46,323 nucleotides of DNA from a bacterium (GCA_021159185.1 JAGGSH010000014.1:1-46323), one strand, 5' to 3'. Counted from the first letter of the stretch, positions 1 to 46,323 are shown. Numbers and translations: made by a program. The notes: a model not told the origin generated them from the sequence alone.

Positions 1-81
1 TTTTAACCCTTTAGTTTAACATAAGGGGTGTCCAATATGTATCTCATCTTATGCAATCAATTGCAATTTTGTATATCTTTT

Positions 82-2754
82 TCAATACTTCACCCGCTCC
101 AAACTCTCAACCAATAATTCTTTAGCTCTTGGCTTGATTAGCTTATCCGATTTTCTGTTAATGTATTTGATAGTTCTGTCAATATACTGATTGGTTTTCT
201 TTTGGATGAATTTAATTATTTTATCTTTTCTTTTTTCTGAAATCTTTTTGCTGTTTTGTATTTTCTGAATTAGTTTTTCCGCCTTTTTTAAGTTTTTAAC
301 CGCTTTGGTTAGAATTCTTTTTTCTTTATTTCTTTTGATTAGTTTTAGTTTATGGTAATGCTTTATATTTTCTATTAAAGCGCCTAAGCTGGTATCTGTT
401 TGAAAAATTATTGTTTCTTCGCTTTTATTTTCCGCTTCGTCTCGGGCGATTATTTTTATTTTATGCTCTCCTAAGTTTTGTAAAGCTAAATCAATAGTTT
501 TGTTTTCTAGAATTTGATTGTCTAGATATGCTTTTGTTTGAATGTCTTCCGGTTCTGTTTGATCGTCTTCAGCTGTAAATTTTACATTTAGAATTTGATT
601 ATTGAGATAAGTTTTGTTTTGGGGAGAGGTTATAGTTATTGTTGGAGGGGTAGTGTCTTCGTTTTTATCTATTACTTCGCCATCTTTGATTTCAATATTT
701 AATTCGTCTTCTTCTCCTAAAACAGCTATACCTTCTATGGAAACGGTTGATTCGATAACTTTTCCGTTTTCATCTTCCGCTATTTTAGCGGCTTCAATTT
801 TGTATTTTCCATCGCCTGTTCCTTGAGTGAGAATTTTATACTCTCCGTCTTGAGGGTTGGGAATGGTGAGGAATTCTGAATTAGTTTCGTATCCGGTGTA
901 ATAAGCTCCTTCAATCTCATTCAGTATTTTACCTGTTTGGAAATCTTTGCCAGATCTATTTCCTTGAGAATCTATCACTTGAATGTCTACGGGAGAAAAG
1001 ACAATAACTATAAATACAGTATCCACATTTTGAACAGAGACTTCTTCTGCGGGAAGATATCCAGTTATGGTTTGGTAAGCGATATTAGCGGCTTTTTTGG
1101 GCAGTTTATTGTGGGAAGAATCAATTTCTATTTGAGTGTCGGAGATAATATTTTGAGCGGAAGATAATGGAACAGTTTCATCTCCTTCTCCGTATTCCAA
1201 TCCATGATCGCCGAATATGGAATTATATCCTTCCGGATAGCCGTGCTCCCACATTGGCTTTAAATCTTCGGGAGTTTCTTCTAGTCTTATTTGAGTTATG
1301 GTGCTTTCATTATTATCTGTCTTTCCGATAATGTTGGTGAATTCTACTTGGTTTAATTTGGCTAAATTTTCCTGTAAGTTTAAATTTTCCAAAAATGGAT
1401 TGGTTGGATAATTTTCAGAATAAATTCTTAATTCTTCCACGTCTTTGTCTTTGAGATAATTGTAAGTGGGAAGAAGTTCGCGAATGGATTCTATGGAACA
1501 GTTGCGAACATAATCAAAAATGGAGGAATAGCCGTTTTCATGGGCTTCTTGCTGAAAAGCTTTTTCTGCAAATTTACCCCAAATATCAAATATCTTATAA
1601 CTTATTTCTCCTCCTTCCCATGCCAAATAATCTTTCGGCGCTCCATTATGCGGAGTTCCCAAAGTTATCAATTGGTCAATGTCATTTTGATAGTCACCCG
1701 ATTCAATGTATTCTCTAGTCAACAAACCACCCATAGAGTGAGCTACAATATCCACTTTGGGCCAATTAGTTGCTTGTTTGATTTCTTGAATTTTATCTTT
1801 TAATAATTGCGCGCTGTGAATATTACTGCCACGCCAGTTATATGGGAAAGTAAATAAATCTTCTCCCGGTTTATAGTTATTCTCATCAAAAGTATCGTAA
1901 AGTTTTTCGTATTTATGAAAAATCGGATCCAGCTTCCATTCACTTTCATTTGTCCATTTCCATGATCCCATCATCCCCGGAACAATAATCACCGGATCGT
2001 GAAAGTTTTCTTTTTTCGCCCAAGGGGAATAATCAATAGAATCAACATAATTAATATCATTAATATAGTCAATACCGCCTTTTATTCTTCCTTCTTCAGG
2101 TCCGTCTTCACTTCCCCACCAATTATATTGAAAATCGCAATATTCATCAGATTCACTCATAACATCAAAGTGTCCATTATTGCTAAACTTGGAACGGTTA
2201 ACTTTAATATTATTTCCTCCTACTTGAATTCCCGCTTTGTTATCATGAATACTGCAGTTTTCCATTTCCAATTTTTGGGGATTATAGGCTGTAATAACTC
2301 CTTGGTAAAATTGGTACGCGTAAGCTTTTTTCAGAAAGTTTTTACTGTTATGAATTAAATACCAGGAATTATACACTCCTCCTCCCGAAATATCAGCACT
2401 GCGCATAATTATTTCTCCTGAATTGAAAGCCGTGATTGAATAATTAGCGTTGTTGTTTTCTCCTCTGAATTTTATGGGATTTTTAACCATTCCTTTAGCG
2501 ATTAATTTTCCATTTATTTTCAGAGAGGTATTGTCTTTGAAAGTTATGGTTGTTCCTTTTTTAATGGTCAGTACCGCGTTTGAACTTATTGTAATAGGAT
2601 TCTCAATTGTTTTGTTCTCATTCCATGTTATATCTTCAGTTATTTCTTCTATGGATTGGGCTTGAGAATATAGAACTAGACTCTGAAAATCTAAAGGAGA
2701 TAAAATAAAAACAAAGACTAGAAAAAAAGTTAAGATTTTTTTAGCTAGAGTCAT
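82..2754 (-). CDS. Secreted lipase/PGAP1-like alpha/beta hydrolase with beta-helix and C-terminal Ig-like and helical regions
   Basis: Probable exported ester or lipid hydrolase of the LCAT/PGAP1-like alpha/beta-hydrolase type. I chose the ATG at 2754 (890 aa) because it gives a clean signal peptide (MTLAKK then a hydrophobic run to SQAQS) and lies 4 nt after the upstream gene's stop; the ATG at 2832 would overlap that gene by 74 nt. After the signal come about 200 residues of short beta-rich repeats with NITIS/KINGKL-like turns, typical of right-handed beta-helices. The hydrolase core has VIIVPGMMGS, the nucleophile elbow AHSMGG (Ser340), LGTPHNG, then GDETVP and a later SSH that could supply acid and His. 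The C-terminus has a TPPTITITSP Ig-like module and a Lys-rich helical tail. Substrate unknown. The hydrolase fold is clear; triad assignment beyond Ser is inferred. Confidence 0.82.
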   Translation of the reverse strand: MTLAKKILTFFLVFVFILSPLDFQSLVLYSQAQSIEEITEDITWNENKTIENPITISSNAVLTIKKGTTITFKDNTSLKINGKLIAKGMVKNPIKFRGENNNANYSITAFNSGEIIMRSADISGGGVYNSWYLIHNSKNFLKKAYAYQFYQGVITAYNPQKLEMENCSIHDNKAGIQVGGNNIKVNRSKFSNNGHFDVMSESDEYCDFQYNWWGSEDGPEEGRIKGGIDYINDINYVDSIDYSPWAKKENFHDPVIIVPGMMGSWKWTNESEWKLDPIFHKYEKLYDTFDENNYKPGEDLFTFPYNWRGSNIHSAQLLKDKIQEIKQATNWPKVDIVAHSMGGLLTREYIESGDYQNDIDQLITLGTPHNGAPKDYLAWEGGEISYKIFDIWGKFAEKAFQQEAHENGYSSIFDYVRNCSIESIRELLPTYNYLKDKDVEELRIYSENYPTNPFLENLNLQENLAKLNQVEFTNIIGKTDNNESTITQIRLEETPEDLKPMWEHGYPEGYNSIFGDHGLEYGEGDETVPLSSAQNIISDTQIEIDSSHNKLPKKAANIAYQTITGYLPAEEVSVQNVDTVFIVIVFSPVDIQVIDSQGNRSGKDFQTGKILNEIEGAYYTGYETNSEFLTIPNPQDGEYKILTQGTGDGKYKIEAAKIAEDENGKVIESTVSIEGIAVLGEEDELNIEIKDGEVIDKNEDTTPPTITITSPQNKTYLNNQILNVKFTAEDDQTEPEDIQTKAYLDNQILENKTIDLALQNLGEHKIKIIARDEAENKSEETIIFQTDTSLGALIENIKHYHKLKLIKRNKEKRILTKAVKNLKKAEKLIQKIQNSKKISEKRKDKIIKFIQKKTNQYIDRTIKYINRKSDKLIKPRAKELLVESLERVKY

Positions 2755-2758
2755 TGGT

Positions 2759-3031
2759 TTATTTTTTGAATTTTTTAAATAGGTAACTCGCCGCCGTAAA
2801 TATCGCCAGCAAACTAATAAATGCTCGCACATAAATTAAATCAAGGAAATAAAATAATATAGCTGTTATTAGAACTACCCAAACGAAAGTAAATTTTTTG
2901 TTAATAATTTTTCCCAAGATTGCACTTAATATCAAACTTATCAACAAATAAGTGACAAACATTAACAATCCAACACCAGCATAATAAGTAAACATACTTT
3001 TTCTCACAACTCCCAATGGAGTTTTTTTCAA
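2759..3031 (-). CDS. Small membrane protein, unknown function
   Basis: A 90-residue protein with a short basic N-terminus (MKKTPLGVVRKSM), about three hydrophobic segments (residues roughly 15-40, 47-65 and 68-84) and a basic end (LFKKFKK). Not recognised as a named family. It is separated from the oxidoreductase genes by the hairpin at 3117-3150 and runs directly into the secreted hydrolase, so the two are probably cotranscribed. It could help anchor or export the hydrolase, but that is only positional inference. Confidence 0.6.
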   Translation of the reverse strand: MKKTPLGVVRKSMFTYYAGVGLLMFVTYLLISLILSAILGKIINKKFTFVWVVLITAILFYFLDLIYVRAFISLLAIFTAASYLFKKFKK

Positions 3032-3116
3032 AAACTCCTGCGGAAATTGTTTTTGGTTAAAAAATTAATTAAAAATTAAGAAACTCAAATATTAATAATC
3101 GCTTTATTTACAAAAT

Positions 3117-3156
3117 GCTTCACTTGCGCGCGATCGGAGCTAAGTGAAGCTTTTTA
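3117..3156 (-). terminator. Nine-bp hairpin between porD and the small membrane protein gene
   Basis: GCTTCACTT (3117-3125) pairs perfectly with AAGTGAAGC (3142-3150) and a T run follows on the plus strand. The loop contains CGATCGGAGCT. A near copy occurs at 36597-36646 after miaA, with the same AAGTGAA stem core and a CGATCGAAGCT loop, so this looks like a repeated terminator cassette rather than a chance hairpin. On the minus strand, where the flanking genes lie, the T run is poor, so terminator function here is less certain. Confidence 0.55.
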
Positions 3157-3216
3157 GCAAATACCATTTTGGCAAATGCGCTAAATATAAAACGCGATAA
3201 AAAAATAAAAAGAAAT

Positions 3217-3507
3217 TTATTTTTCCTTTTCCATCTTTATCGCTTTGAACGGGCATACTTGCGCGCACACTCCGCAACCCTTGCAAAAACTATAATCAAT
3301 TTCCGCCACTTTCTTGGATAATTTGCCGTTTTTTTTCAGTTCCTCCTTGCTCCTGTCTCTTAATTTTATAATTCCTTCCGGGCAATGCTTCACGCAAGTT
3401 CCGCATCCCGCGCACTTGTCTTTGTCTATCACCGGTTTCAAATACCGCCAACTGCCGGTGTCCGCCGCTTTTTTAATATTATGTTTTATAACCGCTCCTT
3501 TTTCCAT
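3217..3507 (-). CDS. porD: 2-oxoacid:ferredoxin oxidoreductase delta subunit, 2x[4Fe-4S]
   Basis: A 96-residue ferredoxin-like protein with two complete CxxCxxCxxxCP motifs, KCAGCGTCVKHCP and FCKGCGVCAQVCP, each expected to hold a [4Fe-4S] cluster. The N-terminus TGSWRYLKPVIDKDKC matches the delta subunit of pyruvate or 2-ketoacid:ferredoxin oxidoreductases, which passes electrons from the TPP subunit to ferredoxin. It lies 49 nt downstream of the gamma subunit gene on the same strand. The alpha and beta subunits that normally complete a porGDAB operon are not next to it or elsewhere in the window. Confidence 0.88.
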   Translation of the reverse strand: MEKGAVIKHNIKKAADTGSWRYLKPVIDKDKCAGCGTCVKHCPEGIIKLRDRSKEELKKNGKLSKKVAEIDYSFCKGCGVCAQVCPFKAIKMEKEK

Positions 3508-3556
3508 ACGACATAAATTATCTATTTATAACATTCGCGAAAAATTAAACGCTCAT

Positions 3557-4129
3557 TTACAAACTATTATAACCTTTCCTGATAGCCAGCGCGTTTCTCT
3601 CCGTTAAATCGCTTCCGATCTTAAGCGCAAAAATTTTTCTAAATTCTTCCACGACGCTTTCTAGCTCTACCGCTTCCGTCACTTGAATAAGCTTTCCCAA
3701 AATAACCGAATTGGGACGCGGCTGTCCGATAACTTCCATAGCTATTCCCGCCGCGTCAATAGCGTGTATTTTCCCTTTGAAATTTTTGACTTTCTCGGCT
3801 ATTTCCTTTTCCGCCTTAGCAGTATTGATAATAAAAGATTCATCACGGCTTAATTTTTTCACCGTATCCTCGCTTTTCAATAAAGTTTCATCTAAAACCA
3901 CCACTGTGTCCGGATCAACTATAGGCTCATGGATTCTGATGGGCTTGTCGGAAATACGGACATAAGCTTTGGTGGGCGCTCCGCTTCTTTCTGGGCCAAA
4001 ATAGGGAAAAGCCTGCACATGCTTTCCCTCGCTAATCGCCGCCTGGGCGATTATTTCCGCGGCGGTTTTAGCTCCCTGCCCCGCCCGGGCAAAAAAAATA
4101 ATTTCAAAAATGTCTTTATTGAGTTTCAT
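3557..4129 (-). CDS. porG: 2-oxoacid:ferredoxin oxidoreductase gamma subunit
   Basis: Gamma subunit of pyruvate/2-oxoacid:ferredoxin oxidoreductase (POR_N-type gamma domain, CoA-binding). Diagnostic segments are FFARAGQGAKTAAEIIAQAA near the N-terminus, FPYFGPERSGAPTKAYVRIS, and DTVVVLDETLL. The ATG at 4129 gives 190 residues, the usual family length; the ATG at 4162 would add a hydrophobic extension not typical of the family. Followed by porD. Together they would form half of a four-subunit enzyme joining CoA, 2-oxoacid decarboxylation and ferredoxin reduction. The partner subunits must be elsewhere or lost. Confidence 0.88.
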   Translation of the reverse strand: MKLNKDIFEIIFFARAGQGAKTAAEIIAQAAISEGKHVQAFPYFGPERSGAPTKAYVRISDKPIRIHEPIVDPDTVVVLDETLLKSEDTVKKLSRDESFIINTAKAEKEIAEKVKNFKGKIHAIDAAGIAMEVIGQPRPNSVILGKLIQVTEAVELESVVEEFRKIFALKIGSDLTERNALAIRKGYNSL

Positions 4130-4187
4130 ATTTTTTATTATAGCATAAATTATAAGAATCACTAGCGTTATTTACATTTTCTTTCTA

Positions 4188-4443
4188 TGTCATTCCGGAA
4201 TTTTTTCTGAAGCATAGCGGAAGAAAAAATATCCGGAATCCAGGTTAATTAAATTTTTTTAAGCGTGAGATAATTGAAAGCGTAGATTCCGGATATTTTC
4301 TCCAGTGTCGCTGCGGAAAATTCCGGAATGACAATAGGTCTAGATTCCAGATATTTTCTCCGTCCTGCCTGCCGGCAGGCAGGTGCTACTCCGAAAATTC
4401 CGGAATGACATATAGTTTCGCTCCGAAATTTTCCGGAATGACA
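4188..4443. mobile_element. MITE-like composite repeat with TGTCATTCCGGAATTTT terminal inverted repeats
   Basis: A 146-bp core (4188-4333) is bounded by perfect 17-bp inverted repeats, TGTCATTCCGGAATTTT and its complement. Two further right-end copies (ending at 4410 and about 4442) extend it, with GTCCTGCCTGCCGGCAGGCAGG, itself palindromic, between them. No coding capacity. The same ends and the internal GTGAGATAATTGAAAGCGTAGATTCCGGATA-like segment (read from 4265) recur at 12063-12221 and 21575-21739. The rest of the 4130-4652 gap holds the hairpin repeat at 4565-4615 and the heptamer array at 4624; no gene is seen. Confidence 0.75.
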
Positions 4444-4564
4444 TAAAGAGAGAACGTAAACAACGCTTTTGATTTCTACAAGCGAGGTAAGTCCCTTATG
4501 TGGTTATATGGACATCTCAGTTGCCTTCCCGCCAATATTAAGCTAAGATTATTAACAAAGAAAG

Positions 4565-4615
4565 CTCCCCCTCTCCCCCTTTACTAAGGGGGAGATGTCC
4601 GCAGGACAGAGGGGG
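4565..4615. repeat. G/C-rich nested hairpin repeat
   Basis: CCCCCTCT (4567-4574) pairs with AGAGGGGG (4608-4615), and an inner hairpin CTCCCCCTT-TACT-AAGGGGGAG spans 4573-4594. A dispersed palindromic repeat of different sequence family from the TGTCATTCC elements. A related stretch (TCTCCCCTTGGGAGAGGACTGG) lies near the start of the O-antigen polymerase-like gene at about 16480-16505. Confidence 0.5.
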
Positions 4616-4623
4616 TTTCTTGA

Positions 4624-4647
4624 GTTGTAAGTTGTAAGTTGTGAGTT
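4624..4647. repeat. Heptanucleotide tandem repeat (GTTGTAA)
   Basis: Three units (GTTGTAA, GTTGTAA, GTTGTGA) plus a partial, ending just before the nuclease start codon. This non-coding array has fewer full units than the coding arrays listed later. Confidence 0.75.
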
Positions 4648-4652
4648 AATCT

Positions 4653-5765
4653 ATGCGCATATCATATTCAGCTTTAAATACCTATCAAACCTGTCCGCTT
4701 AAATATAAGTTCCAGAATGTTGATAAAATCAAAGAGCCCAAATCCAAAGAAGCGGTTTTTGGAACGATCATCCACGCCGTTATGAATTTTATCCACACGC
4801 CCGGCATTCTCTCCCCCACCTTAGAGCAAGCGTTGGATTATTTTTCCAAAAACTGGAACAGCGATATTTTTGAATCTGAAATTGAAGAACGGGCGGCTTT
4901 TTCCCAAGGCGTGGAAATGATCAGAAAGTATTACCAGCAGAATGACATTTCCAAAGCTAACATAGTCGCGCTGGAAAAACGATTTCAGATTGACTTGGAA
5001 GAACACACTATTTCCGGCATTATTGACCGCATTGACAAAACCGAGGACGGCTATGAAGTTATTGATTACAAAACCGCTAAAAAAATGCCGTCCCAAGAAG
5101 ATGTGGACAACAACCTCCAGCTTTCCATTTACCTGCAAGCATTTTTAAATCTTTACCCCAAGGAAATAAAGAATTTGGACAAAATAAAAGTAAGCCTTTA
5201 TTTTCTCAAGCACGGGGTAAAATTGGATTCAACTAGAACGAAAAAACAGCTGGAAAATATCGGGCAGGTTTTTTTGGATGTTATCAAACAAATTGAAGAA
5301 GAAAAATTTGAGCCTAAGGTAACTCCCCTTTGCGGCTGGTGCGGATACCAGGACCGCTGTCCGATGTGGAAGCATAAATTCAAAGAGCAAAGAAAAATTG
5401 ACACGGAAGAAATAAACCAGGCTATCGCGGAATACATCCGCCTTAAATCGGAAATGAAAAGCCAAAAATTCCAACTGGCCGAACTGCAGGAAAAAATCTC
5501 CCAATATATGGATCAAGAAGGCGTGGAGCGGGTTTTCAGCGAAGAAGGCGTTATCGCCAGAACGCTCCGCCAAACTTTTAAATACGACGAGAAGAAATTG
5601 CGGGAAATTCTTGAACCTTTGAATAAGTGGGAAGATATTTTAAAAATTAACGGAACCGCGCTGAAAAACATTATCGGCGCCCTTCCTTATGAAGCAAGAA
5701 AAAAAATTGAAAAAGCAAAAACGCTTAACAGGGAATCAAAAACCTTCAGCGTGAAGAAAAAATAA
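4653..5765 (+). CDS. PD-(D/E)XK nuclease (RecB/Cas4-like) with 4Fe-4S cysteines
   Basis: A 370-residue standalone nuclease of the RecB/AddB-C/Cas4 type, expected to act on DNA ends. N-terminus ISYSALNTYQTCPLKYKF carries the first cluster Cys; FGTIIHAVMNFIH is the conserved His helix; ISGIIDRID and YEVIDYKTAKK are the D and D-x-K core motifs; NLQLSIYLQAF is the QxxxY helix; CGWCGYQDRCPMW provides three further Cys, completing the AddB/Cas4-type Fe-S staple. The tail (residues about 255-370) is helical and Lys/Glu-rich. It is monocistronic on the plus strand between repeat blocks and has no helicase partner nearby. It is about 32 kb from the CRISPR locus and distinct from that locus's cas4. Family assignment is secure; biological role is not. 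Confidence 0.85.
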   Translation: MRISYSALNTYQTCPLKYKFQNVDKIKEPKSKEAVFGTIIHAVMNFIHTPGILSPTLEQALDYFSKNWNSDIFESEIEERAAFSQGVEMIRKYYQQNDISKANIVALEKRFQIDLEEHTISGIIDRIDKTEDGYEVIDYKTAKKMPSQEDVDNNLQLSIYLQAFLNLYPKEIKNLDKIKVSLYFLKHGVKLDSTRTKKQLENIGQVFLDVIKQIEEEKFEPKVTPLCGWCGYQDRCPMWKHKFKEQRKIDTEEINQAIAEYIRLKSEMKSQKFQLAELQEKISQYMDQEGVERVFSEEGVIARTLRQTFKYDEKKLREILEPLNKWEDILKINGTALKNIIGALPYEARKKIEKAKTLNRESKTFSVKKK

Positions 5766-5792
5766 ATTTATTGGTTATCAGAAACTATATTA

Positions 5793-5844
5793 TGTCATTC
5801 CTGTCCGCCGCGGCGGACGTTACAGAAAAAATTCTGGAATAACA
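5793..5844. repeat. Short TGTCATTCC-type inverted repeat with GTCCGCCGCGGCGGAC palindrome
   Basis: TGTCATTCC at the left and GGAATAACA at the right frame a perfect 16-nt palindrome GTCCGCCGCGGCGGAC. The same palindrome ends the element at 24913-25004. Non-coding, between convergent nuclease and pyrH genes, where it may also serve as a transcription stop. Confidence 0.6.
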
Positions 5845-5897
5845 ATAGCCCAAATTCTTTTTCCCCTTTTCCCATAATACATACTACTTACTACATC

Positions 5898-6608
5898 CTA
5901 CCTAATCACTGTTCCCTTAAATTCATCTCCTTCAAAAATCTTTTCCAAGTTTTTGATATTCTTTCCCTCCGCGATGACAATTTTAAGCCTTAACTTTTGA
6001 GCGTGCTTGGAAGCTACCGGATCAAACGGCGCGTTAAGTCCCGGATTCCATTTATTCCCCACTATTTGGCGAAAGCTTTTCCACGAAATTTCTTCAATCT
6101 TTTTGGCGTCTTTGTATTTTTTAGGATCTTTATCATAAGCGTATTTAATATTGGAAAGGTTGATGATAGTTTTCGCTTTAAGACGTTCGGCTAGAATCGT
6201 AGCGACATAATCCGTTGACCAGCCGGGACGCCAGCCGGCAGCCACCATAATTTTTTCTCCGCCTGTAAAATGTTCCCGCAAATCGGCTTTTGTGCGCGGA
6301 TTTTTATTGATGCGGGGATGCGCGTATTTTCTAAAAATAGTTTTAATCAGATGGGCGTTAAGCCGCGTTGAATGAATGCCGATCCAGTCCATATCATCGC
6401 GGGTTAATTTAATCACTCTGCCAGCGGCCTTTTGATATTTCCGCGCCGTATTTCCTCCCCCCGTAATAATCACAAACCGCTTGCCTTTTTTGATTTGCTT
6501 AATAATCAGCTCGCGAAACTTTTTTAAAAACCTCCAATCAACTTCTTCCGGAACAATTAATGAACCGCCCAAAGAAATAACAATAGTTTTTTTGTCGTTT
6601 AACTTCAT
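5898..6608 (-). CDS. pyrH: UMP kinase (amino-acid-kinase fold, archaeal-like)
   Basis: Phosphorylates UMP to UDP in pyrimidine nucleotide synthesis. The 236-residue protein has the amino-acid-kinase landmarks VISLGGSLIVPEEVDW near the N-terminus, FVIITGGGNTARKYQ, DWIGIHSTRLNA, GGWRPGWSTDYVA-like ATP/UMP loop (AAGWRPGWSTDYVATILAE) and NLSNIKYAYDKDPKKY, then APFDPVASKHAQ. The GGNTAR plus PFDPVA combination matches archaeal-type PyrH rather than the standard bacterial hexamer. It stands alone between repeats, not in the usual bacterial tsf-pyrH-frr context. CTP synthase, two steps further in the same pathway, is 1.2 kb away. Confidence 0.88.
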   Translation of the reverse strand: MKLNDKKTIVISLGGSLIVPEEVDWRFLKKFRELIIKQIKKGKRFVIITGGGNTARKYQKAAGRVIKLTRDDMDWIGIHSTRLNAHLIKTIFRKYAHPRINKNPRTKADLREHFTGGEKIMVAAGWRPGWSTDYVATILAERLKAKTIINLSNIKYAYDKDPKKYKDAKKIEEISWKSFRQIVGNKWNPGLNAPFDPVASKHAQKLRLKIVIAEGKNIKNLEKIFEGDEFKGTVIR

Positions 6609-6649
6609 TTATTTAAAATTAAATTATTAGATTTATAAAAATCCCCATA

Positions 6650-6681
6650 TGTCATTCCCGTTCCGCTTAGCGGAAGAAATT
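6650..6681. repeat. Partial TGTCATTCC-type repeat end
   Basis: TGTCATTCCCGTTCCGCTTAGCGGAAGAAAT: the left terminal motif followed by a TTCCGC-TTA-GCGGAA hairpin. No right end was recognised, so it is a truncated member of the dispersed family. Confidence 0.5.
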
Positions 6682-6755
6682 TAATTTACTTTTATAATAC
6701 TTTTTTACCGCCAAAAATCAAATCCCTGTACAAGTACAAGGACGGTCATTGCAGT

Positions 6756-7241
6756 TCATTTCTTCCCCACACAACATCCGGCGGGGACATAGCCTTTATT
6801 TTTGGCATCTTCTTCGTCAGAAAAGCAGACTATGTTTTTCGGTTTTATGCGCTTGGCATAACTGCAATCGGGCGAATGATATTTATTAGAATTTTTGCTT
6901 CCCACGAAAGCGCAATCTTTTTTGGCAACATCACTGGCGCCCGCAATGTTGGTATTTGAATTTTCCGCGGCTGAATTGGAAGATTTAGCATCATTATTCT
7001 GCGCGTCGGCAATTTTTAGCATAGAACTTTCCGCCACTTTTTCAATAATCAAAGGTTCTTGCCGCCAATTTTGCCCTTTTAGAGCGCCGGCTTCAAAAGA
7101 AATAACTGATACTAAAACAATGCCCGTGGCCATTACTATTTTAATTTCGTATTTTTCCCAAAATTTTTTAGTTTTTAATTTTACTTTCTTTATTCGCTCT
7201 TTTAGTTCAACTTTGTCCCTTTTTTTATTTTTAATTGACAT
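6756..7241 (-). CDS. Membrane-anchored protein with C-terminal Cys/His (Ada-like metal-binding) module
   Basis: A 161-residue protein: basic coiled N-terminus (residues 1-32), one transmembrane segment (about 35-52, IKIVMATGIVLVSVISFEAG), a low-complexity Asn/Ser/Ala linker, and a C-terminal module FVGSKNSNKYHSPDCSYAKRI...CFSDEEDAKNKGYVPAGCC. The spacing H-x3-C...C...CC resembles the small Ada metal-binding-like domain (nuclease or comEA-associated) that binds zinc through Cys/His. Probably faces outward. Divergently transcribed from rpmA. I cannot assign a function; the domain call rests on the YHxxxC...GYxPxxxC pattern. Confidence 0.65.
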   Translation of the reverse strand: MSIKNKKRDKVELKERIKKVKLKTKKFWEKYEIKIVMATGIVLVSVISFEAGALKGQNWRQEPLIIEKVAESSMLKIADAQNNDAKSSNSAAENSNTNIAGASDVAKKDCAFVGSKNSNKYHSPDCSYAKRIKPKNIVCFSDEEDAKNKGYVPAGCCVGKK

Positions 7242-7336
7242 TTTGTTTTAAATTGCTATACTAAACATCGCATTAGATAATTTTTTATTTTGCGTTGTCA
7301 TTTTGCTCTTTGCATTTTGATATTTGCATTTTTTAT

Positions 7337-7609
7337 ATGGCGCACAGAAAAGCCGGGGGCTCAACAAGATTAGGACGAGATTCTATTTCCAAAAGACTGG
7401 GAGTCAAAATTTTTGGCGGCCAGAAAGTTGAAATTGGAAATGTTATCATTCGCCAGCGCGGAACAAAATTTCATCCGGGAAAAAATGTCAAGCAAGGCGC
7501 GGACGATACTCTTTTCGCGCTAAAAAACGGACTGGTTAAATTCACTTTCAGAAAAGTAAAAAACTTCACGGGAAAATTGGTAAAGCGAAGATTCGTAAGC
7601 GTAGAATGA
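7337..7609 (+). CDS. rpmA: 50S ribosomal protein L27
   Basis: A 90-residue L27, with the start chosen at the ATG before [10 protein letters not shown]; the upstream ATG at 7295 only adds a non-family leader. Landmarks are [43 protein letters not shown] and DDTLFAL. The N-terminal arm reaches the peptidyl-transferase centre. The usual Asn in GGSTRNGRDS is Leu here. rplU (L21), the usual neighbour, is absent; L27 is a lone plus-strand gene among minus-strand genes. Ends in TGA. Confidence 0.96.
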
Positions 7610-7633
7610 ATATTTAGCCATTTTTATTCTATA

Positions 7634-7753
7634 TGTCATTCCCGCGCAGGCGGGAATCTACACTTCCCCTTATCTCACGCGTAAGATTCTAATGATTCTG
7701 GATTCCGGATATTTTTCCCTCCATTGCATTTCGGAAAAAATTCCGGAATGACA
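7634..7753. mobile_element. Hybrid TGTCATTCC-type MITE-like repeat
   Basis: The left end is TGTCATTCCCGCGCAGGCGGGAATC and the right end is GAAAAAATTCCGGAATGACA, so it combines ends seen in two subfamilies (the CCCGCG hairpin type at 24913 and the CCGGAATTTT type at 4188). It fills the gap between the convergent rpmA and pyrG stops. Non-coding. Confidence 0.65.
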
Positions 7754-7760
7754 GTTAAAC

Positions 7761-9389
7761 TTATTTCCTAGCTGCTTTGGCAAATTCAAGAAATAGAGGA
7801 TGAGGTTTTAAAGGAGAAGATTTAAATTCCGGATGAAACTGAGCAGCTAAAAAGAAAGGATGAACTTTTTTAGAAAGCTCTATTATTTCCATTAATCGTT
7901 TATCCGGCGATTCGCCTGAAAATATTAGACCGCTTTTTTCCAGTTTTTCAATATAATCCGGATTAACTTCCCAGCGATGGCGATGCCGTTCAGATATTTT
8001 TGATTTCCCATAAGCTTTGAAAGCAATTGTACTTTTTTTTAAAATCGCCGAGTAAGCTCCTAATCGCATGGTGGCTCCGTAATTTTTTTCTTTCAGATTT
8101 TTCTTCTGCTCCGGCATTATGTCAATAACCGGATGTTTTGCATTTCTTTTTATCTCCGTTGTGTGAGAGTCTTTCAATTTTAGAACATTGCGGGCAAACT
8201 CAATTACCGCCAATTGCATTCCGTAGCAAAGCCCCAAAAAAGGAATTTTATTTTTCCGGCAAAAACTTATAGCTTTTATCTTTCCTTCCACTCCCCTTGA
8301 GCCAAAACCGCCGGGAATTATTATTCCATCATATTTTTTAAGTTCCTTTATTTTCCCTGGTTCTTTTTCAAAAGACTCGCTGTTCAACCAGCTGATTTCC
8401 GGCTTCGCGCCTATCTTATAACCAGCATGTTTTATGGCTTCAATAACACTGATGTATGAATCGCTTAAAGTGAAATCTCCCGTTCCAAAATATTTGCCGA
8501 CTATGCCTATTTTTATTTTCTTCTTGGCGTTCTTTATGTCTCGGTTTAATTTCTTCCAATCTTTCAAATTTTTTCCATTAGGCTTTAATCCCAACTTCTG
8601 AATAATTCTTACGCTCAAGCCGTCCTTTTCAAAATTAATCGGCACTTCGTAAATAGATTCAATGTCCGGCGCGGAAATAACATCTTCTTTTTTCACATTG
8701 CAAAAAAGCGCGATTTTTTCTTTTCTTTTTAGGTCAATGGGAACCTCGCTGCGGGCAATGATAATATCCGGCTGAATTCCGGAGGCGTTTAATTCTCTTA
8801 CCGCCTGCTGAGTAGGCTTGGTTTTCATTTCGCCGATTTTGGGAGGGCAAGGAAGATAACTTATCATTACGAATAAAACATCTTTCGGATTTTTTAACTT
8901 CATCTGTCGAGCCGCTTCCATAAAAAGCGCGTTTTCATAATCTCCCGCCGTGCCGCCTATTTCCGTAATTACGACATCCGCTTTGTTCGCTTTTCCGGCA
9001 TTTTTAATAGCGCCGATAACTTCATTTGTTGCATGAGGAATTATCTGAACACATTTCCCTTCGTATTCTAAATTCCTTTCTCTGTGAATGACTTTTTGAT
9101 ACACGCTTCCGGTAGTCATATAATTTTCCGGCGGCAAAACAATTTCCATAAACCTTTCATAATTTCCCATATCCTGATCACATTCCAGCCCACTATCCAG
9201 CACAAAAACTTCGCCATGCTCGGTAGGATTCATGGTGCCGGCATCCACATTGACATAAGGATCAATTTTAATGGCGGTCACGCCCAGTCCTCTGGCTTTC
9301 AAAAGCGCGCCGATGGATGAAGTGGCTATCCCTTTGCCTATTCCGCTCATTACCCCCCCTATGACAAAAATATATTTTCTATTTTTCAT
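7761..9389 (-). CDS. pyrG: CTP synthase
   Basis: Converts UTP plus Gln plus ATP to CTP. The 542-residue protein has an N-terminal synthetase domain (to about residue 270; FVIGGVMSGIGKGI P-loop, KIDPYVNVDAGTMNPTEHGE, KTKPTQQAVREL) and a C-terminal glutamine amidotransferase domain with the PGGFGSRG oxyanion segment, nucleophile Cys in GLCYGMQLA, and FHPEFKSSPLKPHP carrying His/Glu. The segment that is usually TDDGAETDLDLGHYERF reads LDSGLECDQDMGNYERF, so the Asp-Gly and E-x-D positions remain but neighbours differ, which marks a divergent subfamily. GATase Cys context is GLCYG rather than the usual GICLG. Confidence 0.95.
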   Translation of the reverse strand: MKNRKYIFVIGGVMSGIGKGIATSSIGALLKARGLGVTAIKIDPYVNVDAGTMNPTEHGEVFVLDSGLECDQDMGNYERFMEIVLPPENYMTTGSVYQKVIHRERNLEYEGKCVQIIPHATNEVIGAIKNAGKANKADVVITEIGGTAGDYENALFMEAARQMKLKNPKDVLFVMISYLPCPPKIGEMKTKPTQQAVRELNASGIQPDIIIARSEVPIDLKRKEKIALFCNVKKEDVISAPDIESIYEVPINFEKDGLSVRIIQKLGLKPNGKNLKDWKKLNRDIKNAKKKIKIGIVGKYFGTGDFTLSDSYISVIEAIKHAGYKIGAKPEISWLNSESFEKEPGKIKELKKYDGIIIPGGFGSRGVEGKIKAISFCRKNKIPFLGLCYGMQLAVIEFARNVLKLKDSHTTEIKRNAKHPVIDIMPEQKKNLKEKNYGATMRLGAYSAILKKSTIAFKAYGKSKISERHRHRWEVNPDYIEKLEKSGLIFSGESPDKRLMEIIELSKKVHPFFLAAQFHPEFKSSPLKPHPLFLEFAKAARK

Positions 9390-9411
9390 AATGATATTAA
9401 ACCCTAATCTA

Positions 9412-9481
9412 CACTAATCTACTCCCTAATTTTCCCTAATTTATTCGGGATTATTCGGGATAAAATTCGAGTAGATTAGTG
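9412..9481. repeat. 13-bp inverted repeat enclosing two short tandem repeats
   Basis: CACTAATCTACTC (9412-9424) is the exact complement of GAGTAGATTAGTG (9469-9481). The 44-nt loop holds two degenerate copies of CCCTAATTT and two perfect copies of TTATTCGGGA. Located between rplI and pyrG on the transcribed strand. Could be a processing or attenuation hairpin; no T run is seen. Confidence 0.6.
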
Positions 9482-9491
9482 ATTTACATTT

Positions 9492-9932
9492 TCACTCTTT
9501 TTCCACCACAACTTTAACTTTCGCTTCCACTCCCCCGCCCAATTTCACCTTAACTTCTTTCTCTCCGATTTCTTTGATAGGTTTTTCCATAACTATGGAT
9601 TTTTCCGATATTTCTAATCCCATTTTTTTCAAGCCGGCGGCAATTTCTTTAGCGCCAATAGAACCGAAAAGTTTTCCGCCTTTTTCTTTAGCCTTAATCA
9701 CTACCGCTTTACCTTTTAATTTTTCGGCTAATTTCCGCGTTTCGGCCAACTTTTCTTTTTCTCCGCGCGATTTTTTCTTCGCTAGATCTTCCGCTTTTTT
9801 AATGGCGCTTTCCGTGGCAGGCTCGGCTAATTTTTGAGGCAGCAAGAAATTGCGGGCATACCCGTCAGCCACTTTTTTAATGTCTCCGACTTTGCCCAAT
9901 CCCTTAATGTTTTTTATAAGAATTATTTCCAT
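9492..9932 (-). CDS. rplI: 50S ribosomal protein L9
   Basis: 146 residues from the ATG at 9932; the ATG at 9959 would add MVFCDYNKK, not part of the family. N-terminal rRNA-binding domain MEIILIKNIKGLGKVGDIKKVADGYARNFLLPQKLA is canonical, followed by the long connecting helix (KKAEDLAKKKSRGEKEKLAETRKLAEKL) and the C-terminal domain with GKLFGSIGAKEIA. Presence of L9 argues against Microgenomates and for a Parcubacteria-like host, from published CPR ribosome surveys as I remember them. Confidence 0.95.
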   Translation of the reverse strand: MEIILIKNIKGLGKVGDIKKVADGYARNFLLPQKLAEPATESAIKKAEDLAKKKSRGEKEKLAETRKLAEKLKGKAVVIKAKEKGGKLFGSIGAKEIAAGLKKMGLEISEKSIVMEKPIKEIGEKEVKVKLGGGVEAKVKVVVEKE

Positions 9933-9982
9933 TTTTTTATTATAGTCACAGAAAACCAAAATAGCAAGATTTAATCATCACT

Positions 9983-11221
9983 TTAATCATCACTTTTTAA
10001 AATCTCCAGCGCTTTTTCCAGCTGCGGATCGCGGTCATTTTCAAAATCTTCGTAAGTTAATTCCACCTCAATATCCGGCTTGATTCCCTTTTCATTAATT
10101 TGTTCACCTTTGGGCGTAAGCCACTTGGAAACAGTTATTTTCGCTGCCGTTCCTTGGGGAAGGTTTATAAATTCCTGAACTGATCCCTTGCCGTAAGACG
10201 TTTCTCCCACGACTGTCACATTATCCCTGTTTTCCCGCAGCGCTCCCGCCAAAATTTCCGAGGCGCTGGCGCTTCCCACATTAATTAGAATAACTGTATC
10301 CATCCGGCTTAAAACATCCCCTCCCTTGGCATATATCTTTTCTTGTTCACCCCGGCTATTCTCTTCAATAACCACGATATTTCCCTTGGAGATCATTTTA
10401 CCGGCTATATTGACAGCCGCATCTAAATACCCTCCCGGATTATTGCGCATATCTAAAATCACTTTTTTCGCGCCCCGTGAAAGCGCTCTTTTCACGGCTA
10501 AACTGAATTCTTTATCGGTTTCTTCGCCAAATTTAATAATTTTAAAATAAGCGATATTATCTTCTTTTAATTCAAATTTCACGCTCTTCACATTGATAAT
10601 TTCTCTGGTAATTTCAATTTCTCGCGCTTCCGCGTCTCCATTCCTGAAGACGGTGAGCTTCACTTTAGTCCCTTTCGGCCCTCTTATTTTATCCACTGCT
10701 TCGTCAATGCTTATTTCCGCCGCGGTCTCTCCGTCAATCTTTATTATCTTATCTCCCGCCCTTAACCCCGATTTCTCCGCGGGAGAATCTTCCAAAGGAG
10801 CGATTACCGTTAAAATTTTATTTTTAATTCCCAGTTCCGCGCCGATTCCTTCAAATCTTCCGGTGATGTCTTCGTTAAATTCCTTATTTTCTTCGGGGTC
10901 TAAAAAAGCGGTGTAGGGATCGCCAGTCGCCTGCATCATTCCTTTAATAGAACCGTAGAAAAGTTTTTTGGAATCCAGTTGGCTTGAATCAACATATTTT
11001 TCCTTTAAAGTATCCCAGACTTTCCAAAACAATGAAAAGTCAACGCTTTCGGCTTCTTCTTTTTTTTGGTCAACCGCTTCAAAAACCACCGGCTGATTCT
11101 TTCTCTCTTTTTCAACCCCGATCCAAAATCCCAAAGATGCGAAAAATACCGCAAAAAACAACCAGGCGCAGCCTTTCCAAATCCTTCTTCCTTTTTTATT
11201 TTCCAAAACAGCCGATTCCAT
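9983..11221 (-). CDS. ctpA: C-terminal processing peptidase (S41), membrane-anchored
   Basis: A 412-residue S41 protease: uncleaved signal anchor (residues about 15-35, WLFFAVFFASLGFWIGV), N-terminal helical CtpA region with TGDPYTAFLDPEE, a PDZ domain (about 120-200, GIGAELGIK ... GLRAGDKIIKIDGE), and the protease core with AYFKIIKFGE, DMRNNPGGYLDAAV, catalytic Ser in GSASASE and Lys in SYGKGSVQ. Cuts C-termini of envelope proteins outside the membrane. It lies 51 nt upstream of rplI on the same strand and downstream of GT2. All catalytic elements are visible, so it should be active. Confidence 0.93.
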   Translation of the reverse strand: MESAVLENKKGRRIWKGCAWLFFAVFFASLGFWIGVEKERKNQPVVFEAVDQKKEEAESVDFSLFWKVWDTLKEKYVDSSQLDSKKLFYGSIKGMMQATGDPYTAFLDPEENKEFNEDITGRFEGIGAELGIKNKILTVIAPLEDSPAEKSGLRAGDKIIKIDGETAAEISIDEAVDKIRGPKGTKVKLTVFRNGDAEAREIEITREIINVKSVKFELKEDNIAYFKIIKFGEETDKEFSLAVKRALSRGAKKVILDMRNNPGGYLDAAVNIAGKMISKGNIVVIEENSRGEQEKIYAKGGDVLSRMDTVILINVGSASASEILAGALRENRDNVTVVGETSYGKGSVQEFINLPQGTAAKITVSKWLTPKGEQINEKGIKPDIEVELTYEDFENDRDPQLEKALEILKSDD

Positions 11222-11237
11222 AATATTGTTTATAATT

Positions 11238-12068
11238 TTACCGCCTGCTCTCTTTCGGAACAGGCCTCCCCCAATACTTTCTGAAATATTTTACGGCGCT
11301 TGTTATGTGAATCCAAGTAAGCCGATTAGACAAAAGTGAACGGAAAAAGCCCCCCTTAGCGCTTCCCTTCCCGTGATAATGGTACATTTCCGCATAGGGA
11401 TAATAAACGACTTTAAGCCCTTTTTCCCAAAATCGGCGGCACCAATCCACATCCTCCATATACATAAAAAAGCGGGAATCCATTGGACCGACTTTTTTAA
11501 CCGCCTTTTTGGATGTCATCAAAACCGATCCCATCAGCCAATCAACTTCTTTGGGTTCTTTATGGTTGTAATCTTTCATTAAAAACCAGTCTAGATGCTT
11601 TTGGGCAAATTTGAATTTTTTTAAAAAAGTGCGGCGGTAAATAATAGTGATAGGCCTATAAAAATGGAAACAGGAATATTGCAGCTTTCCGTTAAAATCT
11701 AAAAGTTTAGGGCCGGCTATCCCAACGGCGGGATTGTTTTTAATGAAACTGAATAATTTCTCAATCGCTCCTTTAGTTGCTAAAATATCCCCATTAAGAA
11801 GCAATAGATACTCCCCTTGGCTTTCTTTAATTCCTTTTTTGAGCAAAACCTGAAAGCCCACATTTTTTTTAAAAGGGAAAAATTTAACATCGGGATAATC
11901 CTCCCGCATCATCATTTCCGTGTCCTCCTCCGTAGCGCTGTCAGCTGCTATAATCTCATACTCAATGCCGCCCGCGTTATCTCTTATTGAATCAATGCAA
12001 AGCTTTAAAAGTTCGGGATTCTTATAACTGTTAATGATAATTGAAAGTTCCACTTTTTTGTATGTCAT
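11238..12068 (-). CDS. Family 2 glycosyltransferase (rhamnosyltransferase-like)
   Basis: A 276-residue GT-A enzyme that would transfer a sugar from an NDP-sugar to a surface glycan precursor. Landmarks: ELSIIINSYKNPELLKLCIDSI nucleotide-binding start, GEYLLLLNGDILA (the acidic metal motif is normally DxD/NxD, here NGD), VGIAGPKLLDFNGKLQYSC, VDWLMGSVLMTSKKAV and FFMYMEDVDWCRR, as in WbbL-type rhamnosyltransferases. The ATG at 12068 lies inside the terminal repeat of the mobile element at 12063-12221 (GGAATGACA). A GTG at 12053, giving VELSIIINS, is an equally plausible start and matches the family N-terminus better. Confidence 0.86.
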   Translation of the reverse strand: MTYKKVELSIIINSYKNPELLKLCIDSIRDNAGGIEYEIIAADSATEEDTEMMMREDYPDVKFFPFKKNVGFQVLLKKGIKESQGEYLLLLNGDILATKGAIEKLFSFIKNNPAVGIAGPKLLDFNGKLQYSCFHFYRPITIIYRRTFLKKFKFAQKHLDWFLMKDYNHKEPKEVDWLMGSVLMTSKKAVKKVGPMDSRFFMYMEDVDWCRRFWEKGLKVVYYPYAEMYHYHGKGSAKGGFFRSLLSNRLTWIHITSAVKYFRKYWGRPVPKESRR

Positions 12069-12221
12069 TCCGGAATTTTTTCTAGAACGCCCGCCTTTGG
12101 CGAAAAGTGGAAGAAAAAATATCCGGAATCTAGAATTATTAAAATCTTAAGCGTGAGAAAAAAGAAAGTATAGATTCCGGATAAATTTCTCCGTTTCTCT
12201 CCGAAATTTTCCGGAATGACA
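12063..12221. mobile_element. MITE-like repeat, 17-bp TIR type
   Basis: TGTCATTCCGGAATTTT at 12063-12079 and ATTTTCCGGAATGACA ending at 12221. Internal segments (GGAAGAAAAAATATCCGGAATC, and AAGCGTGAGA followed by TAGATTCCGGATA) are shared with the copies at 4188 and 21575. Its left end provides the ATG annotated for the GT2 gene. Confidence 0.78.
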
Positions 12222-12270
12222 TAAAAACAAGGAGATAAAACAATAAACAACAACTGAGAATTCTTGTATT

Positions 12271-13473
12271 TTATTCATTAAATATATTCTCAAACATCTC
12301 CTTAATCCTATCATAATTATCCCCCCTTGGAAGCAGAATATACCCTTGTTCCGGCGAAGTTATTTCCGGGGAATAAAGCAATCCTTCCTCGGAATTCTCC
12401 AGAACTTTTTGGTAAATTTTTACTTCTCCCATTGCCTGATATATTTCAAACATTCTTTTCATTTCCCAAAGCTGCATATCGGTTCTGACATTATCACCCA
12501 AACTATTCAACATAGCGTTTATTTTTCCGAAGTTGGCCAGCACTCCCAGACTTAAAGATTTTTCTTTTATTTTTTGCAGGACTTTCTGTTGCCTTCTGGC
12601 TCGGTCAAAATCGCTGGAAGTTACTCGGGAACGGACATAGCAAAGGGCTTTTTCCCCGTCCAAAGTAATATCGCCCGCCGGAAGTTCAAAAATTCCTCCG
12701 CATTCCAAATCCTTGTTGTAGCACAAAGGATATTTAGCTACCACCTTTCCCTTTTTATTTTTCTTCTCTTCAAAATTTCCCGAAGGAACGGTATAGACAT
12801 TTTCATCGCAAACATGCTCTTCATGGAACTGCAAAGGCTCTATGAAAGGCTTATCCAAATGCAATTCAACTCCGCCTAAATGGTCTATCAATTCAGTAAA
12901 CCCTTTGAAATTTATGCTGGCGGAATAATGGATTGGCATCCCCGCGATCTCGCTTACAATCGTTTTCATATCTTCCAATCCCTGCTCTTTTTTCTTTTGC
13001 TCGCCGTAATAGTAAACGGCGTTTATTTTTTGCCGGGAATCGGTTTCCGGAACAGTCACATACAAATCGCGCGGAATGGAAACAAGAGCAACTTTATTTT
13101 CCGCCGGTTTAACGCTGGCAACCATTATGGTATCCGCCAAAAGCCCGCCGCCCGGAACGTTTTCTCCGCGCATACCCAAAAGCAAAATGTTAATTCTCCC
13201 TTCGCTTTCCCCTCTTATTTCATTTTTCATCCCCGGAATAATATGAGTCAGATTGCTGAAAATATTTCCCCGCGTGGAAACCTTGTTTAAAATATGCCCC
13301 GTTTTCCACGCGGAAATTCCGCCCGCTAAAATCAAGAGTGAAGCTAAAAATAGAAGCGTTTTTTTCCATCCTTGAATTTTACCGGACTTTTTGCTTCCGT
13401 CTTTCGGATTATAATTATACGAGAAATCAGCTTCTAGAGCGCTTCCTTTATTTCTTTTTCCAAAAAATTCCAT
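12271..13473 (-). CDS. LytR-CpsA-Psr (LCP) family phosphotransferase
   Basis: A 400-residue membrane-anchored LCP protein, which attaches polyprenyl-phosphate-linked glycans to peptidoglycan or other acceptors. One TM helix after a basic cytoplasmic start (about residues 35-52, TLLFLASLLILAGGISAW). The LCP domain runs from GRINILLLGMRGENVPGG through LADTIMVASVKP, VALVSIPRDLYV, KINAVYYYG, FTELIDHLGGVEL and LDGEKALCYVRSR to DFDRARRQQKVL. The Arg and Asp residues in SIPRD, the RSR and DxxR motifs are the family's phosphate-binding set. It sits within a polysaccharide gene run (GT2, GT4, Wzy-like), consistent with the last ligation step. Confidence 0.92.
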   Translation of the reverse strand: MEFFGKRNKGSALEADFSYNYNPKDGSKKSGKIQGWKKTLLFLASLLILAGGISAWKTGHILNKVSTRGNIFSNLTHIIPGMKNEIRGESEGRINILLLGMRGENVPGGGLLADTIMVASVKPAENKVALVSIPRDLYVTVPETDSRQKINAVYYYGEQKKKEQGLEDMKTIVSEIAGMPIHYSASINFKGFTELIDHLGGVELHLDKPFIEPLQFHEEHVCDENVYTVPSGNFEEKKNKKGKVVAKYPLCYNKDLECGGIFELPAGDITLDGEKALCYVRSRVTSSDFDRARRQQKVLQKIKEKSLSLGVLANFGKINAMLNSLGDNVRTDMQLWEMKRMFEIYQAMGEVKIYQKVLENSEEGLLYSPEITSPEQGYILLPRGDNYDRIKEMFENIFNE

Positions 13474-13505
13474 CGTTTTTTCGCTTATTTTTTACGCATC
13501 CTCCT

Positions 13506-14840
13506 TTATTCCCTTCTTTCATCCAGCAAATTATAAATTTCCAACATCCTTTTCGCCGATTTTTCCCAAGAAAAAAATTTAACTCTGGATTGCCCCAGAT
13601 TTATTAATTTTCTCCTTAAGTTTTCATCTACACAAGCAGTATATAACTTTTCCGCTATTTCATCAAGGTCGCGGGGATTGAATTTCGCGTAAGCGTTTCC
13701 GCCGACTTCTTCCAGGCTGGGAATATCCGATGCCGCCACTGGAACGTTTTGGCTCATGGCTTCCAAAATAGGAATGCCAAAACCCTCGTAAAGCGAAGGA
13801 AAAACAAACAGCCGCGCGCCAGCGATAATGTCCATTTTATCCTCCTCGTCAATAAAACCGGGAAAAATAATATCAGCTTGTAGCTTGTAGCTTGTAGCTT
13901 GTAGCTTTTTATCCATATTATGCGCATCCCTATTTCCCGCCACCACCAACTTTATCCCGGGAATTTTATTCTTTATTTTCGCATACGCCTTAATTAGCAT
14001 CGGAATATTTTTTCTCGGCTGCAAAGTGCCGAGATATAAAATATATTTTTCCGGGAGATTGTATTTTTTCCTAATTTCCAATTTCTTGGACAAAGGCTGA
14101 CCAGCTTCTGGCTGACAATTTCCAATTTCCAATAATTTTTTAATACCAAATTTTTTAAATTTGTTTTGCAATTTGTGATTTGAATTTTGAATTTGTTTGG
14201 GATTTGGGATTTGGGATTTGGGATTTCCAAAACTCACTGCATTGTAAACTACCTCCACCTTTTCTCTTAATTCCCTTTTTTTGCAAAGGAGCATAAAGAG
14301 AGATCTGGAATAATATTTTATTATTTCATTTTTAGTGAATTTTGACACGGCGATTATTTTATCCGCGCGCCGAATGCTTATTGGAATTAAAACGCTTAAA
14401 AACAGCAAGTCGCTCCATTTGATAAACCGCTTATAAACCTTAAAAGAAACATCGTGAATGTGGGTAATAATTTTTATTTTACGCGAAACAAAAAACGGCG
14501 TAATGTATTGCGTATGGTAAACATCCACCGGATGCTTCCGCAAATACCTTGGCAATGCCCATAAATTCCAGATAAACTTATTTTTAGATTTCAAGGAAAC
14601 AATCTCAAAATCCTTCCTGTCTTCAATTCTCAAGTCCTTCTTTATATCTTTTAAAATTTCTCCATCTGTTATATCAGTAAAAAGTAAAAATTTGCAATTA
14701 TATCTCCTTTCGCGTTTTATGTTACGCGTTATGCGTTCCAAGTTTTTCACTAGCTCAAAAAACACCACTTCATCGCCGGTTCTTTTTTTGCCGATATTGC
14801 GTATATCAATGCCAACTTTAAAATTGTTAAATTGTTTCAT
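13506..14840 (-). CDS. Family 4 glycosyltransferase (GT-B)
   Basis: A 444-residue retaining glycosyltransferase of the GT4 (mannosyltransferase B-like) group. N-terminal GIDIRNIGKKRTGDEVVFFELVKN, HIHDVSFKVYKRFIKWSD, DKIIAVSKFTKNEIIKYY; C-terminal YILYLGTLQPRKNIPMLIKAYAKI, IIFPGFIDEEDKM, FVFPSLYEGFGIPILEAMSQNVPVAASDIPSLEEVGG, including the E-x7-E motif. The linker carries two heptamer arrays (13875 and 14199) that encode KLQATSYKLQA and PKSQIPNPK, peptide stretches without family counterparts. Starts 14 nt before the end of the polymerase-like gene, inside a 16-bp tandem duplication (TTAAATTGTTTCATTG twice), so the pair is translationally coupled. Confidence 0.9.
   Translation of the reverse strand: MKQFNNFKVGIDIRNIGKKRTGDEVVFFELVKNLERITRNIKRERRYNCKFLLFTDITDGEILKDIKKDLRIEDRKDFEIVSLKSKNKFIWNLWALPRYLRKHPVDVYHTQYITPFFVSRKIKIITHIHDVSFKVYKRFIKWSDLLFLSVLIPISIRRADKIIAVSKFTKNEIIKYYSRSLFMLLCKKRELREKVEVVYNAVSFGNPKSQIPNPKQIQNSNHKLQNKFKKFGIKKLLEIGNCQPEAGQPLSKKLEIRKKYNLPEKYILYLGTLQPRKNIPMLIKAYAKIKNKIPGIKLVVAGNRDAHNMDKKLQATSYKLQADIIFPGFIDEEDKMDIIAGARLFVFPSLYEGFGIPILEAMSQNVPVAASDIPSLEEVGGNAYAKFNPRDLDEIAEKLYTACVDENLRRKLINLGQSRVKFFSWEKSAKRMLEIYNLLDERRE
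13875..13907. repeat. Heptamer array AGCTTGT x4 within the GT4 coding sequence
   Basis: Four perfect AGCTTGT units and a five-base remainder. In-frame translation is KLQATSYKLQA. It falls between the two Rossmann domains' conserved blocks (after VVAGNRDAH). Confidence 0.9.
14199..14229. repeat. Heptamer array GGGATTT x4 within the GT4 coding sequence
   Basis: Four perfect GGGATTT units (14199-14226) with a short remainder; encodes SFGNPKSQIPNPKQIQ in frame. Neighbouring ATTTGAATTTT stretches on its left look like further degenerate units. Confidence 0.9.
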
Positions 14841-16569
14841 TGTTAAATTGTTTCATTTGCGCAATTCCCAACCACACCCACAAAAATCCCAGCATGATTC
14901 CGGCGTTGAATAAATTGGGAATGAGAATAGCGAAAAAGGAAAGGAGCAAAAATAAATTAAAATTCGTAATTCGTAATTCGTAATTCGTAATTCCTTTTTG
15001 AAGATAATAAATACTTCTAATCAATATATTGAGCAATATAAAAATAAAGGACGCCAATCCCAACACTCCTGCTCCCAGCCAAACTTCAAGGAATATATTA
15101 CTGGAATTTAATCCCGCGCCTCTCTCGTCCATCCCTAAAATTTCTGAAATATTCCCCCAGCCAATCCCCCTGACGGGGCGCTTTTTAATTTCTCCCCAGG
15201 ATTTCCGGTAAATTTCCGAGCGAGCGTTAACATTGGGATCATCGCGATAGATTTCCGCTACCGCATTCCCCGCCGCTTTTTCTTTTTCTATTTCTTCAAG
15301 ATTTATATGCCAACAAGAAAAATGTTCTAGCTGTTCTAAATGTTCTATTTGCTGAAGCTGTTGCAATTCTTTCGCCTGCTGTTTGTCCGCGCAAGCCACG
15401 GTAATTTTCTGCAGCCCTGATCCGGCGCTCTGCAAGCGATTTCCCAGTTCAAAGTTGGTTAAATTGAAAACCGCGACAATTCCAAGCGCGGATGCGAATG
15501 TCATTCCCGCGAAAGCGGAAATCCAGAGTAATCTGACATTTTTACTTTTCAAAAAATACATAATACATAATACATAATACATAATGCTAATCATAATCGC
15601 CCCCAGCCAAGCGGATCGGCTCACGGTTAAAATAAGCAGTATGTAGCATGCGGTAAGCAATAAGCATAATAAAAAATTTGAAATTTGAAATTTGAAATTT
15701 GAAATCAATTTTAAATTAAATAATTTAGAAATTGAAAATTCATTGAAAATTGAAAATTGAAAATTGAAAATTCCAGACCTTTGATTATCTGCAAACTTAT
15801 AAGAATGAAAAAGCAAACTATAAACTATAGCTAATAAAAAAACAAGGAATGTTCCCAGCCAGTCCGCTTCCGCGAAAGTCGCGTTAGGCCGTCCAGGCAT
15901 TGTTTCAAAACTTTCTAAGCCGCTCATAAACCTCGCATTCTGCCAAATTCCATAGAGTATCACGACGGCGGACGAACTTAGAAAGAACGGCAGGATCTTT
16001 TTTATGTCATCTATATTTTGAATAAATAATCTGACTAAAAAATAAAGCGCCGCGAAAGAAAGAATAATTACGGAATATTTCAAACCCAAGCTCTTATTTG
16101 CCGCTCCCAAAACACTTACGAATCCCGCTGCGGCAAAAACAATAATGGCTTTATCCGACCAGTTCATTTTCGGCAGATTAAAATTCAATCGCTTTGAAAC
16201 CAAACGGATTAAAACCGCGATGATTGTTAACGCGCCGAGAAACTGGTAAGGGCGGACATTTATTCCCAAACTTTCCGGCGCCAAGTTTATATTTTCCAGC
16301 ATTATCGTCCCAATAAAAAACAAAAACGCCCAGCCCGGCCGATAAAGCGCGAAAATAAAAGTTACCGCCGCGAAAAAACCAAAATCTCCCCAATTTTTAA
16401 ACGGCAAAACTTCAGTATTGGAAAGCAGGATTAAAAAGAAAACCAGCAAGATGTTGGCTAGAATAAGCCACTTTCCGATCCCCTTCTCCCCTTGGGAGAG
16501 GACTGGGGCAAGAGTTTTGCCAATAAGCGGCTTCAGCCCCCTGACAATTTTTTGCAAAAACGATAGCAT
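14827..16569 (-). CDS. O-antigen ligase/polymerase-like multispanning membrane protein
   Basis: A 580-residue protein with about 11-13 hydrophobic spans and a large loop (about residues 385-480) between the later helices, the layout of the O-antigen ligase/Wzy/RfaL (PF04932-like) family that polymerises or ligates lipid-linked glycans. Family-like segments: NATFAEADWLGTFLVFLLAIVYSLL, LILTVSRSAWLGAIM, and RGIGWGNISEILGMDERGAGLNSSNIFLEVWLGAGVLG, with the AHN/NxxLEV-type loop. Extensive repeat-derived sequence is embedded: heptamer arrays at 14961, 15555, 15674 and 15742, the LLWISAFAGMT stretch from a TGTCATTCC element at 15499, and LAPVLSQGEKG near the N-terminus from another repeat. The core family motifs remain intact. 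Confidence 0.85.
   Translation of the reverse strand: MLSFLQKIVRGLKPLIGKTLAPVLSQGEKGIGKWLILANILLVFFLILLSNTEVLPFKNWGDFGFFAAVTFIFALYRPGWAFLFFIGTIMLENINLAPESLGINVRPYQFLGALTIIAVLIRLVSKRLNFNLPKMNWSDKAIIVFAAAGFVSVLGAANKSLGLKYSVIILSFAALYFLVRLFIQNIDDIKKILPFFLSSSAVVILYGIWQNARFMSGLESFETMPGRPNATFAEADWLGTFLVFLLAIVYSLLFHSYKFADNQRSGIFNFQFSIFNEFSISKLFNLKLISNFKFQISNFLLCLLLTACYILLILTVSRSAWLGAIMISIMYYVLCIMYFLKSKNVRLLWISAFAGMTFASALGIVAVFNLTNFELGNRLQSAGSGLQKITVACADKQQAKELQQLQQIEHLEQLEHFSCWHINLEEIEKEKAAGNAVAEIYRDDPNVNARSEIYRKSWGEIKKRPVRGIGWGNISEILGMDERGAGLNSSNIFLEVWLGAGVLGLASFIFILLNILIRSIYYLQKGITNYELRITNFNLFLLLSFFAILIPNLFNAGIMLGFLWVWLGIAQMKQFNNETI
14961..14993. repeat. Heptamer array AATTCGT x4 in polymerase-like gene
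   Basis: Four perfect AATTCGT units plus AATTC. Encodes GITNYELRITNFN in frame near the protein's C-terminus. Confidence 0.9.
15499..15538. mobile_element. TGTCATTCC repeat inserted in frame in the polymerase-like gene
   Basis: TGTCATTCCCGCGAAAGCGG and the following AATCCAGAGTA match the left end of the element at 24913 with one difference, then end in TGACA. It encodes LWISAFAGMT on the minus strand. Shows that the dispersed repeat can sit inside an otherwise open gene. Confidence 0.75.
15555..15585. repeat. Heptamer array AATACAT x4 in polymerase-like gene
   Basis: Four perfect AATACAT units plus AAT, encoding IMYYVLCIMYFL within a transmembrane span, so the repeat supplies hydrophobic residues. 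Confidence 0.9.
15674..15705. repeat. Heptamer array AAATTTG x4 in polymerase-like gene
   Basis: Four perfect AAATTTG units plus AAAT; encodes ISNFKFQISNF. Confidence 0.9.
15742..15772. repeat. Heptamer array ATTGAAA x4 in polymerase-like gene
   Basis: Four perfect ATTGAAA units plus ATT; encodes FNFQFSIFNEFS. Only 36 nt from the previous array. Confidence 0.9.
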
Positions 16570-16588
16570 AAGCAGTTAATCAAGTTAT

Positions 16589-16631
16589 TTGACAATTATC
16601 GCTCTGGTGTTGTTATTCTAACATCAGAGCG
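16589..16631 (+). promoter_or_regulatory. Candidate promoter with overlapping operator-like inverted repeat
   Basis: TTGACA at 16589-16594 is a consensus -35; TATTCT at 16614-16619 is a possible -10 with a long 19-nt spacer. CGCTCTGGTGTT (16600-16611) pairs with AACATCAGAGCG (16620-16631), one G-T wobble, over an 8-nt loop. The inverted repeat covers the spacer and -10, so it could be an operator or, if transcribed, a 5' leader hairpin for the small gene at 16664. Confidence 0.55.
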
Positions 16632-16663
16632 CAAAAAATTCAAAAGGGGGAAGGAGACAAAAA

Positions 16664-16909
16664 ATGAAAATCGCAGAAAGTGACAAAAAGGAATTTTTTT
16701 ATGATGAAAAAACTGGAGACATATATTCCCTTCCTAAAAGGGGGCCGCGCCCCCTCCCCTTGCCACTGGTAAGTTTAAATTTACCGGCGTCTAAAAAACT
16801 GATAAGAAAAACTTGCACTTGCACTAGTGGCTTACTTACCCTCACCCTCGTTTTTGAAAAGGTAAATGTCGTTATTAATCTTGACACAGAGGAAGTAAAT
16901 ATATCATAA
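16664..16909 (+). CDS. Small hypothetical protein with strong expression signals
   Basis: 81 residues, not recognised: acidic start (MKIAESDKKEFFYDEKTGDIYSLPKRGPRP), then TCTCTSGLLTLTLVFEKVNVVINLDTEEVNIS with alternating beta pattern. Supported as real by an excellent Shine-Dalgarno (AAGGAG, 8 nt before the ATG), a promoter-like region upstream and a perfect intrinsic terminator 22 nt after the stop, forming a complete single-gene unit. It lies between the polysaccharide genes and the TrpR-like gene, opposite in direction to both. The antisense reading frame over it lacks such signals. Confidence 0.65.
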   Translation: MKIAESDKKEFFYDEKTGDIYSLPKRGPRPLPLPLVSLNLPASKKLIRKTCTCTSGLLTLTLVFEKVNVVINLDTEEVNIS

Positions 16910-16931
16910 ACATACATACACTCTTTCTTCT

Positions 16932-16957
16932 GACGGAGAAAAATCTCCGTCTTTTTT
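16932..16957 (+). terminator. Intrinsic terminator of the small gene
   Basis: GACGGAGA (16932-16939), AAAA loop, TCTCCGTC (16944-16951), then TTTTTT. Perfect 8-bp GC-containing stem with a T run. Confidence 0.93.
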
Positions 16958-17090
16958 ATTTTATTTTTTACCAACAAAAATCCTCGTGCGTGGTGAAATT
17001 AAAAATTTTTCTTAACAGAAATGGTTAACCCTACTAAAAGTTTTTTTGTTCAAGATAGACTGGTAATTTTCAAATTTCCCTATCCCTTCT

Positions 17091-17120
17091 CTACTACAAT
17101 ATAATGTTATATTGTAGTAG
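17091..17120. promoter_or_regulatory. 30-nt palindrome, copy 1 (candidate TrpR-like operator)
   Basis: CTACTACAATATAA-TG-TTATATTGTAGTAG, perfect 14-nt arms around TG. The gap 16958-17378 contains no gene; besides three palindrome copies it holds TTGAT/TAACTT low-complexity runs around 17210-17265. Confidence 0.65.
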
Positions 17121-17174
17121 ATGAGCCTATAACTTGATTAAACCTCTTACTGCGCTATACTTGGCCGTTCTTCA

Positions 17175-17191
17175 TAACATTATATTGTAGT
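17175..17191. promoter_or_regulatory. Half copy of the palindrome
   Basis: TAACATTATATTGTAGT matches one arm and the centre of the palindrome in reverse orientation; the other arm is missing. Confidence 0.5.
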
Positions 17192-17298
17192 GAATGTCCG
17201 TAACCTGTCCTAACTTGATTTGATTTGATTTGATTTAACCTAACTTAATTTAACTTGATTTGATTAAGCTTCCTACTATAATAAACTGTTTTTTTCTC

Positions 17299-17326
17299 TA
17301 TTACAATATAATGTTATATTGTAATA
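17299..17326. promoter_or_regulatory. 28-nt palindrome, copy 3
   Basis: TATTACAATATAA-TG-TTATATTGTAATA; 13-nt perfect arms. The outer bases differ from copy 1 but change on both arms together (C to T with G to A). Confidence 0.65.
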
Positions 17327-17378
17327 AAGAACCGTTGCTTGATTCAGCTTATTTTTTGCTTCTTACAAACTTCACTTT

Positions 17379-17795
17379 TTATAAGCCAAGTATGTCTTTT
17401 AAAATCCGATGTCCCGGATATCTGTCAAGTATGCTATCGTAATACCTACCCTCTTCGCTTTCTTTTTTATTTCTTCGCGACTTTCTTTTCATATGGTTCT
17501 GAATCTGTTCATGAAAATGCTCATTTTTTCCGTAGAGCCACCTAGCAATGTTCGTAATTGTTGAGTGTCCAACGCCTAATTCTTCGCGAATACTCTCATA
17601 ACTCTTTTTACTTAAAATCATTTGCGCAATTTGGATTCGCCGAGCAAGCATCAACGCTTCACTGGATGTGAGAAGTCCCATAAAAAAACCGACTACCTCA
17701 TTTTTTGATTTCAAATGCGTTACGATATCATAAAAATCTCCAATCATGCGATAGCGCGTGTTTTTATCAACTTTTTGAGTTTGTACTTTTGCCAT
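17379..17795 (-). CDS. TrpR/YerC-YecD-family DNA-binding regulator
   Basis: 138 residues, resembling the Trp repressor superfamily YerC/YecD group: residues about 20-100 hold the all-helical core (FYDIVTHLKSKNEVVGFFMGLLTSSEALMLARRIQIAQMIL) and helix-turn-helix SYESIREELGVGHSTITNIARWL, where GVGxxTITxxxxxL is the recognition-helix signature. The C-terminal 40 residues are basic. Probably a repressor. Palindromes lie 70-90 nt upstream of its start (17864-17885) and downstream (17091-17326), so autoregulation is likely. The ligand is unknown; YerC proteins do not necessarily bind tryptophan, and there are no trp genes here. Confidence 0.85.
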   Translation of the reverse strand: MAKVQTQKVDKNTRYRMIGDFYDIVTHLKSKNEVVGFFMGLLTSSEALMLARRIQIAQMILSKKSYESIREELGVGHSTITNIARWLYGKNEHFHEQIQNHMKRKSRRNKKESEEGRYYDSILDRYPGHRILKDILGL

Positions 17796-17863
17796 AGAAA
17801 TTCTTATTTTATTTATTTTATTATCCGACCTTTATTTACATACTATCACAAATCAAACCGTAC

Positions 17864-17885
17864 TACAATATAATGTTATATTGTA
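17864..17885. promoter_or_regulatory. 22-nt palindrome upstream of the TrpR-like gene
   Basis: TACAATATAA-TG-TTATATTGTA, extended on one side by TAC. It lies about 70 nt before the regulator's ATG and includes the TAA stop of the glycosyltransferase gene. Best candidate autoregulatory operator. Confidence 0.65.
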
Positions 17886-19150
17886 ACGAGTGGCGTAATC
17901 TTCTTCGTAAATTTGCTCCATGAAAACTTTTCGGCTTGCTTTTTGCCTTTCGTAGAAAGTTTGTTTCGCAAATTATTATCATTCAAGACTTTTTTCATTT
18001 TTTCAGCCAACTCTTTTTCATCTTTTGGATTGAAATATTCCACCGCTTCCCCGCCCACTTCCGGCAATGACGAAGCGTTGGAACAAATCACCGCCGTTCC
18101 GCAATTCATGGCTTCCAAAACCGGCAAGCCGAATCCTTCATACAACGACGGATAAACGAATATGCCGGCGTTTTTGTAAAGCGCCGGCAAATCTTCCCGC
18201 GGAACAAAATCCAGTAATTTGACTTTATCCTGTAATCCTAAATCCTTAACCAATTTTTCCGTGTCCGTAACCAACGGCGCCAATTTCGGCATTAGTTTTC
18301 CGGAAATAACTAGGTCGGGAATTTTGAATTTTGAATTTTGAATTTTGAATGAATTTTTAATGTTTATTTTTGAATTATTAATTTCTTTTTTTTCATTAGA
18401 AATTTGGTCATTGATATTTGAATCGAAATTCGAAATTCGAAATTCGAAATTCTTCAATAACAGTTTATACGCTTTCAACAACCTTGCCGCATTTTTTCTT
18501 TTTTCCAGTCCCCCGCCGAAATAAATATAGCCTTTTTTCAAATTATATTTTTTCAAAACTCGTTTGCTTTCATCTTCGCTAATTTCTTTTTTGTAAATCG
18601 GATCGACATCAACATAATTTACGCTTATTTTTTTCGGCGCAATATTTAAATATTGCGTTAAATCTTTTTTGGTATGCTCCGAAATAGAGATAATTTTATC
18701 TGCTTTTTTAATAGCTCTCTTGGTTAAATTCCAATATATTTTTTTTCGCCAATTATTCAGATATTCCGGAAAAATCTCCGGAATAATATCATGCGCAATC
18801 ATAATATGCTTTACTACCATATTACGTAATATGGTAGTATTTTGATATAAGCTGATAAACGCTTCGCAACCGTCTTCTTTAACTTTTTTAGGAAGCAAAA
18901 ATTTTTCCCACCAAATTTTGCGGATAAGATCATCCCGCTTCCACAACGGCAAAAATACTCGTTTCTTAAAATTGCTCGGCAAATCCAAGCTAATATCCTC
19001 CTCTAAATATAAAACGAACTCAATATCTTGCTTGATACTTAATACATTATACTTGCTGCTTTCCTTCAACTTTTGCAAAAAGTTGAAGGAAACTTGCCCT
19101 ATTCCCGTATTCGGTTTCCTAATAAAAGACGCGTTTATTCCAATTCTCAT
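17876..19150 (-). CDS. Family 4 glycosyltransferase (GT-B)
   Basis: 424 residues, GT4 family like the enzyme at 13506. Starts MRIGINASFIRKPNTGIGQVSFNFLQKLK; HIMIAHDIIPEIFPEY; KIISISEHTKKDLTQYLN; YIYFGGGLEKRKNAARLLKAYKLLL; LLDFVPREDLPALYKNAGIFVYPSLYEGFGLPVLEAMNCGTAVICSNASSLPEVGGEA, with the E-x7-E donor site. Heptamer arrays at 18319 and 18424 encode KIQNSKFKIPD and NFEFRISNFDS in the inter-domain linker, and a 28-nt palindrome at 18812 encodes TTILRNMVV before KHIMIAHD. The gene ends inside an operator-like palindrome and is 82 nt from the regulator, so repression could affect read-through of both. Confidence 0.9.
   Translation of the reverse strand: MRIGINASFIRKPNTGIGQVSFNFLQKLKESSKYNVLSIKQDIEFVLYLEEDISLDLPSNFKKRVFLPLWKRDDLIRKIWWEKFLLPKKVKEDGCEAFISLYQNTTILRNMVVKHIMIAHDIIPEIFPEYLNNWRKKIYWNLTKRAIKKADKIISISEHTKKDLTQYLNIAPKKISVNYVDVDPIYKKEISEDESKRVLKKYNLKKGYIYFGGGLEKRKNAARLLKAYKLLLKNFEFRISNFDSNINDQISNEKKEINNSKINIKNSFKIQNSKFKIPDLVISGKLMPKLAPLVTDTEKLVKDLGLQDKVKLLDFVPREDLPALYKNAGIFVYPSLYEGFGLPVLEAMNCGTAVICSNASSLPEVGGEAVEYFNPKDEKELAEKMKKVLNDNNLRNKLSTKGKKQAEKFSWSKFTKKITPLVTI
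18319..18350. repeat. Heptamer array GAATTTT x4 in the second GT4 gene
   Basis: Four perfect GAATTTT units plus GAAT; in-frame KIQNSKFKI. Confidence 0.9.
18424..18451. repeat. Heptamer array CGAAATT x4 in the second GT4 gene
   Basis: Four perfect CGAAATT units plus one base; encodes NFEFRISNF. 73 nt from the GAATTTT array. Confidence 0.9.
18812..18839. repeat. 28-nt perfect palindrome inside the GT4 gene
   Basis: TACTACCATATTAC followed by its exact complement GTAATATGGTAGTA. Same length as, and 23/28 identical to, the palindromes around the TrpR-like gene, with the differences paired across the dyad. Confidence 0.8.
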
Positions 19151-19156
19151 AATTTT

Positions 19157-20254
19157 CTACCCCATCCCTAAAATTCCAATTATCACTCCTATGATGGAGG
19201 TAATGATGGTAAAAATCCAAGCGCGCATAGTGATTTTAGGTTCCGGCCATCCGATCGCCTCAAAATGGTGGTGAAGCGGAGCGGCCAAGAATACTTTTCT
19301 CTTAAAAAACCTTTTGCTGAAAAGCTGAATGGCTACGCTGGAAGACTCCATAACATAAACGAAAACGATAATGAATAAAACTAAAGCGGAATTGGTAAGC
19401 ATAGCGATTATCCCCAAAGTGGCGCCTAAAGACATCGCTCCGGTATCTCCCATAAAAAATCGGGCGGGATAGATATTAAACCAAAGAAACGCTAAAAGCG
19501 CTCCGGAAACAGCGGCGCAAAAAGAAGCCAGATCAACTTTATTTTGCAGAAAAGCGATAATCGTAAAAGAAGAAAACGCCATAAACAACATCCCTCCGTT
19601 TAGGCCGTCCAGTCCGTCCGTCTCATTGGAAGAAATCGCCGTAAAAAGAATAACAAAAATAAAGAGAGGAATATACCAGAACCCGATGGAAAAATCGCCC
19701 ACGGCTGGAATATGCAACTGGTCCCATCCCAGTTTGTAAAAAAACCACCAGCTTCCCAAAGCCGCGATAGCCAACAGCCACCAAAACCTCATAGCAAACC
19801 TCATTCCCCCGCCTTTATTTTTTCCCCAGCCGCGAACGCTCATAACATCGTCAAAAAGCCCTAAAATTCCTGAAGCGGTTAAAACAAAAAGCGGCAGCCA
19901 CACTTGGGAACGGCTTAAAAAATCCAGCCGGGCGATAAAATCGGTATTAAACCATTCGGCGACAGCAGGAAAAATATAATGCGACGCAAAAACTAAAATT
20001 AAAATGGAGAACCATATTATTGCTCCGCCCATCGTTGGCGTTCCAGATTTTTTAGCGTGGAGTTTATTTATATAAGTTAATTTTTGGCCGTCAACCGATC
20101 GGCTCTTTATTTTAATTCCGAATTTGTATTTATATAAAATATGCGTCCAAAAAGGAGTAATTAAAAAAGCCAGCAAAAAAGCCAGCGCTCCCGTCGTTAA
20201 AACTTTAAGCACGTTAACTATTTCAGGAATAGTTTGTATTTGCGCGATATGCAT
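19157..20254 (-). CDS. mraY: Phospho-N-acetylmuramoyl-pentapeptide-transferase
   Basis: Makes lipid I by moving phospho-MurNAc-pentapeptide from UDP to undecaprenyl phosphate, in the cytoplasmic membrane. Starting at the ATG at 20254 gives 365 residues, the usual MraY length, beginning MHIAQIQTIPEIVNVLK; a start at 20332 would run through the inverted-repeat arm. Landmarks: KKSGTPTMGGAIIW, GLFDDVMSVRG (acidic DD), SSNETDGLDGLNGGM (usually NLTDGLDGLA), FMGDTGAMSLGA and APLHHHFEAIGWPEPK. About ten TM helices. Lies outside a dcw cluster, 7 nt downstream of nothing essential and just upstream of the GT4 gene, which starts 7 nt after its stop on the same strand, so they may be cotranscribed. Confidence 0.93.
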   Translation of the reverse strand: MHIAQIQTIPEIVNVLKVLTTGALAFLLAFLITPFWTHILYKYKFGIKIKSRSVDGQKLTYINKLHAKKSGTPTMGGAIIWFSILILVFASHYIFPAVAEWFNTDFIARLDFLSRSQVWLPLFVLTASGILGLFDDVMSVRGWGKNKGGGMRFAMRFWWLLAIAALGSWWFFYKLGWDQLHIPAVGDFSIGFWYIPLFIFVILFTAISSNETDGLDGLNGGMLFMAFSSFTIIAFLQNKVDLASFCAAVSGALLAFLWFNIYPARFFMGDTGAMSLGATLGIIAMLTNSALVLFIIVFVYVMESSSVAIQLFSKRFFKRKVFLAAPLHHHFEAIGWPEPKITMRAWIFTIITSIIGVIIGILGMG

Positions 20255-20289
20255 AAGAATGTAAATACTCGCCAATGTTAAAAGCCTGA

Positions 20290-20437
20290 AGAAAACAAAC
20301 AAAATATATTTTTCTACTCTGGCCGTAGCCAATACTTTAAGCGTGTCAGATGGATATAATCAATCTGTTATTTAAACAAAATTCTCTGGATTTTACAAAG
20401 AGGGCCTTTGGAGAAAAATATATTTTGTTTGTTTTCT
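20290..20437. repeat. 26-bp perfect inverted repeat in the mraY leader
   Basis: AGAAAACAAACAAAATATATTTTTCT (first 20 bases AGAAAACAAACAAAATATAT) at 20290-20315 is the exact complement of 20412-20437, separated by 96 nt. It would form a long hairpin in the mraY mRNA, ending 36 nt before the chosen start codon. Confidence 0.75.
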
Positions 20438-20477
20438 GGAATACTGATGATGAACTTTCTAAGTGCAAACTTCACAC

Positions 20478-21515
20478 CTATCTCCATTCGTATGATTCAA
20501 ACGCCCAACTCGCCATCATTTGAACATCTTGCCAGCGATAAGGATCATCCAAAACCACCATTATGATTTTATGTTTTCCGGTTGGATCAGCTACTGCCGT
20601 AATCAGTGATCGGCCCGCCAAAGGAGTAAATCCTGTTTTGCCGCCCAGGCAATTTGGCAGTTGATCCAATAAACGATCAGTGTTCATAATCTGGTGAGTG
20701 TATTTTCCGTCCGTTGAAATAATTTCCGCTTCGGGTAAGCGTAAAATCTTCCAAATAATTTCATATTGCATTGAATAAGCGGTAACGCGGGCAATATCGT
20801 AAGCGCTAGAATAACATTCGTCCTCTCGTCCGTCAATTTCCAATCCGGAAGGCGTGCAGAAGTGGGAATCCCTAAGTCCTAGCTCTTTTGCTTTTTCATT
20901 CATTAGTTCCGCAAATTTTTCCTGCGATCCGCTTATGTGTTCCGCTAAAACAATGGCTGCGTCATTAGCGCTATTCATCAACATAGCTTTAAGCAAAGAT
21001 TTAACGGAAAGTTTTTCTCCCACTTTCAACCTTTCGCCTACGCAATATCCTGATCGCGGGCATCCGACTTTTGTTCCTTCCGCGTAAACCGCTTTCCCGC
21101 TAACCACCGCGTCTTCATCAAGATTAGAAATTTCTTCTATCACGATTACAGCAGTCATTAATTTAGTAAGCGACGCAATTTGCCGCCGCTCTTTTCCCTT
21201 GTAGGAATGCAGAATGGTTCCGGAATCCGCATCTAAAATTAATGAGGCATGCGCGTTGGGAACAGCTAAATCACAGGTTTCTTTTTTTATTATAGGCTGG
21301 ATCTGCGCAATAGGAAAAGCGACTTTTTTTAAAGAAATGCTTTTTTTCTTTTGGCTTTCCACGCCCTTTACTTTTTCCTCAAACGCAATGGAAGAAATAG
21401 AATCACCTTGATTTTCTTGGTTTAAGAACGCGGAGAAACAATTGTCTTTCTGAAAAAACCAAAAAGAGCTTGCTAAAATAAATCCGCCGGCGATAATGCT
21501 TAAAAAATATTTCAT
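20478..21515 (-). CDS. dacA: D-alanyl-D-alanine carboxypeptidase (S11, PBP5/6-like)
   Basis: 345 residues, secreted: hydrophobic start (MKYFLSIIAGGFILASSFWFF), then a linker to the S11 domain beginning NAHASLILDADSG. The serine triad is complete: SLTK (Ser115, Lys118), SAN (Ser182, Asn184) and KTGFTPLAG. Removes the terminal D-Ala from peptidoglycan pentapeptides. It lacks a clear C-terminal PBP5 domain and amphipathic anchor; membrane attachment is probably by the uncleaved N-terminal helix. Upstream of mraY on the same strand with the inverted repeat between them. Confidence 0.93.
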   Translation of the reverse strand: MKYFLSIIAGGFILASSFWFFQKDNCFSAFLNQENQGDSISSIAFEEKVKGVESQKKKSISLKKVAFPIAQIQPIIKKETCDLAVPNAHASLILDADSGTILHSYKGKERRQIASLTKLMTAVIVIEEISNLDEDAVVSGKAVYAEGTKVGCPRSGYCVGERLKVGEKLSVKSLLKAMLMNSANDAAIVLAEHISGSQEKFAELMNEKAKELGLRDSHFCTPSGLEIDGREDECYSSAYDIARVTAYSMQYEIIWKILRLPEAEIISTDGKYTHQIMNTDRLLDQLPNCLGGKTGFTPLAGRSLITAVADPTGKHKIIMVVLDDPYRWQDVQMMASWAFESYEWR

Positions 21516-21574
21516 TGGATAAATTGTTAAATTTTTATAATGCTATTTGCAGTTTTCGCCACTCACTCTCTATT

Positions 21575-21739
21575 TGTCATTCCGGAATTTTTTCTGGAAC
21601 GTCTGCCTGCCAGTAGGCAGGGAGTGGAAGAAAAAATATCCGGAATCTAGGTTAATTAAAATTTTTTAAGCGTGAGATAATTGAAAGCGTAGATTCCGGA
21701 TATTTTCTCCGTTACTACTCCGAAAATTCCGGAATGACA
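21575..21739. mobile_element. MITE-like repeat, 17-bp TIR type
   Basis: TGTCATTCCGGAATTTT (21575-21591) and its complement ending at 21739. Internal sequence closely matches the 4188 copy (AAGCGTGAGATAATTGAAAG, TAGATTCCGGATATTTTCTCCG). Contains GTCTGCCTGCCAGTAGGCAGG, a variant of the GCCTGCCGGCAGGC palindrome in the 4188 block. Sits between scpB and dacA. Confidence 0.8.
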
Positions 21740-21761
21740 TAAAGTAAAGCTGTAAATAACG

Positions 21762-22304
21762 CTATTGCTTAACCGAATCCACTCTCTCGTCTTTAGAAAC
21801 TTTTTCATAGTCCGGCAATTCTTTTACACTGCTCAATCCCAGCTTTTTCAAAAAATCAAAGGAAATCCTGAAAAGATATTGTCTCTTATTTTTAGAATTC
21901 TCCACTCGCTCTATCAGACCGCGCATTAGCAAATTCCGCAAAGTAAAACTGGAATTAACACCCCGCACCGCTTCAATATCCGATCGGGTAATCGGTCCTC
22001 TGTAAGCTATCACCGACAAAACCTCCAATGAAACTCGGCTCAAAGACTCTTTTAACTCGCTTTCCACTAACTTACCGGAGTACAAAGAATTATCCGGACT
22101 GGTTGCTAACTGGACTTCATTATCTTTCTTGATAATTACTATCCCCCTTTTTTTGCCCAGATATTCTCCCGATAATTCCATTATAGCATTTTCTATGCTT
22201 GGCGCCGGCGCTTGAGTAATTTTTGCCAGCTTGGAAATTTTTACCGGCTCCCCGCTAACAAATAACAAGCTTTCAATTACTGATTTTAATTTTTTATGGT
22301 CCAT
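21762..22304 (-). CDS. scpB: Segregation and condensation protein B
   Basis: 180-residue kleisin-interacting winged-helix (KITE) subunit of the SMC condensin. Two WH domains: KSVIESLLFVSGEPVKISKLAKI at the N-terminus and SLEVLSVIAYRGPITRSDIEAVRGVNSSFTLRNLLMRGLIE in the middle, both canonical ScpB motifs. It overlaps the scpA end by 19 nt, implying translational coupling and stoichiometric ScpA-ScpB production. Confidence 0.94.
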   Translation of the reverse strand: MDHKKLKSVIESLLFVSGEPVKISKLAKITQAPAPSIENAIMELSGEYLGKKRGIVIIKKDNEVQLATSPDNSLYSGKLVESELKESLSRVSLEVLSVIAYRGPITRSDIEAVRGVNSSFTLRNLLMRGLIERVENSKNKRQYLFRISFDFLKKLGLSSVKELPDYEKVSKDERVDSVKQ

Positions 22305-22993
22305 ATTTTAATATCTTCAAATAATTTTCCTTGCTCCGCTTGAATTATTTTTCTCTTCACCATCTCCAACATGGCCAGAAAAGACATGATAATTTCCACT
22401 TTGCTTTGAGTGTCGGAAACCGTTTCTAAAAAAGAAGCCTCAGCTTTCTTCTCCAGCTGGCCGTAAAGATGCTTAATCTTTTCCTCTAAAGTGACTATTT
22501 CCCCAATTACTTCTTGCTCTAATTTTTCAGCCGTCGGAATCTCGCTTAATATTTCAACGAAAGTTTTCTTTAAATCAAAGACATTAATATTTTTCGGAGG
22601 ATGAAAAAATCCTTTAACTCCCCAAAATCCTTCGCGAGAAAAAATAATTATGGACGAATCGTACAACTTCCCGATTTTTTTGGAAAGATCTTTAAATTTT
22701 TTGTATTCCGCCAACTGATATTCCAAGTCTTTAATTTCTTCTTCCTCCTCTTCGCTGAATTTTAACAGAGGAAGCAAGGCTCTGGATTTTATCAAAATCA
22801 GCCTAGAAGCGACGGAAAGAAAACTGGCCAAATTATCCAAAGTAATATTTTCTCTGTCCTCAATATAGCTTAAGTATTCATCCGCCACTTTAGTCAAGCT
22901 AAGATTGGTAATATCCAGCTTTTCTTTTTCAATGAGTTCCAGCAATAAATCCAGCGGCCCCTCAAATTGTTTTAGTTTTACTTTATATGGCAT
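22286..22993 (-). CDS. scpA: Segregation and condensation protein A
   Basis: 235-residue kleisin of the bacterial SMC complex, from the ATG at 22993 (MPYKVKLKQFEGPLDLLLELIEKEKLDI is the canonical N-terminus; the longer start at 23026 overlaps the upstream gene). Features SLTKVADEYLSYI, ASFLSVASRLILIKSRALLP, a charged middle region and C-terminal winged-helix IIMSFLAMLEMVKRKIIQAEQ. Start is 4 nt after the YbaK-like stop, so YbaK-like, scpA and scpB form one operon. Confidence 0.94.
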   Translation of the reverse strand: MPYKVKLKQFEGPLDLLLELIEKEKLDITNLSLTKVADEYLSYIEDRENITLDNLASFLSVASRLILIKSRALLPLLKFSEEEEEEIKDLEYQLAEYKKFKDLSKKIGKLYDSSIIIFSREGFWGVKGFFHPPKNINVFDLKKTFVEILSEIPTAEKLEQEVIGEIVTLEEKIKHLYGQLEKKAEASFLETVSDTQSKVEIIMSFLAMLEMVKRKIIQAEQGKLFEDIKIWTIKN

Positions 22994-22997
22994 ACAG

Positions 22998-23495
22998 CTA
23001 TTTTTTCTGGCTAAAGCTTCCTGCAATTAAATTCTCTTTTTTTAGATATTGGCTGGCATTAAGTTTAATGGAAATATTGTATTCGCCTGATCCCAGATAA
23101 ATTTTTCTATTTTTTAAAAGTAGTTTGTCGGCGAAAATATTTACTTTAAGCAACCCGCTAAAAGACGGTGTAGCGCCTACTTTGCCTAAAATATTTTTTT
23201 TCATCCAGGCTTCTTTAGCAAAATTAACTTTCTTGGCGCATTTTTCTCCCGCCTTTTTTCTTTGAATATTGAACAATTTTAGAAATTTCTTTTTGTCCAG
23301 ATTTCTATCAGCCGGAATTACAGCTATCGCGTAATCCCTATCAACTTTCATCATCAGCGATTTCGCCACTTCTCTGGGCTTTACTTTTTCAGTTTGGGAA
23401 ACATCCCAGGCTGTGTAAGTGGTGCGATGTTTAATTATTTCATAACGGTATTTATTTTTGTCCAGATAATTTGTGATTTTTTTAGAAATAGCCAT
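22998..23495 (-). CDS. YbaK/EbsC-type aminoacyl-tRNA deacylase
   Basis: 165 residues from the ATG at 23495 (MAISKKITNYLDKNKYRYEIIKH); ATG at 23522 lies in a heptamer repeat region. YbaK/prolyl-tRNA editing fold: HRTTYTAWDVSQ, KPREVAKSLMMK with the active-site Lys of the family, YAIAVIPADRNLD, and GATPSFSGLLKVNIFAD, close to the GAVPPFG motif. Likely hydrolyses misacylated tRNA in trans (for example Cys- or Ala-tRNAPro); exact specificity unknown. Confidence 0.85.
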   Translation of the reverse strand: MAISKKITNYLDKNKYRYEIIKHRTTYTAWDVSQTEKVKPREVAKSLMMKVDRDYAIAVIPADRNLDKKKFLKLFNIQRKKAGEKCAKKVNFAKEAWMKKNILGKVGATPSFSGLLKVNIFADKLLLKNRKIYLGSGEYNISIKLNASQYLKKENLIAGSFSQKK

Positions 23496-23623
23496 AAATA
23501 TGCAGTAAGCGGCAAGCGGCAAGCATTATGCGACAAGCGCTTTGTTATTAAATTTATTAGCAATTTACGGATTGGCATTTATTGGCAGATTAGCACAACA
23601 TCATAATACTACTATTTTTCAAT

Positions 23624-24844
23624 CTAATTAGCAATTTTTCCGTTTATTATTTCTTCCTCGCTTTTATTATCCACCAGCCGAAAAGCGGGGTAAAGCGCCG
23701 AGAAAACTATGATCGAAACAAGCAGAAATATAGCTTTCATTGGAAAGAAGAATAAAATCAGAGTAGATAAAATGGCGGCTGATATATAAGCTACCGGCCT
23801 TGAGGTTCTAAAAAAGTCAATTATGTCAACATCATGCCCGTCAATTCTTTTATAAAAATAAGAGTCGCGCAAAATTTCTATCAGAGCCGCGCCAATTCTG
23901 GTAATCAGTAAAATTAATGTCCAAATAACAATACTGGGAGTGTTGGCGCAATAAAAAATAAAAGTGGAAATTCCCATTACAAAAATCGCCAGAATTAAAA
24001 ACTCTTTCTCTCCTGTTTTTTTGTCAGCCAAAACGCCCATCGGGTATTGGATTAGCACAAATGGAATTAACATAATGGTAAAAATTATTCCCAGCTGATG
24101 CCACGAATAGCCTAAACTTAGAAGATAGAGAGGGGTGAAAATAACCATCAGAGCGTAAAAGAAATCCAGCGTAAAAGAAATATAATAAATTCTCATCACA
24201 TTTTTTCTTTTAATCACTTTTTTTATAAGATCTTTTACGGCCAGTTTGCCCCTGAATTTATAGCTGGCTCTTTTTAATCCTATTAAGCCAACCGAAAAAA
24301 TAACGGAATGAATGAGAAGAGAAATAAAAAATATTCCCACAAACCCGACTTCTTCTAAAATTTTGGAGGAAATAAAGGGGCCTAAAACAATCCCGGCATT
24401 CATAATTGTAAGATTGATACCCCTTATCTTTCCGGAGCTTTTGTCTTCCGAAAAAGATTCCAATATAGTATCCAAACTTACCCAAACCAGAGCCCCTGCA
24501 ATAATATAAACTACCAAAGAAATAATTCCCCACACCGAAAAAGGCAAAAAAATCAGCGCTGTAATGGTAATTAATTTTAAAATGAAAGCTAGATAAAAAA
24601 CACAAACTTTACCGAATTTTTTGACCAGCTTATGCAAGTTCAACAAAGTAACTAAAATTGTTGCATAGGATAGCAGATAAAAAATTCCAACATTATCCGT
24701 TCCGGCAGATTGTTTAAAATAAAAAGACATCACATAAAGCAACAACGATCCGGAAAATCCCAACATAAAAGAAATAAAACCCACTAGCATTACTTTGCCG
24801 GAATTTAATTTTTCATCATGAATAAGATGGCGTTTTATGGACAT
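23624..24844 (-). CDS. Major facilitator superfamily transporter
   Basis: 406 residues with 12 predicted hydrophobic spans and a central basic loop (VKDLIKKVIKRKNVMRIYYI) dividing two six-helix halves. MFS-like cues: VSLDTILESFSEDKSSGKIRGINLTIMNAGIVLGPFISSKI, where the family's interdomain and motif C GP residues are seen, and YPMGVLADKKTGEKEF as a motif-A variant in the second half (GxLADxxxGxK). Substrate cannot be told; drug or metabolite efflux is common for such singletons. Monocistronic, flanked by repeats. Confidence 0.82.
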   Translation of the reverse strand: MSIKRHLIHDEKLNSGKVMLVGFISFMLGFSGSLLLYVMSFYFKQSAGTDNVGIFYLLSYATILVTLLNLHKLVKKFGKVCVFYLAFILKLITITALIFLPFSVWGIISLVVYIIAGALVWVSLDTILESFSEDKSSGKIRGINLTIMNAGIVLGPFISSKILEEVGFVGIFFISLLIHSVIFSVGLIGLKRASYKFRGKLAVKDLIKKVIKRKNVMRIYYISFTLDFFYALMVIFTPLYLLSLGYSWHQLGIIFTIMLIPFVLIQYPMGVLADKKTGEKEFLILAIFVMGISTFIFYCANTPSIVIWTLILLITRIGAALIEILRDSYFYKRIDGHDVDIIDFFRTSRPVAYISAAILSTLILFFFPMKAIFLLVSIIVFSALYPAFRLVDNKSEEEIINGKIAN

Positions 24845-24912
24845 ATTTAAATATTTAGAGTAACTTTCTTATGTCATCCTCATCCGTTGCAGCGGGCATA
24901 AGTTTAGACAGA

Positions 24913-25004
24913 TGTCATTCCCGCGAAAGCGGGAATCCAGAGTATTTTTTTAAGCTAGCGATTTTATTCTGGATTCCCGTCCGCCGCGGCGGACGGGAAT
25001 GACA
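24913..25004. mobile_element. TGTCATTCCCG-type hairpin element
   Basis: TGTCATTCCCGCGAAAGCGGGAATCCAGA at the left (with its own CCCGCGAAAGCGGG hairpin) and GATTCCCGTCCGCCGCGGCGGACGGGAATGACA at the right; the element ends are inverted copies. A closely related left end is inside the polymerase-like gene at 15499. No gene in the gap 24845-25103 besides this element and a degenerate end near 25020-25065. Confidence 0.75.
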
Positions 25005-25103
25005 CAAAGGACCTCTGTTTGCCGCCAGACAAGCTTGTCCGCTTTTGATGGGAAGTCGGAAATGACAGATGAGAGCTTGAATTTGAGATAATTATAGTCT
25101 ACT

Positions 25104-26423
25104 CTACGGCGCCAGCCTTTTTACATCCCGTGGAAATAAAACAGCTTCTTTAATGCTTTTAAGCCCTAGTATTTTCTGAAGAATTCTCTCGCTTCCCAGT
25201 CCCCATCCTCCGTGGGGAGGCATGCCATAACGGAAAATATCCAGATAGCTTTTAAAATCTTTAGGATTAAGCTTATGTTTTTTAATGCTTTCTACAAGTT
25301 TATTTAAATTATGAATTCTCTGCCCTCCGGTCGCGATTTCTACTCCTTTAAATAATAAGTCAAAGCTTTCCGTATATTGCGGATCGGCGCCGGGCATTGT
25401 GTAAAAAGGGCGAATGCTGGAAGGATAATGGGTCAGGAAAATCAAATCAGAATTATATTTTTTCTTAGCCCATTCACAAATCATTCTCTCTCCTTCCGGA
25501 TCAATATCAATTTTTTCCGTTTTTTTGCCAAATTCTTTTTCCAATACAGCCAGCGCTTCAGTAAGTTTTATTCTGGGAATAGTTTGAAAATCGGAAATTT
25601 CAGCGCCATATTTTTCCAATTCCTTTTTACAATTTTTACTTACTGAGTCAAGCATAAAAGCCGCTGTTTTTTCCAGTTGATTCATTATATCCTCAAAGCT
25701 GTCAATAAAGCCCATTTCAGCGTCCAAACTAACATATTCATTAACATGGCGCGTGGTAAAATGCGGCTCGGCCCGAAAAACGGTTCCCACTTCAAAAACT
25801 CTTTCAAAAATTCCCACCCCGGCTTGTTTGTAAAACTGCGGACTCTGCGCCAAATAAGCGTCGCGGTCAAAATATTTTATTTTAAAAAAGTTAGCGCCCC
25901 CTTCCGTCGCCGCGCTTAAAATCTTGGGAGTTTTAATTTCCAAAAACTCCTCTTTTCTCATAAATTCATTGTAAGAATTTATTATTTCCGAATAAACCTT
26001 GAAAATTGAATTTATTTTTTCATTGCGGAGGGTAAGCGAGCGGTAATTTAAAAGAGTTTCCAGATTAAGCTTCATTTCTTTTTCCGAAACATCAATGGGA
26101 AGCCCGTCCTCAACTTTGGAAAGAATTTTAATTCCTTCTGCTTCCATTTCCACTTCGCCGATTGTACTTTTTTCATTGGCAGCCCCAGAAGGACGCTCCT
26201 TTACAAATCCCTCCATTTCAATAACAAACTCATTGCGAACTTTTTTAGCCGTTTCATAAACATCCTCTTTATCCGGAATAATAATCGTTTGAATAATTCC
26301 GCTACGGTCCCGCAGGTCAATAAAAATAAGCTTGCCATGATCGCGGCGAGCGTTAACCCACCCCGCAATTTTAATTTTCTTTCCGATAAATTCAGGAGTT
26401 TTGCTAATAAGAATCCGATTCAT
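25104..26423 (-). CDS. aspS: Aspartyl-tRNA synthetase, archaeal-like (probably non-discriminating)
   Basis: 439 residues from the ATG at 26423, 3 nt after the ispH stop. N-terminal OB fold (KIKIAGWVNARRDHGKLIFIDLRDRSGIIQ), class II core motif 2 (FRAEPHFTTRHVNEYVSLDAEMG) and motif 3 (GGWGLGSERILQKIL). The short length, TPKILSAATEGGANFF and THYPSSIRPFYTMP mark the archaeal/eukaryal-type AspRS without the bacterial GAD insert. Such enzymes often charge tRNAAsn with Asp as well; gatB in this window supports tRNA-dependent Asn and/or Gln formation. Whether it is non-discriminating is inference. Confidence 0.93.
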   Translation of the reverse strand: MNRILISKTPEFIGKKIKIAGWVNARRDHGKLIFIDLRDRSGIIQTIIIPDKEDVYETAKKVRNEFVIEMEGFVKERPSGAANEKSTIGEVEMEAEGIKILSKVEDGLPIDVSEKEMKLNLETLLNYRSLTLRNEKINSIFKVYSEIINSYNEFMRKEEFLEIKTPKILSAATEGGANFFKIKYFDRDAYLAQSPQFYKQAGVGIFERVFEVGTVFRAEPHFTTRHVNEYVSLDAEMGFIDSFEDIMNQLEKTAAFMLDSVSKNCKKELEKYGAEISDFQTIPRIKLTEALAVLEKEFGKKTEKIDIDPEGERMICEWAKKKYNSDLIFLTHYPSSIRPFYTMPGADPQYTESFDLLFKGVEIATGGQRIHNLNKLVESIKKHKLNPKDFKSYLDIFRYGMPPHGGWGLGSERILQKILGLKSIKEAVLFPRDVKRLAP

Positions 26424-26425
26424 AA

Positions 26426-27319
26426 TTATTTTTTTAAATTCTTCAAACACTTAATCACATCTTTTATCACCCAATCGGGAGACGAGGCTCCGGCAGTAAC
26501 TCCTATCTTTCGGCAATTTTTAAACCATTCTTTTTTAATGTCCTCCGCCCGTTCAATGAAATGCGATTTGGGATTTATTTTTTTAGATATTTCCCACAAT
26601 CTGGCAGAATTAGCGCTAGTCGGAGAACCGACGATAATTACCGCGTCACTATTTTTAGCTAGCTTTCTCGCTTCATTTTGCCTGTTTTGAGTAGCCATGC
26701 AAATGGTGTCCACCGTTTCAACTTTATCATATTTTTTTTTAATAAATTCAAAAATTTTATCTACACTTTTTTTATCCTGAGTAGTCTGGGATATTACGAC
26801 AATCTTTTCAAGAGAATTTAGTTTAATATTTTTTAAATCTTTTTTATTTTCCGCCACAATCGCTTTCCCATTAGCCCATTCGCAAATTCCTTCCACTTCC
26901 TTGTGTCCGCGGTCTCCGATCACAATCAGTTGGCAAGAAGATTCAGATTCGGAAAAATTTTTCGCCAGCCTTTGGACTCTTATAACTTTAGGACAAGTAG
27001 TGTCAATCAAATTTACTCCTTTCTCTTTGGCAAGCTTGTAAATTTTCGGCCCCATCCCGTGAGCGGTGATAACCAAGGTTCCGATTTTTTCAGTAATATT
27101 ATTAAAAAGAGCTTCTAACTTTCGGGGAATCTCTATTTTTTTAACTCCCAATTTCCCGATATTTTCAACCACATCTTTATTATGCACTAAATCTCCCAGC
27201 ACAAAAATCGGCTTTTTAACTTCGGAATCAGCCGCTGCTTTTCTGATCATATTATACGCCCGGTTCACTCCTCCGCAAAAACCGGCGTGCCGGCTCAATA
27301 TTATTTCCATATTCTTCAT
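26426..27319 (-). CDS. ispH: 4-hydroxy-3-methylbut-2-enyl diphosphate reductase
   Basis: Last step of the MEP isoprenoid pathway: HMBPP to IPP and DMAPP using a [4Fe-4S] cluster. 297 residues (or 294 from the inner ATG at 27310). The three cluster Cys are visible in HAGFCGGVNRA, DTTCPKV and TICMATQNRQ; HNKDVVE and AHGMGP carry conserved His; ADVGSP-like segment IIVGSPTSANSARLWEI and TAGASSPDWVI complete the active site. Directly upstream of aspS. It would feed undecaprenyl phosphate for MraY and the LCP/Wzy pathway; other MEP genes are not in the window. Confidence 0.95.
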   Translation of the reverse strand: MKNMEIILSRHAGFCGGVNRAYNMIRKAAADSEVKKPIFVLGDLVHNKDVVENIGKLGVKKIEIPRKLEALFNNITEKIGTLVITAHGMGPKIYKLAKEKGVNLIDTTCPKVIRVQRLAKNFSESESSCQLIVIGDRGHKEVEGICEWANGKAIVAENKKDLKNIKLNSLEKIVVISQTTQDKKSVDKIFEFIKKKYDKVETVDTICMATQNRQNEARKLAKNSDAVIIVGSPTSANSARLWEISKKINPKSHFIERAEDIKKEWFKNCRKIGVTAGASSPDWVIKDVIKCLKNLKK

Positions 27320-27411
27320 TTTACCTCATTTTATAGCGAAATACAAGCCAGAAAAAACGCGCCCTATGTTTAAATTTTGGCGTTTTAAGTTTATGAGCTT
27401 ATACTTATGGT

Positions 27412-27449
27412 TGTCATTCCGAAATTTTCGGAGAAAATATCCGGAATCT
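27412..27449. repeat. Partial TGTCATTCC-type repeat
   Basis: TGTCATTCCGAAATTTTCGGAGAAAATATCCGGAATC: left end with a CCGAAATTTTCGG hairpin. The element abuts and slightly overlaps the stop of the coiled-coil gene. Confidence 0.55.
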
Positions 27450-28227
27450 ATATGCTAGACCCAGACTTCCCACCCAGTGAAAAATGTTCCTCCTTAAAAT
27501 CTTCTCTGATTTTATCTTTGTCTATAAAATTACCATCCAGTTTTTCAAGTTCTTCTTCTAAATCTTCCTGGATTATATTCCCTTGCTCCCATTCATTGAA
27601 AAATCTAAAATAAGCGATTTTGCCGGCGCCAGCGGGATATTTTTCGGCAAAAAAATAATCGCTAAACTTTTCCAGATAACCATACTTACTGGACAGTTCT
27701 ATTTTCAATTTTTCTCTATCATCACAAATAGCTTTGACATAGTATGACATTTTTCCGAGAGAACCTCTTAATCTGTCAAGAAATTTTTTTAATTTATTTA
27801 AATTTTCCTCATTCCTAGCTTCATATTCTTTCTTGCCAATTTTTCCTTCCACTAGACCTTTTCTTACTGTTTGCTTTGTATTTTTTATTCGTCTCATGAC
27901 AAGTTTCAAATCCATCATCGTAGAATTTCCCACAATATCCGCTAAACTGTTGTCCTCTGCTAAATACATTTCTTTATCAACTACTAAACTATTAACATCT
28001 TCAGCAAGGCTAATTAAATTTTTTTCCACAATATTTTCCGCCACTGAATATTCAAAGCCGTACTTCAACATTAATTTTTTCGCGGTTTCAGTTTCATTCA
28101 AAAAATCTATATAATGCTGGATCTTATCCAAAATGTCATCCCGCCGCCTCTTAGCTTCTTTCTTGTCTTGCTCTTTTTCCTTTTGCTCCGATTGGCCAGG
28201 TGAAAATTTTTCAAATCCATTTTCCAT
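27448..28227 (-). CDS. Hypothetical coiled-coil protein
   Basis: 259 residues, soluble, very rich in Glu and Lys, with long helical stretches (residues 10-45, 95-170 and 185-245). No signal, membrane segment or recognised motif. N-terminus MENGFEKFSPGQSEQKEKEQDKKEAKRRRDD is charged and probably disordered. Codon use and composition match neighbours. Its 3' end coincides with a dispersed repeat, so the last residues may come from it. Function unknown. Confidence 0.6.
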   Translation of the reverse strand: MENGFEKFSPGQSEQKEKEQDKKEAKRRRDDILDKIQHYIDFLNETETAKKLMLKYGFEYSVAENIVEKNLISLAEDVNSLVVDKEMYLAEDNSLADIVGNSTMMDLKLVMRRIKNTKQTVRKGLVEGKIGKKEYEARNEENLNKLKKFLDRLRGSLGKMSYYVKAICDDREKLKIELSSKYGYLEKFSDYFFAEKYPAGAGKIAYFRFFNEWEQGNIIQEDLEEELEKLDGNFIDKDKIREDFKEEHFSLGGKSGSSI

Positions 28228-28245
28228 ATTTTTGTTGATAAATTT

Positions 28246-28440
28246 TTAAATTTTGTTCTTTGATTTTATTAAAATCAAATGCATCACATCCCCTTCCTTT
28301 CCTTCCCTGTCTAATTCCTCAATTTCAAATTCAATTCCCAAATCTTTACTGATTTTATCCAATTGCTTAACGATTATCGCGTAGCTGGTTTTTTCTCTGA
28401 CTTCAGCTAAAATTGGAATAAAATTATTTTTATTTTTATT
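28246..28440 (-). pseudogene. Open frame lacking a standard start; likely gene remnant
   Basis: A 64-codon open frame on the minus strand. From NNFIPILAEVREKTSYAIIVKQLDKI through DLGIEFEIEELDREGKEGDVMHLILIKSKNKI it reads like coding protein (regular amphipathic beta-alpha-beta-like pattern), but there is no ATG, GTG or TTG before TTG at codon 28, and its 5' end runs into the last codons of the ATPase gene. Either it uses an ATT start or it is the 3' part of a gene whose 5' end was removed when the ATPase gene arrived. Not recognised. Confidence 0.45.
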
Positions 28441-29671
28441 CTAACGCCCACTTATAAACGCTTTTTATTTCTATTATTTTACCATCCTCTTTAACTTTAC
28501 CTTCTTGATCTTTGGTTAAAATCAACCCTTTTTTTAATTTAAATTCATTCATCGCCTCCAATAATCCTCCGACTTCCCTTTCTCTATTATTTTCGTCCAT
28601 ATAAACAGAAACCTGTATTACTTGTGTTATTTTATTTTTTTCCTTTATAATAAAATCACATTCTTTTTTATTTTTGTAATAATAAATCTCTTGTCCCCTC
28701 ATTTTTAATTCAATAAATACTAAATTTTCCAACATTTTTCCAAGGTCTTTGGAAAAATAAAATGCCACTGTATTTCTCATTCCATTATCAATCACATAAA
28801 TTTTTTTATCAGACACATATTGCTTTTTTAAGGAATAATCGTATTTATATAACTCAAAAACCAAAAAACTTTCTTCCATAAATTCAATATAATTCCTCAC
28901 TGTCATTACGCTTTTAAATCCTAATATTTTTTTTAATGAATTATAGCTGATTTCTCCCGCAAGATTGGTAAAAAGAAAATTAGCCAATTGTTTGAAAGAT
29001 TTAACTTCTCTTATATTAAAACGAGTCAGCAGATCGCGATAAAGCACATCTTCATATATTCTTTTGACAAACTCTTTGTCCTTATATTTTACAAATTCGG
29101 GAAAACCACCATTTTTTAAATAATTGTCAAAAATTTTTAATATTTTAGCCCGAATCTCCGCGCCTTTCTCTTTATAATCTACTTTTTTATAATGCAAAAA
29201 TTCCTTAAAAGAAAAAGGATATAATTCTATCTTAAAATAACGCCCCGTTAAATGAGTTCCTAATTCCGAACTCAACAATTTGGCGTTAGAACCTGTTAAA
29301 AATATTTTATATCCTTCATCATAAATTCTTCTAATAAATTTTTCCCATTTTTCTATATCTTGAATTTCATCCAAAAATATAACTTTGGACGGATAGATCT
29401 TGCGAAAAATAACCATTAAATCATTAAAATTATTCACGCTAAAATCAAGCAATCTTTCATCATCAAAATTAATGTAATAAAAATTTTTAAATCTTTTGGA
29501 AAATTGCGCCAATAAAGTTGATTTTCCGCTTCTGCGAATTCCGGATATAACCGTAATTTGTTTTGTCTTTAAATATTTATTAAAATCAATATTTCTAATT
29601 ATGCCTATATCCCTTTTTTGAAAATTTTTCAATTGATCAGCGACAATATCTTCTAACTTGGTTAAATTCAT
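28436..29671 (-). CDS. AAA ATPase with C-terminal DUF4143 domain
   Basis: 411 residues. N-terminal ATPase: Walker A GIRRSGKSTLL (about residues 45-55), Walker B VIFLDEIQDIEKW, sensor LTGSNAKLLSSEL and ELYPFSFKEFLHY, then the DUF4143-type region with GGFPEFV, VLYRDLLTRFNIREVKSF and a PD-(D/E)XK-like end (NLVFIELKMRGQEIYYYKNKKECDFIIKEK), where ExK...D resembles a nuclease core. This family is widespread in mobile or defence-associated islands of CPR and archaea, function not established. It is flanked by an AT-rich promoter with two 30-bp direct repeats upstream and a gene remnant downstream, suggesting insertion. Confidence 0.85.
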   Translation of the reverse strand: MNLTKLEDIVADQLKNFQKRDIGIIRNIDFNKYLKTKQITVISGIRRSGKSTLLAQFSKRFKNFYYINFDDERLLDFSVNNFNDLMVIFRKIYPSKVIFLDEIQDIEKWEKFIRRIYDEGYKIFLTGSNAKLLSSELGTHLTGRYFKIELYPFSFKEFLHYKKVDYKEKGAEIRAKILKIFDNYLKNGGFPEFVKYKDKEFVKRIYEDVLYRDLLTRFNIREVKSFKQLANFLFTNLAGEISYNSLKKILGFKSVMTVRNYIEFMEESFLVFELYKYDYSLKKQYVSDKKIYVIDNGMRNTVAFYFSKDLGKMLENLVFIELKMRGQEIYYYKNKKECDFIIKEKNKITQVIQVSVYMDENNREREVGGLLEAMNEFKLKKGLILTKDQEGKVKEDGKIIEIKSVYKWALE

Positions 29672-29673
29672 AA

Positions 29674-29735
29674 TAAATTATTTATACTAGTATTATATAT
29701 AATATTAAATTATTTACATTAGTACTATATATAAT
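29674..29735. repeat. Two 30-bp direct repeats in the ATPase promoter region
   Basis: Units at 29674-29703 and 29706-29735 start TAAATTATTTA and end TATATATAAT, with three mismatches. They lie immediately before the ATPase ATG and could be a regulator-binding array or act as promoter AT-tracts. The gap 29736-29971 shows no convincing gene; a plus-strand 76-codon frame there has no ribosome-binding site. Confidence 0.6.
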
Positions 29736-29971
29736 TTAAAATATACTGTCAAGAGTTTATTCTGCTATTTTAAAATAATCTTGAAATTTTGCCCCATAAA
29801 CCTGTAAAAAAATCAAACCGCCGCCAATTCCTAAAAAAAGATTTGCCAGAGAAAGAAACAAGCAGAAAGGAGCGTATCGGTAATATTTTCAAACAACGGC
29901 TCCGACAAACTATGCTTCAAACACTGCTCAATAATTCTATTTGTTTCGGTTCCTTCGCAAATCCGCCCATC

Positions 29972-30043
29972 CTATTTTATCTTGCCAATATTTTTTGCAA
30001 ACTCAATAACTTCTTCTGAAGCTAATGACTTATTGCGGAACAC
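29972..30043 (-). pseudogene. Short GTG-started frame, possible remnant
   Basis: VFRNKSLASEEVIEFAKNIGKIK, 23 residues, starts at a GTG 14 nt inside the end of the VirD4-like gene. EEVIEFAKNIG resembles helices near the C-terminus of ImmA/IrrE or HigA-associated proteins, but it is too short for confident assignment. After the TAG the same frame stays open for about 45 more codons, so it may be a nonsense-interrupted gene. Confidence 0.25.
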
Positions 30044-31835
30044 GGTTCTGTTTAATTAAATCTCTCACTCCTTTCAAATCCACTTCCGCTTTTTTGCGGA
30101 GGGGTTTGAATTTTTTGGGAGCGATGTGTTGCATCTGGGAGAAAGTTATCGGTTTTTCTTTGGGAGTATAAACTTTGCGCTCGGCATTTTTAAGGCGTTC
30201 ACTTTCACTTTCACTTTCACTTTCTCGTTCACTTTCTCGTTCATTTGCTTCAGCTTTCGCTACTTGTTTGGCGCGAACAGAAAATTTCTGCTCATTCTCT
30301 TTTTGGTTCTCGCTTTTAGCCGTCGCGCTTTGATAATCTCTTAAACACTCCTTGCAAAAAGTGGGGCGCTGGCTGTCAGGCTTAAACGGCACTTGGATTT
30401 TCGCTCCGCAAGTGTCGCAAACCGCATCGTATAATACTTTTTTTTGAATATTATTTTCTCTTTCTCTTTCTGGTTTTCTTTCTCGCTCTTTAACGACTTG
30501 TTTAATTTCCGGTTTTTCAAATTCTTGTTTAGCTAAAACATCCGGCGTGATTACTCCGCTCCAGCGAGCAATTTTTTCTTCCACTTCGTCCTTGCTACTG
30601 GCATATCGTTCTCTAGAAATATTTATTATTTTCTCTTCATTTTCTTCCGTTCCCGCCATATCCACCGGCGGCAAAGTTATCGCCGAAAAAGCGTCGCCGG
30701 CAATTCCATCAATCATTAATTTAAGATAAATATTATACTTGGGCAAATTGACAATATCATTCATCATGAAAACAGGCTCAAATTCTTTTTCTAGATACTC
30801 TGCGTCGTCCGCGCCTACCCGAAAAGAAACTATTGTTCCCACATTTCCAAAAACCGCGTCGCATACTGTCGTGTTGCCGTCAAAAATAAGTTGCTTGATA
30901 TACTGGTGCGCTAAAATTAAATTCAGTCTGTATTTTCTCGCCTCGGATAAAATATTGGCGAAAGATTCCGTGGCAAAATTTTGAAACTCATCCACATGCA
31001 GATAAAAATCTTTTCGTTCTTCTTCGGGAATTTCCACCCGCCCCATGGCCGCCAGCTGAATTTTAGTTATAACCATTCCGCCCAATAAGCGCATAGAATC
31101 TTCTCCGATTTTTCCTTTGGACAAATTAACAATCAGAATTTTCTGATTATCCATTATGTCTCTCATATCAATAGTGGATTTGGGCTGTCCGACAATATGG
31201 CGAATAACCGAAGAAGAAATAAATTGTCCAACTTTATTTTGAATAGCCGCCACCGCTTCTTTTCTAAATCGGTCATCCCATTTGTCAAATTCGTTTATCC
31301 AAAACGATTTGACGACCGGATCTTTTATTTTAAGATAGACTCTTTTCCGATAATCCTTGTCGGACATCATTCTATTGACTCCCAGCATTGTTGATCCCGG
31401 ATAATCCAAAAGGGCCAATATCGTATTGTTGAGAATGTATTCCATTCGGGCGCTCCATACATCCGGCCATATTTTTTTGAAAACTCCCATCATTCCCGAA
31501 GCCACCAAATTTTTCTTGTCCTCACTGACAGCTTCCAAAATATTAAAAGCTATCGGAAATTCAGCGTCAGCCGGATTGAAATAGATAACATCGTTAATCC
31601 GATTTGAGGGAATGGCTTTCAATAATTTTTCGGATGTGTCTCCGTGAGGATCAATATAGCAAACACCTTGTCCGTTTTTGATATCCTGAATAACCAAATT
31701 TTCCAGAAGGTTAGTTTTACCCATTCCGGTTTTACCGACAATATACATATGCCGCCGCCGATCGTCGGTTTTAATCCCAAAAGTTGTTTCTTGATTGCGG
31801 AAATTAGTTTTAGCGAAAAAAGTTATATTTGACAT
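30030..31835 (-). CDS. VirD4/TraG-like type IV secretion ATPase with zinc ribbon
   Basis: 601 residues. N-terminal ATPase: Walker A YIVGKTGMGKTNLLENL (about residues 31-47), GQGVCYIDPHGD, Walker B FYLHVDEFQNFA and RKYRLNLILAHQY motif, as in VirD4/TraG/TraD coupling proteins that pump DNA or protein. The C-terminal third has CDTCGAKIQVPFKP...FCKECL, a CxxC-CxxC zinc ribbon common in CPR proteins, and an ERESESESES low-complexity tract made by a hexanucleotide repeat. No N-terminal TM helices are present; its partner at 31904 supplies them. The pair is a conserved CPR arrangement, perhaps for DNA uptake or pilus-linked export. No relaxase or other T4SS genes are in the window. Confidence 0.86.
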   Translation of the reverse strand: MSNITFFAKTNFRNQETTFGIKTDDRRRHMYIVGKTGMGKTNLLENLVIQDIKNGQGVCYIDPHGDTSEKLLKAIPSNRINDVIYFNPADAEFPIAFNILEAVSEDKKNLVASGMMGVFKKIWPDVWSARMEYILNNTILALLDYPGSTMLGVNRMMSDKDYRKRVYLKIKDPVVKSFWINEFDKWDDRFRKEAVAAIQNKVGQFISSSVIRHIVGQPKSTIDMRDIMDNQKILIVNLSKGKIGEDSMRLLGGMVITKIQLAAMGRVEIPEEERKDFYLHVDEFQNFATESFANILSEARKYRLNLILAHQYIKQLIFDGNTTVCDAVFGNVGTIVSFRVGADDAEYLEKEFEPVFMMNDIVNLPKYNIYLKLMIDGIAGDAFSAITLPPVDMAGTEENEEKIINISRERYASSKDEVEEKIARWSGVITPDVLAKQEFEKPEIKQVVKERERKPERERENNIQKKVLYDAVCDTCGAKIQVPFKPDSQRPTFCKECLRDYQSATAKSENQKENEQKFSVRAKQVAKAEANERESERESESESESERLKNAERKVYTPKEKPITFSQMQHIAPKKFKPLRKKAEVDLKGVRDLIKQNRVPQ

Positions 31836-31903
31836 AATATGCGAATAGTTTTAAATTTGGAAAATTAATTTTTGTTGTAGGTTATAAGTTGTAAGTTGTA
31901 AAT

Positions 31904-33178
31904 TCATCCAACAGGCAAATTAGCCGGCGCGCCGCCTTTTTTGGCTTCCACTTTATGGAGAGCCGGCGCTGTTACTCCCATATCGGGCATATGAAAAACC
32001 GTGGCTAACTCTTCCGTGTTTAGAATAAAAGTGGCTCCGTCAAAATCCCGGTCTTTATATCTTCTGAAAATTTTCCGCTGGCGGTAAAGCGTTCTGGCAT
32101 CCGCGAAAAGATGAAGAGCGTAAGTTTTAGACTGATCATGAATTTTAAAGCTGTTTAAATTCAAATCGGCAAACTGCTTAATGCCTCCCATAAAAGAACT
32201 GATGGATGATTTATCAAAATTTTCTCTTTGACCTAGATAAATAAAACGCATTTTTGTTTTAAAAACACTTTTTCCGATTCCGCTCTCCACGGCTTTTAAC
32301 ACATCTTTTTCTCCGGGAGTTAAGCGAAACTCCAAAGGAGCTTCCTCTCCGCCTTCTTCTTTCTTGGCAAATTCTATCGGACCAAACATTCCTCCGAATA
32401 TTTCTTGAAAAATATCGCCTATGTCCCCCAGTAACCTTTCAAAAAATCCCGGGGACTTTTTATTCCTGCCTGCCAGTTCTTCAACTAATTCTCTCCCCGT
32501 ATTATACCAAGTATCTTTTTCCGGAGTTACGACAAATTGAAGCCAAATTTTCTGCCCGGGCCCCAATTTTCCAATCGTTTCAATTAAAGAAGCCAGTGGA
32601 TCTATCATAGTCCCGGTAATGCTTTCTTCAAACCAAGTATAACTTTTAATCGGATACGGATCCGGCTTGGTTAATTCAAAGTCACACCCCCACAAATTCC
32701 AGTTTTTATTGGGAATGACTTTGGGAACTTCGTCAACATAATCGGGAATTTCCATTATTTCCGCTTCGGGATATTGGGCGTAAATATGCGCTTCAATCAA
32801 ATTTCTAAAATCTTTCGGGGTTCTGATATAGAAATGGACGCTCCCTTCATTACTGACAATCTCTAAACTAAACTTAAGAACAAACATGCCTTCAACAAAC
32901 TCTTCAAAGGCGTTAAACCCCCTCATTATGCCCGTTAAACCGTCATAAATGGATTCCATCGGCTTGGGACTTTTTTCAATGTCCCTGGGCGGAATTATTT
33001 CTAGCATCGTCCATTTTATGGATTTCGCGAACTTTTCCTGAGTGAAATCCATCCATAAAATCTTGAATAAATAATAAAAAGCCACCGGCAGAACGATAAA
33101 CCAAAAAATGGAAAACGCTTGCCAAATGGCTTTAAAAAATTCCCAAATGTCCGCGAAACTGTCAAGTAAAATATTCAT
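31904..33178 (-). CDS. Membrane protein partner of the VirD4-like ATPase
   Basis: 424 residues. One strong N-terminal hydrophobic segment (about residues 18-45, AFSIFWFIVLPVAFYYLFKILW); the rest is soluble, with FEEFVEGMFVLKFSLEIVSNEGSVHFYIRTPKDFRNLIEAHIYAQYPEAEI (read from residue 95), KKWLQFVV-like strands, SFMGGIKQFADLNLNSFK and FILNTEELATVFHMPD. The last motif occurs just before the ATPase domain in longer TraD/VirD4-type proteins, so this looks like the N-terminal half of such a protein encoded separately. Stop is 69 nt from the ATPase start, with a GTTGTAA-type heptamer repeat in between. Role inferred from pairing. Confidence 0.7.
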   Translation of the reverse strand: MNILLDSFADIWEFFKAIWQAFSIFWFIVLPVAFYYLFKILWMDFTQEKFAKSIKWTMLEIIPPRDIEKSPKPMESIYDGLTGIMRGFNAFEEFVEGMFVLKFSLEIVSNEGSVHFYIRTPKDFRNLIEAHIYAQYPEAEIMEIPDYVDEVPKVIPNKNWNLWGCDFELTKPDPYPIKSYTWFEESITGTMIDPLASLIETIGKLGPGQKIWLQFVVTPEKDTWYNTGRELVEELAGRNKKSPGFFERLLGDIGDIFQEIFGGMFGPIEFAKKEEGGEEAPLEFRLTPGEKDVLKAVESGIGKSVFKTKMRFIYLGQRENFDKSSISSFMGGIKQFADLNLNSFKIHDQSKTYALHLFADARTLYRQRKIFRRYKDRDFDGATFILNTEELATVFHMPDMGVTAPALHKVEAKKGGAPANLPVG

Positions 33179-33270
33179 TTCTTTTGTTTTTTCCTAGAAT
33201 CTGTTTTTCTCCCTTTTTCACCAAGAGGGAAGATTTGCTTAGAAAATTTTTCTTAGCTTAAAACGAGTTT

Positions 33271-34332
33271 TCAAGCAGACTTTTTGACGGTATATTTATT
33301 TCCGCCCACCTTTTCAAAAAAATTATTAAGATTAACCACTACCGTAGACGCTTTTACATCCCTCAATGACAACACTTTGCCCACTATTTCTTCGCGTTCC
33401 ATCGGCTTGCCCTTCTCATTTAAGACTTCTTTTAAAACATCTTTAACTGTTCCTTTTTTGTATCCCCACTCGGCCAGCGCGTATTTTCCCCTGCCCACCA
33501 AAACGAACCTGTCATCTTTAATAAGCTCATTATGGACTGTTTGGGGATGAACACTCTTCTCGCTAAGCTTGTATTTTTCAATAAGATTAGCCACTTCTTT
33601 ATAGTGAAGAGGCTTCCTTATTTCTTTCATAACTAAGAAAGTTTTTTCCCTTATTCCCTTGGGATTAACTTCGCTCCATTGGATTAGCCCCCATTTTCCA
33701 AAATTATTTTTCTTAATTTCTTCTGAAACGGAAAGATGGCAAAAAAATTCTTTCTTGTTTATTTTTGCTCCCCTGCTAAAAATTTTCTCAAATAAATGAC
33801 CGCTCTTAAATACCTTCTTTTCTTCTTCTAATATTAACTTTACTTGTTCTATAATTTCTTTCCAATAGTTAAGATTGAAGCCGGCAACAGTAACAGAATC
33901 TTTTAATATCCCTTTCTCCTTTTTAGATTTGACTTCATCCGTGCAGTTCAGCAGAAATTCAACTACGCCCTGCTCTCTTGAATCCTCGCTCAATTTATTT
34001 AACAAGCTCTTTCTGCTTATTATACCATTATTTTGAGTAACTGTAAATTTAATTTTCGCGAAAGCCGGCTCCAAAAGGGCGCGCTTTTCTTCATGTCTTA
34101 TTTTATTTATTATTTCCCTGATAATCTGACGCACTCTTTCCCGGCTAATTTGATAGCGGCCACCTATAGCTTCCAATGTTTGAGGACTTTCTCCGCTTAT
34201 TCCGAACCTCATTTTAATTATTTCCTGGGAACGTTCGGGAAAACCAGAAATAACTTCCTTTAAAGTACTATAAAAAAGAAGCTTAGCCCCTGCTGAATTT
34301 TTTAAATTCTTGTTTTTTTCCATCATCGTCAT
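33271..34332 (-). CDS. Sigma-70 region 4-like regulator with HARE-HTH domains
   Basis: 353 residues. N-terminal sigma region 4: SGFPERSQEIIKMRFGISGESPQTLEAIGGRYQISRERVRQIIREIINKI, where the ERVRQI helix would touch -35 DNA. The middle (80-220) is helical. The C-terminal region has HARE-HTH modules, IREKTFLVMKEIRKPLHYKEVANLIEKYKLSEKSVHPQTVHNEL and GTVKDVLKEVLNEKGKPMEREEIVGKVL, as in RNA-polymerase delta subunits. There are no region 2 sequences, so it is probably an RNAP-associated regulator rather than a full sigma factor. Has its own good promoter at 34359-34388. Start may be ATG 34332, 34326 or 34323. Confidence 0.85.
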   Translation of the reverse strand: MTMMEKNKNLKNSAGAKLLFYSTLKEVISGFPERSQEIIKMRFGISGESPQTLEAIGGRYQISRERVRQIIREIINKIRHEEKRALLEPAFAKIKFTVTQNNGIISRKSLLNKLSEDSREQGVVEFLLNCTDEVKSKKEKGILKDSVTVAGFNLNYWKEIIEQVKLILEEEKKVFKSGHLFEKIFSRGAKINKKEFFCHLSVSEEIKKNNFGKWGLIQWSEVNPKGIREKTFLVMKEIRKPLHYKEVANLIEKYKLSEKSVHPQTVHNELIKDDRFVLVGRGKYALAEWGYKKGTVKDVLKEVLNEKGKPMEREEIVGKVLSLRDVKASTVVVNLNNFFEKVGGNKYTVKKSA

Positions 34333-34358
34333 TTTTCACAATTTAAACACTTCCAGCT

Positions 34359-34388
34359 AGACTAGCACATATTAATAAATTTTGTCAA
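34359..34388 (-). promoter_or_regulatory. Sigma-70-type promoter of the HARE-HTH gene
   Basis: Reading on the minus strand: TTGACA (34388-34383), 18-nt spacer ending in TGC, then TAGTCT (34364-34359), an extended -10. The ATG is 27 nt further. The -35 overlaps a 7-bp inverted repeat TCAAGCA-TTA-TGCTTGA (34385-34401), a possible operator between this gene and divergent miaB. Confidence 0.7.
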
Positions 34389-34461
34389 GCATTATGCTTG
34401 ATTTTTGGCTGGATTTAAGCTACTTTGATAAGCGCCATAAAGCGGTTTCAGAAAATTTATT

Positions 34462-35592
34462 ATGAAATATTTTATAAAAACATTCGGCTGCCAAATGAAT
34501 TACTCGGACAGCGAAAGAATTGCCAGCCTTCTGGAAAAATATAAATTAAAACCGGCTTCCAATATAAACGCGGCTGACTTGGTAATTTTCAACACTTGCG
34601 GAGTGCGGCAAACGGCGGAAGACCGCGTTTACGGACAAATTCACAACATTAAAAAAAGTAATCCCCGAATTAAAATTATTATAACCGGTTGCCTGGCGCG
34701 CCGCGAAGATGTCCAAAGAAGACTTAAAGGCAAAGCAGATTTGTTCATTGAGATTAAGGATTTTCCTAAAAAAGCGGCAAGTATTATGCGGCAAGCGGCA
34801 AGCAATAAAAAACCTCCGCATGCTACATGCTGCATAATACATAATACTTCTCCTAATCATTACTCGTATCTATCCATTACTCCAAAATATAGCGATAACT
34901 CCCAGGCCTTCGTTCCCATAATGACTGGCTGCAATAATTTCTGTTCTTACTGCGTCGTGCCTTACGCCCGCGGAAAGGAAATTTCCCGTCCAGCCGGCGA
35001 TATTTTAAAAGAAATAAAAAGTTTAGCAAAAAAAGACTATAAAGAAATTACGCTTTTGGGACAAAACGTAAATTCTTATTGCGGAATAAGCAAAACAAAA
35101 AGTAAGTCAAGAAAAACAAAATTTCCGGAACTTCTTAATTATCTGGCTAAAAAGTTTCCTGAAATAAATTTCAAATTCCTCACATCCCATCCTAAAGATT
35201 TTTCAGGCAAGCTAATCGGCGTTATCGCCAAAAATGACAACATTTCCCGTGAAATCCATCTTCCCGTCCAATCTGGCAGTAATAAAATCCTGAAAATGAT
35301 GAACCGCCCTTACACAAAAAAATATTATTTGGATCTTATTAAAAAAGCGCGCGAAAAAATTCCCGGCGCCGTTTTTACTACCGACGTCATTGTCGGCTTT
35401 CCGGGCGAAAGCGAAAAAGATTTCCAAGAAACGATGGAAGTTTTTAAAAAAGTAGGCTATAGCAAAGCTTACATTAACAAATATTCTCCTCGCCCCGGCA
35501 CCGCCGCGTTTTCTCTGGGCGATCCCATACCATGGAAAGAGAAAAAAAGAAGAGAAAAAATTTTAAGGCAATTAATTAATGAAAGCAAATAA
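34462..35592 (+). CDS. miaB: tRNA (N6-isopentenyl-A37)-2-methylthiotransferase, short form
   Basis: Radical SAM enzyme adding a methylthio group to i6A37 of tRNA. 376 residues: the UPF0004 N-terminal domain (KTFGCQMNYSDSERI, FNTCGVRQTAEDRV, ITGCLARR) supplies three Cys for the second Fe-S cluster; the radical SAM core has GCNNFCSYCVVPYARG, EITLLGQNVNSY, FLTSHPKDF, LPVQSGSNKILKMMNR and TTDVIVGFPGE. It stops at EKKRREKILRQLINESK, about where the TRAM domain usually begins, so TRAM is missing. Residues about 108-135 are derived from short repeats (GCGGCAAG, ATAATAC). Overlaps miaA by 14 nt, so they form one operon acting on the same nucleotide. Confidence 0.93.
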   Translation: MKYFIKTFGCQMNYSDSERIASLLEKYKLKPASNINAADLVIFNTCGVRQTAEDRVYGQIHNIKKSNPRIKIIITGCLARREDVQRRLKGKADLFIEIKDFPKKAASIMRQAASNKKPPHATCCIIHNTSPNHYSYLSITPKYSDNSQAFVPIMTGCNNFCSYCVVPYARGKEISRPAGDILKEIKSLAKKDYKEITLLGQNVNSYCGISKTKSKSRKTKFPELLNYLAKKFPEINFKFLTSHPKDFSGKLIGVIAKNDNISREIHLPVQSGSNKILKMMNRPYTKKYYLDLIKKAREKIPGAVFTTDVIVGFPGESEKDFQETMEVFKKVGYSKAYINKYSPRPGTAAFSLGDPIPWKEKKRREKILRQLINESK

Positions 35593-36598
35593 CCGCAACA
35601 ATAAAATAATCGTCATTCTCGGCCCCACCGCCTCCGGAAAATCCAGCGCGGCCATTAAGCTGGCTAAAAAATTCGGCGGGGAAATTATCAGCGCCGACAG
35701 CCGCCAAATTTACCGCGGAATGGACATTGGCGCAGGAAAAATCGCAAGCGATTTTTCCGCGCCAAAATCAAAAATCAAAACGCAAAACGCAAAATCACGA
35801 TTTAAAAATAAAAAATTATCTCCATATTACAGCCAGGGCATAGCGCACCATATGATAGATATTGTTAGCCCCCGCACTGATTATAACGCGGCTAAATTCA
35901 AGAAAAAAGCCGAGAAAATAATTCAAGATATTTTAAAAAGAAACAAACTTCCCATAATTTGCGGCGGGACCGGATTTTGGATAAAAGCTGTTGTTGACGA
36001 TGTCCAATTTCCGGAAGTTAAGCCGAATAAAGCGCTAAGGAAAAAACTGGAAAAATTAAGCGCCGAAAAACTTTTCAAAAAACTAAAGAAATTAGATTTG
36101 GCGCGAGCCAAAACGATTGATTCTAAAAATAAAGTCCGTCTCATTCGCGCCATTGAAATTTGCGAAGCGCTGGGAAAAGTCCCCCGATTAAGATTAAGAA
36201 AATTAAGAAAAACAAAAAGAACATCTTTCCACGACCGTGAGAAGATGTCCTTTTTGCAAATTGGAATAAAGCATCCTAAAAAAGTTTTGCGGGAAAGAAT
36301 AAGGAAAAATATAAGCAAAAGGTTTAAGCAAGGAATGATCGCCGAAGTGGAAAAAATGCGGAAAGATAAAAAATTAAGCTGGAAAAAAATCCAAAGCTTC
36401 GGACTGGCATACTATTGGATTCCTTTATACCTGCAAAATAAAATATCGCGAAAAGAGCTGGCGAAAAAAATATATCTGGCGGAGAAAAACTACGCTAAAC
36501 GCCAAATGACCTGGTTTCAAAAAGACAAAAGAATCAAATGGCTGGAGAATTATAAAGAGATTGAAAGAGAAGTGAGAAATTTTTTAAACCATAAATAA
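35579..36598 (+). CDS. miaA: tRNA dimethylallyltransferase
   Basis: Transfers the dimethylallyl group to A37, giving the substrate of MiaB; DMAPP would come from IspH. 339 residues with P-loop ILGPTASGKSSAA, ISADSRQIYRGMDIGAGK, HHMIDIVSP, CGGTGFWIKAVVDD and RLIRAIEICEAL, then SFGLAYYWIPLYL and YAKRQMTWFQKDKRIKWL, all canonical. A lysine-rich stretch PKSKIKTQNAKSRFKNKK (about residues 63-80) comes from a degenerate heptamer array (35764-35798) and interrupts the ADSRQ-to-HHMID spacing. Followed by a strong bidirectional terminator. Confidence 0.95.
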   Translation: MKANNRNNKIIVILGPTASGKSSAAIKLAKKFGGEIISADSRQIYRGMDIGAGKIASDFSAPKSKIKTQNAKSRFKNKKLSPYYSQGIAHHMIDIVSPRTDYNAAKFKKKAEKIIQDILKRNKLPIICGGTGFWIKAVVDDVQFPEVKPNKALRKKLEKLSAEKLFKKLKKLDLARAKTIDSKNKVRLIRAIEICEALGKVPRLRLRKLRKTKRTSFHDREKMSFLQIGIKHPKKVLRERIRKNISKRFKQGMIAEVEKMRKDKKLSWKKIQSFGLAYYWIPLYLQNKISRKELAKKIYLAEKNYAKRQMTWFQKDKRIKWLENYKEIEREVRNFLNHK

Positions 36599-36646
36599 AA
36601 AGGTTTCACTTGTCTCCGATCGAAGCTAAGTGAAACCTTTTTATTT
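36597..36646 (+). terminator. Bidirectional intrinsic terminator after miaA
   Basis: AAAAAGGTTTCACTT (from about 36597) pairs with AAGTGAAACCTTTTT (36628-36642), followed by a T run. The loop TGTCTCCGATCGAAGCT is nearly that of the hairpin at 3117. It separates miaA from the convergent CRISPR-side genes. Confidence 0.9.
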
Positions 36647-36698
36647 TTTTAGCATACTGACCGTAAGTTTGAAAACTCTGTAGTTTTATTTTGCGCTT

Positions 36699-36857
36699 TT
36701 ACTGTGAAGCTTCTCTCATTTCCCATAAATAATAACTACAGCTTACCAGCCCGATAATGATTACCAAGCAGGGGAACCAGATATTTGTATGGTATTGATC
36801 AAACATATTCCATAATAACAGCGCTACGATTAAAGCTAAGTGAAATATTTTTGTTTT
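36699..36857 (-). pseudogene. Membrane-protein remnant without standard start
   Basis: A 52-codon open frame reads FHLALIVALLLWNMFDQYHT and IWFPCLVIIIGLVSCSYYLWEM, two clear hydrophobic helices ending REASQ. No ATG/GTG/TTG precedes codon 18 (ATG at 36806 would leave 35 residues). Its 5' end coincides with AGCTAAGTGAAATATTTTT, a third half-copy of the hairpin repeat at 3117 and 36597, suggesting the repeat replaced the gene's beginning. The rest of the gap 36647-36903 contains nothing else recognisable. Confidence 0.45.
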
Positions 36858-36903
36858 TTAGAATGCCGGATATAAATTCAATAAGCTTGCAATCTTTGTA
36901 ATT

Positions 36904-37089
36904 TTATTTTTTCCAATCTTTAATGATAATTCTTTTTCTAGCTTTGTCAGTTTCAATTATCATTTTTTGCTTCTCTTTCCAACCAAATAAACGAATGGTA
37001 TCAATTGGAAGCGTGATGGCGTAAGTAGTTCCTCCGCCAACCTTGGCAAGTTTTCTAACATTTCTATTTTCCACTTTTTTTCTGCCCAT
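36904..37089 (-). CDS. AbrB/MazE-like DNA-binding protein next to cas12a
   Basis: 61 residues with a swapped-hairpin AbrB/SpoVT/MazE pattern: VRKLAKVGGGTTYAITLPIDTIRLFGWKEKQKMIIETDKARKRIIIKDW, where the TYAITLPIDTIRxxGW segment is the DNA-binding signature. No toxin gene is adjacent. It lies 117 nt downstream of the cas12a stop on the same strand with a perfect 20-nt palindrome 20 nt before its start, so it may be autoregulated and possibly control the CRISPR region. The role is inferred from context only. Confidence 0.75.
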   Translation of the reverse strand: MGRKKVENRNVRKLAKVGGGTTYAITLPIDTIRLFGWKEKQKMIIETDKARKRIIIKDWKK

Positions 37090-37108
37090 ATTTTTTTCTT
37101 AATTGTAT

Positions 37109-37128
37109 CTACAGAGTTAACTCTGTAG
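37109..37128. promoter_or_regulatory. Perfect 20-nt palindrome before the AbrB-like gene
   Basis: CTACAGAGTTAACTCTGTAG, between cas12a and the AbrB-like gene. Its right half plus following bases (AACTCTGTAGTTTTAT, 37119-37134) is repeated exactly at 36674-36689 on the other side of the gene. Likely operator. Confidence 0.7.
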
Positions 37129-37205
37129 TTTTATATATCAGCTTCAATAACTCTCTTAAATATTTTTCGCATTTTAGGAGTATAGACTAGCAATTTACAC
37201 AGATT

Positions 37206-40200
37206 TTAGGCTGAAATTTGTTTTTGCGTGAATTTATCCCATTCCTCTTGCGTTATAATTAGGTCTTGATTCTGCATCATGCTCAAATCTTTATACTTAT
37301 TTTTGAATTGAGATATTTTTTCTATAACAAGTCCGCCTTTTCTTGCAATATTATACGCGCCATTGGCATCACCATTAAATTCTAATTTGCCTTTACCTTT
37401 ATATTTTTTATCCAAACTTTTTAAATTTTCTTCCGAATGAAAATGACAAGCAGGGCATTGAATAAAATCTCTATTTTCTTTTTCTGAACTGATTGCGTTA
37501 CGCAATTGTAAAATCAATCTAATCTGCCAAATTAATGGATCATAAAAATTCTTATTTTCAAAATTTCCATTTTTAATTTGCTCGTTTATATTTTTAGCGA
37601 CATTAATGTTATTATTTTCAAAAATTTTTAGCAATTCATCATTTGGATATCGCTTGTGTGTTTTCCTATCTTTCCGTGAGTATTGCAATCGTTCGACATT
37701 AGAATAAAATATAAAATCATCTCTCAAAACCATATTTTCAAACAATCGAAAACCATTACTCTTTTTAGTTTTTTTATCTATCTTTTCATTATTAACACTG
37801 CGACGTTTATATTTAAAGCAAAATCTGTTTTTGTTCTCCTCGTACGAAATATTAAATTGCTCAACAAATTTTTTATTCTTTTCTTTTGTTTCTGTTGGTG
37901 TTTGAATATTCTTGCGAAATCCGCACACTGGACAAATTGCCGATGTATAACTTGCTGGGATATAAAACATAAACCCGCACTGTTTATAGATATCTTGAAA
38001 ATTATCAATTTTTGGTGTAAGTTGATACGCCTTTGTGTGATGACCTTGTTCGTTTTCTTTTTTATCTTTCAAAACAAAATAATTAAGCTTCTTTGCTAAT
38101 GCTAATTCTAAGTTTTGATACACTTGTTTTTCAATTGCAAATCGTCCACGTTTAAATCCCACATTCAAATCTTCAAAAACAACAATTGCATCATATTTAA
38201 TCATCAAGTCGCAAATCTTTTTTACAACTTGAGACACGTAACCCTTTTTCATATCTTTGATTCTACCAATTGACTGCCAAGATTTTCTTTGCGCGTCCCT
38301 TTCTTTTTCAAGTTTATCCAACACCTTATGATAATCTGTACCGTTGATAGTATTAAAAGAATCCATCTCCAAAATATTTCCGTTACAATCCACAATAGAA
38401 TAATATGCCAAATGTTTTTCTCCACGATCAATTCCAATAACATTTATCCCAGAACCACTATTGAGGTGTTCTCGGATATTTATATTATAATTTTTTATGT
38501 GTGCTTTCTTATTTCTTTCACTAACTTTTTCTTTTCCAAAATTCAAAGTTATTGGACAATGAAATAAAACTTTATTCTCTGTATAGCGTTTATTCTTTAT
38601 AATTTCGTGTGCATTATCTTTTTTTGTACGCAACTCTTTTTCTTTTTTTAAAGACGCTTTGCGAAAAAATATCTCCGCTTGACCGTTAAGTTTAAATACT
38701 GGATTCTCTCTGTTTTTCTCAGAAAAAATTTCTTCCCAGTATAATGTATGCAATTTTTTCTTTCCGTCAGCTTTTTGCGCAAAATCTTTATTGTAGATTT
38801 CGAAAAGATATAACTTTTTTATATCATTACCAATTTCAAATTCTCCTTGTTGAAGATAAGAAGCGTCAACTTTTACAAGTGAGATACTATACAGATTCAA
38901 TTTCGAAATATCCGTAGCAATATTTTTTGGATCAGAATATCCATTTTTAACAATTTTATCGATAATAACCTGTAATTGCGGAAAAGATTCAACTCGTTTT
39001 TTTAAAAGTAGACCAATGCGATTCATTAATTCCTTGTCTGATAAATCCAATTTGTCATCAGAATATTTTGTACCAAATTGTCCACCGTACAAAGAGCCAT
39101 AAATAGTTTTTCCATCTAATTGTTTATAAACCATTTTTTCATACACATCGTTTTTAGATCTATATATTTTTGGATAACGGTTTTTATCCAAGATTCTAGT
39201 GTAATCTGTAATCCCAAGAAAATATTTATTATCCTTTTTAAAAATAAAACTCTTATATTGTGTATTACCTTCTGGACTATCAGGCCATCCTCCTAGTAAA
39301 TTTCCATTTTCAAAATTCAATTTGATTTTATCTTCACTGTACGGTTTTTTTGTTAGATAATTTCTAAATTCATTAAAATACTTCCATGTATCAACATTAT
39401 TATAATACTCTCCAAATATATTATAAAAATTCGTATCTTCTTCTAATCCCATTGGATTCCAGTGGCGATCCCTGCCACTTTCCAAAGAAAAATATTTCAT
39501 CATTTGATAAAGCGATAACGATGCATCTGCATATAACTTAATAGTTTCTTTCTGCGCCTCATATTTTATTTTACCGCCATTTTCATTTTTTATATATTTA
39601 CCTTTATCATTTTTTCTGAAATCTTTTTTGTTTGTATATCTTTTATCAGCTTTGATTATTGTGTAAACAGATTCTAATCCCTTTTTGTAATTCTCTATAT
39701 TTTCTTCAAATTCTTTTTTCCAAATTTTTAAGAAAATTTTATAATAGTCATCTTCCAATTCATAAATATCTTTATACTTTTTATCAAAAAAATCCTGCTT
39801 TTTTATTTCAACGCTTTGCAATTTATCTTTAAGTATTTGCAATGACACAAATTCATCAAACTTCTTTTTGCCTTTTTCTATAAATATACTGCGAATCGTG
39901 TTCCAGTCCGCAAAATATTTATTGGATATTGTGTTAATAAATCGTCCTGCAACATAAATTTTTTCTATTTCAAAATCATCACTTGGCTCTAACTGACTTT
40001 TGATAAATTTTTCAAATAATTTCTTTGCTTTTGGCAGTTGTTTTTCATTTTCATCAATAAAATCTTGCAGCACAGTAAAAACTTCATCATCGGTTGTAAT
40101 TTCAATAAAATCTGATTGTTCTGTTTCCTTTTTATTTTCTTCGCCAAGAATTTGCTTAAACAAGGTTTTGAAAAACGGAAAATCATTTTTGTTGTCTGCT

Positions 40201-41072
40201 TTTTGTCTTTTTTCGTTGATTTTAGATTTTAAACCCGCAATAACATCATTATATTTTTCAATTTGCTCTTGAGACAGGCATTGTTGAAAATACTCCAATG
40301 TAAAAATACTTCTTTCATTGGCATTGAAAAAACTATCATGTTTTTTAAAATATTTTCCCTCAAAAAGTTTTTTATTTTCCAAAAATTTTGGCAGATTTTC
40401 ATTAACAATCCGTGTTGGAATGGCAGTTGAAGTCCCGTCATCTTTATAAAAATTTTGTCGTGTTTGATGAAACCCCGTGAAATATGTGCTAAATTTATTA
40501 AAACTATCAAAAATACTTTTTTTATCTATTACGGCTTCAGGATATTTCTTTTTTAGAAATTCAAAAACCTCTACTTTAAACAATAATTCTAATTTCTTTA
40601 GTTTTTTAACTTTTTTTCGTAATTTCTCATCTGTAATATTTTTTACATAATTATCTCGCCAAAGCTCTGCTGTCTTTTCAAATTGCGAAACAACTTCATT
40701 GCGAATATCTTTTGAAAGTTTATTCAACACATTCCAATTCGTTGTCTTGTTATTTTTATAATTAAAATATGCCTGTTCGTACTCTTGTAGTAATCCTATA
40801 CTTATTTTTGCGTCATTTAAAGTATTATCAATAAATTCTCTATGTAACTTATCAAACCACTTTTTTGTCTTTTTATAATTTCTTGCCACTTTTTCATCCT
40901 TTTCAAAGACCTGATTTTCCTCTAACATTTTTTCTGTAATAGTTATATTTCGCACCTCTCCTGTTTTTTTATCAATATACTCAACTTTTTTTCCCGCTGG
41001 TTTCAACTCAAACCGTAAAGTTTTTGAAAATTCATACTGGTTTGTAAATTTTTTAAATATGTTTTTGTCCAT
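37206..41072 (-). CDS. cas12a: Cas12a (Cpf1), type V-A CRISPR effector nuclease, divergent
   Basis: 1288-residue single-protein effector, expected to bind crRNA, recognise a T-rich PAM and cut DNA with one RuvC site. N-terminus KKFTNQYEFSKTLRFELKPAGK is canonical WED-I. RuvC catalytic residues are all visible: D882 (VIGIDRGEKHLAYY), E967 (VVFEDLNVGFKRGRF) and D1235 (GDANGAYNIARKG); Nuc Arg is R1191 (LQLRNA); the bridge helix keeps its Trp (AQRKSWQSI). Unlike Fn, Lb and AsCas12a as I recall them: CPVCG (C1047/C1050) and CPACH (C1206/C1209) form a complete zinc ribbon; the HPAN...NPKK pre-crRNA processing loop is replaced by KKEKELRTKKDNAHEIIKNK; and the LPGxNKMLPK PAM segment reads LDGKTIYGSLYGG. 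Divergent from cas4-cas1-cas2. No frameshift; probably functional. Confidence 0.97.
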   Translation of the reverse strand: MDKNIFKKFTNQYEFSKTLRFELKPAGKKVEYIDKKTGEVRNITITEKMLEENQVFEKDEKVARNYKKTKKWFDKLHREFIDNTLNDAKISIGLLQEYEQAYFNYKNNKTTNWNVLNKLSKDIRNEVVSQFEKTAELWRDNYVKNITDEKLRKKVKKLKKLELLFKVEVFEFLKKKYPEAVIDKKSIFDSFNKFSTYFTGFHQTRQNFYKDDGTSTAIPTRIVNENLPKFLENKKLFEGKYFKKHDSFFNANERSIFTLEYFQQCLSQEQIEKYNDVIAGLKSKINEKRQKADNKNDFPFFKTLFKQILGEENKKETEQSDFIEITTDDEVFTVLQDFIDENEKQLPKAKKLFEKFIKSQLEPSDDFEIEKIYVAGRFINTISNKYFADWNTIRSIFIEKGKKKFDEFVSLQILKDKLQSVEIKKQDFFDKKYKDIYELEDDYYKIFLKIWKKEFEENIENYKKGLESVYTIIKADKRYTNKKDFRKNDKGKYIKNENGGKIKYEAQKETIKLYADASLSLYQMMKYFSLESGRDRHWNPMGLEEDTNFYNIFGEYYNNVDTWKYFNEFRNYLTKKPYSEDKIKLNFENGNLLGGWPDSPEGNTQYKSFIFKKDNKYFLGITDYTRILDKNRYPKIYRSKNDVYEKMVYKQLDGKTIYGSLYGGQFGTKYSDDKLDLSDKELMNRIGLLLKKRVESFPQLQVIIDKIVKNGYSDPKNIATDISKLNLYSISLVKVDASYLQQGEFEIGNDIKKLYLFEIYNKDFAQKADGKKKLHTLYWEEIFSEKNRENPVFKLNGQAEIFFRKASLKKEKELRTKKDNAHEIIKNKRYTENKVLFHCPITLNFGKEKVSERNKKAHIKNYNINIREHLNSGSGINVIGIDRGEKHLAYYSIVDCNGNILEMDSFNTINGTDYHKVLDKLEKERDAQRKSWQSIGRIKDMKKGYVSQVVKKICDLMIKYDAIVVFEDLNVGFKRGRFAIEKQVYQNLELALAKKLNYFVLKDKKENEQGHHTKAYQLTPKIDNFQDIYKQCGFMFYIPASYTSAICPVCGFRKNIQTPTETKEKNKKFVEQFNISYEENKNRFCFKYKRRSVNNEKIDKKTKKSNGFRLFENMVLRDDFIFYSNVERLQYSRKDRKTHKRYPNDELLKIFENNNINVAKNINEQIKNGNFENKNFYDPLIWQIRLILQLRNAISSEKENRDFIQCPACHFHSEENLKSLDKKYKGKGKLEFNGDANGAYNIARKGGLVIEKISQFKNKYKDLSMMQNQDLIITQEEWDKFTQKQISA

Positions 41073-41113
41073 AATTTTTTATAATTCAGCTTTAATTTCA
41101 CTTATTTTTTTGC

Positions 41114-41143
41114 ATTTTAGCACTTTATGTTAATAAAAGCCAA
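41114..41143 (-). promoter_or_regulatory. Candidate cas12a promoter
   Basis: On the minus strand: TTGGCT (41143-41138), 18-nt spacer ending TGC, TAAAAT (41119-41114), an extended -10, about 42 nt before the ATG. Same 18-nt/TGC architecture as the promoter at 34359. The ATG is preceded by an AT-rich stretch without a clear Shine-Dalgarno. Confidence 0.6.
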
Positions 41144-41216
41144 TGATCTATGATTGCGATTTGAATTGCGAAAAATATCATTTTATTCTTCGTGAATTCG
41201 CGCGTGCTATTGACAA

Positions 41217-41248
41217 AAAACAGCTTATCTGCCAAGATATGCTGTTTT
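41217..41248 (+). promoter_or_regulatory. Stem-loop in the cas4 leader
   Basis: AAAACAGCTTATCT-GCCA-AGATATGCTGTTTT, 14-bp arms with one mismatch, followed by TTTTAGTTTTG. It sits between a consensus -35 (TTGACA, 41210) and the cas4 ATG at 41277 without a clear -10 for that box. It could be a leader attenuator that limits adaptation-gene expression, or stop transcription entering the divergent region. Confidence 0.5.
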
Positions 41249-41276
41249 AGTTTTGAAAATTTTTTCATTGTAAAAT

Positions 41277-41822
41277 ATGGAATCTTACATTCAAATTTCA
41301 AAAATAAACGATTTTATTTTTTGTCCGATGTCGTTATATTTTCACTCGTTTTATGAAAATTACGACCAAAAAATATATCACGAAAAACCGCAAACAGTGG
41401 GAAAAATCGCGCATGAAAACATAGACAAAGGAAAATATTCCACCGCGAAAAAATATCTGCAAGGGCTTCCAATTTATTCAAGCCGGTTTAATTTGATGGG
41501 AAAAATAGATATATACGACGCAGATAAAAAATATCTGACAGAAAGAAAATATAAAGTCAAAAGAATTTATGATGGATACATTTTGCAGCTTTACGCCCAG
41601 TTTTTCTGCTTGGAAGAAATGGGTCTTCCGGTGAAAAAAATGTTCATCCATTCTTTGGCGGATAATAAAAGATATGAAATCAAAAAGCCGGGCGGAAGAG
41701 AGGAATTTGAATTCGGAAGAGTTATTGAAAAAATGAAGTGTTTTAATTTATTGGATTTTAATAAGAATGCCAATCCCAACAAATGCGACAACTGCATTTA
41801 TCGGGAATTATGCAACCGCTAA
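41277..41822 (+). CDS. cas4: Cas4, Fe-S PD-(D/E)XK exonuclease for spacer acquisition
   Basis: 181 residues. SYIQISKINDFIFCPMSLYFHSFY has the first cluster Cys and the conserved start; GKIAHENIDKGKY carries the His helix; LMGKIDIYD and LTERKYKVKRI give the D and E-x-K active site; YILQLYAQFFCLEEMG is the QxxxY helix; the C-terminal KCDNCIYRELC provides three Cys for the [4Fe-4S] cluster. Trims prespacers and helps select PAM-containing ends with Cas1-Cas2. First gene of cas4-cas1-cas2, next gene starts 5 nt after its stop. Confidence 0.95.
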   Translation: MESYIQISKINDFIFCPMSLYFHSFYENYDQKIYHEKPQTVGKIAHENIDKGKYSTAKKYLQGLPIYSSRFNLMGKIDIYDADKKYLTERKYKVKRIYDGYILQLYAQFFCLEEMGLPVKKMFIHSLADNKRYEIKKPGGREEFEFGRVIEKMKCFNLLDFNKNANPNKCDNCIYRELCNR

Positions 41823-41827
41823 AAATT

Positions 41828-42790
41828 ATGATGTCATTGCCCGATTTTATGGAAAAACAAATACTGTTCATTGAAGCAAAATATGGAATTGAAAACAGCC
41901 TTCAATTCCAGAATGACAATATTTTATATAAGAAAGACTGGAAAAACAGCAATAGAATATCTTGTTTTAAGGTGTTTGCCATTTTTATAATCGGAAATTT
42001 CACTATTACTAGCGTATTAATAAAGAAATGCAGGGAATATGGAATTCCTTTGTTTTTACTGGGCAATAATTTTAAGTGTTACGCCGCTTTAAGCGCGGGG
42101 TTTGAAAGTAATTTCATTTTGCGCGACAAGCAATATAAAAAGGAAAATGAACTGGACATGGCGAAAATTTTAATTAAAAATAAAATAACAAATCAGCTTT
42201 TGCTCCTTAGGGAGAAAGGATTTCCGATGAACTTTGAAAACAGAATGAAAGAACTGGAAATGAAATTGGATAAAATTGTTGATGATAAAGAACTTCTTGG
42301 AATAGAAGGAAATTACAGCAAGGAATTTTTCGGAAATTATTTCAAATCAATAAACTGGATAAGGAGAGCACCAAGAACAAAATTTGATCCAGCTAATGTT
42401 CTGCTGGATATCGGTTATACTTTCTTGTTTAATTTCATTGATTCACTGCTTCAGCTTTACGGGTTTGACACTTATAAGGGTTTTTACCACAAATTGTTTT
42501 TCCAAAGAAAGTCATTGTCTTGCGATATAACAGAGCCTTTTCGCTGTATAATAGACAGGCAGCTTTTAAAGTCATACAAGCTGCGGCAAGTAAACGAGCG
42601 TGATTTTAAGTATAAGAATGGAAAATATGTTTTAGACTTTGAAAAGCAAAGAAAATATCTGGCATTTTTTTCGCAAGCGGTAATGGACAACAAAGAAGAG
42701 CTTTTTAATTATGTAAAAGATTTCTATCGTTTTTTCGTGGTTAGCGGAAAAGATTTTCCTGAATTTTTAATAACTAAAAATAGACGATAA
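41828..42790 (+). CDS. cas1: Cas1 CRISPR integrase
   Basis: 320 residues from ATG 41828 (or the next ATG); the ORF's earlier ATG at 41783 lies inside cas4. N-terminal beta domain with KQILFIEAKYGIENSLQFQND and GNFTITSVLIKKCREYGIPLFLLG. Metal-site residues are in LGIEGNYSKEFFGNYF (Glu), GFYHKLFFQRKSLSCDITEPFRCIID (His and Asp/Glu). Forms the Cas1-Cas2 integrase. The central region is typical of type V Cas1 proteins. Separated from cas2 by 6 nt. Confidence 0.95.
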   Translation: MMSLPDFMEKQILFIEAKYGIENSLQFQNDNILYKKDWKNSNRISCFKVFAIFIIGNFTITSVLIKKCREYGIPLFLLGNNFKCYAALSAGFESNFILRDKQYKKENELDMAKILIKNKITNQLLLLREKGFPMNFENRMKELEMKLDKIVDDKELLGIEGNYSKEFFGNYFKSINWIRRAPRTKFDPANVLLDIGYTFLFNFIDSLLQLYGFDTYKGFYHKLFFQRKSLSCDITEPFRCIIDRQLLKSYKLRQVNERDFKYKNGKYVLDFEKQRKYLAFFSQAVMDNKEELFNYVKDFYRFFVVSGKDFPEFLITKNRR

Positions 42791-42796
42791 AAAAAT

Positions 42797-43078
42797 ATGT
42801 TTATAGTTTCATATGATATCGCGGACGATAAAGTCAGAACCAAATTTTCTAAATTTCTCAAGCAATATGGCAGGCGGTTGCAATATTCGGTTTATGAAAT
42901 AAAAAATAGCCAAAGAATTTTGCGAAACATCAAATCCGAAGTGGAACATCGCTACAAAAAAACCTTTACTAATAATGACAGTGTGATAATATATGGGATA
43001 TGTAGCAGTTGCGAAAAGAAAATTACGCGAATTGGTTATCCGGCGCAAGAGGAGCAAGAAGTGGTATTTTTCGGTTGA
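42797..43078 (+). CDS. cas2: Cas2 adaptation protein
   Basis: 93-residue ferredoxin-fold protein starting MFIVSYDIADDKVRTKFSKFLKQYGRRLQYSVYEI, where the Asp after SY is the family's conserved acid, and ending EEQEVVFFG, the strand that binds Cas1. Bridges two Cas1 dimers. 176 nt of leader separate it from the first repeat. Confidence 0.95.
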   Translation: MFIVSYDIADDKVRTKFSKFLKQYGRRLQYSVYEIKNSQRILRNIKSEVEHRYKKTFTNNDSVIIYGICSSCEKKITRIGYPAQEEQEVVFFG

Positions 43079-43254
43079 TGTCTGAACTTTAAAAAATTGA
43101 TTTAAATGTATAAATCTTCGTGCGGGTATTAAAATTTTGTATTATGCAAAACCTCAGTCTTTATAAAACTGAAAACTTTTATCTAAGCCAAAAAGTCATA
43201 GTCGCTATGGTCGCGCTATTTGCATCTTTTTGGCTTAGGTTAGCCATTTTCGCT
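43079..43254 (+). promoter_or_regulatory. CRISPR leader with long stem-loop
   Basis: AT-rich leader. TATAAAT at 43109 and TATTAT at 43140 are -10-like boxes without clear -35 partners. CTAAGCCAAAAAG (43183-43195) pairs exactly with CTTTTTGGCTTAG (43226-43238); its 30-nt loop contains CATAG-TCG-CTATG. The first repeat begins 17 nt after the stem. Orientation of the repeats (hairpin at the 3' end) shows transcription away from cas2. Confidence 0.7.
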
Positions 43255-44115
43255 GTCTAATACCAATACAAGATTTCTACTTTTGTAGATTCCGTTGACT
43301 TCTTTAACTAAAATATGCCGTCTAATACCAATACAAGATTTCTACTTTTGTAGATTTACTAATTTTTCTGGCGGGAATTGTAGTCTAATACCAATACAAG
43401 ATTTCTACTTTTGTAGATAGTATCTCTATTCTGTCTGGCTCGGGTCTAATACCAATACAAGATTTCTACTTTTGTAGATTTACTTATATTGACGATTTTT
43501 GCACTTTGGTCTAATACCAATACAAGATTTCTACTTTTGTAGATACGATAGCTCCTAGTATTATCATAGAGGGTCTAATACCAATACAAGATTTCTACTT
43601 TTGTAGATTGTCAAGTGTTTGCCTGTGGATAACTCTGGTCTAATACCAATACAAGATTTCTACTTTTGTAGATGAAGCGTTAGAAGGGATTAAGAATACA
43701 AGTCTAATACCAATACAAGATTTCTACTTTTGTAGATTAGCGCGGATATTTCCTTTTTCAGCTTCGTCTAATACCAATACAAGATTTCTACTTTTGTAGA
43801 TGCAGATGATTACAGCGACCACAATCCAACGTCTAATACCAATACAAGATTTCTACTTTTGTAGATACCTTACTTCAACCACTTTCACGGTGTCTAATAC
43901 CAATACAAGATTTCTACTTTTGTAGATTAATAATGACACGATGGCATCAAGACGGTCTAATACCAATACAAGATTTCTACTTTTGTAGATGAAGATAATT
44001 AAGTATCCAAGTGACTGGTCTAATACCAATACAAGATTTCTACTTTTGTAGATTAATATCTCTCTGGCTTTTGCTTTTGGTCTAATACCAATACAAGATT
44101 TCTACTTTTGTAGAT
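43255..44115 (+). CRISPR. Type V-A CRISPR array, 14 repeats, 13 spacers
   Basis: Fourteen copies of a 36-nt repeat, all identical by reading, starting GTCTAATACCAATACAAG and ending ATTTCTACTTTTGTAGAT. The 3' end folds as TCTAC-TTTT-GTAGA, the Cas12a crRNA handle. The base before ATTTC is G, giving GATTTC in place of the usual AATTTC. Repeats start at 43255, 43320, 43383, 43444, 43509, 43573, 43638, 43702, 43766, 43831, 43892, 43955, 44018 and 44080. Spacer lengths are 29, 27, 25, 29, 28, 29, 28, 28, 29, 25, 27, 27 and 26. The last repeat is not degenerate, unusual for a trailer end. No spacer matches other sequence in the window that I could find. Confidence 0.99.
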
Positions 44116-44160
44116 AAAAAAATTCAGGAGCATGACCGTTGCCATACTCCCATGAAAAAT

Positions 44161-44382
44161 TTAACTGGCTGAAGCTAGCGCGCTGGTACAATACTCGCCC
44201 CGGCATACTTCGCAAGATGTAACTTTCTCTATGTGTGTGCCGCTTCGTAATTCCAGCTGTGCTTGCTTTATGACCGGATTATGCAGCGTCCATTCGGGCA
44301 GATCTCCCGGAAAATCACTAGCTAATACACGTCCGCATTCCTGGCATACCTTTAAAATCCTCCTTGGTTCTGGTCTAGACAT
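44161..44382 (-). CDS. Small zinc-ribbon protein, unknown function
   Basis: 73 residues with two Cys pairs, VCQECGRVLAS near the N-terminus and SCEVCRGEYC near the C-terminus, suitable for one zinc site. A very strong Shine-Dalgarno (AAAGGAGGGCGAG before ATG) supports the start. Base composition is richer in G+C than neighbours (CGG, GGC and CTG codons), which suggests recent transfer. It lies between the array end and the gatB terminator. Not recognised as a named family. Confidence 0.7.
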   Translation of the reverse strand: MSRPEPRRILKVCQECGRVLASDFPGDLPEWTLHNPVIKQAQLELRSGTHIEKVTSCEVCRGEYCTSALASAS

Positions 44383-44435
44383 CTCGCCCTCCTTTTTTAA
44401 AATTAACTATTTTTAAAAATTAACTAAAAAGAACT

Positions 44436-44458
44436 AAAAAAAATCGCCCCAACGGGCG
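44436..44458 (-). terminator. Intrinsic terminator downstream of gatB
   Basis: On the minus strand CGCCC-GTTG-GGGCG (44458-44445) followed by ATTTTTTTT. Lies 158 nt after the gatB stop and separates it from the zinc-ribbon gene. Confidence 0.85.
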
Positions 44459-44560
44459 GTTTCATAATCGCTTTATTATTTTTATTCTAAAAACTTTTTC
44501 CTTATTGCTATATTCCATATTCCTCCAAAATTATAAGCGGTTGTTTAGATTATGTCAATC

Positions 44561-44601
44561 GGATTGGCTTTTCCCTTCGTTGCCGGTCCGCCAGAGGCGG
44601 A
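44561..44601. repeat. Partial duplication of the gatB 3' end next to a TCCGCC palindrome
   Basis: 44561-44585 (GGATTGGCTTTTCCCTTCGT and five further bases) matches 44656-44680 inside gatB with two differences. It abuts TCCGCC-AGA-GGCGGA (44587-44601). The gap 44383-44615 otherwise contains only the terminator. Confidence 0.7.
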
Positions 44602-44615
44602 TCTGGAATTGGAGA

Positions 44616-46160
44616 TTATTTTAATTTTTTCTTTAGCAATTCCATCGCTACCTTCGGGTTGGCTCTTCCCTTCGTTGCCGACATTACTTGTCCTATTAGG
44701 AACTGCAAAGCGTTGGTTTTTCCGTTTTTATAATCTTCTACCGATTGGCTATTGCTTTTAACCACTTTTTCAATTGCTTCTTCCAGTTCGCTTTCATCGC
44801 TCATTTGGACCAAACCTTTAGTTTCTATTATTTGGGAAGGATCACCGCCAGTTTTATGCATTTCCTCCAAAACGGCTTGCGCGGCGCTGGAATTTATTTT
44901 ACCGTCCGCCAAAATTCCTATCAGCTCCGCGTAATTTTCCGGCGTAATTTTGACATCTTTTATTTCTTGTCCTTGAGAAGCCAGATACTTCCTAAGTTCG
45001 GTAATGATATAATTAGCCGCCAGCCTCAAGGACTTTTTTTCAGCTGAAATAATTTCCCCTGAAACTATTTTTTCTTTTATTTCGCTTATCACTTCTTCAA
45101 AATAATCAGCCAGTTCTTTTCGCGATGTTAGAATCTCCGCGTTATCTTCGGATAATTCATATTCTTTTTTGAAGCGGCTTATTTTTTGATCGGGCAGTTC
45201 GGGAAGTTTACTTTTAAGAGATTCTATGTAATCTTCGCTAAACTCAAACGGCGGAATGTCCGGCTCGGGAAAATAGCGATAATCATGGGCTGATTCCTTA
45301 ACTCTTTGCGAAACGGTAGCACCATGATTATTATCCCAGCCTCTTGTTTCTTGAATGACTTTATCGCCTTTTTCTAAAACTTCTTCTTGGCGCTTAATTT
45401 CATAATTAATCGCTTTTTCCACAAACTTAAAAGAATTTATATTTTTCACCTCTACTTTAGTTCCGTATAACTCGCTAATATCCGCTAATTCAGCGCGAAT
45501 ATCACTAATGCTAATTTTATCGCCCAATTCTTTTTTTATTCGCGCTATTCGCTTATCATTCGTGTCCATTAGCGAGATATTAGCCTCGCACCGCATATGC
45601 CCTTTTTCCATATCCGCGTTTGATATTCCCAAATAACGGCAAATTTGCCGCAACTTTTGGCAAAACAGCCTAGCTTCTTTTCCCGTTTCAATATCAGGTT
45701 CCGTCACCAATTCCATAAGAGGAACTCCCGCCCGATTAAAGTCCACTAAACTGTAATCAGCGCCTTTGGGATGAATTAATTTCCCCGTATCTTCTTCCAG
45801 GTGAATTCTTGTAATTTTTATTTCCTTTTCCCCAATATTTAAGCTTCCCTTCTCGCACAGCGGCTGGTCATATTGGGAAATTTGGTAGCCCTTTGGCAAA
45901 TCAGGATAAAAATAATTTTTGCGGTCAAATTTCGTTTTTTTTCTTAATTCACAGTTAAGCGCCAAACCTGCCAACTGGACAAATTCTATGGCTTGCCTAT
46001 TGGGAACGGGCAAAGTTCCCGGCTGTCCGGAACAAACCGGGCAAATATTAACATTGGGCTGTTTTTCCAGCCCCATTCCGTTTTTGCAACCGCAAAACAT
46101 CTTAGATTTAGTTCTAAGCTCAACATGCACTTCCATTCCAATGACGGGAATATATTTCAT
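44616..46160 (-). CDS. gatB: Asp/Glu-tRNA amidotransferase subunit B
   Basis: 514 residues. GatB kinase-like domain: PVIGMEVHVELRTKSKMFCGC, NICPVCSGQPGTLPVPN (with the two CxC/CxxC pairs that bind zinc), NYFYPDLPKGYQISQYDQPLC, HLEEDTGKLIHP, DFNRAGVPLMELVTEPDI, MRCEANISL, EVKNINSFKFVEKAINYEI and TRGWD; C-terminal GatB/YqeY domain with LIGQVMSATKGRANPKVAMELLKKKL. Uses ATP to activate Asp/Glu on mischarged tRNA for GatA's ammonia, giving Asn-tRNA or Gln-tRNA. gatA and gatC are outside the window. Fits with the archaeal-like AspRS. Confidence 0.96.
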   Translation of the reverse strand: MKYIPVIGMEVHVELRTKSKMFCGCKNGMGLEKQPNVNICPVCSGQPGTLPVPNRQAIEFVQLAGLALNCELRKKTKFDRKNYFYPDLPKGYQISQYDQPLCEKGSLNIGEKEIKITRIHLEEDTGKLIHPKGADYSLVDFNRAGVPLMELVTEPDIETGKEARLFCQKLRQICRYLGISNADMEKGHMRCEANISLMDTNDKRIARIKKELGDKISISDIRAELADISELYGTKVEVKNINSFKFVEKAINYEIKRQEEVLEKGDKVIQETRGWDNNHGATVSQRVKESAHDYRYFPEPDIPPFEFSEDYIESLKSKLPELPDQKISRFKKEYELSEDNAEILTSRKELADYFEEVISEIKEKIVSGEIISAEKKSLRLAANYIITELRKYLASQGQEIKDVKITPENYAELIGILADGKINSSAAQAVLEEMHKTGGDPSQIIETKGLVQMSDESELEEAIEKVVKSNSQSVEDYKNGKTNALQFLIGQVMSATKGRANPKVAMELLKKKLK

Positions 46161-46323
46161 ACTCGCAAATACACACTAATTTAGCACAAATTGCACTAAT
46201 TATAAACTAAATAGAAATGTTTTGTCATTTTATAACTCTTTTATATTCTAACCTGGGATGTTTAAAATTTGCAATTATTGCCAATCTTAATTTTAAAGCG
46301 TCTAAATATCTCAAAACCTGCTT

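Follow-up and report, generated by a model that had tools for sequence, protein, structure and literature searches.

Locus and Heptamer Arrays

The window, meaning the whole stretch of 46,323 nt that was analysed, is contig 5 of a 937 kb genome (42 contigs, 96% complete) from a lineage of the Patescibacteria (candidate phyla radiation), order Moraniibacteriota. On its minus strand are genes for two GT4-family glycosyltransferases (nt 13506-14840 and 17876-19150; Pfam Glycos_transf_1, E = 8.3e-35 and 4.7e-34) and, at nt 14827-16569, a gene for a Wzy/O-antigen-ligase-like membrane protein (Pfam Wzy_C, E = 1.8e-12). The reading frames of all three are intact, and between them they hold eight perfect heptamer arrays of 30-33 bp (4.3-4.7 units). 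Two lie in the first GT4 gene (13875-13907, 4.71 units; 14196-14226, 4.43 units), four in the Wzy_C gene (14961-14993, 4.71; 15555-15585, 4.43; 15674-15705, 4.57; 15742-15772, 4.43) and two in the second GT4 gene (18319-18350, 4.57; 18423-18452, 4.29). The first-pass annotation had placed them correctly and had described each as four units plus part of a fifth, which holds for all eight, the remainder being 2-5 nt and not 1-5 nt as given there.

Other repeats are found nearby. Several near-identical palindromes (ACAATATAACATTATATTGTA) occur at nt 17100-17340 and about 17865-17890, around a small gene of the Trp-repressor family (17379-17795), and are possibly operators of that gene or another dispersed repeat. 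The window also encodes Cas12a (Cpf1) and has a CRISPR array whose repeat is GTCTAATACCAATACAAGATTTCTACTTTTGTAGAT (nt 37206-41072 and 43255-44116).

Genome-wide counts were based on 782 kb of the genome, read as stretches. In the following, G000 is the genome of the window, G001 a relative of the same genus, and L-numbers are locus labels. Period-7 runs are abundant in the sample: 61 reach 15 or more lag matches, and 36 of the runs reach 21 or more, while three fifth-order Markov null sequences gave none at either threshold; periods of 5, 6, 8 and 9 returned 2, 3, 5 and 1 runs, respectively, with at least 15 lag matches. Relatives within the order also favour period 7, mostly at much lower density, the next highest being G004 with five runs in 140 kb. 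Heptad units are shared between different loci far more often than expected (222 pairs versus 25). A few longer heptamer arrays, of 7.9 to 8.7 units, are also present at gene ends or between genes (L010:10665-10721, L038:9565-9625 and L039:7475-7529), and the one at L038 is absent from the aligned sequence of the same genus.

Dispersed Inverted-Repeat Elements

Most of the arrays in the window are parts of larger, recurring structures. An arm with the consensus (AATTTNN)4-AATN-AATTTNN-AATG/T, designated family B, was detected 44 times in the 782 kb by nhmmer, including 11 face-to-face inverted pairs of 98-162 bp, and not at all in a shuffled/Markov null genome. A complete family-B element of 99 bp lies within the Wzy_C gene (15675..15773) and consists of two inverted arms, each of the form (AATTTNN)4, tetrad, AATTTNN, with AATTTTC as the unit of the sense arm and AATTTGA as that of the opposite arm. 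The arms face each other and were recognised at 15723-15773 (-) and 15675-15718 (+), with E-values of 5e-10 and 1.8e-5; a single element thus ends in array 15674-15705 on one side and in array 15742-15772 on the other. The second GT4 gene (17876-19150) carries another complete element, of 133 bp (18320..18452), whose arms (AATTTCG)4 and (AATTTTG)4 are each followed by the tetrad, a heptad and AATG (nhmmer, 18402-18452 (-), E = 1.7e-9; 18320-18364 (+), E = 7.2e-8); its two ends are arrays 18319-18350 and 18423-18452.

In an alignment of 27 family-B arms, the AATTT of each heptad varies little or not at all, and the last two bases are free. These two bases (NN) agree within an arm (identity 0.58) much more than between arms (0.14), and none of 5000 permutations reached the observed value. 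At the same index across the two arms of one element the agreement is only 0.09, so base pairing between the arms is not maintained. Fully uniform arms are found in genes (8 of 12) more often than between genes (1 of 15), although the coding arms were partly picked via their perfect arrays, which biases the contrast. The difference fits young copies within genes and older ones between them. Intergenic arms also have four heptads ahead of the tetrad, so the number belongs to the element itself and does not derive from the reading frame alone.

A related arm, (AAATNCN)4-AAAY-AAATNC..., defines family A, with 22 arms in the 782 kb, 13 of them in coding sequence (all 13 in the sense orientation) and nine intergenic; one match was obtained in the shuffled genome, and four inverted pairs were written out. 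The window has one such arm, on the minus strand of the first GT4 gene (14163..14226, nhmmer E = 3.4e-10), comprising (AAATCCC)4, AAAC and further AAATNNN heptads, and beginning with array 14196-14226. G001 lacks this arm, and the G000 protein is longer by 39 aa at that point. Together, these three copies of dispersed inverted-repeat elements account for five of the eight arrays.

For the other three arrays, neither a partner arm nor a fit to the arm models of families A and B was recognised. All three are minus-strand, solitary four-heptad blocks. (AAGCTAC)4.7 at 13875..13907 encodes KLQATSYKLQA and is split by a 27-bp insert in the G001 homologue; a search across the phylum found the AAGCTAC unit in one genome of 192, that of the window itself (composition control, 0). 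(GAATTAC)4.7 at 14961..14993 encodes GITNYELRITNF near the C-terminus of the Wzy protein; arrays of this unit occur in 2 of 131 genomes of the order, and the homologous region of G001 bears an HSERSKES-type insert. (ATTATGT)4.4 at 15555..15585 encodes IMYYVLCIMYF, and the segment has the same length in the array-less relatives L044 and L045, which means no net gain. We take the three blocks to be four-heptad units of the same class, or else single arms.

Genes Affected and Conservation of Reading Frame

Arrays of this kind are not confined to the polysaccharide genes of the window. They are distributed throughout the 782 kb, with similar ones in the genes for CCA-transferase-like, UvrD, RecN/SMC-like, GluRS, PriA, MurB, TsaD, TsaE, MnmA, PheT, LigA, Fpg, FemAB and Mur ligase proteins. 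The GluRS insert lies in the stretch that separates the two parts of the protein alignable with solved structures (residues 7-76 and 115-527).

This distribution bears on the suggestion, also made in the first-pass annotation, that the arrays are contingency loci at which gain or loss of one heptamer causes phase variation of the surface glycan. The loss of a unit would shift the frame, the glycan genes do hold eight arrays, and heptanucleotide phase variation is known elsewhere (HMW1A of H. influenzae and neuO of E. coli K1). However, arrays also reside in essential housekeeping genes, and all three glycan frames are intact. The orthologous arrays in MnmA (35 nt) and GluRS (29 nt) have the same length in G000 and G001 despite substitutions (about 20% divergence); nucleotide identity between these genomes is 70-85% at most loci compared. 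In 103 orthologous ORF pairs (25,806 aa), 40 indels span 4 aa or more, 13 of which lie in a strongly 7-periodic context (period 5, none; period 8, two), and reading these 40 by eye revealed no clean change in unit number. Phase variation is therefore a very improbable explanation, and the example cautions that heptamers within genes are, by themselves, poor ground for inferring it.

A bias in reading frame is nonetheless evident. For perfect arrays with three or more units, the number of units (n) equals 1 modulo 3 in 23 of 39 coding but only 4 of 25 non-coding cases (Fisher's exact test, p = 8e-4), and when mismatches are allowed the figures are 39 of 62 and 11 of 44 (p = 1.6e-4), the coding assignment resting on simple ORF calls and not on curated genes. 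Genes therefore retain frame-neutral unit numbers. The preference of intergenic elements for open frames is slight and unconvincing (0.24 versus 0.12 of the six frames). It had been reasoned that growth from one unit to four adds 21 bp and so keeps the frame. The arithmetic is right, but relatives tell a different history, since array 15555-15585 brought no gain in length and the pairs 15674/15742 and 18319/18423 are element ends. The accompanying idea of a process that produces four units, of which the in-frame ones are retained, was largely right and agrees with the coding enrichment of n = 1 modulo 3; the reason for the number is different, four being the architecture of a dispersed inverted-repeat element, which intergenic copies and other genera show as well. 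The excess of four-unit arrays in genes reflects this architecture, sharpened to some degree by frame selection.

The same protein loops contain other repeats. In the loop of the first GT4 gene that has the family-A arm, a GC-rich quasi-palindromic insert (TCAGCCAGAAGCTGGTCAGCC...) lies between ATTGGAA heptads on the minus strand (14086..14118, bounds set by eye). G001 has GC-rich palindromic inserts inside the heptad block in the genes for GT4 (27 bp), CCA-transferase (21 bp), MnmA (30 bp) and GluRS (about 20 bp). Such REP-like inserts, of about 20-30 bp and with the heptad phase kept on either side, were seen both within G000 (L019:2665-2684, L023:5585-5605, L038:8816-8843 and L041:2863-2887) and as differences between G000 and G001 (in G001 at L125, L139, L160 and L111). 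Four GC-rich palindromes are situated inside phase-preserved period-7 arrays of G000 and none in arrays of lag 5, 6, 8 or 9; a search for GC-rich hairpins flanked by long periodic runs gave no signal at the threshold used. The Wzy loops of L053 and L054 and the GT4 and Wzy ORFs of the window also include translations of other, known-looking repeats (HSERSE..., WISAFAGMT and SPRGRGG), from which it appears that GT4/Wzy genes collect several kinds of in-frame repeat.

Distribution in Related Genomes

At E ≤ 1e-5 the arm model had matches in 90 of the 124 genomes from the order. Many of these hold over 20 copies, and the copy counts are floors because only 48 candidates were scored per genome. 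In a sample of the phylum, 42 of 192 genomes matched at E ≤ 1e-6. Twelve loci of the order, one of them from G000, contained 14 complete elements with inverted paired arms, 106-151 bp in length. The exact arm pattern had no match in viral contigs.

Five of 12 Wzy homologues, from families f1, f6 and f7, have a family-B arm in roughly the same position, in the sense orientation and in codon phase 2, with 0-1 mismatches in 25 positions (shuffled expectation, 0.0). They are L044, L051, L055, L056 and the protein of the window; the arm, (AATTTNN)4-tetrad-AATTT, is located in the loop after an ADWxG motif, and the seven others lack it. Third codon positions are kept in the five arms. A shared codon phase in such distant homologues could mean old vertical inheritance or repeated insertion.

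These data bear on two further explanations. According to the first, a replication or repair error peculiar to the lineage adds three copies of any heptamer by slippage, independently at each site, after which selection on the frame retains arrays of n = 4 within genes. Solitary blocks, the specificity for period 7, the coding enrichment of n = 1 modulo 3 and homogeneity within arms are all in keeping with such a process. It leaves unexplained the sequence shared beyond the arrays, the constancy of the tetrad that follows the fourth heptad, the pairing of arms in inverted orientation and the presence of the same arm in most genomes of the order. Unit identity is also far from random, as 26 of 131 genomes of the order have AAATTTC arrays and none has arrays of the same letters reversed, and array 15555-15585 shows no net gain in length over its relatives. 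We consider independent slippage an unlikely explanation.

The second explanation is that selection maintains the elements for a function at the DNA or RNA level, as a terminator, a regulatory hairpin or an array that binds protein. The conservation of AATTT while NN varies would be expected of such a function, as would the retention of the arm in one Wzy loop in three families and in the same phase. Folding gives a mixed picture, with z-scores against shuffled sequences of -0.3, -0.3, -1.9 and -3.3; the strongest value belongs to a family-A element at L028, which folds better than its shuffles, whereas the elements of the window (about -0.3) do not. The failure of paired arms to share NN, the location of copies inside unrelated genes and the lack of any Rfam match above threshold in nt 13000-19500 of the window also speak against a selected function, which we regard as an unlikely alternative. 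Hairpin stability as the driver of the repeats was rejected, given arms without covariation and window elements that fold no better than shuffled sequence.

Origin of the Elements

Taken together, the evidence makes it probable that the arrays are mainly the termini of AT-rich, non-coding elements with inverted repeats, about 100-160 bp long and dispersed through the genome, MITE-like in general form and resembling Rickettsia palindromic elements (RPEs) when inside genes. Among the points against this are the three of eight arrays that fall outside both arm models, the variable length of the elements, the possible vertical inheritance of the arm in the Wzy homologues and, as set out below, the lack of a target-site duplication and of a Y1 transposase. 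Their best reading is as MITE/RPE-like selfish repeats that are tolerated in loops.

Judging from the sequences, copies would spread by insertion into new sites, and within genes a filter would leave those that preserve the frame, are free of stop codons and lie in tolerant loops. Perfect four-unit arrays may then be young or recently homogenised arms, intergenic arms having decayed, and slippage or conversion within a block could homogenise the units of one arm. Even spacing of the AATTT boxes makes iterated recognition by a protein their most natural role, and the heptads are most likely iterated recognition sites for a putative mobilising protein; they would not act as a copy-number switch.

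None of 21 complete elements is flanked by a target-site duplication of at least 3 nt (0.75 expected at 3 nt), a trace that age can erase. A Y1 transposase (PF01797, Y1_Tnp) was sought in G000 and G001 without a match, and a RAYT/Y1 enzyme was therefore rejected as the mobiliser. A bolder proposal is a widespread, uncatalogued class of patescibacterial mobile DNA bounded by iteron blocks, each with exactly four heptads. A dedicated enzyme that copies or recombines DNA would rewrite one block at a time, making the two free bases uniform inside an arm while leaving different arms unlike, and the elements would return to the same loops of genes, with codon phase unchanged, in different families. 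We consider this proposal unlikely.

What looked like a set of microsatellites can now be described as a dispersed element of defined structure. Most genomes of one order have it, as does about one-fifth of the phylum sample, and it is able to lengthen housekeeping proteins in organisms with genomes of about 1 Mb. The pattern is testable (AATTT every 7 bp, four times, then the tetrad) and provides a handle for finding the protein that reads or copies it.

Comparison with Known Repeat Systems

No description of heptamer or inverted repeats of this kind in Patescibacteria was found in the open-licence papers searched. Several repeat systems of other organisms share some of their features. The tandem repeats of Borgs are genome-specific, occur inside ORFs and are under strong frame selection, with in-ORF unit lengths divisible by three (PMC9879509), whereas here the unit is 7 nt and it is the number of units that keeps the frame. 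The G-rich heptamer repeats of Xanthomonas and Nostoc show a strong preference for four units that has been tied to G-quadruplexes (PMC4692102). A heptamer repeat of that type would need a G-tract of at least three in each unit; AATTTNN has none, and among the eight arrays of the window only TTTGGGA contains GGG. A four-heptamer preference thus occurs without G-tracts, and the G-quadruplex account of it cannot be general.

A formal parallel is the H4 repeat of Geobacter metallireducens, which has 49 copies, each a tandem of four heptanucleotides with the consensus GGACCGG, some located in genes and others in intergenic sequence (PMC2700814). The likeness extends to four tandem heptads, multiple copies and location both in and between genes. 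H4 is GC-rich with the one consensus unit GGACCGG, while the units here are AATTTNN or AAATNCN, and the inverted pairing of two four-heptad arms is not known to be described for H4.

Prokaryotic MITEs are short (<500 bp), AT-rich, non-coding and multicopy, with terminal inverted repeats (PMC10969869), and the elements of families A and B conform to this description. They differ in that no target-site duplication and no parent Y1 transposase were found in our data, and in that a block of homogenised iterons forms the terminal repeat. REP/RAYT systems differ likewise, as neither G000 nor G001 has a Y1 (RAYT/IS200-like) transposase.

RPEs are dispersed palindromic repeats of about 100-150 bp, found both in intergenic sequence and, in-frame, within genes for unrelated proteins (PMC10969869). 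The elements of the window are similarly placed in the Wzy and GT4 ORFs, and arms lie in the UvrD, LigA and Wzy_C genes. The present arms are distinguished by four heptads with free last two bases, by many intergenic copies and by their patescibacterial hosts. By this likeness, which is one of description and not of sequence, RPEs would be the best functional analogue of the elements reported here.
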